Shown here piece after piece: positions 1 through 64,000 of a DNA stretch of 64,000 bases. Position 1 is the first letter of the stretch. The number at the start of each line of letters is the position of its first letter. Both the position numbers and the translations under genes were made by a program. The notes under the pieces are model-generated. The model was not told the DNA's origin. It saw only the letters and a list, made by a program, of their open reading frames with translations, and searched no databases. Where the stretch lies: assembly GCF_028689785.1 (NCBI RefSeq), contig NZ_JAQVCN010000001.1, positions 1 through 64,000 on the forward strand, in the 5' to 3' direction. Source of the stretch: Zoogloea sp. (lineage in GTDB: Bacteria; Pseudomonadota; Gammaproteobacteria; Burkholderiales; Rhodocyclaceae).

Positions 1-1080
1 GGGATTGTCGATGCCCGGCATGGCCAGCGGGAAGCGGCCCTTGAGGCTCTCGACATGGGACAGCCAGCGCTTGCGCAACTGGGGCTTGACGCGCGGAAGC
101 AGCTCGGACAGCACCTGGCCCACGTCGCCGGCGATGGCCACATGGGCGTTCTTGACCTTGTGCAGCTCGGAGCGGTCAATGTCGATATGGATGATCTTGG
201 CATTCGGGCAGAACTCGGCGGTCTTGCCGATGGCGCGGTCGTCGAAACGGGCGCCCACACAGATCAGCAGATCAGCCTCTTCCAGCACGTAGTTGGTATA
301 GCGGGCACCGTGCATCCCCAGCATGCCCAGGGACAGAGGATGATCCATGGGCATGGCGCCAAGGGCCATCAGGGTCATCGTGGTCGGCAGGGACGCCTGC
401 TCGGCCAGGGTCACGGCCATGTGGGCAGCCCCCGAATGGATCACGCCACCGCCAAGGTAGAGCACGGGGCGCTCGGCAGCCTCGATCATCTTCGCGGCTT
501 CCTCGATCGCGGCGATGTCAAAACTCGGCGCCGTATCGGGAACCACCACATCGGGGTATTCCTCGAAGCTCACCATCTGGTTCTGCACGTCCTTCGGCAC
601 ATCGATCAGCACCGGCCCCGGGCGATCGGACATGGCAATGCGGAACGCAGCCGGAACGGCCGTCAGCAGCTCCTTGGCCGAACGGACCAGGAAATTATGC
701 TTGGTGATGGGGATGGTCAGGCCGTAGGTATCGACTTCCTGGAAGGCGTCGGTGCCGATCATCGACAGGGGCACCTGGCCAGTCAGCGCAATCATCGGAA
801 TGGAATCGAGCTTGGCGTCAGCGATGGCCGTGATCAGATTGGTGGCGCCTGGGCCGCTGGAGGCCAGACACACCTCGGGACGACCCGAGACACGCGCCAT
901 GCCCTGGGCGATAAAGCCAGCGCCTTGTTCATGCCGGCACAGGACGTGGTGGATCTGCTCGCTCTTGGACAGGGCATCATACATCGGCAGGGCCGCACCG
1001 CCGGGCACGCCGGCGATCGTGCTGATTCCCTGCCGTTCGAGCAGCTTCACGATCAGGTCTGCTCCAGTCATTTGCATCAT
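1..1080 (-). CDS. ilvB: Acetolactate synthase large subunit (5' part, cut by window start)
   Basis: Encodes the first 360 residues of a thiamine-diphosphate enzyme; the C-terminus lies beyond position 1. Acetolactate synthase condenses two pyruvates, or pyruvate plus 2-oxobutyrate, at the head of valine/leucine/isoleucine synthesis. The N-terminus reads very like E. coli IlvB: GVPGGAALPMYDAL near residue 25, then CRHEQGAGFIAQGMAR (with the catalytic Glu of the ThDP domain), SSGPGATNLITAIADA, and GTDAFQEVDTYGL followed by ITKHNFLV. The start at 1080 has AGGAG six bases upstream. Two further in-frame ATGs (1077, 1071) are possible but less well spaced. A leader peptide and attenuator lie just upstream. 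The gene for the small regulatory subunit (ilvN) would be expected downstream, outside the window. Confidence 0.95.
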   Translation of the reverse strand, partial: MMQMTGADLIVKLLERQGISTIAGVPGGAALPMYDALSKSEQIHHVLCRHEQGAGFIAQGMARVSGRPEVCLASSGPGATNLITAIADAKLDSIPMIALTGQVPLSMIGTDAFQEVDTYGLTIPITKHNFLVRSAKELLTAVPAAFRIAMSDRPGPVLIDVPKDVQNQMVSFEEYPDVVVPDTAPSFDIAAIEEAAKMIEAAERPVLYLGGGVIHSGAAHMAVTLAEQASLPTTMTLMALGAMPMDHPLSLGMLGMHGARYTNYVLEEADLLICVGARFDDRAIGKTAEFCPNAKIIHIDIDRSELHKVKNAHVAIAGDVGQVLSELLPRVKPQLRKRWLSHVESLKGRFPLAMPGIDNP

Positions 1081-1129
1081 CGATTTCTCCTAGGGGCTTG
1101 GAAGCCGAAACGCTTTCCGGGCCTGGGGT

Positions 1130-1173
1130 AAAACAAAAAGACAAAACCCCCGCCGGTTGCGCGCCGGCGGGGG
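1130..1173 (-). terminator. Transcription attenuator of ilvB
   Basis: A perfect 10-bp GC stem (1147-1156 pairs with 1164-1173, 7-nt loop) is followed on the minus strand by a T-rich run (1146 down to 1130). It lies between a valine-rich leader peptide and ilvB, the classic place for an amino-acid attenuator. Whether a competing antiterminator forms with the leader region was not computed. Confidence 0.8.
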
Positions 1174-1205
1174 TCTGAAATTCTTTATCGACTACCTGAG
1201 GACCC

Positions 1206-1286
1206 TTACGACGCGCGCTCACCTACGCTTACTACGCGTACTACAGCAACGACGTCGACAGGCAGGGCGAATGCGAAAAGGGTCAT
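1206..1286 (-). CDS. Valine-rich leader peptide of the ilvB operon
   Basis: A 26-codon open frame (ATG at 1284-1286, TAA at 1206-1208) upstream of ilvB. It contains eight valines concentrated in the stretch PVDVVAVVRVVSVG, then ends 32 nt before the terminator stem. This matches the logic of the E. coli ivbL leader, which is also valine-rich. Ribosome stalling at Val codons when charged tRNA-Val is scarce would prevent terminator formation. The ribosome-binding site is weak, and an in-frame stop lies ten codons upstream of the ATG. The function is inferred from position, composition and the adjacent terminator. Confidence 0.75.
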   Translation of the reverse strand: MTLFAFALPVDVVAVVRVVSVGERAS

Positions 1287-1312
1287 GGGGTCATCTACAA
1301 GACTAGCTTCGA

Positions 1313-1341
1313 ATTATTCGCACAACAGTCCAAAAACACAA
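1313..1341 (-). promoter_or_regulatory. Candidate sigma-70 promoter for the ilvB leader
   Basis: On the minus strand TTGTGT (1336-1341) and AATAAT (1313-1318) are separated by exactly 17 nt, placing a start site about 20 nt before the leader peptide ATG. This is visual matching only. Confidence 0.35.
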
Positions 1342-1362
1342 GTGCTATTTTTCCGACGGAGC

Positions 1363-3045
1363 TCAGACATGCTCCGCAGTGTGCGACGCATCACGCAGGA
1401 CACGACGCAGGATCTTGCCCACATTGCTCTTCGGCAACTCGTCGCGAAACTCAACGAAACGCGGCACCTTGTAGCCGGTCAGCCCCGCCCGGCAATGGGC
1501 AATGAGCGCCTCTGCCGTCAACGCAGGATCCTTGCGCACCACGAAGACCTTCACCGCCTCACCGGAATGCTCGTCGGGCACCCCCAACGCCGCCACCTCC
1601 ATCACCCCGGGGTGCGCCGCCACGATGTCCTCCACCTCATTCGGATAGACGTTAAATCCCGACACCAGGATCATGTCTTTCTTGCGATCGACGATGCGGA
1701 CGAAGCCATCATCATCAATGGTCGCCATATCCCCGGTACGCAGGTAGCCGTCATGGGTAAAGGCCCGAGCCGTTTCTTCCGGCCGGTTGTAGTAGCCCTT
1801 CATCACCTGGGGCCCCTTCACGCACAGCTCCCCGGGGATCCCCCTTGAAACCTCGTATCCGTCGTCGTCCCGCAGACTGATGTCGGTCGACGAGATGGGA
1901 AGACCGATGGAGTGGTTGAACTCGGGCAGATCAAGAGGGTTGATGCATACGGCAGGAGAGGTCTCGGTAAGGCCGTAGGCCTCCGCCAGAGGCCTGCCGG
2001 TCACTTTCTTCCAGCGGTCCGCAACAGCCTGCTGCACCGCCATCCCGCCACCGAGAGCAACCCTGAGGGTGGTGAAATCGAGCTTTTCGAATTCCGGGTT
2101 GTTGAGCAGGGCATTGAACAGCGTGTTCACGCCGGTAATCACCGTAAATGGATACTTGCCCAGCTCGGTGACAAAGGCCGGGATGTCCCGGGGATTGGTG
2201 ATCAGCACATTAGTCGCGCCGATCTTGAAAAACGTGAGGCAGTTCGCGGTAAGCGAAAAGATGTGGTAGAGCGGCAGCGCCGTGATGATCACCTCCTCCC
2301 CTTCCCTCACGTAGGAACTGATCCAGGCATGGGCCTGCTGGAGGTTGGCAACAATATTGCCGTGGGTCAGCATTGCCCCCTTGGCCACCCCCGTCGTGCC
2401 CCCGGTGTATTGCAGGTAGGCGAGATCGTCGTGGGTCATGCTCACCGCTGTGAGTCCATGGGCCGATCCGCGGCTGAGGGCATCGCGAAAGCCCACATGC
2501 CCCGGCAGATTCCAGGCCGGCACCATCTTCTTGACATGGCGCACCACCAGATTGACCAGCAGGGACTTCGGAAAACCAAGCATGTCACCAAGCCCGGTGA
2601 CGACAACGTGACGCACCGAGGTACGCGCCATCACCTCATCAAGGGTATGGGCGAAGTTCTCCATGATAACGATAGCCTCGCAGCCGGCATCGCGAAGCTG
2701 GTGCTCAAGCTCCCGGGCGGTGTACAGAGGATTCACATTCACCACGGTGAATCCCGCCCGCAACACGGCGAACATCGCAATCGGGTACTGCAGGCAATTG
2801 GGCATCATCAGCGCCACCCGGGCACCTTTCGCCAACCTCAGCTCACCTTGGAGGTAGCCCGCGAACTGACGTGAAAGCAGGTCGAGTTCCGCATACGTGA
2901 TCGACTTGCCCATATTGATATAGGCCGTGTGTCCGGCAAACCTTGCGACACTCTTGTCGAACAGATCACCCAGGGATGCAAACTGGTTCGTGTCTATCTC
3001 TGCCGGAACACCAGGGGGATAGCTCTCAAGCCATATTTTTTTCAT
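1363..3045 (-). CDS. fadD: Long-chain fatty acid--CoA ligase
   Basis: 560 residues, essentially the length of E. coli FadD (561) and clearly related from the first residues ([18 protein letters not shown]). It activates fatty acids to acyl-CoA via acyl-adenylate at the inner membrane. The adenylate-forming P-loop [11 protein letters not shown] is at residues 213-223, and the later [10 protein letters not shown] and [11 protein letters not shown] motifs are the A8-type hinge and linker region. ATG at 3045 has AGGAG 9 nt upstream. It is a single gene; the next gene on the same strand (CBS protein) is more than 200 nt upstream. The region 3046-3269 holds no gene I can support. Confidence 0.95.
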
Positions 3046-3269
3046 GCTGCTGTCTCCTATGTAGTTGGTTCAAGGCCTGACCGGCCTGCCCCCGTCTCAC
3101 AAGACGGAGATCAGACCGGGGACCCGCCCTCCCCAGGCGGTCCGGCACCGAACAGGTGACGGCTTCCAACATACTTTTCGACCGGCGTTCGAGCGCCTTT
3201 TTGTCAGGGTATCCGCCCCCTTAGCGGAACACCCTGCTTGCTACCGTAAAACTCCAGAGCCGTCGCGAA

Positions 3270-3716
3270 TCAGGCTTGATCCTCGGCAGGCCAGTTGCGG
3301 ATGTAATTCTTGAGCATGCGATTCTCGAAGCTCTGCTCTTCCAACACGGCCTTGGCCACGTCATGGAAGGACACGACCCCCATCAGCATGGTGTCCTCCA
3401 TGACCGGGAGGTAGCGCTGGTGATGTTCGACCATCTGGCGGCGCAATTCATCCATCTCCATGTTGGGCGCGGCAACCACAGGGTCCTTCAGCATGGCATC
3501 GACGACCGACAGGGTCTGCCATTCAGCGCCCGCCTTCTGGGCCGCCACCAGCACCTCGCGAAAGGTCAGCAAACCAGCCATGCGCCCCTTATCGAAAACC
3601 ACCAGGGAACCGACATCCTGCTCCGTCATCACCGCAACCGCCTCGGCAAGCGTCTTGTTGGAGGAAACCGTAAACAGCACCTTGCCCTTGATTGCGAGAA
3701 TTTCACTGACCAGCAT
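3270..3716 (-). CDS. Two-CBS-domain protein
   Basis: 148 residues made almost entirely of a tandem CBS pair (Bateman module): first repeat around residues 10-60 (TLAEAVAVMTEQDVGSLVVF, then GLLTFREVL), second around 70-130 (VVAAPNMEMDELRRQM, then LPVMEDTMLMGVVSFHDV). Such modules bind adenine nucleotides and regulate partners. No catalytic domain is attached, so the partner is unknown. The ATG at 3716 (AAGGA upstream) is preferred over a longer frame that would begin at 3884, because the extra N-terminus does not resemble protein. It stands alone between fadD and fdxA. Confidence 0.85.
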   Translation of the reverse strand: MLVSEILAIKGKVLFTVSSNKTLAEAVAVMTEQDVGSLVVFDKGRMAGLLTFREVLVAAQKAGAEWQTLSVVDAMLKDPVVAAPNMEMDELRRQMVEHHQRYLPVMEDTMLMGVVSFHDVAKAVLEEQSFENRMLKNYIRNWPAEDQA

Positions 3717-3946
3717 TTTGTTTTCCTTGTCGAGGCGCATATCCGCCGGAATCTGTCCTGGCTGCGATGGTATTCGATTGGAGGCAAGGGCGCAAAGCCC
3801 CGAAAAATCAGGATTTACCCCTACTCCAGCGCTACAGATTCGTATTCTCCGGGCTGTCATACCGAGAGGCCGACAAATATCCAATACTGCGACCTTCAGG
3901 CATCAGGCCAGCCCCAGATGCCGGACGGCGCTGCGGCGAACGGGAA

Positions 3947-4270
3947 TCAGCGCTCCAGGTGCTTGAGCTTGTCAGCCACACCGCGCCAGTCGTCGGCATC
4001 GGCCGGCGGATCCTTGCGCTCGACGATCGGCACCCACTTGGCCGCCAGCTCTGCGTTCAAGGCAATGAAGGCCTGCTGCCCGGCCGGAACGTCGTCTTCG
4101 GCAAAAATCGCTTCGGCCGGGCACTCCGCCACGCAGAGGGTGCAATCAATGCACTCATCGGGGTCGATCACCAGAAAATTGGGGCCTTCGCGAAAGCAAT
4201 CGACCGGACACACGTCCACGCAGTCGGTGTACTTGCAGCGGATGCAGTTCTCAGTAACGACGTAAGTCAT
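3947..4270 (-). CDS. fdxA: 7Fe ferredoxin (3Fe-4S/4Fe-4S)
   Basis: 107-residue low-potential ferredoxin of the FdxA/Azotobacter FdI type. Ligands are visible: C9, C17 and C50 suit a [3Fe-4S] cluster; C21, C40, C43 and C46 suit a [4Fe-4S] cluster, with spacing identical to Azotobacter FdI shifted by one. C25 is the extra non-ligand Cys typical of the family. The long C-terminal tail is also normal. Start at 4270 (MTYVVTENC) with CAGGAG upstream; a longer frame to 4381 is not credible. The physiological partner is not evident from neighbours. Confidence 0.93.
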
Positions 4271-4608
4271 CGGGCGCGCTCCTGTGGTTTGAATTGCCGC
4301 TGCCCGCCCGGGCATCGACAAAGCAGGTGAAGTATAGAGGGGCCGCAATATACCCCATTGGGCAGATTCCAGAGGGCACACGACACCAGCGCCCCAAAGG
4401 CGAGACAGCCCCTGTCCAGAAATGTTCCAAGTGTGCCACCGTTACCACATGTCAAGGTCACTGGCGAGAAAAGCGCTTTTCTTGCCGGTGATTATTCGCT
4501 AGCATCCCGCTATCTATCGTCTTGTCGCTTGAGTTGCGGGGTTCCGACTACCCGGAACATGCTCCCCACCCGCGGCGACATCTATAAAATCCCCTGAAGC
4601 GAGGAATC
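4271..4608. other. Intergenic region between fdxA and thioredoxin, with a palindrome
   Basis: 338 nt between divergent genes; no coding frame is supported. It contains a perfect 16-bp palindrome AGAAAAGCGCTTTTCT at 4467-4482, a possible operator, and a TATAAAAT box at 4583-4590 just before the thioredoxin ribosome-binding site, without a convincing -35. Promoters for both genes should be here, but I cannot place them firmly. Confidence 0.4.
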
Positions 4609-4935
4609 ATGAGCGAACATATCCATTACGTCACCGATGCGAACTTCGAAGCGGAGGTTCTGCAGTCCACCAGCCCCGTGCTGGTAGATTACTGGGCTGA
4701 GTGGTGTGGTCCGTGCAAGATGATTGCCCCCATCCTCGATGAAGTTTCGAAGGAATACGCCGGCAAGCTCAAGGTTGCCAAGCTGAACATTGATGAAAAT
4801 CAGGAAACGCCTGCAAAGTACGGCATCCGTGGCATTCCGACCCTGATGCTGTTCAAGGGTGGCAACATTGAGGCCACCAAGGTCGGCGCACTGTCCAAGT
4901 CGCAACTTGCGGCCTTCATTGACAGCCACCTGTAA
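4609..4935 (+). CDS. trxA: Thioredoxin
   Basis: 108 residues, standard single-domain cytoplasmic thioredoxin, reducing protein disulfides with electrons from thioredoxin reductase. Active site WCGPC at about residues 32-36, conserved KLNIDEN and the cis-Pro segment [16 protein letters not shown] lies just before the ATG. It is immediately upstream of rho on the same strand, the same trxA-rho neighbourhood seen in many proteobacteria including E. coli. Confidence 0.96.
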
Positions 4936-4966
4936 TCAGCATAGTCTCCCCTAAATAGTCGTTACT

Positions 4967-5012
4967 TAGCGGCGCCCTCGGGGCAAACCACCCGGCAAGC
5001 CCGGCGCCGCTA
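4967..5012. repeat. Inverted repeat between trxA and rho
   Basis: TAGCGGCGCC (4967-4976) is repeated as its exact reverse complement at 5003-5012, with a 26-nt loop. There is no T-run, so it is not a classical intrinsic terminator. It could end trxA transcripts or structure the rho leader, which is autoregulated in E. coli. Confidence 0.5.
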
Positions 5013-5117
5013 CACAGTTCGCGCACATCTGCTGCCGTCTTTCCGCGTACTTGCCGTATCCCTGCTGTTCCCATACCTCTCCCATACCCGTCTCAATCTC
5101 TCCCACCGCTGCCTGCC

Positions 5118-6377
5118 ATGCACCTCTCGGAGCTCAAGTCTCTCCACGTCGGCCAATTGCTTGAAATGGCCATTGCCAACGACATCGAAGGCGCCAACCG
5201 CCTGCGCAAGCAGGAACTGGTCTTCGCGCTGCTCAAAAACCGCGCCAAGAAAGGCGAGCCGATTTACGGTGATGGGGTCATGGAGGTTCTGCCGGACGGC
5301 TTTGGCTTCCTGCGCTCCCCCGACACCTCTTATCTCGCAGGCACCGACGACATTTACGTGTCGCCCAGCCAGATCCGCAGGTTCAACCTGCATACCGGCG
5401 ACACCGTGGAGGGCGAGATCCGGACCCCCAAGGACGGCGAGCGTTACTTTGCCCTGGTCAAGGTAGACAAAGTCAACTTCGAGCCGCCTGAAGCCTCCAA
5501 ACACAAGATCCTCTTCGAAAACCTCACCCCGCTCCACCCCAACCAGTGCCTCAAACTGGAACGGGACATCCGGGCCGAGGAGAACATCACCTCCCGCGTG
5601 GTGGATATGATCTCCCCCATCGGCAAGGGCCAGCGTGGCCTGCTAGTAGCCCCGCCGAAGAGCGGCAAGACGGTGATGCTGCAGCACATCGCCCACTCGA
5701 TCACCTCGAATCACCCCGATGTAGTAGTGATCGTGCTGCTGATCGACGAACGGCCCGAAGAAGTGACCGAAATGCAGCGCTCCGTGAAGGGCGAGGTGGT
5801 TGCCTCCACTTTCGACGAGCCTGCCATCCGTCACGTGCAGGTTGCCGAGATGGTCATCGAGAAGGCCAAGCGCCTGGTCGAGCACAAGCGCGACGTGGTC
5901 ATCCTCCTCGACTCCCTGACCCGCCTGGCGCGAGCCTACAACACTGTGGTACCGGCCTCTGGCAAGGTACTCACCGGTGGTGTGGACGCCAATGCCCTGC
6001 AAAAGCCGAAGCGCTTCTTCGGCGCCGCCCGGAACATCGAGGAAGGCGGCTCCCTGACCATTATCGCCACCGCCCTGATCGACACCGGCAGCCGCATGGA
6101 CGACGTGATTTACGAAGAGTTCAAGGGCACCGGCAATATGGAAATCCATCTGGACCGGCGCATGGCTGAGAAGCGGGTTTACCCCGCCATCAACGTCAAC
6201 CGCTCGGGCACCCGTCGCGAAGAGCTGCTGCTCAAGTCCGACGTGCTGCAGAAGGTCTGGGTGCTGCGCAAGCTGCTGTACGGCATGGATGACATCGATG
6301 CGATGGAGTTCCTGCTCGACAAGATCAAGGCGACCAAGAACAACGGCGAGTTCTTCGACGCCATGCGCCGCGGCTGA
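5118..6377 (+). CDS. rho: Transcription termination factor Rho
   Basis: 419 residues (E. coli 419). Hexameric RNA-dependent ATPase that ends transcription at rut sites. Order: N-terminal helix bundle ([18 protein letters not shown]), cold-shock-like RNA-binding domain with GFGFLRS at about 61-67, then the ATPase core with Walker A APPKSGKT at 178-185. Further conserved blocks are [12 protein letters not shown], the Q-loop/P-loop region [18 protein letters not shown] and DLRR-like [13 protein letters not shown]. The ATG at 5118 has only a weak ribosome-binding site, but the N-terminus matches the family exactly. Confidence 0.97.
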
Positions 6378-6402
6378 TTCCGCTCGCACACGGCTCTGTC
6401 GC

Positions 6403-6454
6403 CACTGCCCGGGCTGCACACAGTGGTTTTCCCCTGTGTGCAGCCCGGGCAGTG
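6403..6454 (+). terminator. Long perfect hairpin after rho
   Basis: A perfect 21-bp stem (6403-6423 with 6434-6454) and a 10-nt loop start 26 nt after the rho stop codon. No T-run follows, so the hairpin may act as an RNA 3'-end stabiliser or a hairpin-only terminator. Its length and perfection are unusual compared with other terminators here. Confidence 0.55.
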
Positions 6455-6555
6455 TCGTTCACGGCCACCTTAGCCAGCGAGGGAACTCCGCGATCAAGCC
6501 GGAACAAAAGGCTAGCCCTGGCGACGGACAGCCTTTACAATGCGCGCCGCTGGAT

Positions 6556-6640
6556 GCGGGGTTGGCGGAATTGGTAGACGCACTGGATTTAGGTTCCAGC
6601 GCCGCAAGGCGTGAGGGTTCGAGTCCCTTGCCCCGCACCA
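6556..6640 (+). tRNA. tRNA-Leu (anticodon UAG)
   Basis: 85-nt class II tRNA with encoded CCA. The acceptor stem GCGGGGT (6556-6562) pairs with GCCCCGC before ACCA. The anticodon stem CTGGA/TCCAG encloses the loop TTTAGGT with anticodon TAG at 6590-6592. A variable arm with CGCCGCAAGGCG follows, then the T arm GAGGG-TTCGAGT-CCCTT. D-loop sequence GGCGGAATTGGTAGACGC is typical of tRNA-Leu. Confidence 0.97.
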
Positions 6641-6674
6641 TCAAGCAGCTTCACCTGGCCACGCGCTGGTGCAC

Positions 6675-6705
6675 AAAGCCCCTGAGATCAGGGGCTTTGT
6701 TGTTT
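6675..6705 (+). terminator. Intrinsic terminator after tRNA-Leu
   Basis: Near-perfect palindrome AAAGCCCCTG-agat-CAGGGGCTTT (6675-6698) followed by TTGTTGTTT on the plus strand, 34 nt after the tRNA. Confidence 0.85.
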
Positions 6706-6753
6706 CAGATCTTCGCGCCTATCAGGTGGTGTCCCTTGCTCGGATGCCAGGCC

Positions 6754-8187
6754 TCAATCATCGCCGAAGCCCAGGATTGCTTTCACTTCAAGGAACTCCT
6801 CGATTCCGAAAGCTCCCCACTCCCGCCCCAGGCCCGACTGCTTGTAGCCACCGAAAGGCCCGGCAAGATCAATGGGCGCGCCGTTGAGATGCACGTTACC
6901 GGTACGCAGGCGGCGGGCCACTGCGCGTGCCCTCCCCAGGTCTGACGAGGAGACGTAGCCCGACAGGCCATACACCGTGTCATTGGCAATGCGGATGGCA
7001 TCATCTTCATCCTTGTAAGTAAGGATGGACAGGACAGGCCCGAAGATTTCCTCCCGCGCGATGGTCATGCCCGGGGTCACGCCACTGAAGATCGTCGGCC
7101 GGGTGAAAAAGCCCTTCTCCACACCATCCGGTCGTCCGGGGCCACCGGCCACACACTTCGCACCTTCTGCAACACCCGTGCTGATCAAGGCCTGAACCCG
7201 CTCGAACTGGGCCCGGTTAGCCAACGGCCCCATCGTCGTGCTGTCCGCAGCCGGATCTCCGACCACAACCCGGGCCAAGGTCGCCGCAGCAATCTCTTCC
7301 ACCTCGGCGAGACGCGACTCGGGCACCAGCATGCGCGAAGGCGCGTTGCAGTTCTGACCACTGTTGGTCATCAGGGTGAGCACGCCCTGCTTCACCGCCC
7401 GGGGGAAGTCGGCATCGTCGAGCAAGATGTTGGCAGACTTCCCGCCCAACTCCAGAGCCACCTTCTTGATGGTATCGGCGGCGCCCTTCATCACCAACTT
7501 GCCAGCCCGGGTGGAGCCGGTGAAGGAGACCATGTCCACGTCCGGGTGAGAACACAGAGGCGCACCCACACCAGGACCGTCACCATTAACGAGGTTGAAC
7601 ACCCCTGCTGGCACCCCGGCTTCGTGGAGGATCTCGGCCAGGATGATTGCCGACAGAGGCGCCAGTTCGGAGGGCTTGAGGACCATGGTGCACCCGGCAG
7701 CCAGGGCCGGCGCCACCTTGCAGGCCATCTGGTTGGCCGGCCAGTTCCACGGGGTGATCAGCGCACACACGCCAATGGGCTCGCGCAGGATGCGCGTGGC
7801 ACCACGACTGTGTTCAAAGGAGAACTCCGCCAGCGCGGCGGCTGCCGCCTTGAAGTGGGCCAGGCCCGAGCCCGACTGGGCACTACCGGCCAGATGCTTG
7901 AACGGTGCCCCCATCTCGGCGGAGATAGCGTGGGCCATGTCTTCGTACCGCGCTTTGTAGGCCGCGCAGACGCGCTGGAGCAGATCGAGGCGTGCCTCTC
8001 GGGTCGTGGCGGAAAAGGCCGGAAAGGCTGCCTTTGCGGCCGCCACGGCACGTGTCACGTCATCCGTCCCCCCCAGGGCAATGCTGCCGATGACCGCCTC
8101 GGTGGCGGGGTTGATCACGTCAAGCCGATTGCCTCCGGCAGGGTCGACCCACTGACCGCCGATATAGAACTGCTGATGATGGTGCAT
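6754..8187 (-). CDS. NAD(P)-dependent aldehyde dehydrogenase
   Basis: 477-residue member of the aldehyde dehydrogenase superfamily, oxidising an aldehyde to its acid. Visible catalytic set: Asn in PWNWP (N147), general base E246 in LELGGKSAN, and nucleophile C280 in NSGQNCNAPSR. Late motif EEIFGPVLSI is also present. The Cys context NSGQNC resembles plant/bacterial ALDHs of broad substrate range. The substrate cannot be told from sequence; no pathway genes adjoin. ATG at 8187. It ends 48 nt from the tRNA terminator and is convergent with the tRNA. Confidence 0.9.
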   Translation of the reverse strand: MHHHQQFYIGGQWVDPAGGNRLDVINPATEAVIGSIALGGTDDVTRAVAAAKAAFPAFSATTREARLDLLQRVCAAYKARYEDMAHAISAEMGAPFKHLAGSAQSGSGLAHFKAAAAALAEFSFEHSRGATRILREPIGVCALITPWNWPANQMACKVAPALAAGCTMVLKPSELAPLSAIILAEILHEAGVPAGVFNLVNGDGPGVGAPLCSHPDVDMVSFTGSTRAGKLVMKGAADTIKKVALELGGKSANILLDDADFPRAVKQGVLTLMTNSGQNCNAPSRMLVPESRLAEVEEIAAATLARVVVGDPAADSTTMGPLANRAQFERVQALISTGVAEGAKCVAGGPGRPDGVEKGFFTRPTIFSGVTPGMTIAREEIFGPVLSILTYKDEDDAIRIANDTVYGLSGYVSSSDLGRARAVARRLRTGNVHLNGAPIDLAGPFGGYKQSGLGREWGAFGIEEFLEVKAILGFGDD

Positions 8188-8258
8188 GCTCTCCGTCCTC
8201 TGTTGTTATGGAAACGGAGAGAAAGTACAGGAAACCGGTAGGTGGCGTGAAGCGCCGT

Positions 8259-9164
8259 TCAGCCCCGCATGGTTTCGGGGTGCCGCGGCGCCCGATAGAA
8301 GGCCAGCACACGGCGCACGTACTCCTGAGTCTCAGCAAAGGGAGGTACCCCCTTGTAGCGGGCCACATTGCCCTCGCCCGCGTTGTAGGCCGCTGCCGCC
8401 AGGGCCACGTCGCCCTTGAAATGCTGGAGCAGCCAGCGCAGGTAAGCGAGGCCACCGCGAATGTTCTGCTCAGGGTCGAGGGCGTCACGAACGCCGAAGC
8501 GCTCGGCGGTGTCAGGGATTAGCTGCATCAGGCCGAGGGCGTTCTTGGGGGAGCGTGCCGATGCATCAAAATTGGATTCAGTACGCACGATGGCCAGGGC
8601 CAGGCGCGGGTCCACGCTGAAGCGCGGTGCCAGCCTCTGGACCATCTGGGCATGACGGCGTTTGTCGGCCGGCAACGCCCGAACAAAGCGTTCCACCACC
8701 TCGTGGGGCACTGCCTCGCCACTGTCCGCAGCCACCAGCACCTCCGGCGCCCTGCCGGTGATGAGGCAATCAGGCAACTTCTCGGCCGCAGCAAGGGGGC
8801 TGACGAGGCTCTGAGCCTTCTCATGACCACGCTGGGCCGCAATCGACAGCAGCGTCGTGCCAACCTGGCTGTCCCGGGGAACACCCTGCCCCAGCAGGTA
8901 CAGGCGCCCCAAGCGGTACTGGCCTTCGACGCTGCCATCCCGAGCTGCAGCGCAATAGTGGGCTGCAGCTACACCGGGCTGGCGGCCGGCCTCGGCCTGG
9001 TAGCCGCTTTCCAGCAGGCGTGCCAGGGCCGGCGGCTCATCACTCCACTCGGGAGCCTCCGACGGCCCGACATCCCGCCCGGCGGCCTGGACACCAGCGG
9101 CCAGCAAGGCCAGCAGGGCGACAAGAGCGCAGCGGCAGAAAGAAGGGAAACGGGAAGCGGTCAT
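8259..9164 (-). CDS. Lytic murein transglycosylase with Sel1-like repeat
   Basis: 301 residues with an N-terminal signal peptide (hydrophobic LVALLALLAAGVQA at about 14-27), so periplasmic. Residues about 65-120 contain a Sel1/TPR-like repeat (GQYRLGRLYLLGQGVPRD). The C-terminal SLT domain runs from about 170: ALAIVRTESNFDASARS with catalytic E196, then ALGLMQLIPDTAERFG and AAYNAGEGNVARY. It cleaves peptidoglycan glycan strands to anhydromuropeptides. Fusion of a Sel1 repeat to an SLT domain suggests a protein-guided role, perhaps at a secretion machine, but no partner is adjacent. Confidence 0.88.
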   Translation of the reverse strand: MTASRFPSFCRCALVALLALLAAGVQAAGRDVGPSEAPEWSDEPPALARLLESGYQAEAGRQPGVAAAHYCAAARDGSVEGQYRLGRLYLLGQGVPRDSQVGTTLLSIAAQRGHEKAQSLVSPLAAAEKLPDCLITGRAPEVLVAADSGEAVPHEVVERFVRALPADKRRHAQMVQRLAPRFSVDPRLALAIVRTESNFDASARSPKNALGLMQLIPDTAERFGVRDALDPEQNIRGGLAYLRWLLQHFKGDVALAAAAYNAGEGNVARYKGVPPFAETQEYVRRVLAFYRAPRHPETMRG

Positions 9165-9337
9165 GGATCACGGGGCGGGTGGAATCAGAGCCCGCATCAT
9201 GCCCTCCCCCATGCCACACCACCGTGACGGACTCGCCGTTGGCCGTGCTAAACCCGCATGGCACACCGGCATCGAGGCAATAATGCGATGAATTTCACAT
9301 TCCGCCCCGCCCACCCTGCCCATCTTTCAGCACATCC

Positions 9338-10315
9338 CTAAAGCGTTTCGATTTCCAGAAAAACCTGGGTCTGGTTGAGGAGCAGGTAGGCGATCTCGCC
9401 AAAGGTCATCGGCCCGCCCGGGGGGGCGCGCCGCCCCTCCAACCCACAGTACAGGTAGTTGAGGATGCAGTTGCACGACCACAGGGCCGTTTCTCCGCCG
9501 GCCTCGGGGTCGGCGGAAAAGTCCACCGGCGCGGCCAGGCGGTAGGCCACATCGTCAAACACCGGAGCGTAGAAGTCCACCCTCCCGGCCGCCCGGTCCA
9601 CCCCCTTGATCGACACATTTACCGATGCTCCACCATAGTCCGCCACCAGGGGCAGGCGTAGATCGGCCTGGCGCGCTTCCAGGTAGGAAGCCAGGGTGGT
9701 ATCCACGCCATCCACCGTGCAGCGGCCGGCAGAAAAGCCTGTCTCCGGAAAGCGCAGTACTTCGCCCCCGCCCTGACGCATGGCATTGGCGATGCGAACG
9801 TGGGCATAGTGCTCGGGCAACAAGGGCACATGCATCACCACCGCCCGCTCCGCCTCGAAATCCAGCCCGGGGCCGCTGACCACCAAAGGGGCCACCTGGC
9901 CGATGTCGTCCACATGGCAGCCTGCCACCCAGCCCACCACCGGTTTGATGAACATGTCCTCAAACCCCGGTGCCTTGCGGGCATACAGCGAGTGGATCGC
10001 CGAGAAGGCCGGAATGATGATCAGACTGAAGCCGTTGGACGGACCGTCAGCACACACGTGGTCGATACTGGTGATGTCGTAGCTGCGGATCTCCGGCGCA
10101 CCGGCATCCGCCGGAATGTGGGTGACGAAAAGCCGCTCCCGGCTCACCTGCCCCCCGTCGCTGCCCATGAAGTAGGGGATCGTGCCGCCAATCCAGTTGC
10201 CGGCAGGCAGGCGACGCAGCAGAGCCTCATCTCCGGCGATCATCAGGAAGTGGCCAGCCCGGATCAGCGCAGCTGCCGCATCCAGACCCACCAGGTCGTT
10301 CTGCAATGTGTTCAT
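9338..10315 (-). CDS. Conserved protein of unknown function (DUF6976-like)
   Basis: 325 residues, no signal peptide. It begins MNTLQNDLVGLDAAAALI and reads as a soluble protein with motifs GGTIPYFMGSDGG near 45, IIIPAFSAIHSLYA near 100, and a C-terminal cysteine cluster (SCNCILNYLYCGLEG) near 280. I believe it belongs to a conserved proteobacterial family annotated DUF6976, but from memory only. Its ATG overlaps the stop of the preceding gene (10312-11037) by four bases, so the two are translationally coupled. Function unknown. The multi-Cys tail could bind metal. Confidence 0.7.
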   Translation of the reverse strand: MNTLQNDLVGLDAAAALIRAGHFLMIAGDEALLRRLPAGNWIGGTIPYFMGSDGGQVSRERLFVTHIPADAGAPEIRSYDITSIDHVCADGPSNGFSLIIIPAFSAIHSLYARKAPGFEDMFIKPVVGWVAGCHVDDIGQVAPLVVSGPGLDFEAERAVVMHVPLLPEHYAHVRIANAMRQGGGEVLRFPETGFSAGRCTVDGVDTTLASYLEARQADLRLPLVADYGGASVNVSIKGVDRAAGRVDFYAPVFDDVAYRLAAPVDFSADPEAGGETALWSCNCILNYLYCGLEGRRAPPGGPMTFGEIAYLLLNQTQVFLEIETL

Positions 10316-11037
10316 GCAGCCTCCGGCAGCAGTTGGCGCAGCTCATAGGCCAGCATGCGTTCGTTCTTGACGAAATAGCGGTGAAGGTCGCGCAGCTTCA
10401 TCCTGCGCACCTCATCGTCAGCAATCAGGGCCACCTGACTGCGGGTGCGGGACAGCAGCAACTGCAAGCCCAGCACCCGCACATCCAGGGGCTGAGTGCC
10501 GTCCATCAGGCGCTGCCACACCGGGTCGTCCAAGCCCGGCACCCGGCTGGTGGTGGCTGCAGGGGGCGCCGCCGGGTCGGAACCCGCCAGCGGCGCCGAC
10601 TCGGCCCCAGTCACCACGTGCCCGCCCCGATCAAGGGCGTAGCGATAGCGCCACACCTCGGTCATCGGCAGGTCAAGGATAGAGCACACGCCGTTCATGC
10701 CCACCCCTTCATTGAGCAAGGACAGGATCTGCTGGTCGAGAGCCCGGGTGAAGGGCATGCCGGCCTCGCCGGCCCAGGGGTGGCGCGGCATCTCACTTCC
10801 CACCGGGACCCGCACATGCACCTGGACCCGCCAGCCACCAAAGCCGGTGTGCCGCCAGCTAACCTCGGTGCTTCCTTCGACCACCCGCGGGCGGCCCAGG
10901 CCGAACCAGCTGCGCGGCGCTTCCACGCCGATCCACACGGCCATGCAGCGATTGAATTCATCCGCACGGCAAGCCTGGACGACCCAGGGCTCCTGCACCT
11001 GCAACAACTGCTTCCACAACGCCAGCCCATCCACCAT
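10312..11037 (-). CDS. Conserved hypothetical protein coupled to the DUF6976-like gene
   Basis: 241 residues starting MVDGLALWKQLLQVQEPWVV; GAGGT lies 4 nt before ATG 11037, which rules out the longer frame to 11106. It is rich in W, R and V. A central region (DQQILSLLNEGVGMNGVC, then TEVWRYRYALD) looks like a helix-turn-helix or two-helix unit; a Pro/Ala-rich linker around 150-165 precedes a C-terminal helical part ending RYFVKNERMLAYELRQLL. I do not recognise the family. Coupling with the next gene argues for joint function. Confidence 0.65.
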   Translation of the reverse strand: MVDGLALWKQLLQVQEPWVVQACRADEFNRCMAVWIGVEAPRSWFGLGRPRVVEGSTEVSWRHTGFGGWRVQVHVRVPVGSEMPRHPWAGEAGMPFTRALDQQILSLLNEGVGMNGVCSILDLPMTEVWRYRYALDRGGHVVTGAESAPLAGSDPAAPPAATTSRVPGLDDPVWQRLMDGTQPLDVRVLGLQLLLSRTRSQVALIADDEVRRMKLRDLHRYFVKNERMLAYELRQLLPEAA

Positions 11038-11200
11038 GCTTACCTCGCTCGGAAAACGCCTCCGGCAGGGGAAGCGCGTCCTAAATATGCGCAAGGGCCG
11101 TGCCAACTGCCACAGACTGCAGCAAGCCGCTGATGCCGCAATGCACCATGTTCAGACTGTGAACAGGTGTTACAACGCAGGCTCACCATATTGCTGCAAA

Positions 11201-11674
11201 TCAGGGCACGGCAGAACCAGGCCAGGGTGAGCGAAGGCCGCCGACCAGGGCAGCCAGGGCTGCCGCCGGCGGCTGGTCGGCGCGCAGGCTGAAGCTGTTG
11301 AAACCGCACTGGGCCATCAAGGCAAGCTGATCCACCAGCACATCCCCTATCGCCCGCAACTCGCCGGTGTAGCCGTGGCGACGGCGCAGCAGATGGGCCA
11401 GGGAATAGCCCCGCCCATCGGTGAACAGCGGAAAGTGGATGGCCACCAGGGGCACATCCGCCAGCCAGGGCAGCAGGGCCTCAAGCGCGTCATCCGGCCC
11501 CAACCACACGCCCGCACACAGCGGATCGAGGCGAGGCCGCTGGGCGAGCCACACTCCCAGCGGAAGCATGAGCAACTCCCCCGCCTCCAGCCGTTCGACC
11601 ACCCGGGGTACGTCTCCTTCGATCCACTGCCAATTCTCGTCAATAACTTTCCCGTCTCGGATCAGTGCGCTCAT
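11201..11674 (-). CDS. DUF934 family protein beside sulfite reductase
   Basis: 157 residues beginning MSALIRDGKVIDENWQW. The family DUF934 is regularly found immediately downstream of cysI in beta- and gammaproteobacteria and is presumed to assist assimilatory sulfate reduction. No catalytic motif is evident; the core LPLGVWLAQRP, then VAIHFPLFTDGRGYSLAHLLR and QCGFNSFSLR is characteristic. The ATG at 11674 overlaps the cysI stop (ATGA), with GGAGGGG upstream. Tight coupling supports a complex or accessory role for CysI. Confidence 0.85.
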   Translation of the reverse strand: MSALIRDGKVIDENWQWIEGDVPRVVERLEAGELLMLPLGVWLAQRPRLDPLCAGVWLGPDDALEALLPWLADVPLVAIHFPLFTDGRGYSLAHLLRRRHGYTGELRAIGDVLVDQLALMAQCGFNSFSLRADQPPAAALAALVGGLRSPWPGSAVP

Positions 11675-13332
11675 GCTGCCCCTCCGTAAACCCGCGCCTT
11701 GAAGGCGTCCAGCCCGACCCGCTCCACGGTATCGATGAAGATCTCCCCCTCGTGACGCGCACCAACGTATACCTTGAGCAAATCCGCAATCACGTCCGGG
11801 ATTTGCCCTGCGGCAAAGGACGGGCCGATCACCCGACCCAGTGCAGCATGGCGGCCTTCCCGCCCGCCCAGGGTCACCTGGTACCACTCCTCGTTGTTCT
11901 TATCCACGCCGAGGATGCCGATATGGCCGATGTGATGATGGCCGCAGGCATTCACGCAGCCCGACATGTTGAGCTCCAGGGGGCCCAGGTCGAACAGGTA
12001 GTCCAGATCATCGAAGCGCTGCTGGATGGCCGCCGCCACCGGGATGGAGCGGGCATTGGCCAAGGAACAGAAGTCCCCACCGGGGCAGCACACCAGATCA
12101 GTCAGCAGGCCTATGTTGGGCGTCGCCAACCCCAGGGCACGCACCCCCTGCCATAAAGCCGGCAGATCCCGGCGGGCCACGTGGGGCAGCACCAGGTTCT
12201 GCTCGTGGCTGACGCGGATCTCGCCAGCGCTGAAGCGCTCCGCCAGCTCGGCCACCCCGTCCATCTGCTCGGCGGTGGCATCGCCGGGGGGCACGCCGGT
12301 CTTCTTCAGGGACAGGGTCACCACCGCATAGCCCGGCTCCCGGTGGGGTGAAACATTGCGCTCCACCCAGCGGGCAAAAGCCCGCTCGCCGTCCAACGCA
12401 GCGAGGTAGCCCGGATCGTCGGCGGGGGCAGGCGCGTAGTCGTGCCGGGCGAAGAAGGCCTCCATTTCCCGGAAGGTTGCATCGCTGATGCATCCCGGGC
12501 CGCCCCGGGTCCATGCCCATTCGTCCTCCACCTCCCGGGTGAAGCCTTCCAGGGTGAGGTCTTTCACCAGGATCTTGATGCGCGCCTTGTACTTGTTGTC
12601 ACGCCGGCCATGGCGGTTATAGACCCGCAGGATGGCCTCGAAATAGTTGAGCAGCTCTTCCCGGGGCAGGAAATCCCGAATCGTCCTGCCGACCATCGGG
12701 GTGCGCCCCAGCCCTCCACCGACAAAAATCTCGAAGCCGACCCGCCCGTCATCAGCCACCCGGGCAAGGGCGCCGATGTCATGAAAGCGCACCGCGGCCC
12801 GGTCGTCCTCCACGCCGCCCGCAAAGGCGATCTTGAACTTGCGCGGCAGGAACAGGAACTCCGGCGCCAGGGTGGACCACTGGCGCACGATCTCGCAGTA
12901 GGGCCGCGGGTCGAACAGCTCGTCGGCGGCCACCCCGGCAAAGGGGTCAGTGGTGATGTTGCGGATGCAGTTGCCGGAGGTCTGGATGGCATGCATCTGC
13001 ACTGCGGCCAGTTCGGCGAGGATGTCCGGCGCCTCCTCCAGGCGCACCCAGTTGAACTGGATGTTGCAGCGAGTGGTGAAGTGGCCGTAGCCCCGGTCGA
13101 AACGGCGGGCGATGTCGGCCAGCTTGCGCAGCTGGTAGGCCGCCAGGGTGCCATAGGGTATCGCCACCCGCAGCATGGGCGCGTGGCGCTGCACGTAGAG
13201 GCCGTTCTGCAGGCGCAGGGGGCGGAACTCGTCCTCCCCGAGGCGCCCGTCCAGAAAGCGGGTCATCTGGTCGCGAAACTGGGCGACCCGGTCTTCCACC
13301 AGACGCTGGTCGGCTTGCTTGTATCGGTACAT
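11671..13332 (-). CDS. cysI: Sulfite/nitrite reductase hemoprotein subunit
   Basis: 553 residues with duplicated ferredoxin-like and sirohaem domains. The [4Fe-4S]-sirohaem Cys ligands are C416 and C422 (CCPGGDFC, C-x5-C) and C459 and C463 (SGCVNAC, C-x3-C). Substrate-binding basic residues lie in the TTRCNIQFNWV and GGLGRTPMVGR segments. It performs six-electron reduction of sulfite to sulfide for cysteine synthesis; nitrite reduction is a formal alternative but the DUF934 neighbour favours sulfite. No cysJ flavoprotein is adjacent, so ferredoxin may be the donor. It starts 24 nt after the ccoG stop. Confidence 0.88.
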   Translation of the reverse strand: MYRYKQADQRLVEDRVAQFRDQMTRFLDGRLGEDEFRPLRLQNGLYVQRHAPMLRVAIPYGTLAAYQLRKLADIARRFDRGYGHFTTRCNIQFNWVRLEEAPDILAELAAVQMHAIQTSGNCIRNITTDPFAGVAADELFDPRPYCEIVRQWSTLAPEFLFLPRKFKIAFAGGVEDDRAAVRFHDIGALARVADDGRVGFEIFVGGGLGRTPMVGRTIRDFLPREELLNYFEAILRVYNRHGRRDNKYKARIKILVKDLTLEGFTREVEDEWAWTRGGPGCISDATFREMEAFFARHDYAPAPADDPGYLAALDGERAFARWVERNVSPHREPGYAVVTLSLKKTGVPPGDATAEQMDGVAELAERFSAGEIRVSHEQNLVLPHVARRDLPALWQGVRALGLATPNIGLLTDLVCCPGGDFCSLANARSIPVAAAIQQRFDDLDYLFDLGPLELNMSGCVNACGHHHIGHIGILGVDKNNEEWYQVTLGGREGRHAALGRVIGPSFAAGQIPDVIADLLKVYVGARHEGEIFIDTVERVGLDAFKARVYGGAA

Positions 13333-13356
13333 GGTGGTCTCGGCAATTGAGGTGGA

Positions 13357-14715
13357 TCAGGGAAGGACGAAGGTGCTCTTTTCGGTGACCCGGGTTGCCG
13401 GGTCGTCGCTGGCCCGCACCTGGAAACTGATCGGCCTGGCGCCCGGCGGGCCCGCATCCGCGGGCACCGCCACCGTGACCTGCACGGCACGGATGCTGCC
13501 GGGATCACCGGCAAAACGGCGGGCCCCTACCAACTCGATGCCGGGCAGGCCGCTCACCTCCACTTCGAAGTCCCGGGGCATTTCGGCCAGATTGACGAGC
13601 TTGAGGGTGTAGGCATTCTCGATGCGACCGTCGCTCGCCTCCCGGGCCAAGCTGCCCCGGTCACGCAGTACATCCACCAGCAACAGCGAGCGCTGCGTCG
13701 CCGTCCAGCCCCCCAAAGCCAGGAACACGCCGATCAGCCCGCCATATACCGCCAGGCGGGGGCGTGTGCCGCGCCTGGGCTGACCGGCCAGTTCCTGCTC
13801 GGAGGCAAAGCGGATCAGACCGTGGGGCTTGGCCACGCGGGTCATCACCTCGTCACAGGCATCCGCGCACAGGCCGCAGTTGATGCACTGGTACTGGAGG
13901 CCATCGCGAATGTCGATCCCTGTGGGGCACACCTGCACACAGATGCCGCAATCCACGCAGTCCCCGCCGCCCTTGCCCTTGCGAGGCTCACCCCTGCCGG
14001 CGTCGTAGCTCACCGTGCGGGTGGTGGCGTCAAACATGACCCCCTGGAAGCGGGAGTAGGGGCACATGTGCTGGCACACGGCCTCCCGGGCAAAGCCGGC
14101 CTGGAGATAGGTGAACAAGGCGTAGAACACCACCCAGAAGCCCTCCCAGGGCCCGACGCTCCAGCCTGCCACGGCCGGCAGCAGCTCGCGGATGGGAGTG
14201 AAGTAACCAACGAAGGTGATCCCCGTCCACGCCGCCACCAGCAGCCACAGGCCGTGCTTGGATGCCCTCAGGCCCAGCTTGCGCAGCCCCATAGGCGCCT
14301 GGTCCAGCCGCAGGCGGGCCAGGTGGTCGCCCTCCACCCGGGTCTCGATCCACATGAAGATGGACGTGTAGACCGTCTGCGGGCAGGCAAAACCGCAGAA
14401 CAGCCGCCCCGCCAGGGCCGTGACCAGAAACAGGCCGGTGGCGGCCAGGATCAGGGCGATGGCCAGCAACAGGGCATCCTGGGGCCACAGCACCAGACCG
14501 AAGAGGTAGAACTTCTCGTGGGGGATGTCGAACCACAGGGCCTGGCGTCCATCCCACTGGAGCCAGCAGGCCCCGTAAAAGATGATCTGGGTGAACCACA
14601 CCATGCCCCAGCGGAGCGTGTTGAAGCGCCCCTTCACTTCGCGGGCGTGGATCTTTCCTTTCTTGCGATACAACTCGAGCTTGGCTTCGCGGACCTTGCT
14701 GACTGGCTTGTTCAT
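13357..14715 (-). CDS. ccoG: Cytochrome c oxidase accessory protein CcoG-like polyferredoxin
   Basis: 452-residue membrane protein. After a basic N-terminus come several transmembrane segments (around 30-50, 75-100, 155-180, 190-215 and 335-355). An FeS region around 245-300 has CVDCGICVQVCPTGIDIRDG and CINCGLCADACDEVM, two [4Fe-4S] motifs; an immunoglobulin-like periplasmic C-terminal domain follows. CcoG/FixG/RdxA proteins act in copper delivery to cbb3 oxidase, probably reducing Cu(II). AGGAGG precedes ATG 14715. Its position directly upstream of cysI rather than in a ccoNOP cluster is unusual. A possible alternative role is electron supply to the reductase. Confidence 0.88.
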   Translation of the reverse strand: MNKPVSKVREAKLELYRKKGKIHAREVKGRFNTLRWGMVWFTQIIFYGACWLQWDGRQALWFDIPHEKFYLFGLVLWPQDALLLAIALILAATGLFLVTALAGRLFCGFACPQTVYTSIFMWIETRVEGDHLARLRLDQAPMGLRKLGLRASKHGLWLLVAAWTGITFVGYFTPIRELLPAVAGWSVGPWEGFWVVFYALFTYLQAGFAREAVCQHMCPYSRFQGVMFDATTRTVSYDAGRGEPRKGKGGGDCVDCGICVQVCPTGIDIRDGLQYQCINCGLCADACDEVMTRVAKPHGLIRFASEQELAGQPRRGTRPRLAVYGGLIGVFLALGGWTATQRSLLLVDVLRDRGSLAREASDGRIENAYTLKLVNLAEMPRDFEVEVSGLPGIELVGARRFAGDPGSIRAVQVTVAVPADAGPPGARPISFQVRASDDPATRVTEKSTFVLP

Positions 14716-14787
14716 TCGGGCTTTCCTCCTGGGACAGAAGTAAATCACCCGGACAAAAATGGAAACAGATTCAGCCTGTATCGTTTT

Positions 14788-16218
14788 TTATAGACACAGA
14801 TCCATCTCCCCCTGCTCAGCAAGCAGCTGGCCGAGGACCCTAACCGCGTCCCTGGCCCGGTCGTCGATGGGGTGGCCGAAGTTGAGACGGATGCAGTGAC
14901 CGAACTCCCGCTTGGCCGAAAAGATCGGCCCCGGCGCAAGGCTGATGCCTTGGGCCAGGGCCTGGCGGTGCAGCGCCAGCGCATCCACCCGCCGGGGCAG
15001 CTCGACCCACAGGAAGTAGCCCCCTTCGGGCCGGGCCAGGCGCGTGCCTGCGGGGAAGTGCGCCTCCACCGCCTCGACCAGGGCTGCCTCCTGGGCAGCC
15101 AGGCTGCGACGCAGGTGGCGCAAGTGGTTCTCATAGGCCCCGTGCTTGAGGTATTCGGCCAGAGCAATCTGCACCGGCACCGTGGTGGCCAGGCTGGTGG
15201 ACAGCTTCTGGCGCTGAATCAGGCCCGCATAGCGCCCCGCCGCCACCCAGCCGATGCGATAGCCCGGGGCCAAGCACTTGGAGAAGGACGACACGTGCAT
15301 TACCCGGCCATGGGGGTCCACGGCCTTGCTGCACAGGGGTGGCTCGGCGCCAAAATACAGCTCGGCGTAGACGTCGTCCTCGATCAGGGGCACCTCGTGC
15401 CGGTCGAGCAGCTCGATCAGCGCCTGTCGGCGCCCATCCGGCACCCGGCTGCCGGTGGGGTTGGCGAAGTTGAGCATCAGCAAGCAGGCCTTCACCGGAT
15501 GATGGCGCAGAGCATCCTCCAGGGCCGCCAGATTGACCCCTTCCCGGGGATGGCTGGGGATCTCGATGACCTTCAGCCCCAGGCGCTCGCTGGCCTGCAG
15601 GCCTGCATAGAAGGTCGGGGACTCGATGGCGATCAGGTCGCCCGGACGGGTGACTGCCTGCAGGCACAGGTTGAGCCCCTCCATGGCGCCGGAGGTAGTC
15701 ACGATCTCCTGGGGCGACACCCGTGCCCCATGGGCCAGGTAACGCAGGGACAACTGCCGACGCAGTTCGTCATTGCCCGGCGGCAGATCGGTGATGGTGG
15801 ACAGGGGATCCAGGTGGCGTGCCGCCGCAGCCAGGAAGCGCCCCAGCTTGTCCAGGGGGAACAGCCGCGGGCTCGGGAAACTTGAGCCGAGCGGCACCAC
15901 CGCCAGATCCTTGACGCTGTCGAGAATCTCGAAAATGAAGTCGCTCACCTCCAGCGCCGTGGAATGCCCCACCGGGCGGCTCATCTCCGGTTCAGGCAGG
16001 CGTTGCCCCAGGCGGGCGCGGACAAAATAACCCGACTTGGGGCGTGCCTCGATCAGCCCCCGGCTCTCCAGCAGGTGATAGGCCTGGGTGACGGTCACCG
16101 GGGCAATGCCGTGGATACGGCAGGTCTGCCGCACCGAGGGCAGCCGGTCGCCGGGGCGCAGCACGCCCTCGGCGATCAGCCGGGCGGTGTCATCGGCGAG
16201 GGTCTGGTAGAGACTCAT
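14788..16218 (-). CDS. MocR-type regulator (GntR HTH plus aminotransferase-like domain)
   Basis: 476 residues. The N-terminal winged helix of GntR type (about 1-70: LRPGDRLPSVRQTCRIHGI, then VTQAYHLLESRGLIEARPKSG) is fused to a fold-type I PLP domain. PLP-binding Lys is in SSFSKCLAPGYRIGWV and earlier LMLNFANPTGSRVP is the substrate-loop Asn motif. MocR proteins usually sense an amino-acid or vitamin metabolite and act on neighbouring genes. The gene precedes ccoG in the same direction, with about 70 nt between them. The ATG at 16218 is chosen because the extra 14 residues of the longer frame are not family-like; the ribosome-binding site is weak. Confidence 0.88.
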   Translation of the reverse strand: MSLYQTLADDTARLIAEGVLRPGDRLPSVRQTCRIHGIAPVTVTQAYHLLESRGLIEARPKSGYFVRARLGQRLPEPEMSRPVGHSTALEVSDFIFEILDSVKDLAVVPLGSSFPSPRLFPLDKLGRFLAAAARHLDPLSTITDLPPGNDELRRQLSLRYLAHGARVSPQEIVTTSGAMEGLNLCLQAVTRPGDLIAIESPTFYAGLQASERLGLKVIEIPSHPREGVNLAALEDALRHHPVKACLLMLNFANPTGSRVPDGRRQALIELLDRHEVPLIEDDVYAELYFGAEPPLCSKAVDPHGRVMHVSSFSKCLAPGYRIGWVAAGRYAGLIQRQKLSTSLATTVPVQIALAEYLKHGAYENHLRHLRRSLAAQEAALVEAVEAHFPAGTRLARPEGGYFLWVELPRRVDALALHRQALAQGISLAPGPIFSAKREFGHCIRLNFGHPIDDRARDAVRVLGQLLAEQGEMDLCL

Positions 16219-16263
16219 GGGGGCGATGGTAGCAGCCCACATCAATCTGCCGCTCCACAATGC

Positions 16264-16288
16264 AAAAAGCCGGGCAAGCCCGGCTTTT
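16264..16288 (-). terminator. Intrinsic terminator after the OmpA-domain gene
   Basis: AAAAGCCGGGC-ttg-family stem with T-runs on both strands (16264-16288). It sits 23 nt beyond the stop of the minus-strand OmpA-domain gene. Confidence 0.8.
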
Positions 16289-16310
16289 CTGACAGTGGGC
16301 GGCGTTCCGC

Positions 16311-16793
16311 TTACTGCACGCGCACTTCCACGCGACGGGCTTCAGCGGCGTCGGTGCCACCCAGGGTCACGGCGGGCTTGCGCATGGCCACCTTGTCGGC
16401 CGGCACACCGGCAGCGATCAGGGCATCCTTGAGGGCCACGGCGCGGGCCTTGGCCACTTCGGCATTGACCGCGGCGCCACCGGTTTCGTCGTGGTAACCG
16501 GAGATCAGCACGATCTTGCTGGGATCTTCCTGCAGCTTGGCGACGACCTTGGCCACTTCCTCAGCAGCATTGGCGGGCAGCTCAGCCATGCCAGAGTCGA
16601 AGTAGAGCTTAGCCAGAGCATCGCCCACTTCGGCGATTTCGGGCACTTCGGCAACTTCGGCAACCGAAGCCGCCTTGGTGTTGGTCTGGCCGGTGACATA
16701 AACGGTCAGGCCGATCACCAGGCCGATCACCAGGGCGATGATGCCGAACAGGATGCCCAGTACGAGGTTCTGGTTGTCGTCGTCTTCTTGCAT
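16311..16793 (-). CDS. Small membrane-anchored OmpA-domain protein
   Basis: 160 residues: a short acidic N-terminus (MQEDDDNQN), one transmembrane helix (about 10-33), and a C-terminal OmpA/MotB-like peptidoglycan-binding domain (YFDSGMAELPANAAEEV, then ISGYHDETGGAAVN and RRVEVRVQ). It is probably inner-membrane anchored with the domain in the periplasm. AAGGA precedes ATG 16793. It is a single-gene unit between its own terminator and the dar-like operon. Confidence 0.82.
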   Translation of the reverse strand: MQEDDDNQNLVLGILFGIIALVIGLVIGLTVYVTGQTNTKAASVAEVAEVPEIAEVGDALAKLYFDSGMAELPANAAEEVAKVVAKLQEDPSKIVLISGYHDETGGAAVNAEVAKARAVALKDALIAAGVPADKVAMRKPAVTLGGTDAAEARRVEVRVQ

Positions 16794-16903
16794 AGGAAAA
16801 ATCCTTTCTAGGTCAAGGTTGAAATCAAACCTTGCGAGTATACCGGCTTAATCGGGTGTGCTCCGCGGGATGCGAAAAGGAAAAGTTAAAAAGCTATTCA
16901 CAA

Positions 16904-17935
16904 TCAGGGAGCAGCCTGCCCCTTGAAGCCCACCACCATGGCGTCCGCTCCCGTCAGCCTCTCCCGGTAACAGCCCTGGAAGCCGGCTTCCGTCATCCAG
17001 CCGATGCAGTCTGCCGCTGTGTAGTCGAAGCCGCCCCGGGTCTCGATCAGCATGGTGAGGCTCATCAGCAATCCCTGGACGTTGCTCTCACGGGCGTCGT
17101 CGATCATGGCTTCATAGACGATCAGGGCGCCGCCGGGCGGCAGGGCCGCGTAGGCCTTGTCGATCAGGAAGCGCTTCTCCTGCAGATCCCAGTCATGCAG
17201 GATATGCCCCATCACGATCACCTGGGCGGCGGGCAGGGCATCGCGGAAGAAGTCTCCGGCCATGAACCCGACCCGGTCCGCCACCCCGAGACGGGCGGTG
17301 TGATCGGCAAAGATGGTGGCCACCGTGGGCAGGTCGAAGCCGGAGCCGCGCAGGTGGGGATGGACGATGGCCACCTGGGCGGCCAGATCACCCTGAGCAG
17401 TGCCGAGGTCGACAAAACTGGCGTACTTGCCCCATGGAAACTTGCGCGCGATGGCCTGGTTGGCCCCCCGCGACAGGGCCGTCATGGCGCTCAGGAACTG
17501 GCGGTGGCGCAGCGGATCGGCGGCGAGGGCCGAGAACAGGGTTTCGCCGCCGTTCTTCAGCTCGTTCTGGGGCAAGCCGGTCCTGAGAGCATCGGTGAGG
17601 CCGGCCCAGTAATGGTAGAGGCGCTGGTTGACCATCTCCAGCAGCGCCGCGATGCAGGACTCGCTCTCCCGGTCGAGATAGCGGGCCGCCGGCGGGGTGT
17701 TGGTGTAGATGCCGTCCTGGCGCTCCAGGAAACCCAGGGCCACCAGGGTGTCCAGGAAGTCGCGGCTGGCGCGGGGGTGCAGGCCCAGGCGCTGCTCCAG
17801 GTCGGCGGCACTGCCGGGCTGGCGTGCCAGGGCGGTAAACACGTCCAGCTCCACCGCGCTGAGCAGGGTCTTGGCGGCACTGAAACCGGTGCCGATGCTG
17901 AGAATGTATTCGGGGCTGATGAAGTCGTCAGCCAT
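16904..17935 (-). CDS. SAM-dependent O-methyltransferase (last gene of resorcinol-lipid operon)
   Basis: 343 residues. N-terminal dimerisation/winged-helix part (SAKTLLSAVELDVFTALA, then LHPRASRDFLDTLVALGFLER), then a class I methyltransferase fold: motif I VDLGTAQGDLAAQVA near 190, GFMAGDFFRDALP and VIVMGHILHDWDLQEK near 245. Closest in style to hydroxyneurosporene and plant-type O-methyltransferases (Methyltransf_2). GGAGAG precedes ATG 17935, which overlaps the upstream stop at 17928. As the tenth gene of the operon it probably methylates a phenolic hydroxyl of the resorcinol product; that is inference. A longer frame running up to 18502 is read-through, not protein. Confidence 0.85.
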   Translation of the reverse strand: MADDFISPEYILSIGTGFSAAKTLLSAVELDVFTALARQPGSAADLEQRLGLHPRASRDFLDTLVALGFLERQDGIYTNTPPAARYLDRESESCIAALLEMVNQRLYHYWAGLTDALRTGLPQNELKNGGETLFSALAADPLRHRQFLSAMTALSRGANQAIARKFPWGKYASFVDLGTAQGDLAAQVAIVHPHLRGSGFDLPTVATIFADHTARLGVADRVGFMAGDFFRDALPAAQVIVMGHILHDWDLQEKRFLIDKAYAALPPGGALIVYEAMIDDARESNVQGLLMSLTMLIETRGGFDYTAADCIGWMTEAGFQGCYRERLTGADAMVVGFKGQAAP

Positions 17936-18533
17936 GGACGCTCTCCAGAGTTGAACGGGCCAGGTGCAGCTGCGCACCGGACAGGGCCAGATGGGTGACG
18001 GCCGGGTCGGCCAGGGTCTCGAACGCGCCACAGGCAAGGGTCGGGGCCGGGCCGGGCTCGGGCAGCAGGCGCAGCCACAGGCTGCGGCCCGCTTCGTCCT
18101 CGTCCACCCAGCCGGCCAGCAGACCCGCCGGGCCGGCCTCCACGCAGGCCAGTTGCAACGCCGGGGCGGGCGCACGGCTGGAAAGGCAGCGCCCCTCCCC
18201 ATGCCAGTCCAGGTAACGGGCCAGGGCCGGCAGCACCTGGCCGGGCTGGCTGGTGAGAAAACCGATGGGCAGGGGCAGGCCGTCACGGGCCTCGGCCAGG
18301 GCTGCCCGCAGGGCGATGTCCGGGCCGTGAAGGGTGGACAGGCTGAGCAGAGCCGCATCGGGAAGGCGGGTTTCATCGGCGTCATCCAGGCACTGGAGGG
18401 CACCGAAAAGCGCCAGCTCGACCCACGCCCCCACCCGCCGCGGGCGCTCGCCCAGGCGGGTGGCGAGGCGCTGGCGCCAGTCGGCCGGGGGCGGATCGGC
18501 AAAGTGCCGGCCGGCGATGCGCCAGATTTTCAT
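17928..18533 (-). CDS. Short beta-ketoacyl-synthase-like protein
   Basis: 201 residues (MKIWRIAGRHFADPPPADWR). The arrangement LSTLHGPDIALRAALAEA, LPIGFLTSQPGQVLPALARYL and a C-terminal strand-rich GWVDEDEAGRSLWLRLL resembles the half-length ketoacyl-synt_2 family that accompanies ketosynthases in aryl-polyene and resorcinol clusters. There is no catalytic Cys in a KS-type context, so if related it would be a non-catalytic partner (chain-length-factor-like). It overlaps both neighbours by a few bases, implying translational coupling with the ketosynthase. The family call is tentative. Confidence 0.6.
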   Translation of the reverse strand: MKIWRIAGRHFADPPPADWRQRLATRLGERPRRVGAWVELALFGALQCLDDADETRLPDAALLSLSTLHGPDIALRAALAEARDGLPLPIGFLTSQPGQVLPALARYLDWHGEGRCLSSRAPAPALQLACVEAGPAGLLAGWVDEDEAGRSLWLRLLPEPGPAPTLACGAFETLADPAVTHLALSGAQLHLARSTLESVHG

Positions 18534-19606
18534 GATGGGCTCCCGTGGGTGTCTTCGAGCACCAGGGCGGCATGGCCACCACCGAAGCCGAGGATCTGGG
18601 CAAGGATGAAACGCAGCTGCGGTGGGCATTCGGGCGCAAGGCCCACGGCCAGCTCAGGATCAGGCGGGCAGGCAGGCAAATCGGGCCAGCGCCCGGCATC
18701 GATGCAGGCCGTGAGCAGGGCCAGCTCGGCCGCACCCGAGGCGCCCAGGGTGTGACCGATGTTCGCCTTGAGGGTGTTCAGCCCCGGCAGGCGGGCAAAA
18801 ACGGCCTTTAGCCCGGCGATCTCTTCGGCATCATTGTGGGGGCTGCCGGCAGCCTGGAGCTTGATCAGATCCACGTCGTCTGCGCCGATGCCGCTGTCGG
18901 CCAGGGCGGCGCGGGCCATGCGCTCGACGGTGTGGCGCGAGGCCCCGGCCGGGTTGCTGCCATCGACCCGGTTGGCGCCGCCGCGCAACCGCCATCGGGC
19001 CGCCGTGCGCCCGAGGGCAAGGGCGGCAACGGCCTCACCGAGCACCAGGCCCGAACGATCTGCCGCCAGGGGGCGAGGCACCAGCGGATCAAGGAGCTGC
19101 AAGGCGCCAAAGCCGGCGCTACTGAAGCGGTTGGCCAGCTCCAGCCCCAGCACCAGGGCCGAATCGGCGTCCCCTGCGCCGATCAGGCGATGGGCGCTGA
19201 GCAGGGCCACGACCGATGAAGTGCACGCGGTGGACACCCAGAACACCGGCCCCTGCCAGTCCAGCCACCCAGCCACCTCCTCGGCGAATTGCTGGCAGTC
19301 GGGCAGGAAGGGCGAGCCATTTTCAAGCGCCCCCACGTTGAGGGACGAGGACGCCAGGAAGATCGGCGCGCTGCGGTCTACCGGGCCGCACTCCGCCACC
19401 GCGGCACGCACCAGCCGGCGCGCGCGGGCGTGCCAGTCGGGGTCGATATCGGGGATGGAAAAGGCCGGGAAGCGGGCATCAGGGGCAAGCTGCACAGGCA
19501 CGGGGCGCACGCCGCCGGCGGCCAGGCTGAGCAGCGCACGGGGCAGATCCAGCCCCAGGGCGCAGGCCAGCCCGCGCCCCTGCAGATAAGTGCCGGCATG
19601 GCTCAC
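18530..19606 (-). CDS. Atypical beta-ketoacyl-ACP synthase
   Basis: 358 residues of thiolase-fold ketosynthase, shorter than FabF (about 410). Nucleophile C128 lies in VSTACTSS. The second catalytic His is kept (ANIGHTLGASGA, H285). The first catalytic His of the usual HGTGT motif appears replaced by Gln: the segment KLQAAGSPHNDAEE aligns with EAHGTGTPxNDxxE, putting Q251 at the His position. This suggests altered decarboxylation, for example acyl loading or cyclisation rather than extension. GTG start at 19606 overlaps the ACP stop (GTGA). Confidence 0.82.
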   Translation of the reverse strand: MSHAGTYLQGRGLACALGLDLPRALLSLAAGGVRPVPVQLAPDARFPAFSIPDIDPDWHARARRLVRAAVAECGPVDRSAPIFLASSSLNVGALENGSPFLPDCQQFAEEVAGWLDWQGPVFWVSTACTSSVVALLSAHRLIGAGDADSALVLGLELANRFSSAGFGALQLLDPLVPRPLAADRSGLVLGEAVAALALGRTAARWRLRGGANRVDGSNPAGASRHTVERMARAALADSGIGADDVDLIKLQAAGSPHNDAEEIAGLKAVFARLPGLNTLKANIGHTLGASGAAELALLTACIDAGRWPDLPACPPDPELAVGLAPECPPQLRFILAQILGFGGGHAALVLEDTHGSPS

Positions 19607-19872
19607 GACAGACGTTCGGTCAGGTGCGCAGCGAGGGTGGCCAGGGAGGCCAGGGCACGGCGGGTCTCCTTGCTGTCGGGCATGCGCACACCGTAGCGCT
19701 TCTGGATGGCCATGGAGACCTGCAGGGCATCGAGGGAATCAAGCTGGAGGCGCGAGTCCGGGCCGAAGAGGATCTCGTCGTCGCCCAGGCCTCCGGCGGG
19801 CTCGGTCTTGTCGGCAGCCTCCAGGATCAGCTGCTTGAGGGCCTGAATGAAAGCGGGGTCAGGGGTGTTCAT
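19603..19872 (-). CDS. Acyl carrier protein
   Basis: 89 residues. The phosphopantetheine attachment serine is S46 in QLDSLDALQVSM, with flanking helices typical of ACPs. It would carry the fatty or beta-ketoacyl substrates for the DarB-like and ketosynthase proteins of this operon (DarC-like role) and perhaps present an acyl group to the BtrH-like protein. ATG at 19872 has only a weak ribosome-binding site. It lies 7 nt after the ABC permease stop and overlaps the ketosynthase start. Confidence 0.9.
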   Translation of the reverse strand: MNTPDPAFIQALKQLILEAADKTEPAGGLGDDEILFGPDSRLQLDSLDALQVSMAIQKRYGVRMPDSKETRRALASLATLAAHLTERLS

Positions 19873-19879
19873 GGTGTGT

Positions 19880-21052
19880 TCAGGGCGTGATTCTGCGGGA
19901 AAAGAGCCGGCTCGCCAGGGCCAGCCCGAGGATGCCGAAGACGGCCAGACGCAAGGCCCAGGGCGCTGCCTCGGCCACATCACCCTGGCGCAGCAGCACG
20001 GTGAGCAGGCCCTCCAGCCCCCAGTTCATGGGTGACAGGCGAGCCAGCTGCTGCATGGCGCCGGGCATGACGAAGGTGGGCACCATGATGCCACCCAGGG
20101 CCGCCATCAGCAGATTGCACAGGGGGCCGAGGGTGTTGGCCTGGGCGTGGGTCCGGACCAGGCAGGCGAGCAGCAGGGCAAAACCGATGGCGGCAAGGCT
20201 GGTGGCGGCCAGCATCATGAGCAGCGCCAGCCAGTGGATGCCGGCCAGGGACAAGGCCTCGCCGCCCAGCAGCGGCATCAGGGCAGCGCCCACCGTCAGC
20301 ATCAGGGCCGCCTGGATGGCGTTGATGCCCACGTAGGGCAAGGCCTTGGCGAGGATCTGGATACGTGCGGGCACACCCAGCGCCGCCAGCCGGGCCAGGG
20401 CGCCGCTGTGCTGCTCCTGCACGAAGAGGCTGCTGATGGCCGTGACCACGAAGAACATGCCGAAAACCAGCCAGGCTGGCACGTTCTGCTGCACCGCGCT
20501 GACCGGGCGCTGGGTGCTGCCCAACTGCTCTACTGCCATGAAGGGCAGGATGGACTGGCTGCCCCGGGGGCTCTCGCCCGTGAAGCTGGCCTGCAGCAGG
20601 GCCGCCCGCAGCTCGCCCACGGCGCTGGCAAGCTCGGCCTGCAGGGTGCGGAAAGCCCCCTGGTCGAGGCCCGGCTCGACCCGCAGATGCACCACCGGGG
20701 CGCGAGGCGGATCAAGGTCGCTCAAGGCATCGGCCAGGCCGGCGTCCAGGGTCAGCACGTAGGCCAGGCGCCCTTGGCGCAGAGCCTCGTCCACCGCGCC
20801 GGGGGTGGCCGGCAGGGGCCTGGCGGTGCCGTGGGCTTTGGCCCAGGTGGCGCTGATGCGCCGGGCCGCGGGGCTCTCCGTGGCGCTGTCGATGGCGTAG
20901 GGGAGCTGCCGCAGGGGGGGCGCGTACAGGTTCTGCAGGGCCAGGGACATGATCACGATGAAGGCCGCCGGCATCAGGAATAGAGCCGCCAGGGCATGGG
21001 GATCACGCAGCAGGGCGAGGAGCTCCTTGCGGATCAGGGCGAGCAGCATCAT
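19880..21052 (-). CDS. ABC-2 type exporter permease
   Basis: 390 residues. One transmembrane helix near residues 20-42 (ALFLMPAAFIVIMSLALQ), a large extracytoplasmic loop (about 45-205), then five more helices (about 210-385, e.g. LVFGMFFVVTAISSLF and ALGGIMVPTFVMPGAMQQL). This is the ABC-2/DrrB-YhhJ layout used for drug, lipid and polysaccharide export. Its ATG (21052) overlaps the ATPase stop (21049-21051). Together they form an exporter inside a biosynthetic operon, presumably for the aryl lipid. Confidence 0.88.
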   Translation of the reverse strand: MMLLALIRKELLALLRDPHALAALFLMPAAFIVIMSLALQNLYAPPLRQLPYAIDSATESPAARRISATWAKAHGTARPLPATPGAVDEALRQGRLAYVLTLDAGLADALSDLDPPRAPVVHLRVEPGLDQGAFRTLQAELASAVGELRAALLQASFTGESPRGSQSILPFMAVEQLGSTQRPVSAVQQNVPAWLVFGMFFVVTAISSLFVQEQHSGALARLAALGVPARIQILAKALPYVGINAIQAALMLTVGAALMPLLGGEALSLAGIHWLALLMMLAATSLAAIGFALLLACLVRTHAQANTLGPLCNLLMAALGGIMVPTFVMPGAMQQLARLSPMNWGLEGLLTVLLRQGDVAEAAPWALRLAVFGILGLALASRLFSRRITP

Positions 21053-21978
21053 TGATCCCGCAGCCGGGTATCGGTCAAGTTCATGAACAGGCGCTCAAGG
21101 CTGTAACGCCCGAAGCGGGCTTCGCGGATGCGCCCTCCCCGCGCCTCAATGCGGGCCAGCGCCGCCACTGGCGAGGCGGTAGCGGCGAGATCAAGCTTCA
21201 GGTGAACGCCGGCCACCTCCAACTGGCCCTCGATCTCGCCGGCCAGGGCCGCCAGCGCGTCGGCGTCGAGGGGCGCTTCAAGCTGCAGTTCGACCTGCCC
21301 CCGGGCCTGAGCCAGAAGTTCCGTCAGGCTGCCCTGGCGGAGCACGCGTCCTCGATCGACGATCACCACCCGATCGGCGACAGCTTCGATCTCTTCCATG
21401 TAATGGCTGGTGTAGATCACCCCCATGCCGGAGGCAGCCAGGCTACGCACGGTCTCCAGCAGAAAGGCCCGGGACTGGGGATCGACGCCCACCGTCGGCT
21501 CGTCGAGCACCAGCAGCCCAGGGGTCGGCAGCAAGGCAATAGCCAGGTTGAGCCGGCGCTTGAGCCCGCCGGAGAGGTGCTCGACGCGAGTGGCGACAAA
21601 GTCTTCGAGACGGGTGGCGGCGAGAGCCCGGGCGATGGCCTGCCTGGCCGCGGTACCGGACAGGCGGCTGGCGGCAGCGAAGCAGCGCAGGTTTTCGGCC
21701 ACGCTCAGCATGGGATAGAAGGCAAAGTCTTGAGGCGCGATGGCGATGCAGCCGGGCGCACGTCGGCGAAGGTCATCAAGGGCTTCACCGTCAAACTCGA
21801 TCTGCCCTGCCGCAGGCTGGAGCAGCCCGGCCAGATGGGCTACCAGGGTGGACTTGCCGGCCCCGTTGGGCCCGAGGAGGCCAAGGATCTCACCACGCCG
21901 GGCTTCCAGGCTGAAATCCACGAGGGCCGGCGTCGTCGCTGCCGGATAGCGATAGTGGAGCCCGCGGACCTGCAACAT
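21049..21978 (-). CDS. ABC exporter ATP-binding protein
   Basis: 309-residue nucleotide-binding subunit: Walker A GPNGAGKST at 36-44, signature LSGGLKRRL from 135, Walker B LLVLDEPTVGVDP from 154, switch His in YTSHYMEE. The C-terminal extension of about 80 residues is typical of DrrA/CcmA-like exporters. The start overlaps the BtrH-like stop by one base (TGATG). It powers the permease encoded next. Confidence 0.93.
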   Translation of the reverse strand: MLQVRGLHYRYPAATTPALVDFSLEARRGEILGLLGPNGAGKSTLVAHLAGLLQPAAGQIEFDGEALDDLRRRAPGCIAIAPQDFAFYPMLSVAENLRCFAAASRLSGTAARQAIARALAATRLEDFVATRVEHLSGGLKRRLNLAIALLPTPGLLVLDEPTVGVDPQSRAFLLETVRSLAASGMGVIYTSHYMEEIEAVADRVVIVDRGRVLRQGSLTELLAQARGQVELQLEAPLDADALAALAGEIEGQLEVAGVHLKLDLAATASPVAALARIEARGGRIREARFGRYSLERLFMNLTDTRLRDQ

Positions 21979-22964
21979 CAGGACACCGCGGCCTTGAGCT
22001 CGGTAAAGAAGCCCTTCTCGGCTGCCGCCAGGGCGAAAAGGTGCTCGGCCAGGGCCGGCGGATCAAAGGGGTCTCGCCCTTTCACCATGCGTGCGGCCGC
22101 CAAAGCAAAGGCCCGCCAGCCATCACCAATGTCCATCAGGCGTTCGGCAAACTCGCCGAGGGCCGGGCGCTCCGCCGGCCGGGCGGCCTCCTGCAGGAAG
22201 GCCGCGTAGAGAAAGCGGAAGCCGGCACCACCGGTGCCGATCTCCTCCTGCATGCGCACGATGTGGCCCACCAGGCGCAGGCTGTCCGGCTTGCCGCGAT
22301 CCATCCTGCCCAGGCCGCGGGCCAGCCCGCGAATGCCGCCCGCACCGAAGATGGGCAGCGGCGCCAGCATGCTCCAGGCAACCCGATGGATGGCCTGGCG
22401 GATTGCCTTGGGCGGGATGTCGCGCCCGGGCACCGCGGTAGGAAAGTACAAGGTGCCTTTGGGGGCCAGCATGCCCTTGGCAAAGCGGGCGCGGTTGAGG
22501 TCGTCCCGGTGGCAGCGCACCGGGTGCTCCCCCACCGGGTCGCTGATCAGGTATTCGTCCCCTTCCCGCCCGTAGACCACCAGGTTGTGGGCGTTGAAGT
22601 GAAAGCGCATGTCTTCGGGAAAATAGGGCAGCCAGTAGACTGAAGTCTGCAGGCCCACCACCTGCCCCTGGTCGAGCAATGCATCCAGGCGCGCCTCACC
22701 AGCGGCCATGCTGGAAAAGCGTTCGATCCGGAAATGCACGCCCAGGGACTTGCGCACCCCCCGGATGATCGCCCGGGGCGGTACCCGGTAGGCGATCAGC
22801 GGCATCTCCTGGATGCGTACGAAGGGCAGATAAGCGAAGCTCAGGCCGCCGCCTAGACCAAAAGCCATGGGTTCGCCGATGGGGAGCCCATGGTGGTTGA
22901 GGAGATTGGCAACCGTGCCGCTTTCACAATGGGCGGCGTGGCGATGCTGGAAATCCGCGCTCAT
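21978..22964 (-). CDS. BtrH-like N-terminal-domain protein (putative acyl-ACP transferase or C39-like)
   Basis: 328 residues. The N-terminus (HRHAAHCESGTVANLLNHHG, then EPMAFGLGGGLSFAYLP) is the BtrH N-terminal fold. A candidate Cys-His-Asp triad in papain/C39 order is visible: C13, H126 in FHFNAHNLVVYG and D142 in YLISDPVG. BtrH of butirosin synthesis transfers an acyl group from an ACP to an amino sugar. Here an ACP is encoded three genes downstream, so acyl transfer from that carrier is plausible but unproven. The ATG at 22964 overlaps the stop of the 131-aa gene (ATGA). The C-terminal 120 residues are helical with no motif I recognise. Confidence 0.75.
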   Translation of the reverse strand: MSADFQHRHAAHCESGTVANLLNHHGLPIGEPMAFGLGGGLSFAYLPFVRIQEMPLIAYRVPPRAIIRGVRKSLGVHFRIERFSSMAAGEARLDALLDQGQVVGLQTSVYWLPYFPEDMRFHFNAHNLVVYGREGDEYLISDPVGEHPVRCHRDDLNRARFAKGMLAPKGTLYFPTAVPGRDIPPKAIRQAIHRVAWSMLAPLPIFGAGGIRGLARGLGRMDRGKPDSLRLVGHIVRMQEEIGTGGAGFRFLYAAFLQEAARPAERPALGEFAERLMDIGDGWRAFALAAARMVKGRDPFDPPALAEHLFALAAAEKGFFTELKAAVS

Positions 22965-23356
22965 GGCAGGGCCCGCAGTGTTTCCGGAGAAACGCCCAAG
23001 GCGGCGGCGTAGCGGCTCAGCAGTTCTGGTGACAGCCGGGCGAATACGGCCGGGCGGAAATGGCGGCGGATGCGCCAGCGCCACACCCCGCAGCTCTGGG
23101 CGAAGGTGGCGATGTCCATGCGGCGGGCGTACATCCAGTATTCCAGGGGCGATGACTGGCCGGCCACCACCCGGGCCCGGGCCGCCTTGGCGTAGGCATC
23201 GAAGACATCCACGGCCTGGAGGGTGACGATCTCTTCGGCCTCCCAGCCGGCGGACTCCACCGCAACGATCGCTCCACCCGCCCCCCGCGCATACACGGCC
23301 TTGCGATGGCCGCCGAGGGTGGCGTTGCCATCCTGGGGCACATCCTGAACATCCAT
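22961..23356 (-). CDS. 131-aa protein of unknown function in the resorcinol-lipid operon
   Basis: Starts ATG 23356 overlapping the DarB-like stop by one base and ends overlapping the BtrH-like start. The N-terminal half is beta-rich with many glycines (YARGAGGAIVAVESAGW). The C-terminal half is helical and basic: RRMDIATFAQSCGVWRWRIR then LSPELLSRYAAALGVSPETL, resembling an HTH (XRE-like) bundle, though no DNA contact role can be claimed. I do not recognise the family. Rigid position between darB-like and btrH-like genes argues for a pathway role. The much longer frame through this region up to 24241 is a shadow of the DarB-like gene. Confidence 0.65.
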   Translation of the reverse strand: MDVQDVPQDGNATLGGHRKAVYARGAGGAIVAVESAGWEAEEIVTLQAVDVFDAYAKAARARVVAGQSSPLEYWMYARRMDIATFAQSCGVWRWRIRRHFRPAVFARLSPELLSRYAAALGVSPETLRALP

Positions 23357-24492
23357 CAGACCGCCTCCAGAAACACGAAACCGCTGGAGAAGCGCCCGCT
23401 TTCCGGCACGTAGAGCAGGATCTTCTGGCCCGGGCGGATGCGCCCGGAGCGCATCAGCTCGTCGAGCATGATGTAAGGCGACGCGGAACCCGTGTTGCCC
23501 TTGTCCACCAGGTTGGTAAACCACCGGAACGTGGGGATGGGGAAGCCGATGTCCGCCAGGGTGCGTTCGAGGACGGGGGCGAAATACAGGGACGAGATGT
23601 GGGGCAGGAACCAGTCCACGTCCTCGGGGCGGAGGCCATGGCGGGCCTGGAGGGCGTGGATGGGATCGGTGAGGGTGACCGGGGCGACGTGTTCGTTGAG
23701 GAGCCGGACATCCTGTTTGAGCGAGAAGATGGAGCGGGAGGCCCAGTCGGTCACCGGGAAGCGCACCCACCCGCGCAGGCCGCCGTCGGACTCCTTCTCG
23801 GCGCCGGCGTACATGCAGGCGGGCAGCCGGTGGGCGTTGGAGAACAGCTCGATCCAGCACACCCGGAGGGAGACCTGCCCCGGCCGGGGCGTCGGCTCCA
23901 GCAGCAGGGCCCCGGCCCCGTCGGACAGCATCCAGCGCAGGAACTCCTTGTCGAAGGCAATCTCGGGGCGCGCTTCCAGCTCCCGCGCCAGGTGTTCGCT
24001 CTCGGCCTCGAAATGGCTTGCCCGCATGACCGGCGAGACCAGCTCGGAACCCGTGGCGATGGCGCGCCTGGCACTGCGCGAGGCCACGCTCATGGCCGCG
24101 TACTTGAGGGCAGCGGTGCCCGACAGGCAGATGCCCGCCAGGGACACCACTTCCAGCTGGGGCCAGCCCAGCTCGCCATGGACCATCACCCCGTGTCCGG
24201 GGAGGAGCTGGTCGGCATGGGAGGTGCCCGTGGCCAGGCAATCCACCGGGCCCACATCGCCGAGGGCGCGGATGGCCTCTGCGGTGAGCCGGGCGTGGGT
24301 CATCACCGGCTCGCGGGTGACCGGGTCGAGGGCGTAATGGCGGGTCTTGATGCCGTTGTTGCGCAGCACGATGCGCCGCGCCCGGGAGGGCTTGCCGCCG
24401 ACCATGCCAAGGATGGACTCGATACCCTCATTGGGTACCGGCTCCAGGGGCAGGTAGGCGGCAGATCCGGTGATGAAGACGTCAGAAATCAT
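23356..24492 (-). CDS. darB: DarB-like ketoacyl-ACP synthase III (dialkylresorcinol ring formation)
   Basis: 378 residues, FabH-fold. The catalytic triad is complete: C122 in SLAGICLSGTAALK, H298 in FLPHISS and N333 in KGNTGSAS. DarB enzymes condense a beta-ketoacyl thioester with a second acyl thioester and cyclise the product to a cyclohexanedione, which DarA aromatises to 2,5-dialkylresorcinol. ATG 24492 overlaps the darA-like stop (24482); a TTG at 24501 is an alternative start. The symbol is by similarity and neighbourhood; substrates are unknown. Confidence 0.82.
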   Translation of the reverse strand: MISDVFITGSAAYLPLEPVPNEGIESILGMVGGKPSRARRIVLRNNGIKTRHYALDPVTREPVMTHARLTAEAIRALGDVGPVDCLATGTSHADQLLPGHGVMVHGELGWPQLEVVSLAGICLSGTAALKYAAMSVASRSARRAIATGSELVSPVMRASHFEAESEHLARELEARPEIAFDKEFLRWMLSDGAGALLLEPTPRPGQVSLRVCWIELFSNAHRLPACMYAGAEKESDGGLRGWVRFPVTDWASRSIFSLKQDVRLLNEHVAPVTLTDPIHALQARHGLRPEDVDWFLPHISSLYFAPVLERTLADIGFPIPTFRWFTNLVDKGNTGSASPYIMLDELMRSGRIRPGQKILLYVPESGRFSSGFVFLEAV

Positions 24493-25465
24493 AGTGGGCA
24501 AGGCGTTCGAGGCCGGAGCCCGAGGGCTGCTCGTAGGATGCCTTCACCGCGTCGAGACGGCGACGCAGGAAGGGGCGCAAAAATGCCTGTAGGGCAAGAG
24601 AAACCGGGACCACCGTAAGAATGATGGCTACCAAAAATATCAGGTACAAGGCCAGCAAGGGCAGGCGCTGCCAGGCGCCGGGCCGGCCGGCCCGGTGCAG
24701 CAGCGTACCCCAGACACGGAAACTGCGGCTGCCGGCCCTTTCGCTGACGAGCAGCTCGGGGCGTGCCTCTACGGCGCCAAGCCCGGCCAGCAGCGGCGCC
24801 GTCCCCTGCTCGCGGTCATCCAGCAGGGCGTCTCGCAGTGCCCGACCAAAGCGGACGCTGCGCCGGATGTCGTCCTCGGCCACGCCGGCAGGCGGCAGTC
24901 CGGGCACCGGCTTGCGACGCCCGGTGAGCAGCCACAAGGGCGTGGTGAGCAGGGTGGCGAGGGTGGGGGCACGGTCGGTGAGCACTACGTTGTCCAGGTG
25001 CCGGGCGCCAATCTCCGCCAGCCGCGCCCGGACCCGGTCGTGGGCCATCATCCACATGTTGCGACAGGCCACCACCGTGACCACCGGCTTGTTGCGCAGC
25101 AGGCGCGCGCCCTCGTCGCCGAGGAGAAAGGCGGCCACCGGCTGACTGGGGGCGAGAAACCACACCTGGTAAAACAGGATGACCAGGTCGTAGGACTCGT
25201 CGGCGGGGAGATCCAGGGGCGCGATCTCGCCGGGCCGCATCAATGCCGATTCGGGAAAGGCGTCGAGAAAGCGGAAGAACGGCCATGGAAACGGAAACGC
25301 CACTTGCGGACGGAGCTGCACCACCCGCAAAGCAATACCGGGCTCGGCCAGCAGGGGTTCAATCAGGCGCCCGGCAATGGCGGACAGCTGGCCCGTCTGT
25401 GTGTAAACGACGACCAGCGCACGCTTCGTGGGCCCGGGTGCAGCGTGATGCGATTCGTTCGACAC
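24482..25465 (-). CDS. darA: DarA-like dialkylresorcinol condensing/aromatising enzyme
   Basis: 327 residues, GTG start (25465). The N-terminal half is a flavodoxin-like fold (ALVVVYTQTGQLSAIAG at about 16-32; VILFYQVWFLAPSQP near 95), consistent with an NAD(P)H/flavin redox or aromatase role. A hydrophobic helix near 270-290 (LYLIFLVAIILTVVPVSL) anchors the C-terminus to the membrane. Proteins of this type are annotated as dialkylresorcinol condensing enzyme DarA. It is the first gene of the ten-gene operon. The start codon has a poor ribosome-binding site, so the exact start is uncertain. Confidence 0.8.
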   Translation of the reverse strand: MSNESHHAAPGPTKRALVVVYTQTGQLSAIAGRLIEPLLAEPGIALRVVQLRPQVAFPFPWPFFRFLDAFPESALMRPGEIAPLDLPADESYDLVILFYQVWFLAPSQPVAAFLLGDEGARLLRNKPVVTVVACRNMWMMAHDRVRARLAEIGARHLDNVVLTDRAPTLATLLTTPLWLLTGRRKPVPGLPPAGVAEDDIRRSVRFGRALRDALLDDREQGTAPLLAGLGAVEARPELLVSERAGSRSFRVWGTLLHRAGRPGAWQRLPLLALYLIFLVAIILTVVPVSLALQAFLRPFLRRRLDAVKASYEQPSGSGLERLAHYDF

Positions 25466-25497
25466 TGGGGGATCTGATGGCGCGTTTCAATAGCCGC

Positions 25498-25527
25498 ATT
25501 CTATTGCCTGGGCATGTCACCCGGCAA
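25498..25527 (-). promoter_or_regulatory. Candidate promoter of the resorcinol-lipid operon
   Basis: Minus-strand TTGCCG (25522-25527) and TAGAAT (25498-25503) with an 18-nt spacer, placing transcription start about 25 nt before the darA-like GTG. It is the only promoter-like match in the short gap between clpB and the operon. Visual match only. Confidence 0.4.
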
Positions 25528-25558
25528 TCTTGCCGCCACGCCGCCGCACCCGAGCGCC

Positions 25559-25591
25559 ACGGAGCCGCCCGGGCACACCGGGCGGCTCCGT
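25559..25591 (-). terminator. Terminator-like hairpin after clpB
   Basis: A perfect 14-bp GC-rich stem (25559-25572 with 25578-25591, loop GCACA) begins 17 nt past the clpB stop. No T-run follows on the minus strand. It would limit read-through from clpB into the darA-like operon on the same strand. Confidence 0.6.
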
Positions 25592-25607
25592 ATTCAAACA
25601 CCGACGA

Positions 25608-28187
<2,580 letters not shown>

Positions 28188-28214
28188 GGAGCCTCCGGAT
28201 TTTGGTCTGAAGCC

Positions 28215-28243
28215 TACATGGGGGAGGAATCGGGGCTTTCAAG
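28215..28243 (-). promoter_or_regulatory. Sigma-32 (RpoH) heat-shock promoter of clpB
   Basis: On the minus strand CTTGAAA (28237-28243), a 13-nt spacer and CCCCATGTA (28215-28223) match the RpoH consensus CTTGAAA-N11-16-CCCCATNT almost perfectly, 27 nt before the clpB ATG. Confidence 0.85.
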
Positions 28244-28411
28244 TCGAACCCGCGAATGCACACGGGCCCTGCGCCGGCTCGGCGGGCCACATACGCAAAT
28301 GTCCTCCACCAAAGTATGATGCGGAGCTTTCCGACAACGACAGGGGCATTCTCCAGCCCCGCTCCGCCTTCACCCGTCCGGCCCGAGTGCCAGGCCCCGA
28401 GGAGACGAAAA

Positions 28412-29563
28412 ATGACAAGAACCCACGGCACCCTGCTCCGTGCAGGCATGCTAGGCGCTTGCCTGGCCTTTGCCCAGGCCACCCCCGCCGCCGGCGAGAT
28501 CGCCCTCGCCCACATCGCTCCCCTCAGTGGCCCCGTCACCCGGGAAGCCACCGAATACAATGCCGGCATCCGTGTAGCCCTGAAGGCCGCCAACGCCGCC
28601 GGCGGCATCCACGGCAAGCAGCTGGTGTTGCGCAACCTGGATGACGAATACAAGGCCGACACCGCCCTCGCCCGCTTCCGCGAAGCCGCCGCCTCCGATG
28701 CCCTCGCCGCGCTGATGACCGTCGGTTCTTCGACCATGACACGCCTGCTCGCCGAGCAGTTTCCCGAAACCCAGAGATTTCCGGTCATCGGCGTGATCCC
28801 CGGCGCCGAACCCCTGCGCAGCCCCGTCAATCCCTACGTCTATCACGTGCGGGCCGGTGACCTGGAGCAATACCGCAAGCTCGCCGAACACGCCACCACC
28901 ACCGGCCAGCAGCGCGTCGCGGTGGTCTATGCCGACGTCCCCTTCGGCACCGCGGGCCTGGCCACCCTCGAATCCCTGTTCCGCGGCAAATCCCAGCAGA
29001 TCGTTGCCCGGGTGGCCCTGCCCTTGGAGGGCAAGGCCGACCTTCCCGCCGCGCTCAAAACCCTGACCTCCGCCAAACCCGACATCATTTACATGGTGAT
29101 CCCCGCCCAGCTGGCCGCCGAGTTCCTCAAGGCTTACCGGAACGGCAGTAACGGCCTGCCTGCCCAGCTCGCCACCTTGTCGTATGGCAACGCCGAAACC
29201 CTGTGCCAGGTGGCCGGCGAGGAGGCCGCCCGCGGTATCGTCGTCGCCCAGGTCATGCCCAACCCCGGCAACAGCGCCATTCCGGTAGTCCGGCGCTTCC
29301 ACGAAGACATGAGCAAATTCGCCGAACCCGGCACCCGGCCGAGCATCTTCCACCTGGAAGCCTACGTCACCACCCGCATCGTCCTCGAAGCCATCCGCCG
29401 CGCCGGCCCCACCCCCACCCGCCCCAAACTCGTCCAGGCCCTCGACGGGCTCAAGAACTTCGACGTGGGCGGCTACACGGTGGACTTCTCCCCCACCCGG
29501 CACACGGGGTCGAGCTTTGTGGATATCAGCATTGTCGGGCGGGGGTGCAAGCTGATGTTTTGA
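28412..29563 (+). CDS. Periplasmic substrate-binding protein (branched-chain amino acid/amide type)
   Basis: 383 residues with a cleavable signal peptide (hydrophobic core AGMLGACLAFAQA at about 11-23). The type I periplasmic-binding fold (Peripla_BP_6) follows: IALAHIAPLSGPVTREATEY, NAAGGIHGKQLVLRNLDDEY, VGSSTMTRLLAEQF. LivJ/urea-binding-like, but no permease or ATPase genes adjoin, so it may serve a distant transporter or a sensor. ATG 28412 has GAGGAG 8-13 nt upstream. Divergent from clpB; 28244-28411 holds no other gene. Confidence 0.85.
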   Translation: MTRTHGTLLRAGMLGACLAFAQATPAAGEIALAHIAPLSGPVTREATEYNAGIRVALKAANAAGGIHGKQLVLRNLDDEYKADTALARFREAAASDALAALMTVGSSTMTRLLAEQFPETQRFPVIGVIPGAEPLRSPVNPYVYHVRAGDLEQYRKLAEHATTTGQQRVAVVYADVPFGTAGLATLESLFRGKSQQIVARVALPLEGKADLPAALKTLTSAKPDIIYMVIPAQLAAEFLKAYRNGSNGLPAQLATLSYGNAETLCQVAGEEAARGIVVAQVMPNPGNSAIPVVRRFHEDMSKFAEPGTRPSIFHLEAYVTTRIVLEAIRRAGPTPTRPKLVQALDGLKNFDVGGYTVDFSPTRHTGSSFVDISIVGRGCKLMF

Positions 29564-29636
29564 GCACCAAGGCTGCCGCCAGCGCCGGATGCGCCCTTTA
29601 TCTTCAAACACGCCGGCTGGACAAGCGAACGCCTCA

Positions 29637-29658
29637 TATGTACATTAAAACGTACATA
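29637..29658. promoter_or_regulatory. YefM operator palindrome
   Basis: TATGTAC (29637-29643) and GTACATA (29652-29658) form an inverted repeat 14 nt before yefM. It contains TGTACA, the core element known for YefM-YoeB autorepression. The function is inferred from that match and its position. Confidence 0.65.
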
Positions 29659-29671
29659 CTCGGAGATCACC

Positions 29672-29923
29672 ATGGACGCAATCACCTACACCGCCGTTCG
29701 CGCAAATCTCGCCCGTACCATGGATCGGGTTTGCGACAACCACGAAGCCCTGATCATTACTCGCAACGGTGAACAGTCCGTCGTCATGCTCTCCCTCGAG
29801 GACTACAAAGCACTCGAGGAAACCGCCTACCTCCTGCGCACCCCCGCCAACGCCCAGCGCCTTCTCTCCGCAACCGCACAACTGGGAGCAGGTAAAGGCA
29901 GCGAACGGGAACTTGCAGAGTGA
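29672..29923 (+). CDS. yefM: Antitoxin YefM (Phd/YefM family)
   Basis: 83 residues. N-terminal DNA-binding Phd fold (MDAITYTAVRANLARTMD, then ALIITRNGEQSVVMLSLEDY) and a C-terminal toxin-neutralising tail. Forms a complex with YoeB and represses its own operon through the palindrome just upstream. CGGAG lies 8 nt before ATG. The stop overlaps the yoeB start (GTGA). Confidence 0.93.
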   Translation: MDAITYTAVRANLARTMDRVCDNHEALIITRNGEQSVVMLSLEDYKALEETAYLLRTPANAQRLLSATAQLGAGKGSERELAE

Positions 29924-30174
29924 AGTTGATCTTTGCCGACGAGGCGTGGGAAGACTATCTCTACTGGCAAAGACAGGACCGGCGCATGACCGAACGGATC
30001 AACAAACTGATCCGCGAAACACAGCACGCCCCCTACTACGGCATTGGCAAACCGGAGGCCTTGAAACATGCGCTATCAGGCTTCTGGTCACGCCGTATCA
30101 CGGATGAGCATCGCATGGTGTACCGCGTCGAGGGGGATGATCTGCTGATCGCACAGTTGCGGTTCCATTATTGA
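29920..30174 (+). CDS. yoeB: mRNA interferase toxin YoeB
   Basis: 84 residues, the same length as E. coli YoeB, with all three catalytic positions conserved: E46, R65 and H83, ending LRFHY. A ribosome-dependent RNase that cleaves mRNA in the A site. GTG start at 29920 within the last yefM codons ensures coupled, lower translation. The module appears intact. Confidence 0.94.
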   Translation: MKLIFADEAWEDYLYWQRQDRRMTERINKLIRETQHAPYYGIGKPEALKHALSGFWSRRITDEHRMVYRVEGDDLLIAQLRFHY

Positions 30175-30183
30175 GGCGGTGAT

Positions 30184-30357
30184 TCAGGCGGCGCTGGAAT
30201 CTCGCAGAGCGTAGGGTTGCATCGGCACGTCGGCAGGCAATCTCAGGTCGGCACACAGCCGACGGATCATCGCCACGGACAGAGGGCGGGTCCGGTTCAT
30301 GATGTCGGCCAACACCTCCGCGTGCTCGGCCCCGGTTCGGATGGGCTTCAGATCCAT
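30184..30357 (-). pseudogene. Remnant HigA-like antitoxin with internal deletion
   Basis: A 57-codon frame with ribosome-binding site AGGAG. It begins MDLKPIRTGAEH, the typical start of HigA-type antitoxins, then jumps to AEVLADIMNRTRPLSVAMIR and LPADVPMQPY, the C-terminal part of the HTH domain. The usual middle of roughly 60 residues is missing, apparently in frame. It probably cannot work as a normal antitoxin. Convergent with yefM-yoeB. The call rests on memory of the family. Confidence 0.55.
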
Positions 30358-30413
30358 CGCAGCTCCTGGATGGTTTCGGCGTCCATCCGACCGGCTGGCC
30401 GGTGATCAAAAAC
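30348..30413 (-). pseudogene. Possible 3' remnant of a HigB-like toxin
   Basis: Immediately upstream of the HigA remnant and overlapping its start, a short frame ends GRMDAETIQELRWI and stop. Intact HigB toxins often finish with a similar D-x-I-D-A-E-T-I segment. The rest of the toxin is absent. Weak evidence, mainly from position. Confidence 0.35.
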
Positions 30414-30454
30414 GGCATGTAACGGAGCACCCCACAGCATGCCCGACCCGGCAA

Positions 30455-30832
30455 TCAATCTGCGAGCTTAACGCCCATGCCACTAGCATCAAGGTAACCC
30501 CAGGTCGTGAAACCGATGCCGCTCTTGTATCGGGTATTGACTACCGCGTCTGCACCGATTGAGCGCGCCTTCTCAGACAGGGCCTCATTCGCCTGTTCCT
30601 TGGTCGGATCCGCATGGAACACCGTGAGCTTCCTGACGCTCACTTCGATCTGCCCCACCTCCTTGTACTTTCGTCCAGAAAGTGACCCCTCGGAGATCAA
30701 TACCTTCGTGCCAGCCGGCAGAGCAGCCGGAGCGTCCGCGGTGATATTTGAACTGGTTCTATACGAAGCACAGCCTGATGTAAGTGCAACAACGACAACA
30801 GCTGACAGCAAGGCAACTCTCTTGGTTTTCAT
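30455..30832 (-). CDS. Small lipoprotein of unknown function
   Basis: 125 residues beginning MKTKRVALLSAVVVVALTSGCASY: a signal sequence with lipobox LTSGC, so lipid-anchored. The mature part (VLISEGSLSGRKYKEVGQIE, then DPTKEQANEALSEKARSIGA and DAVVNTRYKSGIGF) resembles heavy-metal-binding/YbjQ-like or DUF4156-type small lipoproteins that predict a compact alpha/beta domain. Start at 30832 after GAGGGA; the longer frame lacks support. Monocistronic. Confidence 0.75.
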   Translation of the reverse strand: MKTKRVALLSAVVVVALTSGCASYRTSSNITADAPAALPAGTKVLISEGSLSGRKYKEVGQIEVSVRKLTVFHADPTKEQANEALSEKARSIGADAVVNTRYKSGIGFTTWGYLDASGMGVKLAD

Positions 30833-30942
30833 TATTCCCTCACGGATTCGAGTAAAACCAAAAAGCATAAACAAGCAAACAGATTATGTCCATGACATTT
30901 ATCTCATGCTTGAGACGCCCGGGCAGCAATCGCACCTCCGCC

Positions 30943-32010
30943 CTACCCCACCCGAATCCTCTTCCCATACCCCGTCATCTCCAGATACCCCCGCCCCACC
31001 TCGCGCCCGCCTTCCAGTGCCCGCACCGCTCCTTCCCAGTAGATCGCGCCGGTGGAGCGTCGGCTGTCCAGTTCCTGGTCATCGATCAGTGGCAGCAGTT
31101 CCAGCTGACGCCCGCCCACCTGCACCCGCCAGGCCACAGGCCAGTCGATGCCCGAGCGGGGCGAGTGCCATTGGCGCAGAGGGGTGAAGTGCACGGCCTC
31201 GGGTGGCAGTACCTGCCCGATCTGGCCGGCGGGGCGGATGGTGGCGGCGGACCACAGGGCCTTGCCGGCGATGTCGCGCAGGCGGAAGGCCATCAGTCCG
31301 CTGCCGTCGTCCAGGTTGAGGCCGATCCAGTCCCAGCCCTGAGCACCTTCGGGCAGCAGTTCACTCGACCATTCGTGATCCAGCCAGGCCAGGCCGGTGA
31401 CCGGCCGGGCGACTCCGTTCAGGGACAACTGGCCGCTCACCCTTAGCTGGGGGCGGCTGTAGTAATAGCTTGCGTGGCGGGGGTCAGCGGCCTTGCGGCT
31501 GAAGCCGGCCTGCCCTTGCAGCAGCGGCGGGCCGTCGGGTCGCAGGTCGAGCTGATAGGCAAAATCTGCGCCCTGGACGCGGGCGTGATAGCCCTTGGGG
31601 CCAAGCTCGAAGCGCCAGTCGCCCAGCCAGACGCGGGTGGTGCCGGTGTCGAAGCCGGCGTGGCCCGGGCCGACGCGGGCCGAGCGTTCGTCGTGGCGCA
31701 AGCGGCCAAGGCGTGGGTCGGCGATCGCAGCATGGGCGAGGATCAATTGGCGTGGGGCGAAGGCGCTGGGGTTGCCTTCACCCAGGCCGGTGCGTACCCG
31801 GAAGAAGGTGACCTGAAAGCCGAGTGGGCTGCCGTCGGGCTGCTTCAGCCAGCCGGTGGCGTACCACCATTCGGTGCGGAAATCCGGATGGGCGCCATGA
31901 TCGGCCGGGAAGGCCAGGCGGCGCCCCGGCAGCACGGGAGCAAACCCGGTGGCGCTGCCGGGTACGGCAGCCATGCCTGCCAGGGCGAGCAGAAAGCGGC
32001 GACGCTGCAT
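30943..32010 (-). CDS. AttH/CrtC-like lipocalin-fold protein
   Basis: 355 residues with a Tat-like signal (MQRRRFLLALAGMAAVPGSA), so exported. The body carries the paired lipocalin-like AttH/hydroxyneurosporene-synthase fold: FPADHGAHPDFRTEWWYATG near 36, FQVTFFRVR near 66, GLAWLDHEWSSELL near 205 and GWDWIGLNLDDGS. AttH proteins accompany FtsX-type ABC transporters, and here the gene overlaps the permease stop by one base (TGATG). Enzymatic activity (hydration, lipid binding) is unknown. Confidence 0.85.
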   Translation of the reverse strand: MQRRRFLLALAGMAAVPGSATGFAPVLPGRRLAFPADHGAHPDFRTEWWYATGWLKQPDGSPLGFQVTFFRVRTGLGEGNPSAFAPRQLILAHAAIADPRLGRLRHDERSARVGPGHAGFDTGTTRVWLGDWRFELGPKGYHARVQGADFAYQLDLRPDGPPLLQGQAGFSRKAADPRHASYYYSRPQLRVSGQLSLNGVARPVTGLAWLDHEWSSELLPEGAQGWDWIGLNLDDGSGLMAFRLRDIAGKALWSAATIRPAGQIGQVLPPEAVHFTPLRQWHSPRSGIDWPVAWRVQVGGRQLELLPLIDDQELDSRRSTGAIYWEGAVRALEGGREVGRGYLEMTGYGKRIRVG

Positions 32011-34514
32011 CACCAGTCCTCCCGCACAGCCAGCACGGCGCTCTGCCCCATGGCCTGTCGGCCGGCCAGCACGGCCGCCACGGCGGCCAGGGCCACCAGC
32101 CCGGTGCCGAAGAGCAGCAGGGACAGCCAGGGCACGTGCAGGTCCATGCTCCAGTGAAAGCTCTGGCGATTGACCACCTCAATCAGCACCAGGCCGATGG
32201 CCCCGCCAACCAGCATGCCACCGAGCACGCCCACACCTGCGGCGAGGGCACCTTCCCGGGCCAGCATGGCGCCGATCTGGCGACGGGTCAGGCCCAGGTG
32301 GCGGAGCATGCCGAACTCCCGCCGCCGCGCTGCGGCCAGGGCGGCGAAGCTGGCCGCCACGCCGGCGAGGCCGATGGCCACCGCCACGGCTTCGAGCAAG
32401 TAGGTGACGGCGAAGGTACGGTCGAAGATGCGCAGGCTGATGGCCCGGATCTCCCCGGGCCGGGCGATCTCCAGCGCGCCGGGGCCGGCAAGGCTGGCCA
32501 GCGCATCGGCAACATCGTCCGCCCGGGCACCGGGGACCAGATGCACGGCTCCATCGTTGGCCAGCCTGTCCCCGGTGAGCCGCCGGTAATCATCCAGATC
32601 GATCATCACAGCACCGGTCTGGCGCGCGTAATCACGCCATACACCAGCCACCACCACCGGAATGCTGCGGCCGGCCAAGGGCAGGCTCACCTGCTGGCCC
32701 GGATTCCAGCGCTGGATATCCTGCAACGCTTCGGATATCCAGATGCGCGGCAGCGTGCCCGCTGCACTGGCTCCCGCCACCAGGGGCAGATCGCTGCCAT
32801 CGGCCGCCACCGGGCGGGCGATCATGGCCACCGGCGGCTGGCCCGGGGTAAGGCGCAGCGTGTCGTGGCGGATGAAATCCACCCGATCCACGCCGGGCAG
32901 CGCGGCAATGCGGGCCTGCAGGGCTTCGTCCAGATGCCCGCTACCGCTGGCCCGGCCGGCACGCACGTAGAGATCGGCGGGGAGGATCTGGCCCAGCCAC
33001 TGGTCCACCGAGTCTCGGAAGGAGGCCACCATGATGGCCATGGCCACTGCCAGGGCCACGCTGGTCAGCACCCCGGCGGCGGCCACCACCGCGTGCCCGG
33101 GCGCGGCCGACAGGCGGGCGGCGGCCAGGCGCGCAGACACCGGGCCACCGCTCGGCAGCAGGCGCGCCAGACTGGCAGCCAGTACCGGCAGCAACAACAC
33201 GCCGCCCGCCAGCAGGCAGGCCACGGCCAGGTAGCCCCCGAGCGGCAGACCTTCCCATGGCGGAATCAGGCAGGCCGGCAGGCTCGCCGCCAACACGCTC
33301 AGCCCGAGGCTCGGATGGCCGACCCCACCGCCTATACTGGCCTCATCCCCAGCCTTCAAGGCCCGAGCCGGCGACACGGTGGCCGCCTCCCGTGCCGGCA
33401 TCCAGGCACCTGCCAGACCGGCGAGCCCCCCCAACACCACATACAGCGCGCTAACCCCTGGCTGAAACTGCAACTGCGGGCTGAGGCCCGAAAAATAGCC
33501 GGCCCCCAGATCGCCGCCCAGCAGCGCCAGCGCCCCCCAGGCCAAGGCATGCCCCAGGGCCACGCCAAGCACGCCCCCCAACAGCCCAACCACCGCCCCC
33601 TCGGCCAGCAGCCAGCCGAACAGGGTGCGCCGGGCCAGGCCCACTGCGCGCAAAAAGGCAAACTCGGTACGCCGCCGCACCACCGACAGGGCCTGGGCCG
33701 AGAACACCAGGAAGCCCCCGGTGAGCAGGGCGATGGCGGCCAGCAGGGTCAGATTGACCCGATAGGCTCTGGACAGATTGGCGGCCTCATCTTCGGCTGA
33801 CTTAGGCTGCGTCACCACCACGCCGGCCGGCAGCCGGGCCTGGAGAGCGGCGCGGGCGGCGTCGGGCGCCACGCCATCGCGCAGGCGCAGGTCGATGCGG
33901 CTCAGGCGCCCCAGGCGCCCGAAGTGCCACTGGGCGCCAGCGATATCCATCACCGCCAGGCGGCGACCGTCATCCAGCCCGGGCAGATCGCCGACCACCC
34001 GCAGGGCCAGCCGGTCAGCACCAGCCTGGAGTTGCAGCACCTCCCCCGCCTTGACGCCCAGCGCCTTGCGCGCACCCTCGGAGAGGAACAGGGCGTCGTC
34101 GGCCAGGGCCCCAAAGCGCTCACCCTCGCGCTCGCCCTCGTCCGCCGCCCTGGGCAAAAGCCGGGGTGTGACCCGGGCCAGGGAGAACAGATCCACCCCC
34201 TGAATGTTCAGACTCTCCTCCCGCCCGGCCAGGCGAGCGTCGATCTCCACCACCGGGCTGGCGTCGGCCACCTCTGGCGCTGCGGCCAGCATCGGGTAAA
34301 GCGCTTCATCGAAACCTCCACGCGGGCCGAGCACCTGCAGATCGGCCTGCCCAGCCAAAGTGCGCAAGCCGCGGCCGAACTCGCTCAGGGCGGCCTCATG
34401 CACCGCCTGCACGGCCATGCCCAAGGCCACGCCCAGTACGATGGCGGCAAGGGAAAACAGAGTGGCCATACGGCGCCGAACCAACGAACCGAGAAAGACC
34501 GGTGCCAGCCTCAT
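32010..34514 (-). CDS. FtsX/MacB-type ABC transporter permease
   Basis: 834 residues with an N-terminal transmembrane helix (about 15-38), a long periplasmic domain, an FtsX repeat around 260-390, further helices 400-470, a second periplasmic domain and a final FtsX repeat around 710-820. This LolC/E-like duplicated layout is typical of lipoprotein or lipid extraction transporters and of AttF/G. ATG 34514 overlaps the ATPase stop (ATGA). It works with the ATPase upstream and probably with the AttH-like protein downstream. Confidence 0.88.
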   Translation of the reverse strand: MRLAPVFLGSLVRRRMATLFSLAAIVLGVALGMAVQAVHEAALSEFGRGLRTLAGQADLQVLGPRGGFDEALYPMLAAAPEVADASPVVEIDARLAGREESLNIQGVDLFSLARVTPRLLPRAADEGEREGERFGALADDALFLSEGARKALGVKAGEVLQLQAGADRLALRVVGDLPGLDDGRRLAVMDIAGAQWHFGRLGRLSRIDLRLRDGVAPDAARAALQARLPAGVVVTQPKSAEDEAANLSRAYRVNLTLLAAIALLTGGFLVFSAQALSVVRRRTEFAFLRAVGLARRTLFGWLLAEGAVVGLLGGVLGVALGHALAWGALALLGGDLGAGYFSGLSPQLQFQPGVSALYVVLGGLAGLAGAWMPAREAATVSPARALKAGDEASIGGGVGHPSLGLSVLAASLPACLIPPWEGLPLGGYLAVACLLAGGVLLLPVLAASLARLLPSGGPVSARLAAARLSAAPGHAVVAAAGVLTSVALAVAMAIMVASFRDSVDQWLGQILPADLYVRAGRASGSGHLDEALQARIAALPGVDRVDFIRHDTLRLTPGQPPVAMIARPVAADGSDLPLVAGASAAGTLPRIWISEALQDIQRWNPGQQVSLPLAGRSIPVVVAGVWRDYARQTGAVMIDLDDYRRLTGDRLANDGAVHLVPGARADDVADALASLAGPGALEIARPGEIRAISLRIFDRTFAVTYLLEAVAVAIGLAGVAASFAALAAARRREFGMLRHLGLTRRQIGAMLAREGALAAGVGVLGGMLVGGAIGLVLIEVVNRQSFHWSMDLHVPWLSLLLFGTGLVALAAVAAVLAGRQAMGQSAVLAVREDW

Positions 34515-35164
34515 CCGCACAGGCCTTCCGGCGTCAGGCGCAGCACCCGGTCGGAGGTAGCCGCTGCTTCAAGGGAGTGGGTGACCAGGATGCCGATGGC
34601 GCCCGCCTCGCGGATGCGCGTGGCGAGCAGGCGCAACACCTTGTCGCCGTTGGCCGGGTCCAGGTTGCCGGTAGGCTCGTCGGCCAGCACCAGACGCGGC
34701 CGATGCACCAGCGCCCGGGCGATGGCGACGCGCTGCATCTCGCCACCCGAGAGCTCCCGCGGCCAGCTGTCGACCCGCTCCGCCAGGCCCACGGCGTCGA
34801 GCAGTTGCCGGGCCGGCACTGCCGCTGCGGCCGCATCCTGCCCTTGCAACCACAAAGGCAGGGCCACATTCTGGCCGACCGTCAGGTGGGGTAATACGTG
34901 GAAGGCCTGGAACACGAAGCCCAGCTTGTCCCGGCGCAAGCGGGTCAGGGCATCCTCGTCACGACGGCCATACTCTTCCCCGTCCAGGCACAGACGGCCG
35001 CCATCGGGCCTGTCCAGGCCGGCCACCAGATTGAGCAGGGTGGACTTGCCCACCCCCGACTCCCCGACGATGGCCACGTATTCGCCGGGTTGAAGCTGCA
35101 GGGACACCTCCCGGAGCACAGCGCGGCCATTGAAATGGCGAGACAGCTTTTCGATTTCGAGCAT
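34511..35164 (-). CDS. LolD-like ABC transporter ATPase
   Basis: 217 residues: Walker A GESGVGKST at 34-42, Q-loop region VFQAFHVLPHL, signature LSGGEMQR, Walker B LVLADEPTGNLD, switch His LVTHSLEAA. Typical of the LolD/MacB family that energises FtsX-type permeases without driving classic import. First gene of the three-gene ATPase-permease-AttH unit; divergent from hpnC, with a 65-nt gap. Confidence 0.92.
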   Translation of the reverse strand: MLEIEKLSRHFNGRAVLREVSLQLQPGEYVAIVGESGVGKSTLLNLVAGLDRPDGGRLCLDGEEYGRRDEDALTRLRRDKLGFVFQAFHVLPHLTVGQNVALPLWLQGQDAAAAAVPARQLLDAVGLAERVDSWPRELSGGEMQRVAIARALVHRPRLVLADEPTGNLDPANGDKVLRLLATRIREAGAIGILVTHSLEAAATSDRVLRLTPEGLCG

Positions 35165-35229
35165 GGCGTATCAGAGGGTGGCGGGAACGGTCGGTTCCGT
35201 TACGTGCGCAGGGTATACTCCGCGCGCCC

Positions 35230-36051
35230 ATGCCCGTCGACCACTACGAGAACTTCCCGGTTGCCTCCTTTCTGCTGCCCGCGCACCTGCGCGAGCCGGT
35301 CGAGGCCATCTACGCCTTCGCCCGCAGCGCCGACGACGTCGCCGATGAGGGTGATGCCCTGCCGGTGATGCGCCTGGCGCGCCTCAACGACTACCGCCGG
35401 GCCCTGCTGGCCATCGAGCAGCAGCGCCCTTTCGACGACCCCACCCTGGTGCCGATCTTCGAGCGCCTGGGGCGCAACATGCGCGCTTTCAAGCTGCCGG
35501 CCGGCCTGTTCCGCGATCTACTCGACGCCTTCAGCCAGGACGTGGGCAAGACCCGCTACGCCGATTTTGCCGAGCTCTGCGACTACTGCCGCCGCTCCGC
35601 CAACCCGGTGGGCCGGCTGATGCTGTGCCTGTACAAGGCCGACACCCCCGACAACCTGGCCATGTCCGACCGCATCTGCACCAGCCTGCAACTTATCAAC
35701 TTCTGGCAGGACGTGGCCGTGGATTGGCAAAAGCAACGCATCTACCTGCCCCTGGCCGACATGGAGCGCTTCGGCGTTACCGAAGCTTGCATCGCCAGCG
35801 GCCAGGTGACCCACAACTTCTCCGCCCTGATGGACTTCCAGATCCAGCGTGCCCGCCAGATGATGCACGCGGGCGCCCCCCTCGCCCGGCGCCTGCCCGG
35901 GCGCATCGGCTGGGAGCTGCGCCTGGTGGTGCAGGGCGGACTCGCCATACTCGACAGGATCGAAGCCAACGGCTATGACGTCTTCGCACGCCGGCCGAAG
36001 CTTGGCAAGACAGACTGGCTGCGCCTTGCCTGGCGCGCCGCCACCCGGTGA
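35230..36051 (+). CDS. hpnC: Hydroxysqualene synthase HpnC
   Basis: 273 residues of the squalene/phytoene synthase fold. First Asp-rich motif DDVADE (about 35-40), second DVAVDW in the INFWQDVAVDW segment. In hopanoid producers HpnC converts presqualene diphosphate to hydroxysqualene. Its start is 65 nt from the divergent ABC ATPase; a TATACT box at 35214-35219 may be the -10. The stop overlaps the region just before hpnD. Confidence 0.92.
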   Translation: MPVDHYENFPVASFLLPAHLREPVEAIYAFARSADDVADEGDALPVMRLARLNDYRRALLAIEQQRPFDDPTLVPIFERLGRNMRAFKLPAGLFRDLLDAFSQDVGKTRYADFAELCDYCRRSANPVGRLMLCLYKADTPDNLAMSDRICTSLQLINFWQDVAVDWQKQRIYLPLADMERFGVTEACIASGQVTHNFSALMDFQIQRARQMMHAGAPLARRLPGRIGWELRLVVQGGLAILDRIEANGYDVFARRPKLGKTDWLRLAWRAATR

Positions 36052-36056
36052 CCCCC

Positions 36057-36893
36057 ATGAGCGACCCCCACGCCTACTGCCAGGAAAAAGCTGCCAGCAG
36101 CGGCTCCAGCTTCTACTACAGCTTCATGTTCCTGCCGCCTGAGAGGCGCCAGGCCATCACGGCCCTGTACGCTTTCTGCCGCGAGGTGGACGACGTGGTC
36201 GATGAATGCCACGACATGCAGATCGCCCAGACCAAGCTCGACTGGTGGCGCCACCAAGTGGCGCAAATCTTCGACGGCGAGCCCCAGCACCCGGTGGGCC
36301 AGGCCCTCAAGGACGTGGGCAAGCGCTTCAACCTGCCCCGGGAGCAGTTGCTGGAGATCATCGACGGCATGCAGATGGACCTGCAGCAGACCCGCTATCT
36401 GGACTGGAAGGCCCTGCACCTCTACTGCTACCGGGTGGCCAGCGTGGTGGGCCTGCTGTCGGCCGAGATCTTCGGCTACACCAACCGCCAAACCCTCAAA
36501 TACGCCCACGACCTGGGCCTGGCCTTCCAGCTCACCAACATCATCCGCGATGTGGGCGAGGACGCCCGGCGCGGCCGCATCTACCTGCCCATCGACGAGC
36601 TGCAGCGCTTCAACGTGCCGGCGCGGCAGATCCTCGACGGTCAGCATTCCGACGCCTTCCGGGAGCTGATGCAGTTTCAGGCTCAGCGGGCGCGCCAGTT
36701 CTATGACCAGGCCTTTGCCCAGCTGCCCGCCGAAGACCGCAAGGCCCAGCGCCCGGGTCTGATCATGGCCTCCATCTACCGCAGCCTGCTCGACGAAATC
36801 GAGGCCGACGGCTTCCTGGTACTCGACCGGCGTACCTCCCTCACCCCGCTGCGCAAGATCTGGCTGGCCGGCACCACCTGGTTCAAGGGATGA
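36057..36893 (+). CDS. hpnD: Presqualene diphosphate synthase HpnD
   Basis: 278 residues. Aspartate motifs CREVDDVVDEC (about 41-51) and TNIIRDVGEDARRGR (about 160-175) chelate Mg-diphosphate. It joins two farnesyl diphosphates into presqualene diphosphate. The ATG at 36057 is 5 nt after the hpnC stop, and its stop overlaps the hpnE ATG (ATGA). A GTG at 36048 is a less likely start. Confidence 0.93.
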   Translation: MSDPHAYCQEKAASSGSSFYYSFMFLPPERRQAITALYAFCREVDDVVDECHDMQIAQTKLDWWRHQVAQIFDGEPQHPVGQALKDVGKRFNLPREQLLEIIDGMQMDLQQTRYLDWKALHLYCYRVASVVGLLSAEIFGYTNRQTLKYAHDLGLAFQLTNIIRDVGEDARRGRIYLPIDELQRFNVPARQILDGQHSDAFRELMQFQAQRARQFYDQAFAQLPAEDRKAQRPGLIMASIYRSLLDEIEADGFLVLDRRTSLTPLRKIWLAGTTWFKG

Positions 36894-38215
36894 GCACAAG
36901 CCCTCAGGTGGCCGTCATCGGCGGCGGCTACGCCGGCTTCGCCGCCGCCGTCACCCTCGCCCGGGGCGGAGCCCGGGTCAGCCTGTTTGAATCCTCCCGT
37001 ACCCTGGGCGGCCGCGCCCGGGTGGTCGAGAAGCTCGACTACGGTCTTGACAACGGCCAGCACATCCTGCTGGGCGCCTACGAAGAAACCCTGCGCATGC
37101 TGCGCCTGGTGGGCGTACGCCCCAACGTGCTGGAAACCCGGCGCCTGGCCTTGGTCTATCCCGGCCTGTGCGAACTGCGCGCCGCCGCCCTGCCCGCCCC
37201 GCTTCACCTGGCCCTCGGCCTGCTGCGGGCCAAGGGCCTGAGCTGGGCCGACAAACGCGCCATGGCCCGCCTGATGAGCCAGCTCAAGCGCCAGGCCTAC
37301 CGGGTCGAGCCTGACCAGCCGGTGTCCGAGCTGCTGGCCGAGAGCGGCCAGACCGACACCCTCACCCGCCTGATCTGGGCGCCCCTGTGCGTGGCAGCCC
37401 TCAACACCCCGGTGGATCAGGCATCGGCCCAGGTCTTCGCCAACGTTCTGAAAGACAGCCTGGCAGCCGCAGCCTCGGCCTCCGACCTGCTGATTCCGCG
37501 GGTCGATCTCTCCGAGCTGTTTCCGGTGCCGGCGTCGCGCTGGCTGGCCATGCGCGGCCATCAGGTCCGAAGCGCCGAACCCATCAAGGCCATTGAGGCC
37601 CACGAGGGCGGCTACCGGCTGGACGGTGACCCCTGGTCCACCCGCTACGACCAGGTCATCATCGCCACCGCGCCCTATCACGTCGCCCCGCTGGTGGCAG
37701 GCCTGCCGGCCATGGCGCCAGTGGTAGCCTGCATCGACGCCCTGCGCCATGAGCCCATCGTCACCAGCTGGCTGGCCTTTGAAGGGCCGGTGAAGTTTCC
37801 CGAGCCGATGATCGGTCTGGACGGCGGCTATGGGCAGTGGGCCTTCGACCGGGCAGCCCTGGGCGGCCCGGAAGGCTTGGTGGGAGTGGTGATCAGCGCC
37901 CGGGGGGCGCATCAGGAGATCAGCCGCGAAGCGCTTGAAATGGCGCTGGTGGCCGAACTGCAGCAGGCCCTCGGCCCCCTGCCGGCGCTCAGGTGGTCAA
38001 AGACCATCACCGAAAAGCGCGCCACCTTTGCATGCACGCCGGGCCTGCAGCGGCCCGCAGCCACCACGCCAGAGCCCGGCATCTGGCTGGCCGGGGACTA
38101 CGTAGACTCCCCCTACCCGGCCACCATCGAAGCCGCCATACGCAGCGGCGTCGGCACGGCCCGAAGCATCCTCAAGCGCTACGGGCTAAAGGAAGGCTCG
38201 CTGCTGATGGGCTGA
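36890..38215 (+). CDS. hpnE: Hydroxysqualene dehydroxylase HpnE
   Basis: 441-residue FAD amine-oxidase/phytoene-desaturase-like flavoprotein: Rossmann GGGYAGFAAAVTLARGG from residue 10, then GRARVVEKLDYGLDNGQHIL, and a C-terminal FAD contact GIWLAGDYVDSPYPATIEAA. It reduces hydroxysqualene to squalene, completing the three-step route for hopanoids. The squalene-hopene cyclase is not in the window. Confidence 0.93.
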   Translation: MSTSPQVAVIGGGYAGFAAAVTLARGGARVSLFESSRTLGGRARVVEKLDYGLDNGQHILLGAYEETLRMLRLVGVRPNVLETRRLALVYPGLCELRAAALPAPLHLALGLLRAKGLSWADKRAMARLMSQLKRQAYRVEPDQPVSELLAESGQTDTLTRLIWAPLCVAALNTPVDQASAQVFANVLKDSLAAAASASDLLIPRVDLSELFPVPASRWLAMRGHQVRSAEPIKAIEAHEGGYRLDGDPWSTRYDQVIIATAPYHVAPLVAGLPAMAPVVACIDALRHEPIVTSWLAFEGPVKFPEPMIGLDGGYGQWAFDRAALGGPEGLVGVVISARGAHQEISREALEMALVAELQQALGPLPALRWSKTITEKRATFACTPGLQRPAATTPEPGIWLAGDYVDSPYPATIEAAIRSGVGTARSILKRYGLKEGSLLMG

Positions 38216-38243
38216 GACCCGGGCAGATCCTTGATTGAAGTCC

Positions 38244-38265
38244 GAGGTCGAATTCACTCGACCTC
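38244..38265. terminator. Possible bidirectional hairpin between convergent genes
   Basis: GAGGTCGA (38244-38251) and TCGACCTC (38258-38265) form an 8-bp stem with a 6-nt loop, 28 nt past the hpnE stop and 58 nt past the opposite gene. No T-run is present. Confidence 0.35.
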
Positions 38266-38323
38266 CCCGGCTCAAGGCATCGGCATACTCTTGACGGGGC
38301 TGCCGTCATGCCCTTCCCTGCTT

Positions 38324-39043
38324 TCACCCTTCCACCAGGCGCCCTCCGGCCAGACGCAGCGTCCGGCCGCAGCGGGCAGCCAGGGCGTTGTCATGGGTAA
38401 CAAGCACCAACGTCGTGCCGGCTTCTGCGTTGAGGGAGAACATCAATTCGATCACCGCATCGCCAGTGGCCACGTCCAAATTGCCGGTGGGTTCATCGGC
38501 CAGCACCAGGGCCGGCTGGGGCGCGAAGGCCCGAGCCACGGCCACGCGTTGCTGCTCGCCACCCGACAGCTGGCGCGGGTAGTGCCCCAGGCGCGCGCCC
38601 AGCCCGACCCTACCGAGCCACAATTCGGCCTCCTTGCGTGCATCGCCGCGGCCGGCCAACTCCAGAGGCAACATCACGTTCTCGAGCGCGGTCAGCGCCG
38701 GAAGCAGCTGGAAGGACTGGAAGACGAAGCCGACGCAGGCACCACGCAGGGCAGCCCGTCCGTCTTCATCAAGGGCAAACAGGTTCTGGCCACGGATCGT
38801 CACGCTACCGCCACTGGGTTCATCCAGCCCAGCCAGAAGGCCGAGCAGCGTGGACTTGCCTGAGCCGGAGGCACCGACAATGGCCACTGCCTCACCCGCC
38901 AGGATGCGAAAGGACACGTCGTCGAGGATATGCAGGGTGTTGCCGTCATCGGCGGCAACGGCGCGGGAGAGGCCGCTTACCTCGACCACCGGCGCAAGGG
39001 CCGCGGCAGCGGAGGTGGAGTCTTGGGAGGTTCGGGTCAGCAT
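38324..39043 (-). CDS. YbbA-like ABC transporter ATPase
   Basis: 239 residues: Walker A GASGSGKST at 57-65, VFQSFQLLPALTALENV, signature LSGGEQQR, Walker B LVLADEPTGNLD, switch His LVTHDNALA. YbbA/LolD family; normally encoded with an FtsX-type permease (ybbP), which is missing here, since the next gene downstream is the convergent hpnE. ATG 39043 is chosen from family alignment; the longer frame up to 39145 runs into guaB terminator DNA. It may pair with a permease elsewhere. Confidence 0.85.
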   Translation of the reverse strand: MLTRTSQDSTSAAAALAPVVEVSGLSRAVAADDGNTLHILDDVSFRILAGEAVAIVGASGSGKSTLLGLLAGLDEPSGGSVTIRGQNLFALDEDGRAALRGACVGFVFQSFQLLPALTALENVMLPLELAGRGDARKEAELWLGRVGLGARLGHYPRQLSGGEQQRVAVARAFAPQPALVLADEPTGNLDVATGDAVIELMFSLNAEAGTTLVLVTHDNALAARCGRTLRLAGGRLVEG

Positions 39044-39105
39044 GGTGATGTGGAGTGTGCCCAAGGCAATAGGTTCAGCAAAACGCTGCATTCCCCAACA
39101 TGATG

Positions 39106-39130
39106 CCCTTCGCCAACAACTGGCGAAGGG
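39106..39130 (-). repeat. Hairpin upstream of the YbbA-like gene
   Basis: Perfect 10-bp stem CCCTTCGCCA-acaac-TGGCGAAGGG, second of two tandem hairpins between guaB and the YbbA-like gene; no T-run. Confidence 0.5.
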
Positions 39131-39143
39131 CGCCAGAAAGCAC

Positions 39144-39169
39144 AAAGGGCAGCCCTCGGGCTACCCTTT
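39144..39169 (-). terminator. guaB terminator hairpin
   Basis: Twelve-base stem with one mismatch (39144-39155 against 39158-39169) beginning 23 nt beyond the guaB stop, followed on the minus strand by a moderately T-rich stretch. Confidence 0.6.
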
Positions 39170-39192
39170 GCCTGCCACGAGACCAGGAAGCC

Positions 39193-41566
<2,374 letters not shown>

Positions 41567-41567
41567 T

Positions 41568-42005
41568 TCAGCTCCTGGTGTAGATCTGCCCGGCACGCTT
41601 GACGAAGGAATCGACAAAGGTGTTGGCAATGTGGCTGAACACTGGACCGACCGCCTTCTCGATGAGACGGCTGGAGAACTCGTAATGCAGGTTGAATTCG
41701 ACCTTGCAGGCAGCGTCACCCAGGGGGGTGAAATCCCAGCTACCGTCCAGGTGGGTGAAGGGCCCATCGGTCAGGCGGATGTGCATGTGCCTGGGGTAGT
41801 CCTTGTCGTTCTCGGTACTGAAGTGGGATTTGATGCCGTGGTAGTTGATGTGAAGCGTGGCCTTGGTGACTTTTTCGTCGCGGGCATGCACCTCGCTCCC
41901 GCCGCACCAGGGCAGAAACTTGGGGTAATCCTCACAACGATCCACCAGATCGAACATCTGGGCCGGCGTGAACTCGATCAGGACAATTTTCTTGACGGCT
42001 GCCAT
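41568..42005 (-). CDS. ratA: RatA: ribosome association toxin/COQ10-like START-fold protein
   Basis: 145 residues. SRPBCC/polyketide-cyclase-like fold: [20 protein letters not shown], then [10 protein letters not shown] and [16 protein letters not shown]. In E. coli RatA blocks 70S association; related proteins bind ubiquinone. Start at 42005. Divergent from smpB with a 67-nt gap. Confidence 0.92.
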
Positions 42006-42072
42006 CGGGGCGCGGGCGGACTACCGAGCTGTTAAAATGCGCGATTTTACGCGTCCGTTCAAGCCTACGCCA

Positions 42073-42519
42073 ATGAGCATCATCGACAACCGCAAGGCCT
42101 TCCACGATTACTTCATCGAGGACAAGTACGAAGCCGGCCTCGTACTGGAGGGATGGGAGGTCAAAGCCATTCGCGCTGGGCGCGCCAACATCAAGGAAAG
42201 CTACGTGGTAATCCGTGGCGCCGAGATCGTCATCGTGGGCATGCACATCACGCCGCTGGAATCAGCCTCAACCCACATCCACCCCGATCCGACCCGCACC
42301 CGCAAGCTGCTGCTCCATGCAGAAGAGATTGCCAAGCTGATCGGCAAGGTTGAGCGCGCGGGCTACGCGCTGGTCCCCCTCGACCTGCACTACACCAAGG
42401 GGCGGGTGAAGGCCACCGTGGGCCTGGCCAAGGGTAAAAAGCAGTTCGACAAGCGCGAGACCGAAAAGGAACGTGACTGGGCTCGCGAAAAGGCGCGTCT
42501 GGTACGCGCCAAGGTCTAG
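42073..42519 (+). CDS. smpB: tmRNA-binding protein SmpB
   Basis: 148 residues. OB-fold core ([20 protein letters not shown] near 25, [15 protein letters not shown] near 65) and basic C-terminal tail ([17 protein letters not shown]), required with tmRNA to rescue stalled ribosomes. ATG 42073 from family alignment; the frame extends further upstream by chance. No ssrA gene is visible nearby. Confidence 0.95.
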
Positions 42520-42529
42520 CTGACAGGGC

Positions 42530-43453
42530 CTATCCGGTCTCGCCGAGGGCCCACTCCACATCGAGCCGCTCCAATGCGTCGGCGGGCTGACGGGTCGCCG
42601 CCTCAGCAAAGATCTGATGGGCCCGCCCTTGGTACAAGTTGCCAAAGGCCAGTGCCGTAGACCGCGCATACTCGGCCAGCACCACCGGCGACTGGGGATG
42701 CAGGGCCCGGGCGGCCTCGAAATGCTCGGTAACCGCCTCCCGGCGCGCACCGTAGGTAAAGGCCGCCATCATCGCCCCCACCTTGTCGATGACCTCGGCG
42801 TGATACACCCCGAGCCCGACATGGGCATCCGCATACCCGGGCTCGAGATCGATTGCCTTCTGCAGGCTTTCCCGAACCTTTCCGCCCAGCCCCTGAGCCA
42901 GCGCGCGAACCACCGAGATGTTCTGGCTGAATCGCCCGAGCGCCAGTCCGTGCACATACCATGCGCTGGCCCAGTTGGGTGCCAGTTGCACCAGTGCAGA
43001 ACAGGACTCCACCACATCACGCAGAATGACCACGCGCCGAGCCTCGCTCTCTTCGAGATGTGAGGCATAGACCGCTGCGGCACGAGCCGAGACAACCAGC
43101 CCCACTGGCCCGGCAGCCAGCCCGTGATCCACCGCATCGGCAAAATCGCCGGCGTGATAGGCCCGCCAAGCGTCTTCCAGCAACGGAATGACGACCTCCG
43201 GCGCAGCCACACTGCGTGCCAGAGCCGGATTGGCCTGCAACAACGCATCCAGGCTGTCGAGTGAGGGATAGGGCTCCCGGTCGCCGCGATGCAAGCGGGA
43301 CCAATTGCTCTGGAGCGCCGTCCCCCCGTAACGGTAGATCCGATCACCATAGGGAAAACGCTTCCAGGTGCGCCGGTCTTCCGCCTGCTTCTCCCCCGAC
43401 GATTCGGCGCGCCCGCGCGATCGCTTCAGGGCTCCACTCCAGTCAAATGCCAT
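42530..43453 (-). CDS. TPR-like helical-repeat protein of unknown function
   Basis: About 307 residues with degenerate tetratricopeptide-like helices: AWRAYHAGDFADAVDHGLAA near 95, ESLQKAIDLEPGYADAHVGL near 200 and HFEAARALHPQSPVVLAEYA near 240. No signal peptide. Likely a cytoplasmic protein-protein scaffold. The start is uncertain: ATG 43453 is used, and 43513 is possible. Its end is 10 nt from the smpB stop (convergent). Confidence 0.7.
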   Translation of the reverse strand: MAFDWSGALKRSRGRAESSGEKQAEDRRTWKRFPYGDRIYRYGGTALQSNWSRLHRGDREPYPSLDSLDALLQANPALARSVAAPEVVIPLLEDAWRAYHAGDFADAVDHGLAAGPVGLVVSARAAAVYASHLEESEARRVVILRDVVESCSALVQLAPNWASAWYVHGLALGRFSQNISVVRALAQGLGGKVRESLQKAIDLEPGYADAHVGLGVYHAEVIDKVGAMMAAFTYGARREAVTEHFEAARALHPQSPVVLAEYARSTALAFGNLYQGRAHQIFAEAATRQPADALERLDVEWALGETG

Positions 43454-43578
43454 ATTTATCAGCTGTATTCTCCCTTGGGCTGTCTGGACTCTTCTTGCCG
43501 GCCCAGACACCATGAACGCCGAAATCGCTGAAAACTACAGATCCGGTGACCGAAGGTTAGCACCCTCGGCAAAGACAA

Positions 43579-43890
43579 TCATGCCGCACTGCCACATAGG
43601 GCGGCAGCGGCATCCATGAAGCCGGCAAGCTGGATGTCGAGGGCGCTTAGACCACCGGCATCATGGGTACTCAGGACGACCTCGACCCGCCCATACACGT
43701 TGAACCATTCCGGATGATGGTCGAGCTTTTCGGCCATCAGGGCAACGCGGCTCATCCAGCCAAAGGCCGTGTTGAAGTCGGCGAAGCGATAGATCTTGCG
43801 GATGGCATCCCGATCAGGGTGTGCCTGCCAGCCCGCAAGCGTAGCCAGCGCCGCCTGGCGTGCAGCGGCATCGAGTTTCTCCACTCTCAT
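43579..43890 (-). CDS. phhB: Pterin-4a-carbinolamine dehydratase
   Basis: 103 residues with the family signature [20 protein letters not shown] (active-site His pair) and a C-terminal [16 protein letters not shown] helix. It regenerates pterin cofactor after aromatic amino-acid hydroxylation; a separate DCoH-like role is possible. AGGAG precedes ATG 43890, 16 nt after the DUF748 gene, so probably cotranscribed. No phenylalanine hydroxylase adjoins. Confidence 0.92.
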
Positions 43891-43906
43891 GTGCGGCTCC
43901 TGATAA

Positions 43907-46900
43907 TCAGCGCAGGGAAAAATCGACCCGGCTGCCCCGGGCCTTGGGCTGCTTTCCGTCATCGCCACTGCGCGGGGCGAGGAGGAAGACACGCTCGGCC
44001 GGCACCTTGCCCTGCTCCACCAACCAGCTCTTGACCACCTGAGCCCGCTGCTGGGCGAGCAGGCGCAGCTCGTCGTCACCGACCGGGATGCTGGCAAGGA
44101 TCAGCTTTTCCATCTCCGCAACGGGCAGCTCCTTGGCCAGGCCAATCATATTGCGGGGCTTGGGGAACTTCTCGGTGGCATAGACCCTGCCAAGCAGCAC
44201 GGGGTACTCGGCTGGGGTAATCGACACCCGCCCGCCTTCCTCCACCGCTTCTCCCTTCTTCGCCATTTCCTTTACCTTCAGGGCTTCAACCCTACCGAGC
44301 AACAAGGCCCGCTTAAACCCATCCGGATCATTCAGCGTGTCCACCCGCCCGGCAATGTCGAGCTTGAGGCCAGGCTTCTCTGTCATGGCACGCGAGATGG
44401 CCTTCAGCTTGGCCTCTGCCGATTCCGGCAGCCGGGCGAACCCGGGGTCGAAATCCACCCACGCCAACTCCTCGCTATCGCCACCGAACATCGAACCAAG
44501 CAGGGCGAATGGTGAGGTAATGGCCTTCCCAATCAGATTGACGATCACTTTGAAAACAAGGCCACCAACGCTGAACTCGGGGTCATCCAGAGACCCGCCC
44601 ACCGGCAGCTTGAGGTCGATCTCCCCTCGACTGTTTTTTAGCAGGGACACCGCCAGAAGCACGGGCAGCTTGAGCGCATTCGGACTGTCCACATGCTCGC
44701 CGAAGGTGAGCTGATCCAGGAAGATCTCATTCGTCGCGGTGAGCTTGCGATCCTCCACCTTGTAATTGAGTTCAGCGGACAGCTTGCCCTTCTCAATGCC
44801 ATAACCCACATACTTGGCCGCATAAGTGGAAACCCCGGAGAGTTCGAAACCCTTCACCGAAGCGTGGATATCAAGGGCCTTGTCCTGGCGGAAGGGGTTA
44901 AGCTTGCCCACCACTTCCACCGGCGCAGCGTCATCCACCCTGCCTCGCAGATCCAGCTCGGCGATGGTGCCCGGATCGGACGAGAGCCCCCTGAGCTGCC
45001 CGCCCATACCCGTCAGGTTGGCATCGTAGTTGGGGCGGATGAAGCGGTCGCTGTAGGCGATGTTGCCCCCTTGCAGACTGATGCGCTTGATCAGGATGAG
45101 CGGCAGCGACTGGGCTGGTGCGGTGGCCTCGGTCGCGGCTTTCAGCTCTGCCACCTCCTTCTTCTCGGCGGCCTGCTGGGCGGTGATCTCGCGAATGTTC
45201 AGCCCACCCTGGGCGTCCAGGATCAGGCGCGTGTAGAAATCACTCAGGGCGATCTCGTCGATGCTCACCGCCAGGGGCGAGAGACGGATATCCATGCCGC
45301 CGAAATACAGCGACTTCCACTTCAGGAAATCCGCTGCATTGAGCTTGTCCACCGAGGCGAAGTTGCCGATCGTGAGGGCACCCTTGAAGCCCCCCTTCAC
45401 CCCCCCCGCCGCCGACAACTCGAAGGCCAGCCGCCCCCGAGAAGTCACATTGCCACGGGTGATCGCAATCTTGACCCGCTCGGTCACATAGGGCTGGAGC
45501 ATGGCAAGATCCACGGCCTTCAGATCCAGATCCAGGCTGCCGGCCAGAGGCGCCAGCCCCAAGGTGCCTGCAACACCAATCTGACCACGCTTGTTCACCG
45601 CAGCCTGGAGGTTCAGCTTTGCCTTGCCCCCCTTTGCCGTGGACAAACCCTCCACCTTCAGACTCAGGGGCTCGACATTGAGCACCACAGCCGGGGCCAG
45701 GGTCTGGTCTTCCAGCCTAACGCCCCAATCATCAAGGGCTACACGTTTGACATCCACCTGCCAGTCTTTGGCCGGGGCGCCTCCGCCGCCCGCCGCTGCC
45801 GCCGGCCTCCGCTTCGCCGCCATTGCCTTACCGCCGGAAGCGCTCTCACCGGCAAGGTGCTGAATGTTCAACATCCCGTCCTTGCCCCGCACGAGACCGA
45901 GCCGCGTCGCCCTGCCCACGACCTCGCCAACCGTCACCTTGCGGCCAGCCAGGTCGACGTCCGCATCCCGCAGCTCCAACAGGCCGACGCGGGCCAGAGG
46001 CTGCTTTTCGCTCTTGAGGCGTACCCCAAGGTCGTTGAGCTTCATAGACTCGGCCTTCAGCCCCATCCTGGGCTCACCCCCGGCCAGGGACACTTCGTAG
46101 GTCAGCCGGGCATCGACCTTGCCCGACAGCAGCTCGGTCTGCTTCAACACAGCGTCAAGATAGGGTTTCAGGGCCGGCACATCGATGCCGGAGACGAGCA
46201 GCGCGCCACTCGCCTTCAACGGCTCGATGGCGAGGCTGCCCTTGTGCTCGAAGGTCTCCGCCGACTCGGTGGCAAAACCGAAATCCAGGGCCGCCGGCTC
46301 ACTGCCCGGCAGGCGCAGCTGACGCAGCGAGACGTGCAGATCCTGCAGGGTCTTGTGGTAGGGGCCGGCGGGCAGATCATCGGTGACATGGACACGCCCG
46401 TCGGCGAGCCTGAACTCGGCCAGGGACAGGACAAATGGCTTGGGCTTGGGCGGGGCCTGTGGCGCGGGAGCGCCCTGCTGGTCGGGCAGGCTGGGCCCGG
46501 AGCCCAGCTTCGGCACCAGGGCGAGCAGACTCAGCTGGCCATCCCGGCTGCGGCTCACGCTGACTTCTGGCTTGTCGATGGACACGCTGCCGAGGGCCAG
46601 CTCACCGCCCAGGGGAGCAAACTTGTCGACCTCCACACGCACCGCTTTCAGCTTGATGGCGGGGCCGCCATCCGCGTGCTGGACCTCCACCCCATCCAGG
46701 CCCAGCGTGCCCTTCACGCTCAGATCAGGCGTACCGCCGGGGGGCTGGGTGAAGCGCAGCTCCAGATCGGAGGAAAAAAGCGCACCGGGCAGGCGGAAAG
46801 TCTTCTCGCCAGGAATGTAATCCACGTAGCGGGTCAGGTCGAAACGGTCAATGCGCAGATTGACCAGCGATTCGCGGTTGGGAGAAAACGGCAGGGCCTT

Positions 46901-47527
46901 GCCACGCAATTCGAAGGGCGCCTCATCCACCTTCAGAGCCAGCAGGGGTTCGACAACGGTGGTGACGTGGGACGGCATGTTGGAGACAAAGGGCAGGCCG
47001 AGCGCCAGCTCGGTCAAGGCATGCTTGCTGCCTTCTGGCCTGTCGTCAAAATCGATTCGTCCCTTTTCGATACGGATGTTGTTGACGGCAAAATGGCTGG
47101 AAGCTCCATCGTCCGGCTTGCTGAGGATCTCGTCGATCACATCCGACCAGTTAAAGCGCCGGCCTTCCAGGCGAACCACGCTGACCACCGGCTCGACGAG
47201 CTTCAGCTCCTCAACCACCACCCCGCCCCGGAACAGAGACTCCAGCCCAAGGTTGACGTAAAGCGACGTGAAGCTGAGCGCTGTCGCATCACCGTTCCGC
47301 TCCTGCATGCGAAAGCCGCGAACCTCGGCCGACAGGGCGTAGGGATTGATGGAAACCCCCTCGATGCTCACCGGCCGGTGCAGCAGATCGGACAAGGTGC
47401 TTTGGGCCACTGACTTGACCAAGGGCGGCGCAATCAGAAAGCCTGCAACACCAATCACCGCAAAAACACCTGCACCCCACAGTGCCCACTTGGCCGATCG
47501 ACCGGCTACGCGCACTTTCTGTCCCAT
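43907..47527 (-). CDS. Giant DUF748 (AsmA-like) envelope protein with OmpA-like end
   Basis: 1206 residues. One N-terminal transmembrane helix (about 14-36) then a very long beta-rich periplasmic region of repeated AsmA/DUF748 units ([19 protein letters not shown] near 45; [16 protein letters not shown] near 665; [20 protein letters not shown] near 900). Such proteins resemble bridge-like lipid carriers between the two membranes. The last 70 residues ([20 protein letters not shown], then VFLLAPRSG) resemble the end of an OmpA domain that could contact peptidoglycan. It has an Ala/Lys-rich low-complexity stretch near 580. Confidence 0.85.
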
Positions 47528-47696
47528 CTCGTCGTATCCCTATTTCTCCGCGCCAGTCGCGGGGGCGAGCATTCCTGCATCCCGGAAGCCTAGCAGGGGA
47601 AGACTGTGCTGAAAATGATGTTCTGCGCGGTGTTTGCCGGAACGCAAGCCGCGGTCTATCCTCCGGGCCCGTCCCCGCGCCCTCCACCCTACCGCC

Positions 47697-48920
47697 ATGA
47701 ACAACCCCTACAGAATTTCCCACTACGACGTGATCGTGATCGGCGCCGGAGCTGCGGGCATGATGTGTGCCGCTGGGGCTGGCAAGCGCGGACGTCGGGT
47801 GCTGATCCTGGACCACGCCAACAAGCTTGCCGAAAAGATCCGCATCTCCGGCGGAGGGCGGTGCAATTTCACCAATCTTGACGTGGGTATAGCCAACTAC
47901 CTGTCCCGCAACCCCCAGTTCTGTCGCTCGGCCCTGGCCCGCTACACCCCGGCGCACTTCATCGGGCTGGTGGACCATCACGGCATTGCCTGGCACGAAC
48001 GTGAGCATGGCCAGCTCTTTTGCGACGACTCGGCCCAGGACATCATCGACATGCTGCGCGCCGAATGCGAAGACGGCCAGGTGAGCTGGGCCATGCCCTG
48101 CACGCTCCAGTCGGTCGCCCCCGGCAGCACGCCGGACGCACGCTTCGTTCTCGAGACCAGCCACGGACAACTCACCTGCGCCAGCCTGGTGGTCGCCACT
48201 GGCGGCCTGTCCATCCCCAAGATCGGCGCCACTCCCTTGGGCTACAAGATCGCCGAGCAGTTCGGGCTCGCCATCATTCCCCCCAAGCCGGCCCTGGTGC
48301 CCCTGACCCTGCCGCCCGAGGAGCTCGCCATCTACAAGGAGCTATCAGGCATGGCCTTCGATGCGGTCGCCGAATGTGGTGCCGGGCGCTTCCGTGAGAA
48401 CCTGCTGTTCACCCACCGCGGCCTGTCGGGGCCAGTGATCCTGCAGGCCTCGTCCTACTGGCAGGCGCGGGACTACGGGGAGGCCGACGGTGGCAGCCAG
48501 GTCACGGTCAATCTCTTTCCTGCCGAGAACGTCCGCGACTGGCTGGGGGAGCGCGCCCGCAGCAAGAGCCTGCTGGCCAACCTGCTTACCGAACGCCTGC
48601 CCAAGCGCTTCGCCCAGGCCTGGTGCGACCAGCGGGGCTGGAACAAGCCCACCCACCAGTTCAACGCCCGGGAGCTGGATGCCATCGCCGCCGCCCTCTC
48701 AGGCTGGGCAATCACACCCAACGGCACCCTCGGCTACGCCAAGGCGGAGGTTACCCTGGGGGGGGTGGATACACGCACCCTGTCGTCAAAGACCATGGAG
48801 ACCCGCGACGTGCCCGGCCTGTACTTTGTCGGAGAGGTAATGGATGTCACCGGCCATCTGGGCGGGTACAACTTCCAGTGGGCCTGGGCCTCGGGCCACG
48901 CCGCCGGGCTGGCAGCCTGA
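47697..48920 (+). CDS. HI0933/YhiN-type flavoprotein
   Basis: 407 residues. FAD-binding Rossmann motif VIVIGAGAAGMMCAAGAG near 14, the family-specific ISGGGRCNFTN near 52, then VVATGGLSIPKIGATPLGY and the C-terminal GLYFVGEVMDVTGHLGGYN. BaiN/YhiN-like NAD(P)/FAD-dependent oxidoreductase; physiological substrate unknown. The ATG at 47697 fits the family; the frame is open further upstream. Divergent from the DUF748 gene. Confidence 0.9.
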   Translation: MNNPYRISHYDVIVIGAGAAGMMCAAGAGKRGRRVLILDHANKLAEKIRISGGGRCNFTNLDVGIANYLSRNPQFCRSALARYTPAHFIGLVDHHGIAWHEREHGQLFCDDSAQDIIDMLRAECEDGQVSWAMPCTLQSVAPGSTPDARFVLETSHGQLTCASLVVATGGLSIPKIGATPLGYKIAEQFGLAIIPPKPALVPLTLPPEELAIYKELSGMAFDAVAECGAGRFRENLLFTHRGLSGPVILQASSYWQARDYGEADGGSQVTVNLFPAENVRDWLGERARSKSLLANLLTERLPKRFAQAWCDQRGWNKPTHQFNARELDAIAAALSGWAITPNGTLGYAKAEVTLGGVDTRTLSSKTMETRDVPGLYFVGEVMDVTGHLGGYNFQWAWASGHAAGLAA

Positions 48921-48927
48921 AAGTAAA

Positions 48928-48950
48928 AAGGCCCGCATGCAGCGGGCCTT
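48928..48950 (-). terminator. Intrinsic terminator of ppa
   Basis: AAGGCCCGC-atgca-GCGGGCCTT (48928-48950), followed on the minus strand by TTTACTTT; lies between convergent ppa and the flavoprotein gene and can serve both. Confidence 0.8.
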
Positions 48951-48972
48951 CGCTTGCAACGGAAGCGCCAAC

Positions 48973-49500
48973 TTACTTGGCTGCAGCAGCGATACCGTTC
49001 AGGATTTCCTGCTTGGCCTCTTCGACGGTGCCCCAGCCCAGAATCTTGACCCACTTGCCGGGTTCCAGATCCTTGTAGTGCTCGAAGAAGTGCACGGTCT
49101 GCTTCATCAGCAGTTCGGGCAGATCGTCGGTGGTCTGGACCTTGTCATACAGCGGGGTCAGCTTGGAGACAGGAACGGCCACGACCTTGGCGTCGACGCC
49201 GCCGTCATCTTCCATCTTCAGCACGCCGACGGGGCGGCAGCGGATGACCACGCCCGGAGCCAGCGGGAAGGGAGTGACGACCAGCACATCCACCGGATCG
49301 CCATCGCCGGCGATGGTGTGGGGCACATAGCCGTAGTTGATCGGGTAACGCATGGACGTACCCATGAAACGGTCAACAAAGATCGCGCCGCTATCCTTGT
49401 CCACTTCGAACTTGATCGGATCGCCCTGAGCGGAGATCTCGATGATCACGTTGATGTCGTTCGGAACGTCCTTGCCGGCCTTGACCTGATCGAAACCCAT
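48973..49500 (-). CDS. ppa: Inorganic pyrophosphatase
   Basis: 175 residues, E. coli-type family I enzyme. Metal-binding signature DGDPVDVLV near 66, [14 protein letters not shown] and [10 protein letters not shown]. It hydrolyses pyrophosphate to phosphate and drives biosynthesis. GGGAGGT lies upstream of ATG 49500. Confidence 0.97.
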
Positions 49501-49590
49501 ATCACTACCTCCCGTTATTAGATGTAAGACAGCGCAGCATTATATGTGAGCCGTGCGCCCATCGGATAAACCCTTATGGCGGAAATCAGC

Positions 49591-49797
49591 TCAGGCTGCG
49601 TCAAAACCGCAGTCTTCCACCACGGTGCGCAGAGCGTTGGCCGAAACCCGGGCCGGGTCATAGCCGACCCGTGCCTCGCCCTGCTCCAGCGAAACCGCCA
49701 CACTGCCCACACCCGGCGTTGCCGACAGAGCCCCGGTCAGGTTCTTCACGCAGCCCTGGCAGCTCATGCCGGCCACCTTGATCAGCACTTCTTCCAT
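49591..49797 (-). CDS. copZ: Copper chaperone CopZ-like
   Basis: 68-residue heavy-metal-associated domain with the metal-binding MSCQGC loop at about 11-16 and the beta-alpha-beta-beta-alpha-beta pattern to the end. It delivers Cu(I) to the P-type ATPase encoded just upstream in the same operon, 11 nt away. Confidence 0.9.
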   Translation of the reverse strand: MEEVLIKVAGMSCQGCVKNLTGALSATPGVGSVAVSLEQGEARVGYDPARVSANALRTVVEDCGFDAA

Positions 49798-49808
49798 GAT
49801 GTTTCCTT

Positions 49809-52004
49809 TCAGTCTGATTTTCCCGGGCGCCAGCGTTTGAGCAGCAGGGAGTTGCTCACCACCGACACCGAACTCATGGCCATCGCCGCACCGGCGATCA
49901 CCGGGTTGAGCAGCCCGAAGGCCGCCGCGGGGATACCGAGAATGTTGTAGATAAAGGCAAAGAACAGATTCTGGCGGATCTTGCCAAGGGTCGCCCGGGA
50001 CAGGGAGATTGCATCGGCAACTCCGGCCAGATCATTGCGGACCAGCGTCAGGTCGGCGGCTTCGATGGCCACATCGGAACCCGCCCCGATGGCGAAGGAC
50101 ACATCTGCAGCCGCCAGCGCAGGCGCATCGTTGATCCCGTCCCCCACCATCCCGACCAACCCTTCGCCACGCAGTGCCGCAACGGCCTCGGCCTTGCCCT
50201 CAGGCATGACCTGGGCGCGAAACTCGGTTATTCCCGCCTCCGCCGCGATCCGCGCGGCCACAGCAGGATGATCGCCGGTCAGCATCACCACCCTCACCCC
50301 GAGGCCTTGCAGGCGTGCGACCGCCGCCCTGGAGCTGGCGCGCAGAGGGTCGGCGAGCCCCAGGGCCCCCAGCACCTTGCCATCGGCAAGTACCCCCACC
50401 GGCGTCAGCGCAGCGGCGAGCAAGGGCTCAAGCACATCCGCCGGCAGGGGCGTGCCCTGAGCGGCCAGAAAATCTGGAGAGCCGACCATCACCCGCTGCC
50501 CCGCCACCTGCCCGGTAATGCCCTTGCCGCTGACCGCCTGGACGGCCTCGGGCAGACTCAAGGACAGGCCGGCTTCCTGAGCAGCCGTCACCACGGCCCG
50601 GGCCAGAGGATGGTGACTGGTCTGCTCCAGCCCCGCCGCCAGAGCCAGCAGGTCGTCGCGGGCTGCCCCAGGGACCATCCGTACGTCGAGAACGGCAGGC
50701 CGGCCTTCGGTGAGGGTGCCGGTCTTGTCCACCACCAGCACCTTGATTCTCTCAGCCAGTTCCAACGCCTCGGCGTTCTTGACGAGAATGCCGGCGCGAG
50801 CCCCCTGCCCCGTCCCCACCATCACTGCCGTCGGCGTAGCCAGACCCAGGGCGCAGGGGCAGGCGATCACCAGCACGGCAACTGCATTGACCAGCGCCGG
50901 CGCCACCTCGCCACCGAACCACCACCAACCCAGAAAGGTGACAAGAGCAATGAGCACCACGGTCGGCACAAAGACGGCAGCCACCTGATCGGCCAGACGC
51001 TGCACGGCCGGCTTGCCGCCCTGCGCCTGCTCAACGAGGCGCACGATGCCCGCCAGCAGGGTTTCGGCACCCACGCCGCTCGCCCGGCAACGCAGCACAC
51101 CGTCGCCGTTCAGTGTGGCGGCAAAGACCTGATCACCCACCACTTTGGCCACCGGCACACTCTCGCCGGTGAGCATGGCCTCATCGGCCGACGACTCACC
51201 CTCCAGCACCAGGCCATCAACCGGAACAGCATCCCCTGGACGCAGCACGAAGACAGTGCCCACCATCACCTGCTCCACCGGCACTTCGACCAGTTGCCCT
51301 GCTCGCTCGACCCAAGCCGTCGGCGGCTGCAGGCGCAGCAAGGCCTCGATGGCCGCCGAGGTGCGTGCCCGGGCCCGGGCCTCCAGCAACTTGCCGAGGA
51401 GCACCAGGGTGATGATGCTGGCCGAGGCCTCGAAATACACGTGCAGGTCGTGGCGACCAAGTACGACTACCGCCAGACTGAAGAAGTACGCCACGCTAGT
51501 GCCCAGGGCCACCAGCACATCCATGTTGGCCCCACCGCCGCGCAGGGAGGCCCACGCGCCGGTGTAGAAACGCCGGCCGATCCAGAACTGGACCGGCGTG
51601 GCCAGCAGGCACTGAAGCCAGCGGGGCAGCAGATCCGCATGGTGGCTGCCCGCCATGTCGGCACCGAACATGCCGACCATCTGGACCAGGAAGGGAAAGC
51701 TGAGCCCGGCTGACAGCCAGAACAGGCGCAGTTCGGCGGCCACCTCGTCTGCCTTGCGGGCCTTGTCGGCCTCGCGGTCGCGAACGGCAACGGGGGTTGC
51801 GGTGAAGCCGGCCCTGGCCACCGCAGCAACAATCGCTGCCGTTTCGACCGCACCAGGCGCATAGCGCACCCGCGCTGTTTCCGCGGCAAAGTTCACGCTC
51901 GCCTCAACGCCGGGCAGACGGTTCAGAACCTTTTCGAGACGCGCAGCACAGGCCGCACAGGTCATGCCACTCACGGAAAAATCGCAACTCACGTCCTGGC
52001 TCAC
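49809..52004 (-). CDS. copA: Copper-translocating P1B-type ATPase
   Basis: 731 residues from GTG 52004 (GGGAG 9 nt upstream). N-terminal metal-binding domain MTCAAC (C16, C19), eight transmembrane helices, ion-binding CPC at 382-384 (VIACPCALGLATP), phosphorylation D426 in DKTGT, SHHPLA (HP locus) and GDGINDAPALAAADVS. It exports Cu(I). Only one N-terminal metal-binding domain. Linkage to a SafE-like protein and hemN/fnr could also suit a cbb3-assembly (FixI/CopA2) role. The symbol is family-level. Confidence 0.9.
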   Translation of the reverse strand: MSQDVSCDFSVSGMTCAACAARLEKVLNRLPGVEASVNFAAETARVRYAPGAVETAAIVAAVARAGFTATPVAVRDREADKARKADEVAAELRLFWLSAGLSFPFLVQMVGMFGADMAGSHHADLLPRWLQCLLATPVQFWIGRRFYTGAWASLRGGGANMDVLVALGTSVAYFFSLAVVVLGRHDLHVYFEASASIITLVLLGKLLEARARARTSAAIEALLRLQPPTAWVERAGQLVEVPVEQVMVGTVFVLRPGDAVPVDGLVLEGESSADEAMLTGESVPVAKVVGDQVFAATLNGDGVLRCRASGVGAETLLAGIVRLVEQAQGGKPAVQRLADQVAAVFVPTVVLIALVTFLGWWWFGGEVAPALVNAVAVLVIACPCALGLATPTAVMVGTGQGARAGILVKNAEALELAERIKVLVVDKTGTLTEGRPAVLDVRMVPGAARDDLLALAAGLEQTSHHPLARAVVTAAQEAGLSLSLPEAVQAVSGKGITGQVAGQRVMVGSPDFLAAQGTPLPADVLEPLLAAALTPVGVLADGKVLGALGLADPLRASSRAAVARLQGLGVRVVMLTGDHPAVAARIAAEAGITEFRAQVMPEGKAEAVAALRGEGLVGMVGDGINDAPALAAADVSFAIGAGSDVAIEAADLTLVRNDLAGVADAISLSRATLGKIRQNLFFAFIYNILGIPAAAFGLLNPVIAGAAMAMSSVSVVSNSLLLKRWRPGKSD

Positions 52005-52024
52005 GGTACTGCTCCCTGCCTGTA

Positions 52025-52741
52025 TCAGAAGTGGCAGACAACCCCGTTCCACAGGTTGCTGCCAAGGGTCGGCGCTGTCACCAGGCCATACACCCCGAAT
52101 GCCAGCACCACCAATCCAGACCCCGTCCGCACCGCGCGGTTCCGCACCAGATCCTTCAGGCGCTTAAGCAGCAGACCGGCCAACAGCAGATTCGGCAGCG
52201 TTCCCAGGCCAAAGGCCAGCATCAGCATGGCCCCCCGCTCGGCGGCGCCGGTAACCAGAGCCGTGGCCAGCACGCTATAAACCAGGCCACATGGCAGGAA
52301 GCCCCACAGCAAGCCAAGCGGCAGGGCCTGGGCCACGGTGCGCGCTGGCAGAAAACGCCGGGTCAGGGGCTGGATGCGGGCCCACAGACGATGGCCCAGC
52401 TGCTCTACTCCCGACAAAGCGCGGGTGAAGCCCGTGAGATAGAGCCCGAGGGCAATGAGCATCAGGTTGGCTGCCACATACAGGCCTAACTGGATGGGCA
52501 GGATGTCGTTGAAGAGCATGCCCACCGTCCCAATGGCCCCCATTGCAGCTCCCGCCAGGGTGTAACTTGAGATGCGGCCGATGTTGTAGGCAAGGTGCAA
52601 TGGCCACTCACGGCGGGACTCACCGGGCATGCGCACGGTGTTCACCGTCAGGGCACTCACGATGCCGCCGCACATACCGACACAATGAGTACCTCCCAGG
52701 AGGCCGATCAGAAAGACTGCGAGATAGCCGGTTTCGGGCAT
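52025..52741 (-). CDS. SafE/TauE-like (CcoS/UreH-related) membrane protein
   Basis: 238 residues with about six transmembrane helices. The N-terminal GGTHCVGMCGGIVSAL (residues 16-31) contains the Cys pair common in the sulfite exporter TauE/SafE and DsbD-like families; a second conserved LLWGFLPCGLVYSVLA lies near 145. Family members are often next to cbb3 oxidase maturation genes and copper ATPases, as here (20 nt before copA). The transported species is unknown. Confidence 0.82.
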   Translation of the reverse strand: MPETGYLAVFLIGLLGGTHCVGMCGGIVSALTVNTVRMPGESRREWPLHLAYNIGRISSYTLAGAAMGAIGTVGMLFNDILPIQLGLYVAANLMLIALGLYLTGFTRALSGVEQLGHRLWARIQPLTRRFLPARTVAQALPLGLLWGFLPCGLVYSVLATALVTGAAERGAMLMLAFGLGTLPNLLLAGLLLKRLKDLVRNRAVRTGSGLVVLAFGVYGLVTAPTLGSNLWNGVVCHF

Positions 52742-52761
52742 GTTCCAGACCTAGAAGCAAA

Positions 52762-52785
52762 GCGCCCCGCGGAAGCACGGGGCGC
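52762..52785 (-). terminator. Terminator between hemN and the copper operon
   Basis: GCGCCCCG (52762-52769) pairs perfectly with CGGGGCGC (52778-52785), followed on the minus strand by TTTGCTTCT. A second, smaller palindrome CAAACCGG-g-CCGGTTTG lies at 52822-52838 directly after the hemN stop. Confidence 0.65.
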
Positions 52786-52839
52786 AGGAAATCGCACTTG
52801 CGTTGGCATTCTAGCCCGGTACAAACCGGGCCGGTTTGC

Positions 52840-54234
52840 TCAGATCACCTTGGAGTATCGGGTGCGCTCACGGTCCGAACGCAGGTAGCGGTCGAAGACC
52901 ATGGCGATGGCCCGTACCAACATGCGGCCGGCCGGCAGCACCGAGATCCACTGATCGTCGATCTTCAGCAGCCCACCCTTCTCCATCTCCCGAAGATCAG
53001 CCAGCTCGGCGGAAAAATACCGTTTGAAATCGATCAAGTGGGCAATCTCGATGGATTCGATGGAGAGCTCGAAGTGGCACATCAGGGCCTGGATGATGGC
53101 ACGCCGCAGCAGGTCGTCCGGGGTCAGCTCGATGCCCCTCAGCACCGGCAGGCGGCCGGTATCGAGGATGTCGTAGTACTCGTCGAGGGTCTTGACGTTC
53201 TGGGCGTAGGTGGGGCCGACCTTGCCGATGGCCGACACGCCGAAAGCCAGCAGATCGCACTCCGCGTAGGTGGAGTAGCCCTGGAAGTTGCGATGCAGCC
53301 GCCCCTGGCGCTGGGCAGTGGTGAGTTCGTCGGTTGGCTTGGCGAAGTGGTCCATGCCGATATACACGTAACCTGCCTCGGTCAGGCGGCGGATCGCCAG
53401 CTGCAGGATCTGCAGCTTGGTCTCGCCGGACGGCAGCTGGGCATCCATGATGCGCCGCTGGGGCTTGAACAGGCTGGGCAGGTGCGCGTAGTTGTATATC
53501 GACAGGCGGTCGGGCGACAGACTCAGGATCTGCTCAAGGGTGCGGTTGAAGCTGATCACGTTCTGCTTGGGCAATCCGTAGATCAGGTCCACGCTGATGG
53601 ACTTGAAACCATGGGCGCGCGCGGCGTCAATCACCAGGCGGGTTTCTTCCTCGCTCTGCACCCGGTTAACCGCCTTCTGAACATCCGGGTTGAAATCCTG
53701 GATGCCTACACTCATGCGATTGAAGCCCAGCTCGGCCAGCAGTGCCACGGTGGGCTCATCCACCTTGCGGGGGTCAACCTCGATGGAGTACTCGCCATCC
53801 GGCACCAGAGTGAAGTGCTTCCTGACGATGCCCATCAGCTGGCGCAACTCATCGTGGGAGAGGAAGGTGGGCGTACCACCTCCCAGATGCAGTTGCAGAA
53901 CCTCCCGCGGGCCTTCAAGGCTAGCAACCTGAAGATCGACCTCCTTCTCGAGGTAGGCCAGATATTTGGCTGAGCGCCCGTGGTCCTTCGTGATGATCTT
54001 GTTGCAGGCGCAGTAGTAGCAGATCGTATTGCAGAAGGGGATGTGGAAGTATAATGAAAGCGGTTTGCCGATCCCGCCGATGGTGCGCTTGCCGAGCCAA
54101 TGCCCCAGCGCCTCGGAGTTGAAAGCCTCGACAAAACGGTCCGCAGTGGGATAGGACGTGTAACGCGGTCCATTCACATCGAACTTGCGGATGAGGTCCG
54201 GATCGAAGATCAGATCTTTTTGTGTAGTGTTCAT
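52840..54234 (-). CDS. hemN: Oxygen-independent coproporphyrinogen III dehydrogenase
   Basis: 464 residues. Radical-SAM cluster ligands C68, C72 and C75 with the neighbouring C77 (CNTICYYCAC) define HemN rather than HemW. Follow-up motifs QLHLGGGTPTFLS and DLIYGLPKQN bind SAM. It makes protoporphyrinogen IX without oxygen. ATG 54234. It is divergent from fnr and shares its regulatory region with a perfect FNR box. Confidence 0.96.
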   Translation of the reverse strand: MNTTQKDLIFDPDLIRKFDVNGPRYTSYPTADRFVEAFNSEALGHWLGKRTIGGIGKPLSLYFHIPFCNTICYYCACNKIITKDHGRSAKYLAYLEKEVDLQVASLEGPREVLQLHLGGGTPTFLSHDELRQLMGIVRKHFTLVPDGEYSIEVDPRKVDEPTVALLAELGFNRMSVGIQDFNPDVQKAVNRVQSEEETRLVIDAARAHGFKSISVDLIYGLPKQNVISFNRTLEQILSLSPDRLSIYNYAHLPSLFKPQRRIMDAQLPSGETKLQILQLAIRRLTEAGYVYIGMDHFAKPTDELTTAQRQGRLHRNFQGYSTYAECDLLAFGVSAIGKVGPTYAQNVKTLDEYYDILDTGRLPVLRGIELTPDDLLRRAIIQALMCHFELSIESIEIAHLIDFKRYFSAELADLREMEKGGLLKIDDQWISVLPAGRMLVRAIAMVFDRYLRSDRERTRYSKVI

Positions 54235-54288
54235 GGAGAGACTTCTGTTGGTTGCACGAAACAATCGCAGAATCGTCCAAAAATCGTA

Positions 54289-54302
54289 TTGATGTGGATC
54301 AA
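54289..54302. promoter_or_regulatory. FNR-binding site between hemN and fnr
   Basis: TTGAT-GTGG-ATCAA, an exact match to the FNR consensus TTGAT-N4-ATCAA. It lies 55 nt from the hemN start and 46 nt from the fnr start, so it can activate hemN under anoxia and autoregulate fnr. Confidence 0.9.
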
Positions 54303-54348
54303 AGGGCTCCAAAACCTTGGTTTAACCACAAAGTTCAGGTGATTGCGC

Positions 54349-55089
54349 GTGCAGATGAAATCGGTAGTACCGGTGACGGTGGTGGAGATCAAGACGGCCT
54401 GCTCCCAGTGCAACCTGCGGGAACTGTGCCTTCCTTTCGGGCTTGACCCGGGAGAAGTCAACCAGCTCGACGAGCTCGTCGGCAGCCGCCGCAAAATCAA
54501 GCGGCAGCAGCATCTTTACCGTTCAGGCGATCCCTTCGAAGCCATTTACGCTATCCGGGCAGGCTCCTTCAAGACCGACGTGATCCTCGAGGATGGTCGC
54601 GACCAGGTCACCGGCTTCCAGATGACCGGCGAAGTGCTGGGCCTCGACGGCATCAGCTCCGAAGAGCACTCGTGCAACGCGATTGCACTGGAAGACAGCG
54701 AAGTCTGCGTTATCCCTTTCGGACGTCTTGAAGAGCTGTCGCGGCAGGTGGAGAGCCTCCAGCACCAGTTCCACAAGATCATGAGCCGCGAGATCGTCCG
54801 TGACCACGGAGTCATGATGCTGCTCGGCTCGATGCGGGCCGAAGAACGCCTCGCCGCGTTCCTGCTCAACATGTCCCAGCGCTTCACGGTCCGGGGTTTT
54901 TCGCCTTCCGAATTCCACCTGCGCATGACCCGGGACGAAATCGGTTCTTACCTCGGGCTCAAGCTCGAGACCGTCTCCCGGGCCTTCTCACGCTTCCAGG
55001 AAGAAGGCCTGGTGGCGGTTCAGCAGAAGCACATCCGCATCCTGGACACGCCGGGGCTCAAGCGCATCCTCAATCACCACACGGCCTGA
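54349..55089 (+). CDS. fnr: Anaerobic regulator FNR
   Basis: About 246 residues, closely like E. coli FNR. The oxygen-sensing [4Fe-4S] ligands are C18, C21, C27 (ACSQCNLRELC) and C109 (EEHSCNAIA). The cyclic-nucleotide-like sensor domain is followed by a dimerisation helix and an HTH recognition helix (EIGSYLGLKLETVSRAFSRF). The start is ambiguous: GTG 54349 has AGGTGA at good spacing, ATG 54355 is also possible. Confidence 0.95.
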   Translation: MQMKSVVPVTVVEIKTACSQCNLRELCLPFGLDPGEVNQLDELVGSRRKIKRQQHLYRSGDPFEAIYAIRAGSFKTDVILEDGRDQVTGFQMTGEVLGLDGISSEEHSCNAIALEDSEVCVIPFGRLEELSRQVESLQHQFHKIMSREIVRDHGVMMLLGSMRAEERLAAFLLNMSQRFTVRGFSPSEFHLRMTRDEIGSYLGLKLETVSRAFSRFQEEGLVAVQQKHIRILDTPGLKRILNHHTA

Positions 55090-55092
55090 ATC

Positions 55093-55479
55093 TCAGGCCA
55101 GGGCCAGCCAGCCGAGCGGGTTCTTGGTGATGGCCACCGAAACGATGTAAGCGTACACCGCCAGCGCGCCGACAAGGGCCAGCACGCGCTGGCGGCGCGG
55201 CCTGGCGGGCCTGAGGGCGATGGCGCCGAGGCCGATGTAGGCCAGCAGACCGAAGATCTTGGCCGTCAGCCAGCCATCCACGAACGGGACAAAACCCGCC
55301 ATCCAGGCCAGAGCAATGGCGCTGGCCAACAGGCAGGAATCGACGATATGAGGCGCGACGCGGGTCAGTCGGGCCCGCAGCAAGGCTGACCCGGTGATCG
55401 ACCACCAGCCCCGCAGGGTGAAGCCGGCGATACTGAGAACCACGCAGGTGATGTGGAAGTGCTTGAGAGCCAGATACAT
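55093..55479 (-). CDS. SirB2 family membrane protein
   Basis: 128 residues, four predicted transmembrane helices (near 8-28, 45-65, 72-92 and 100-120). It begins MYLALKHFHITCVVLSIAGF and has GWLTAKIFGLLAYIGLG, characteristic of SirB2. GAGGCG precedes ATG 55479. Function unknown; possibly haem/redox-related by analogy to CopD-like proteins. It ends 3 nt from the fnr stop (convergent). Confidence 0.82.
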   Translation of the reverse strand: MYLALKHFHITCVVLSIAGFTLRGWWSITGSALLRARLTRVAPHIVDSCLLASAIALAWMAGFVPFVDGWLTAKIFGLLAYIGLGAIALRPARPRRQRVLALVGALAVYAYIVSVAITKNPLGWLALA

Positions 55480-55550
55480 GTCGCCTCGGATAGAGTGTTC
55501 CGGCGACACGCCCATCGTCACGCCGGGCCCGCCATCGCGGGCCCTCGACT

Positions 55551-56291
55551 TTATCCCCGTAGCACGCCGACTTCCAGTGCAGCAAACCAGTTGATGAAGC
55601 GCTGCACGTCGCCCCCCTGGTAGATCGCCCCGTGCTGGGGCACCAGCATGTCGATCTCCATGCGGGAGACCCGCTCGCACCAGTCGCGCTTGGCCCGGTC
55701 GGAGCCCATCCAGCGCTTGTGGAAAGCTTCGGCATGACGGATATGACGGGAGAAGTCCTCGACGAACAAGCCGTTGTGATCCGCCGGCAGCAGGGCCGCG
55801 CCCACGTCCCCGGAGAACAGGATCTTGGCCTTCGGGTCGTAGAGGTGGAAGTTGCCCGACGAGTGCAGGTAGTGGGCCGGAATGGCCTGCAGCTCCAATC
55901 CACCCAGACGGATGGTCATGCCCGGATCCGGAATGGGGATGAAGGTGCTGTCCTGGCCTCCAAAGTGGGGCAGGAAGGACTGCCAAAGCCAGCTGGTGTA
56001 ACACTTGAGATCGGGCTTGAACTCCAGCCACAAGGCCAAGGACGAGATGATGTCCGGATCCTGGTGAGAGGAGAAGATGCCGGCCAGGCGGGTCGGATCG
56101 CACTCGGCCGAAAGCGCCGAGAACACCGCAGGAAATATCTCGATGCCGCCCGGATCACACAGCAGGGCTTCGTCGCCATTCACCACAACGTATTCGTTGG
56201 TATCAATGATGTAGCCGGGCTTGGACGCATCGCGGGCGATGGCAAACCAGCGGTGATCGTCTTCCTGGTAGATGCAGTGGGCCTGCTTCAT
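55551..56291 (-). CDS. MBL-fold oxygen-binding di-iron protein (ODP/FDP-like)
   Basis: 246 residues, a metallo-beta-lactamase fold of flavodiiron-protein type without the flavodoxin domain. Likely metal ligands: H76-Q-D78-P-D80 (FDP uses H-x-E-x-D), H140/H143 in IPAHYLHSSGN, D162 in FSGDVGA and H220 in PQHGAIY. The core loop SSHQDPDIISSLALWLE is distinctive. In Treponema denticola a di-iron protein of this class senses oxygen for chemotaxis. Here the gene sits 6 nt after a chemoreceptor-like gene, supporting the same idea; it could instead reduce oxygen or NO. Confidence 0.82.
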   Translation of the reverse strand: MKQAHCIYQEDDHRWFAIARDASKPGYIIDTNEYVVVNGDEALLCDPGGIEIFPAVFSALSAECDPTRLAGIFSSHQDPDIISSLALWLEFKPDLKCYTSWLWQSFLPHFGGQDSTFIPIPDPGMTIRLGGLELQAIPAHYLHSSGNFHLYDPKAKILFSGDVGAALLPADHNGLFVEDFSRHIRHAEAFHKRWMGSDRAKRDWCERVSRMEIDMLVPQHGAIYQGGDVQRFINWFAALEVGVLRG

Positions 56292-56297
56292 TGTTTC

Positions 56298-56921
56298 CTA
56301 GTCCTTTACGAGGCGTTCCTTGCCGAGCACTTCCAGCGACCGCTTGATCTGGGCGATCACTTCCGCAAAATCTGTCGAAACCTGCATCAACGCCGGGCTG
56401 AAGGTGCCGCCATAGGCGGCCTCAATCTTGGCCGAACGGGCCAGCACGCCTCCCAGCTCCACAAGCTGCTGAGTCTCCTCCACCGCCGAACGCAGGCGCA
56501 GGTCCAGGGATCGCAGGCAGGCCTGCTGCTCGGCCAACCGTGTCGCACCACGCCGCCGTGCCTCCCGCACGCCCGGCACGCCGTCACCACTAAGGCGAAT
56601 GGCTTCGGCCAGAATTGCCGATGTGCGCTGCTGCTGAACCACGCCGGTCACGCTACCCACCGAACCGGAGGTCATGTCCCGCAAAGTCGCCATGTGCCGG
56701 GTCAGCTCCTGGGCAAAGCGTCGCAACTCATTGGAGAGCACCCCGAAGCCAAGAGCCGCGTTGCCCGCCCGTTTGGCCAGGAAGATCGCGTTAAGCGCCA
56801 TCAGATTGATGCGGAAGGCCGTGGATACGATGGCCTTGATCTCTTCATTGACCCGGACGATACGCGCGAGCTCGCTCACGCCGGGTGCTTTCACGTGCAG
56901 GTTTCGGTCTGGCGCGTTCAT
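56298..56921 (-). CDS. Methyl-accepting-chemotaxis-like signalling protein
   Basis: 207 residues, no transmembrane helix. Residues about 38-72 (INLMALNAIFLAKRAG, then NAALGFGVLSNELRRFA) match the conserved chemoreceptor hairpin tip, although acidic residues of the usual AAIEAARAGE core are altered (FLAKRAG). The rest is coiled-coil helix. It is much shorter than normal receptors, so it may be a soluble scaffold-like signalling piece. Operonic with the di-iron protein downstream. No CheA/CheW gene is nearby. Confidence 0.75.
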   Translation of the reverse strand: MNAPDRNLHVKAPGVSELARIVRVNEEIKAIVSTAFRINLMALNAIFLAKRAGNAALGFGVLSNELRRFAQELTRHMATLRDMTSGSVGSVTGVVQQQRTSAILAEAIRLSGDGVPGVREARRRGATRLAEQQACLRSLDLRLRSAVEETQQLVELGGVLARSAKIEAAYGGTFSPALMQVSTDFAEVIAQIKRSLEVLGKERLVKD

Positions 56922-57069
56922 GCTGAACTCTCATGCGGCGCGGGCCGCAGCAGGACTCGGGGACGTCAGGCTCACGCGACATCTCCCTGCAAGGCGCGGG
57001 GAGGTGTCGGTGTTGTGCTGGATTAACGGCGCCCGGGGCCCAAGCTTGAGTCCGCCCAAACCTCGTCGG

Positions 57070-59169
57070 CTAGTGAGTGGAGGCGGTAGCTGCGCCCAGA
57101 CGGCGCGGCGGCATGAGGAAATCCCGCGGACGCGTGCGCAGCCGGAGCCACAAGCGCCGCCGAAGCTCGCGCAGATCGTCCCGGGAGAGGTTGTAGGCAC
57201 GCACTGCAGTCCACAGGGATAGGGCAAAGCTGACCCCGAGATTGAGCACGAACATCACCGCCACCCCGAGAATGGCCAGGGACAGCAGGCCCGTGCCCAC
57301 CCATTCCACCTCCAGGGCCGAGGTGGCGAGGCTCAAGATGCCCGAGTTGAGGGTGACGTGACGCACATCCAGAGGCAGACCGAAGAACTTGCCGAGCACC
57401 GGCATCATGCCCAGCATCAGCCCCAGAGACACGTTGGTAGCCCAGCCCGACATGTTGCGGGACACAACCCCCGCCAGCCGGATCATGCGCAGGCGGCCGA
57501 AACGGTTACCCAGCCGATGCTCGGCGATGGCCTGGGGCAGCCGGTGATACACCGCCCAGTTGTCTACCCAGCCGCCGATAAGCGCCGCCGCATACAGGAC
57601 GCAGCCGGTCAGCGCGGCATAAAAAACGGTTCCGCTATCCACCGGGCTCAGGGCGTGGAACACATAGGTAGCTTCGGCGTAGCTGAGGAAAGAATGCCCC
57701 GTAACCCACTGCCAGGTGGCATCGAAAGCGTAGGCACCACTGGCCACCACCACCACATTGGCGATGGTCGCAGCCAGCTGGGAGTGGCAGATGCAGGCCG
57801 CGTAATCGACGATCACGTCGAGGCGCTCGGCCCCTTTGCGGTCCCGGATGATGGCCGCGAAGGCGGCCGCGGTCATCGCCGGCTGCTTGGTAGCCAGCAT
57901 GAGGCCGAAGGCCTGGAGAAGGAGGAAGCTCACTGCATAATTGACACCCGAAGCGAGCCCCTCCATGAACAAAGCCAGGCCGGCACCGGCAATGGCCATT
58001 TTCATGGCCGCGGTGCCCACCGTCAGCAGGCCGCCGCCTGCGGCGGCAACCCAGATGTGCCGGTACTCCCCCGGGTTGTCAGCAATATAGTGTTCGCCGG
58101 TCTCCCCAGCCCGATCAACAATCCGCCGCTGCAGGCGTCGCAGGTTGCTGCGCACCAGGTGGCGCAGGCTGGCGCTGTCGTGGGCCGCATATGCCAACTG
58201 CCGGAGCAGGGCCAGCACCGGCCCGGGGGCCTCACGACCGGTGCTCATGACCGCCACGATGGCCTCCATACGCCCCAGGCAGCGGTCGAGCACATCCAGA
58301 CCATAAACAATATCAACACTGATACCTTCGGACTCCAGGCGTGTGGAGATCATCTGCATCTCCTCCCGGCAAGCCACCACATCGCCCCCCCAGATCTCCA
58401 GCAGAGCCCCTGAAATGCGCCCCTGCTCCCACGCACACACAAGATTCTCACCACTTTGGGCCAGACGCTTGAAAGGCGAGCGGGCGACAGGCCCCGGCTG
58501 GCTGCGCGCCCGCAGCTTGAGGGACAGCCCCTGCCCCTGGACGCGGGCCAGCAGCAGGCGGAAGCCGTCTGCCATCGCTCGCTCCAGCGCTGCGGTCATC
58601 TCCGGCTCATCTTTGGGAAAGAACAGGTCCACCGCCCGCTGCAGGGTGGACGGCTGCAGCCCGCGGATCAGGGTCAGGTCGCGCCGATTGGGGTAGCTGC
58701 GGCTCATCAGATGCCCGAGATCATGATCGTCCCGGGGTGACGGAATGAGCTTGGAAGTCGTGCGGTCCCCCAGTTCCGACAGGAAGCCCCTGTCACTGGG
58801 GATCCCGACCTCTCCGAAAAGGTTCGCCCCCTCGGTTTCGTCGAGGATGGCCCGCAAGGCCCGGCGCAATGCGGCCGCCAGGGGCGGGTTGGCGGCCAGC
58901 ACATCCATCAGCACGGCAAACCGCTGAGTCGCCGAACCATGGACGTCGGCGGAGTCGATATACACGTCGTCCCACAGCTTGCCCCCCGACAACCAGGCAT
59001 TGAGGGCCAGCCAGGCATCCATCCGGTCGGGGAGGTGGTCGGCGTGGATGAGGGCAGACAGCCGTCTGGCCAGGCCCGGCAGATTCTTCTGCTGATGGCG
59101 GGAGGGAGGGAGGGCGGCATGAATGCACCCCATCACGTGGTCCGGAGTCATAGGCTGAGTAACTTGCAT
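57070..59169 (-). CDS. SpecificRecomb (Gcr) family membrane protein
   Basis: 699 residues. The first 350 are soluble (LARRLSALIHADHLPDRMD; FLSELGDRTTSKLIPSPRDD). The C-terminal half has about eight hydrophobic segments from 375 to 660 (AGAGLALFMEGLASGVNYAV; AALTGCVLYAAALIGGW). It belongs to the SpecificRecomb family, annotated as site-specific recombinase Gcr from gonococcus, yet the sequence looks like an inner-membrane protein with no tyrosine/serine recombinase motifs. The true function is unknown. Not a mobile element. Confidence 0.78.
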   Translation of the reverse strand: MQVTQPMTPDHVMGCIHAALPPSRHQQKNLPGLARRLSALIHADHLPDRMDAWLALNAWLSGGKLWDDVYIDSADVHGSATQRFAVLMDVLAANPPLAAALRRALRAILDETEGANLFGEVGIPSDRGFLSELGDRTTSKLIPSPRDDHDLGHLMSRSYPNRRDLTLIRGLQPSTLQRAVDLFFPKDEPEMTAALERAMADGFRLLLARVQGQGLSLKLRARSQPGPVARSPFKRLAQSGENLVCAWEQGRISGALLEIWGGDVVACREEMQMISTRLESEGISVDIVYGLDVLDRCLGRMEAIVAVMSTGREAPGPVLALLRQLAYAAHDSASLRHLVRSNLRRLQRRIVDRAGETGEHYIADNPGEYRHIWVAAAGGGLLTVGTAAMKMAIAGAGLALFMEGLASGVNYAVSFLLLQAFGLMLATKQPAMTAAAFAAIIRDRKGAERLDVIVDYAACICHSQLAATIANVVVVASGAYAFDATWQWVTGHSFLSYAEATYVFHALSPVDSGTVFYAALTGCVLYAAALIGGWVDNWAVYHRLPQAIAEHRLGNRFGRLRMIRLAGVVSRNMSGWATNVSLGLMLGMMPVLGKFFGLPLDVRHVTLNSGILSLATSALEVEWVGTGLLSLAILGVAVMFVLNLGVSFALSLWTAVRAYNLSRDDLRELRRRLWLRLRTRPRDFLMPPRRLGAATASTH

Positions 59170-59263
59170 AGGGCGAGTATGACCCAGTCACCCTGATTTT
59201 GTTCATGTGCACAATGCCACGGAAGCGCCACCCGGCACCGGCAAGCCGGTTATCCTCCCGGCC

Positions 59264-60007
59264 ATGCTCCCCATCCTCTATCAGGACGACCACATGGTCG
59301 TCATCCACAAGCCCTCCGGGCTGCTCGTGCACCGCAGCGAGCTTGATCGCCACGAAACCCGTTTTGCCGTCCAGCTGCTGCGCGACCAGCTGGGGCGCCA
59401 TGTGCACCCCGCCCACCGCCTCGACCGGGGCACCTCGGGCGTGCTGGTGTTTGCCCTCGACAAGGACACCGCCCGCGCCCTGGGCGGGCAGTTCGAGCGC
59501 CAGGAAGTCACCAAGACCTACCTGGCCGTGGTGCGGGGCCACCCGCCCGAAGCCGGCCGCATCGACCACCCCCTGACCCGCCGCCGCGACGACGCCGAGT
59601 GGGTGGACCGCCGCAGCACCGACGAGGCCCAGGCCGCCGTCACCGACTACCGCCGGCTGGCCACTTGCGAGCTGCCCCACGCCGTCGATCGCTACCCCAC
59701 CAGCCGCTATGCCCTGGTCGAGCTGAACCCCCTCACCGGCCGGCGCCATCAGCTCCGCCGCCACCTCAAGCACCTGGCCCACCCCATCATCGGCGACGCC
59801 ACCTTCGGCAAGGGCCGCCACAACCGCCTGTTTCAGGAACTGTTCGGCAGCCATCGCATGCTGCTGGCCTGCACCCGGATGCAGCTGCTTCACCCCGTGG
59901 ATGGGCGCCCCCTCGACCTGCACGCCCCTGTGGACGGCGACTTCGCCCGGGTCATCGACACCCTGGGCTGGGGCCCGGCCCAAGCGCCGGCCCTTTACAT
60001 CCCTTAA
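59264..60007 (+). CDS. truC: RluA-family pseudouridine synthase (TruC-like)
   Basis: 247 residues. Catalytic Asp D54 in HPAHRLDRGTSG and the VELNPLTGRRHQLRRHL motif of the RluA family; no S4 domain, which is typical of TruC, modifying U65 of tRNA. ATG 59264 fits the family N-terminus MLPILYQDDHMVVIHKPSG. Divergent from the SpecificRecomb gene. Confidence 0.87.
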   Translation: MLPILYQDDHMVVIHKPSGLLVHRSELDRHETRFAVQLLRDQLGRHVHPAHRLDRGTSGVLVFALDKDTARALGGQFERQEVTKTYLAVVRGHPPEAGRIDHPLTRRRDDAEWVDRRSTDEAQAAVTDYRRLATCELPHAVDRYPTSRYALVELNPLTGRRHQLRRHLKHLAHPIIGDATFGKGRHNRLFQELFGSHRMLLACTRMQLLHPVDGRPLDLHAPVDGDFARVIDTLGWGPAQAPALYIP

Positions 60008-60082
60008 CGCCCGGGCAACGGGCCTTAACGTCGCCCCTGCCTATACTCGGCTCCAACCCGCAACCCAGCCCCGGAGCCCCCA

Positions 60083-60925
60083 ATGCCCGCCCATCGCCCC
60101 GCCCTCGCCACCGATCTGGACACCCTCCTGCGCACCGCCGCCGACCGCCGCCGGATGCTGCGCTGGCTGATGGCGGGTGCCGCCACCCCACTTGCCGCCT
60201 GTGGTGGCGGTGCCGAGATCAGCATCGGCGGCGTGGGCAGTTCCACCGGTTCGAGTGACAACAGCAGCACCGTCTCCAGCTGCAGCATCATTCCCGAAGA
60301 AACCGCCGGCCCCTACCCGGGAGATGGCTCCAACTACAACAGCAATGGCATCGCCAACGCCCTGAGCCTGTCGGGCATCGTGCGCAGCGACATCCGCAGC
60401 AGCGTGGCCGGCGCCAGCGGTGTCGCCGCCGGCATTCCCCTCACCCTCACCCTGCAACTGGTCAACACCGCCTCCAGCTGCGCCAACCTGTCCGGCTACG
60501 CCATCTACCTGTGGCACTGCACCCGCGACGGCCTCTACTCCATGTACAGCACTGGCGTCACCGGCGAGAACTTCCTGCGTGGCGTGCAGGTGACCGACAG
60601 CAACGGCAAGGCCACCTTCCTCACCATCTTTCCCGGCTGCTACGCCGGCCGCATGCCCCACATGCACTTCGAGATCTACCCCACCCTGGCCAGCGCCACC
60701 GGCTCCGGCAACAAGCTCAGGACATCCCAGATCGCCTTTCCCACTGCCACCTGCAGTGAGGTCTACGCCACTTCGGGCTATGCCAGCAGCGCCGCCAACC
60801 TGGCTGGCATCAGCTTCGCCACCGACAACGTTTTCAGCGATGGCACCGAGTTGCAGATGGCCTCCATCAGCGGTACGCCCACCAACGGTTACAGCGCCTC
60901 CCTTGTCGTCGGCATGAGCGCCTGA
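60083..60925 (+). CDS. Exported intradiol dioxygenase-like lipoprotein
   Basis: 280 residues. The N-terminal DRRRMLRWLMAGAATPLAAC is Tat-like with a lipobox (C40), so a lipid-anchored exported protein. The body is the intradiol ring-cleavage (protocatechuate 3,4-dioxygenase) fold. The iron ligand tetrad is visible: Y152 in RDGLYSMYS, Y187 in PGCYAGR, H193 and H195 in MPHMHFEIY. Serine-rich linker around 50-65. The aromatic substrate is unknown. Lies immediately before the gsp operon. Confidence 0.88.
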   Translation: MPAHRPALATDLDTLLRTAADRRRMLRWLMAGAATPLAACGGGAEISIGGVGSSTGSSDNSSTVSSCSIIPEETAGPYPGDGSNYNSNGIANALSLSGIVRSDIRSSVAGASGVAAGIPLTLTLQLVNTASSCANLSGYAIYLWHCTRDGLYSMYSTGVTGENFLRGVQVTDSNGKATFLTIFPGCYAGRMPHMHFEIYPTLASATGSGNKLRTSQIAFPTATCSEVYATSGYASSAANLAGISFATDNVFSDGTELQMASISGTPTNGYSASLVVGMSA

Positions 60926-61037
60926 GCCCTCCGGGCCGCTGCCCGCGCTGCGGCCCACCCCTCCCCTGCGACAACTCAGTGCTTTCGCCCGTAACACAGG
61001 CCGGATAAGATTGACGGTCTTTTGTGTTGCGCGCCCG

Positions 61038-61685
61038 ATGAAGCTTTCCCACCGTCTCGACCCAACCCGCCTCAGCTGGCAGTCCGCCATGCGCATCGGC
61101 CCCGTGCTTGCCTGGGCGGTGGCCCTGTCGGTCACAGCCTGGGTCGGAGCCGATCTGTTCTGGCGTTTCAGCGCACCCCGCGCCCCGGCCCTGCCGGTGG
61201 CCAGCCCCAGTGACCCGCAGCTCGCCGCCCAGGCCATTGCCAGCCGGCACCTGATGGGCAACACCGCCACTGGCACCAGCACCGCAGGCCCGGCCATAGC
61301 CGCGTCCGGCCGCTATGCCCTGCAGGCCATAGTGACGGGCAGCGGTGGCCGCCCGGGCTGGGCCGTGCTGAGCATTGACGGCGGCCCCCAGCAGGGTGTC
61401 GTCGAGGGCCAGGAGTTCCACCCCGGCGTACGTCTTGCCAAGGTTCTGGCCGACAGCATCCAGATCACCACCGGCAGCAGCACCCAGACCGTCATGCTCA
61501 CCGATCGGGGCAGCCTTGGCACCCCACCCGGTAACGGCCCCGGGCCAGCCGGCATTGCCCAGTTGCCCCAGCTGCAAGCCCCCCCCATCACCGAAAACAA
61601 TACCGAAGCACCGGACTCGGGCCCACGCCCCGCGCCCATCGGCCTTCCCGCCGGCTTTCAGGTCCAACCCGTCCCCAGCCAATGA
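61038..61685 (+). CDS. gspC: Type II secretion protein GspC
   Basis: 215 residues. One transmembrane helix near 20-40 (IGPVLAWAVALSVTAWVG), a periplasmic homology region (ALQAIVTGSGGRPGWAVLSI near 95) that contacts GspD, then a Pro-rich tail without a PDZ domain. ATG 61038; the stop overlaps the gspD ATG (ATGA). First gene of the gsp operon in this window. Confidence 0.85.
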   Translation: MKLSHRLDPTRLSWQSAMRIGPVLAWAVALSVTAWVGADLFWRFSAPRAPALPVASPSDPQLAAQAIASRHLMGNTATGTSTAGPAIAASGRYALQAIVTGSGGRPGWAVLSIDGGPQQGVVEGQEFHPGVRLAKVLADSIQITTGSSTQTVMLTDRGSLGTPPGNGPGPAGIAQLPQLQAPPITENNTEAPDSGPRPAPIGLPAGFQVQPVPSQ

Positions 61686-63910
61686 AACACGCCCGCTGCA
61701 ACCCGGGGTTCGCCCGCCGGCTCCTCGCCGCCTGTCTCGCCACCACCGTCGCCCTGCCTCTCGCCCTGCCGGCCGCACCGGCCCTGGCCAACGAGGCCGG
61801 CACGGGGGAAACGGTGTCCCTCAACTTCGTGAATGCCGAGATCGGCGCGGTGATCCAGGCAATATCCCGGATCTCCGGGCGCAACTTCGTGGTGGACCCG
61901 CGGGTCAAGGGCACTCTCAACATCGTCACCGCCCGCCCGGTGCCACGCAGCCTGAGCTACTCCATCCTGCTTTCGGCTCTGCGCCTGCAGGGCTATGCCG
62001 CGATCGAAGGCCAGGGCGTGACAAAGATCGTTCCCGAAGCCGATGCCAAGCTGCACGCCGTGCCGGTGGGCAAAGGCCAGGGCGCCGGCGGGGGTGACCG
62101 CCTCACCACCCAAGTGTTCACCCTGCACCATGAGTCGGCCTCCCAGCTGGTGCCGGTGATCCGCCCACTGGTATCCCCCAACAACACCGTCACAGCCTAC
62201 CCGGGCAACAACTCCCTGGTGGTCACCGACTACGCCGAGAACATCGGCCGCATTGCCCGCATCATCGAGTCCATCGATGTTCCCCAGGGCGACATGCGGG
62301 TCATCAGCCTCAAGCATGCCTCGGCGCTTGATCTAGCCCAGACAGTGAACCGCCTGCTCAACGACACCGGCAGCGGCAGCGTCGGTGGCACCCCCGGCAT
62401 TGGTGGTGACGCCAGCCAACGCGTCTCGGTGATCGGCGACCCGCGCACCAACAGCCTGCTGGTGCGCTCGGAGAACCCCTCCAAACTCAACGCCGTACGG
62501 CAGTTGGTGGCCAACCTGGACCAGCCCGGCGCGGCCGGCAACATCCATGTGGTGTATTTGAAGAATGCCGAAGCCACCAAGGTGGCCCAGACCCTGCGCG
62601 CGGTGCTCTCCGGTGAGGCCGGCAACGCCGGCCAGGGCGGCACCGGCAACAACAGCTCCACCGGCAGTTTTGCCCCCAGTTCAAGCAGCAGCACCAGTGG
62701 CAGTAACACCAGCACGGGCTCCGGCGTCGGCAGCACCCCGTCCTTCAGTAACTCCAGCACGACCACAGGCGGCGCAGGCGCAACCGGCAACGGCATTGTC
62801 CAGGCCGACCCGATGAGCAATGCGCTGATCATCACCGCCCCGGACGCCATCTACAACAACCTGCGCAAGGTCATCGACCAGCTTGATCGACGCCGCGCCC
62901 AGGTCTATGTGGAAGCCCTGATCACCGAAGTCAGCACCGAAAGGGCCGCCGAGATCGGCATCCAGTGGCAGGCTGGCAAACTGGGCTCTACCGCGGTCTT
63001 CGGCGGCACCACCTTCAACAGCGGCGGCAACAACATCCTCAGCCTCGCTACCAGCCTGGCCTCCAGCAGCGCCACCACCCTCCCCGGCAACGGTCTCAAC
63101 CTGCTGCTGGGTAATGGCACCATTACCGTCGGTGGGCGCGAGATCGCCAACCTCAACATGCTGGCCCGCTTCCTTGAGTCGGACACCAAGGCCAACATCC
63201 TGTCCACGCCGAATCTCGTCACTCTGGACAACGAAGAAGCCAAGATCGTCGTCGGCCGCAACGTGCCCTTCGTCACCGGCACCTACGCCACCACCGGCAA
63301 CACCGCCACCGCCAACCCCTTCACCACCGTCGAGCGCCGTGACGTCGGCCTGACCCTCAAGGTCAAGCCCCAAATCTCCGAAGGTGGCACGGTGCGTCTG
63401 CAGATCTACCAGGAAGCCTCCTCGGTGATCGACTCCACCGCCACCAGCACCACCGGCCCCACCACCACCAAGCGCTCCATCGAATCCACCGTACTGGTTG
63501 ATGATGGCGGCATGATCGCCCTGGGCGGTCTGGTGGAAGACACCTACAGCGGCGGCCAGGAGAAAGTGCCGCTCCTGGGCGATCTACCCTATCTCGGCCA
63601 GTTTTTCCGCTACGACTCGCGCAAGCGCGGCAAGACCAACCTGATTGTCTTCCTGCGCCCCGTCATCCTGCGCGACGCGGCCAGCATCCAGGGCATCTCT
63701 GCTGATCGGTACAACTACGTGATCGGTCAGCAGCGTGCCAACGACCGGGCCGAGGCGCTGATGCGTGGCGAACCCAACCCGCCCGAGCTCCCGCCGCCGG
63801 GCAGCCCGCCGCCGGCCGTGCCCTACAATCGCCCGCCGGAAACCCAGCCCCTGCCTCGCCCCGACGTGCAGCCAGCACAGCAGCAGGCCACGCCCACCTA
63901 CACCCCATGA
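61682..63910 (+). CDS. gspD: Type II secretion secretin GspD
   Basis: 742 residues. Signal peptide to about 40, N0 domain (VSLNFVNAEIGAVIQAISRI, then GRNFVVDP), three N-domain repeats to about 400 with a Ser/Gly/Asn-rich insertion near 320-370, and the secretin channel domain (NILSTPNLVTLDNEEAKIVVGR near 505; MIALGGLVEDTYSGGQEKVP near 610). It forms the outer-membrane pore. Ends with a Pro-rich tail. Confidence 0.95.
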   Translation: MKHARCNPGFARRLLAACLATTVALPLALPAAPALANEAGTGETVSLNFVNAEIGAVIQAISRISGRNFVVDPRVKGTLNIVTARPVPRSLSYSILLSALRLQGYAAIEGQGVTKIVPEADAKLHAVPVGKGQGAGGGDRLTTQVFTLHHESASQLVPVIRPLVSPNNTVTAYPGNNSLVVTDYAENIGRIARIIESIDVPQGDMRVISLKHASALDLAQTVNRLLNDTGSGSVGGTPGIGGDASQRVSVIGDPRTNSLLVRSENPSKLNAVRQLVANLDQPGAAGNIHVVYLKNAEATKVAQTLRAVLSGEAGNAGQGGTGNNSSTGSFAPSSSSSTSGSNTSTGSGVGSTPSFSNSSTTTGGAGATGNGIVQADPMSNALIITAPDAIYNNLRKVIDQLDRRRAQVYVEALITEVSTERAAEIGIQWQAGKLGSTAVFGGTTFNSGGNNILSLATSLASSSATTLPGNGLNLLLGNGTITVGGREIANLNMLARFLESDTKANILSTPNLVTLDNEEAKIVVGRNVPFVTGTYATTGNTATANPFTTVERRDVGLTLKVKPQISEGGTVRLQIYQEASSVIDSTATSTTGPTTTKRSIESTVLVDDGGMIALGGLVEDTYSGGQEKVPLLGDLPYLGQFFRYDSRKRGKTNLIVFLRPVILRDAASIQGISADRYNYVIGQQRANDRAEALMRGEPNPPELPPPGSPPPAVPYNRPPETQPLPRPDVQPAQQQATPTYTP

Positions 63911-64000
63911 GCGCCCCCGCCCTGCCCTACGCCTTCGCCAAGGCCCACGGTGTGCTCGTTGCCAGCCTGGGCAGCGAACACGCCGAGGTGCTGATGCGCG
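63907..64000 (+). CDS. gspE: Type II secretion ATPase GspE (start only)
   Basis: 31 codons before the window end, starting ATG 63907 overlapping the gspD stop (ATGA). MSAPALPYAFAKAHGVLVAS fits a GspE N1E domain. The identity is mainly from operon order gspC-gspD-gspE; the catalytic part is outside the window. Confidence 0.75.
   Translation, partial: MSAPALPYAFAKAHGVLVASLGSEHAEVLMR

Follow-up and report, generated by a model that had tools for sequence, protein, structure and literature searches.

What does a ten-gene operon with dialkylresorcinol-type enzymes, an exporter, and a methyltransferase make in Zoogloea sp., and is its pathway a new one? The operon lies in a 64,000-nucleotide stretch of DNA, the whole of which is called the window here. 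From sequence comparison, we give a probability of roughly 85% to the reading that it is an arcuflavin-type dar locus, which would make the dialkylresorcinol (DAR) half of a xanthomonadin-DAR hybrid pigment, to be joined to an aryl-polyene acid encoded elsewhere in the genome. The pathway is thus of a kind already described, and its main novelty, a modest one, is an extra terminal methyltransferase.

Operon layout and gene order across the family

Ten minus-strand open reading frames occupy positions 16904-25465, as given in the first-pass annotation (Table 1), with neighbors spaced by -11, -1, -4, -1, -4, +7, -4, -4, and -8 nt. Since the genes overlap by 1 to 11 nt, with a single 7-nt gap, they likely form one transcription unit, which bears out the single operon proposed before. 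The operon is 142 nt from the upstream clpB and 110 nt from a downstream OmpA-like gene; the upstream gap holds one weak sigma-70-like site (9/12, at 25527-25498), and no terminator-like sites were found in 25440-25640 or 16760-16930. Family models were matched for the ACP, ABC-2 exporter, BtrH-like protein, ketosynthase, and methyltransferase that had been named from the sequence, and the DarD protein scored 160 bits on the DarG_fam model (cut-off 70).

Table 1. Genes of the operon, in order of transcription, with coordinates in the window.
Gene	Product	Position	Strand	Basis
darA	Flavodoxin-like resorcinol aromatase, long helical C-terminal part	24482..25465	-	Relatives, predicted structure
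darB	StlD/DarB-type ketosynthase; judged from relatives, forms a cyclohexanedione	23356..24492	-	NF005293, PDB 5gk0
darD	DarG-family dialkylresorcinol biosynthesis protein	22961..23356	-	NF053536
darE	BtrH-like carrier-protein acyltransferase, candidate for ester formation	21978..22964	-	NF053550, fold, putative triad
darF	ABC exporter ATPase	21049..21978	-	PF00005, 110.4 bits
darI	ABC-2 exporter permease	19880..21052	-	PF12698, 96.4 bits
darC	Acyl carrier protein with DSL site	19603..19872	-	PF00550, 23.1 bits (cut-off 20.8)
darJ	Ketosynthase-like; Gln in place of the first His, Cys and second His intact	18530..19606	-	PF02801/PF00109, alignment
darK-position gene	Short partner without known domain	17928..18533	-	Position
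Terminal methyltransferase	RedM-like SAM O-methyltransferase, not in the published Azoarcus dar order	16904..17935	-	PF00891, 122.5 bits

The presence of DarA/DarB-type enzymes was confirmed. By sequence, DarB is assigned to the StlD/DarB ketosynthases, as HMM search placed it over the cut-off of their model (NF005293, 544.8 bits; cut-off 450) and not in an unrelated family, and it scored 427.7 bits against the StlD structure; the narrow NCBIfam model resorcinol_DarB (NF053539) was not reached (444.2 bits versus a curated cut-off of 550). At E ≤ 0.01, neither Pfam nor NCBIfam had a model matching the darA product. It is 37 to 94% identical to 43 relatives, and Flavodoxin_4 was found in 6 of the 44 aligned members, the DarA of the window not among them. 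The predicted structure of DarA (pLDDT 91.5) had WrbA and flavodoxins as its best Foldseek matches (E 1.1e-5, TM to target about 0.5-0.7). DAR formation has been published for relatives of DarA and DarB. In this route, DarB joins two acyl units to a cyclic dione, which DarA aromatises; here, DarB would likewise condense two acyl units to the dione and the flavodoxin-like DarA would turn it into the aromatic ring.

In Azoarcus sp. BH72, the dar locus azo0283-azo0293 makes the DAR half of the pigment arcuflavin, and Table 1 of PMC3949708 lists it as darA, darB, darD, darE (BtrH-like), darF (ABC ATPase), a toxin-antitoxin-like pair, darI (permease), darC (ACP), darJ (ketosynthase), and darK. With this gene order already in print, the view of the operon as the most likely undescribed system in the window falls. 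The window holds darA-B-D-E-F-I-C-J on one strand in this order. Among the 121 genomes of our family sample, 15, including that of the window, are over the DarH cut-off and thus count as dar-positive; two other sampled genomes of the same genus are not over it. In the loci of the other 14, which were chosen by DarE, tblastn placed darA-B-D-E-F together in all 14 and darI-C-J, darC included, after them in 13, the contig of the 14th (L030) ending after darF. The order is therefore not a chance arrangement of one strain, an outcome that the first-pass annotation had allowed for. A Zoogloea MAG (L061) carries the closest DarE among the named matches listed (97% identical), likewise with clpB upstream of darA, and a search for near-identical DNA in plasmids gave no match.

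Some loci differ in layout. In L108, L116, L118, L120, L121, L126, L127, L128, L131, and L132, darA-B-D-E and darF-I-C-J lie on opposite strands. In L029 (G086), about 5.5 kb (between 3894 and 9433) separate darI from darF, where BH72 has its toxin-antitoxin-like pair; the darF-darI gap is perhaps a spot for insertions within the operon.

The polyene half of the probable pigment

The locus had been described as not a standard APE-DAR hybrid, for want of ketoreductase or dehydratase genes of aryl-polyene type. This objection fails: a different contig carries the polyene cluster, and in Azoarcus, too, the polyene arc genes are unlinked from dar and sit at two other loci (PMC3949708). Most of an arcuflavin/xanthomonadin-type polyene cluster was found in the genome of the window (G000) on contig C12, the window itself being on contig C90. 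C12 encodes a chorismatase, MipA, an acyltransferase, a glycosyltransferase, an ArcM-like methyltransferase, a Na/H antiporter, a ketoreductase (KR), a chain-length factor (CLF), a ketosynthase (KS), a PS-deacetylase, an exporter, a LolA-like protein, a second acyltransferase, an AMP-ligase with a FabA-like dehydratase end, an ACP, and a KS. By family or by homology to the genome G026, these provide counterparts of arcB, arcC (MipA), arcD (acyltransferase), arcE (glycosyltransferase), arcG, arcH (KR), arcI, arcJ, arcK, arcM (methyltransferase), arcN, arcP, arcQ (LolA), arcR, arcS/T (AMP-ligase with FabA-like end), arcU, and arcV (ACP), the arc genes that the comparison covered. Recognizing a known pathway with two unlinked halves removes a false lead, since the polyene half does not show when the locus is judged from one window.

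G026, where the two arc loci follow the BH72 layout, has homologues of the C12 arc genes at 42 to 74% identity and in the same order. Within the stretches compared, G067 and G122 also hold arc homologues in matching order, the antiporter not being found in G122. C12 has a further ketosynthase and ACP without counterparts of their own in G026, G067, and G122, and its arcI-position protein has no Pfam match. Genome-wide, PF13723 (chain-length factor) and PF21168 (chorismatase) have a single match apiece, both on C12. The chorismatase (136 bits; cut-off 27), a candidate for the XanB2/ArcB type that gives 3-hydroxybenzoate, is 48% identical to its G026 homologue and stays below the cut-off of TIGR04444 (227.8 of 325), and a match to the ApeI dehydratase PF22818 on C12 is under the cut-off (23 of 28.5). 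The AMP-ligase and FabA-like dehydratase form one 552-aa ORF (L008:1620-3278); these parts are two separate stretches in G026 (L146), and arcS and arcT are listed as two genes in Azoarcus (PMC3949708 Table 1).

Across the family, PF13723 is present in 15/15 dar-positive versus 28/106 dar-negative genomes (Fisher p 2.8e-8, with no correction for relatedness), and it is a loose proxy, as those 28 genomes carry it without dar. This co-occurrence and the polyene cluster in the same genome argue against a free, exported DAR, a signal or antibiotic that would be O-methylated, pumped by DarF/DarI, and without a polyene ester. Such a product would agree with the ABC-2 exporter and methyltransferase within the operon, with the DAR obtained in heterologous hosts from DAR proteins alone (PMC3949708; PMC3992019), and with G079, a genome without a DarH match where a 59% homologue of the methyltransferase follows an ABC-2 exporter pair. 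Yet the operon contains DarE, with its carrier-protein acyltransferase fold, and PMC3949708 reports that no free DAR was detected in Azoarcus extracts; we regard a free DAR as very improbable. The position of DarE beside darD in nearly all loci gives no independent support against it, these loci having been chosen by DarE.

DarE and the proposed joining of the two halves

DarE scored 451.5 bits on the BtrH-related DarH_acyl model NF053550 (cut-off 300), and its residues C13, H126, and D142 are invariant in 52 sequences. A fold search revealed that its predicted fold matches, over the full length, the papain-like fold of the carrier-protein acyltransferases CtaG, AziU3/U2, and CcbD; sequence identity to these and to BtrH-type acyltransferases is 11 to 19%, and no PDB sequence came below E 0.12 with a DarE profile, so that the relatives were found only by fold. 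With this fold and a putative Cys-His-Asp triad, DarE is predicted to be a BtrH/CtaG-like carrier-protein acyltransferase. Both features single it out as the strongest candidate for making the polyene-resorcinol ester: through Cys13/His126/Asp142 it would unload the polyenoyl group of a carrier protein, either DarC or ArcV itself, and esterify a DAR phenol with it. The earlier suggestion of a group transferred from the ACP thus survives as a proposal, now with the DarE fold behind it. CtaG, AziU3/U2, CcbD, and the BtrH-type acyltransferases form amides, whereas DarE is proposed to make an ester on a phenol. For flexirubin, another joining enzyme, FlxW, has been proposed (PMC3992019), which counts against the reading favored here. 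The assignment of DarE is testable and concerns a step left open in the cited parts of PMC3949708 and PMC3992019.

We also considered whether DarE occurs without DarB, and this idea was rejected: among nine genomes chosen for a broken or incomplete DarE-locus operon, DarB is over the cut-off in six, and in G141 it lies below the cut-off in two pieces. G122, expected to be positive, was the tenth genome in this check. G140 (L129) and G146 (L117) have DarD-DarE and no DarB over the cut-off genome-wide, with weak generic matches only; both are MAGs, and incompleteness is possible.

DarJ of the window lacks the complete Cys-His-His triad of condensing ketosynthases, its first His being Gln; among 75 aligned rows, this residue is Gln in 41, His in 33, and a gap in 1. 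The darK-position protein matched no Pfam or NCBIfam model (E ≤ 0.01). By tblastn, a homologue follows darJ in 5/14 family loci (L024, L025, L027, L033, and L035), and none was found in the BH72-like G026 (L032). We do not claim a chain-length-factor identity for this protein: comparing 19 sequences by hhalign with ArcJ, first with one sequence and then with four, yielded no significant match. AmcF-like chemistry for DarJ was rejected because the score is too weak (97.3 of 325 bits) and AmcF is a condensing enzyme (PMC10698177). DarJ and the short darK-position protein would tentatively be assigned to loading or passing acyl chains on DarC, their probable role, and DarF/DarI would export the product, or else the DAR, in the direction of the outer membrane. 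In a more specific scheme, which we consider doubtful, the arc carrier protein gives up the completed polyene to DarC through DarJ and its partner, acting as a non-condensing ketosynthase-like transacylase; DarE would then esterify one resorcinol phenol from DarC, and the RedM-like enzyme would cap the other. If true, two lipids made separately would be joined by a carrier-protein relay, and the pigment would be a new, doubly methylated one.

The terminal methyltransferase and comparison with known pigment loci

The closest solved relative of the terminal methyltransferase is RedM (PDB 8tji, 324.2 bits). An ILHDW motif is kept in 4/4 aligned methyltransferases (the operon enzyme and three homologues), whereas RedM reads ILSNW. 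The His of such a motif is the base for phenol methylation in plant O-methyltransferases, and RedM is an N-methyltransferase.

Outside the window, the gene is rare in dar operons. No match was observed in 14/14 other family dar loci (tblastn E ≤ 1e-2), two of which have little or no sequence past darJ (L030 ends before it, L029 holds 1.4 kb past it); in the whole genomes of these 14, distant homologues (25-27%) lie away from dar in three, and none was found at E ≤ 1e-10 in the rest. Among 80 named loci from a search with the DarE alignment, which are the matches listed and no census, with several short contigs, only L062 has the methyltransferase in the operon, where it comes next after the darK-position gene; when the genomes of 19 of these loci were searched in full, it was found only in that of L062 (G122). 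L062 is a Rhodocyclaceae MAG from a sister lineage, and its enzyme is 65% identical to that of the window. In a DarE tree (41 rows: the window plus L061-L100), the window, L061, and L062 form one clade (support 100/99), and because of this clade a single gain fits; in the L061 genome (G121), no copy of the terminal methyltransferase showed at E ≤ 1e-20, but the dar contig ends inside darI, and a copy may be missed there. A regular-expression scan of 94 dar loci for other SAM methyltransferases gave 14 ORFs, with a pattern that would miss the motif of the operon enzyme itself. In the titles and abstract starts of open-licence papers, no methyltransferase-bearing dar operon was found.

The lack of a tblastn match to the methyltransferase in the 14 family loci, the N-methyltransferase RedM as its nearest structure, and its homologues in G079 and G012, both without a DarH match, would suit a recent passenger with an unrelated substrate. 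The homologue in G079 is at L059:4786-7542, directly after the exporter pair, in a genome with a chain-length-factor match, and that in G012 is 48% identical and outside a dar operon. The gene nevertheless overlaps the darK-position gene by 8 nt and keeps its position in L062, within the same DarE clade, and we judge the passenger reading unlikely.

G000, G121, and G122 have an ArcM homologue, as do 12/15 dar-positive family genomes. Since ArcM is also present, the operon enzyme is a second methyltransferase beside it. Both genomes with the operon enzyme keep ArcM, which makes a second methylation likely, perhaps one of the resorcinol. With ArcM as the polyene-head methyltransferase, the second O-methyl would most likely be added to the remaining DAR phenol. 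The enzyme might instead methylate the polyene, at its head or at some other hydroxyl, and so duplicate or replace ArcM; this is possible and the less probable of the two targets: the motif suits phenolic OH groups generally, arcuflavin bears a methionine-derived methyl on its polyene half (PMC3949708), and aryl-polyene heads are methylated elsewhere (PMC8253772), but ArcM homologues are already in the arc position in both G000 and G122, and the extra gene sits in the dar operon and not in the arc cluster. A second methyltransferase predicts a methoxylated variant in Zoogloea-like bacteria.

Compared by published gene order, not by sequence, eight window genes match the Azoarcus BH72 dar locus in the same order, and a ninth stands in the darK position, an equivalence of position only. 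The toxin-antitoxin-like pair azo0287/0288 between darF and darI is missing from the window operon, which adds the terminal methyltransferase. Most BH72 arc genes have a counterpart in the genome of the window, and arc is unlinked from dar in both. The flexirubin dar/flx system of Chitinophaga pinensis and Flavobacterium johnsoniae also joins a DarA/DarB resorcinol to an aryl-polyene acid, and its polyene starts from tyrosine (PMC3992019), whereas the chorismatase in the genome of the window points to a hydroxybenzoate start.
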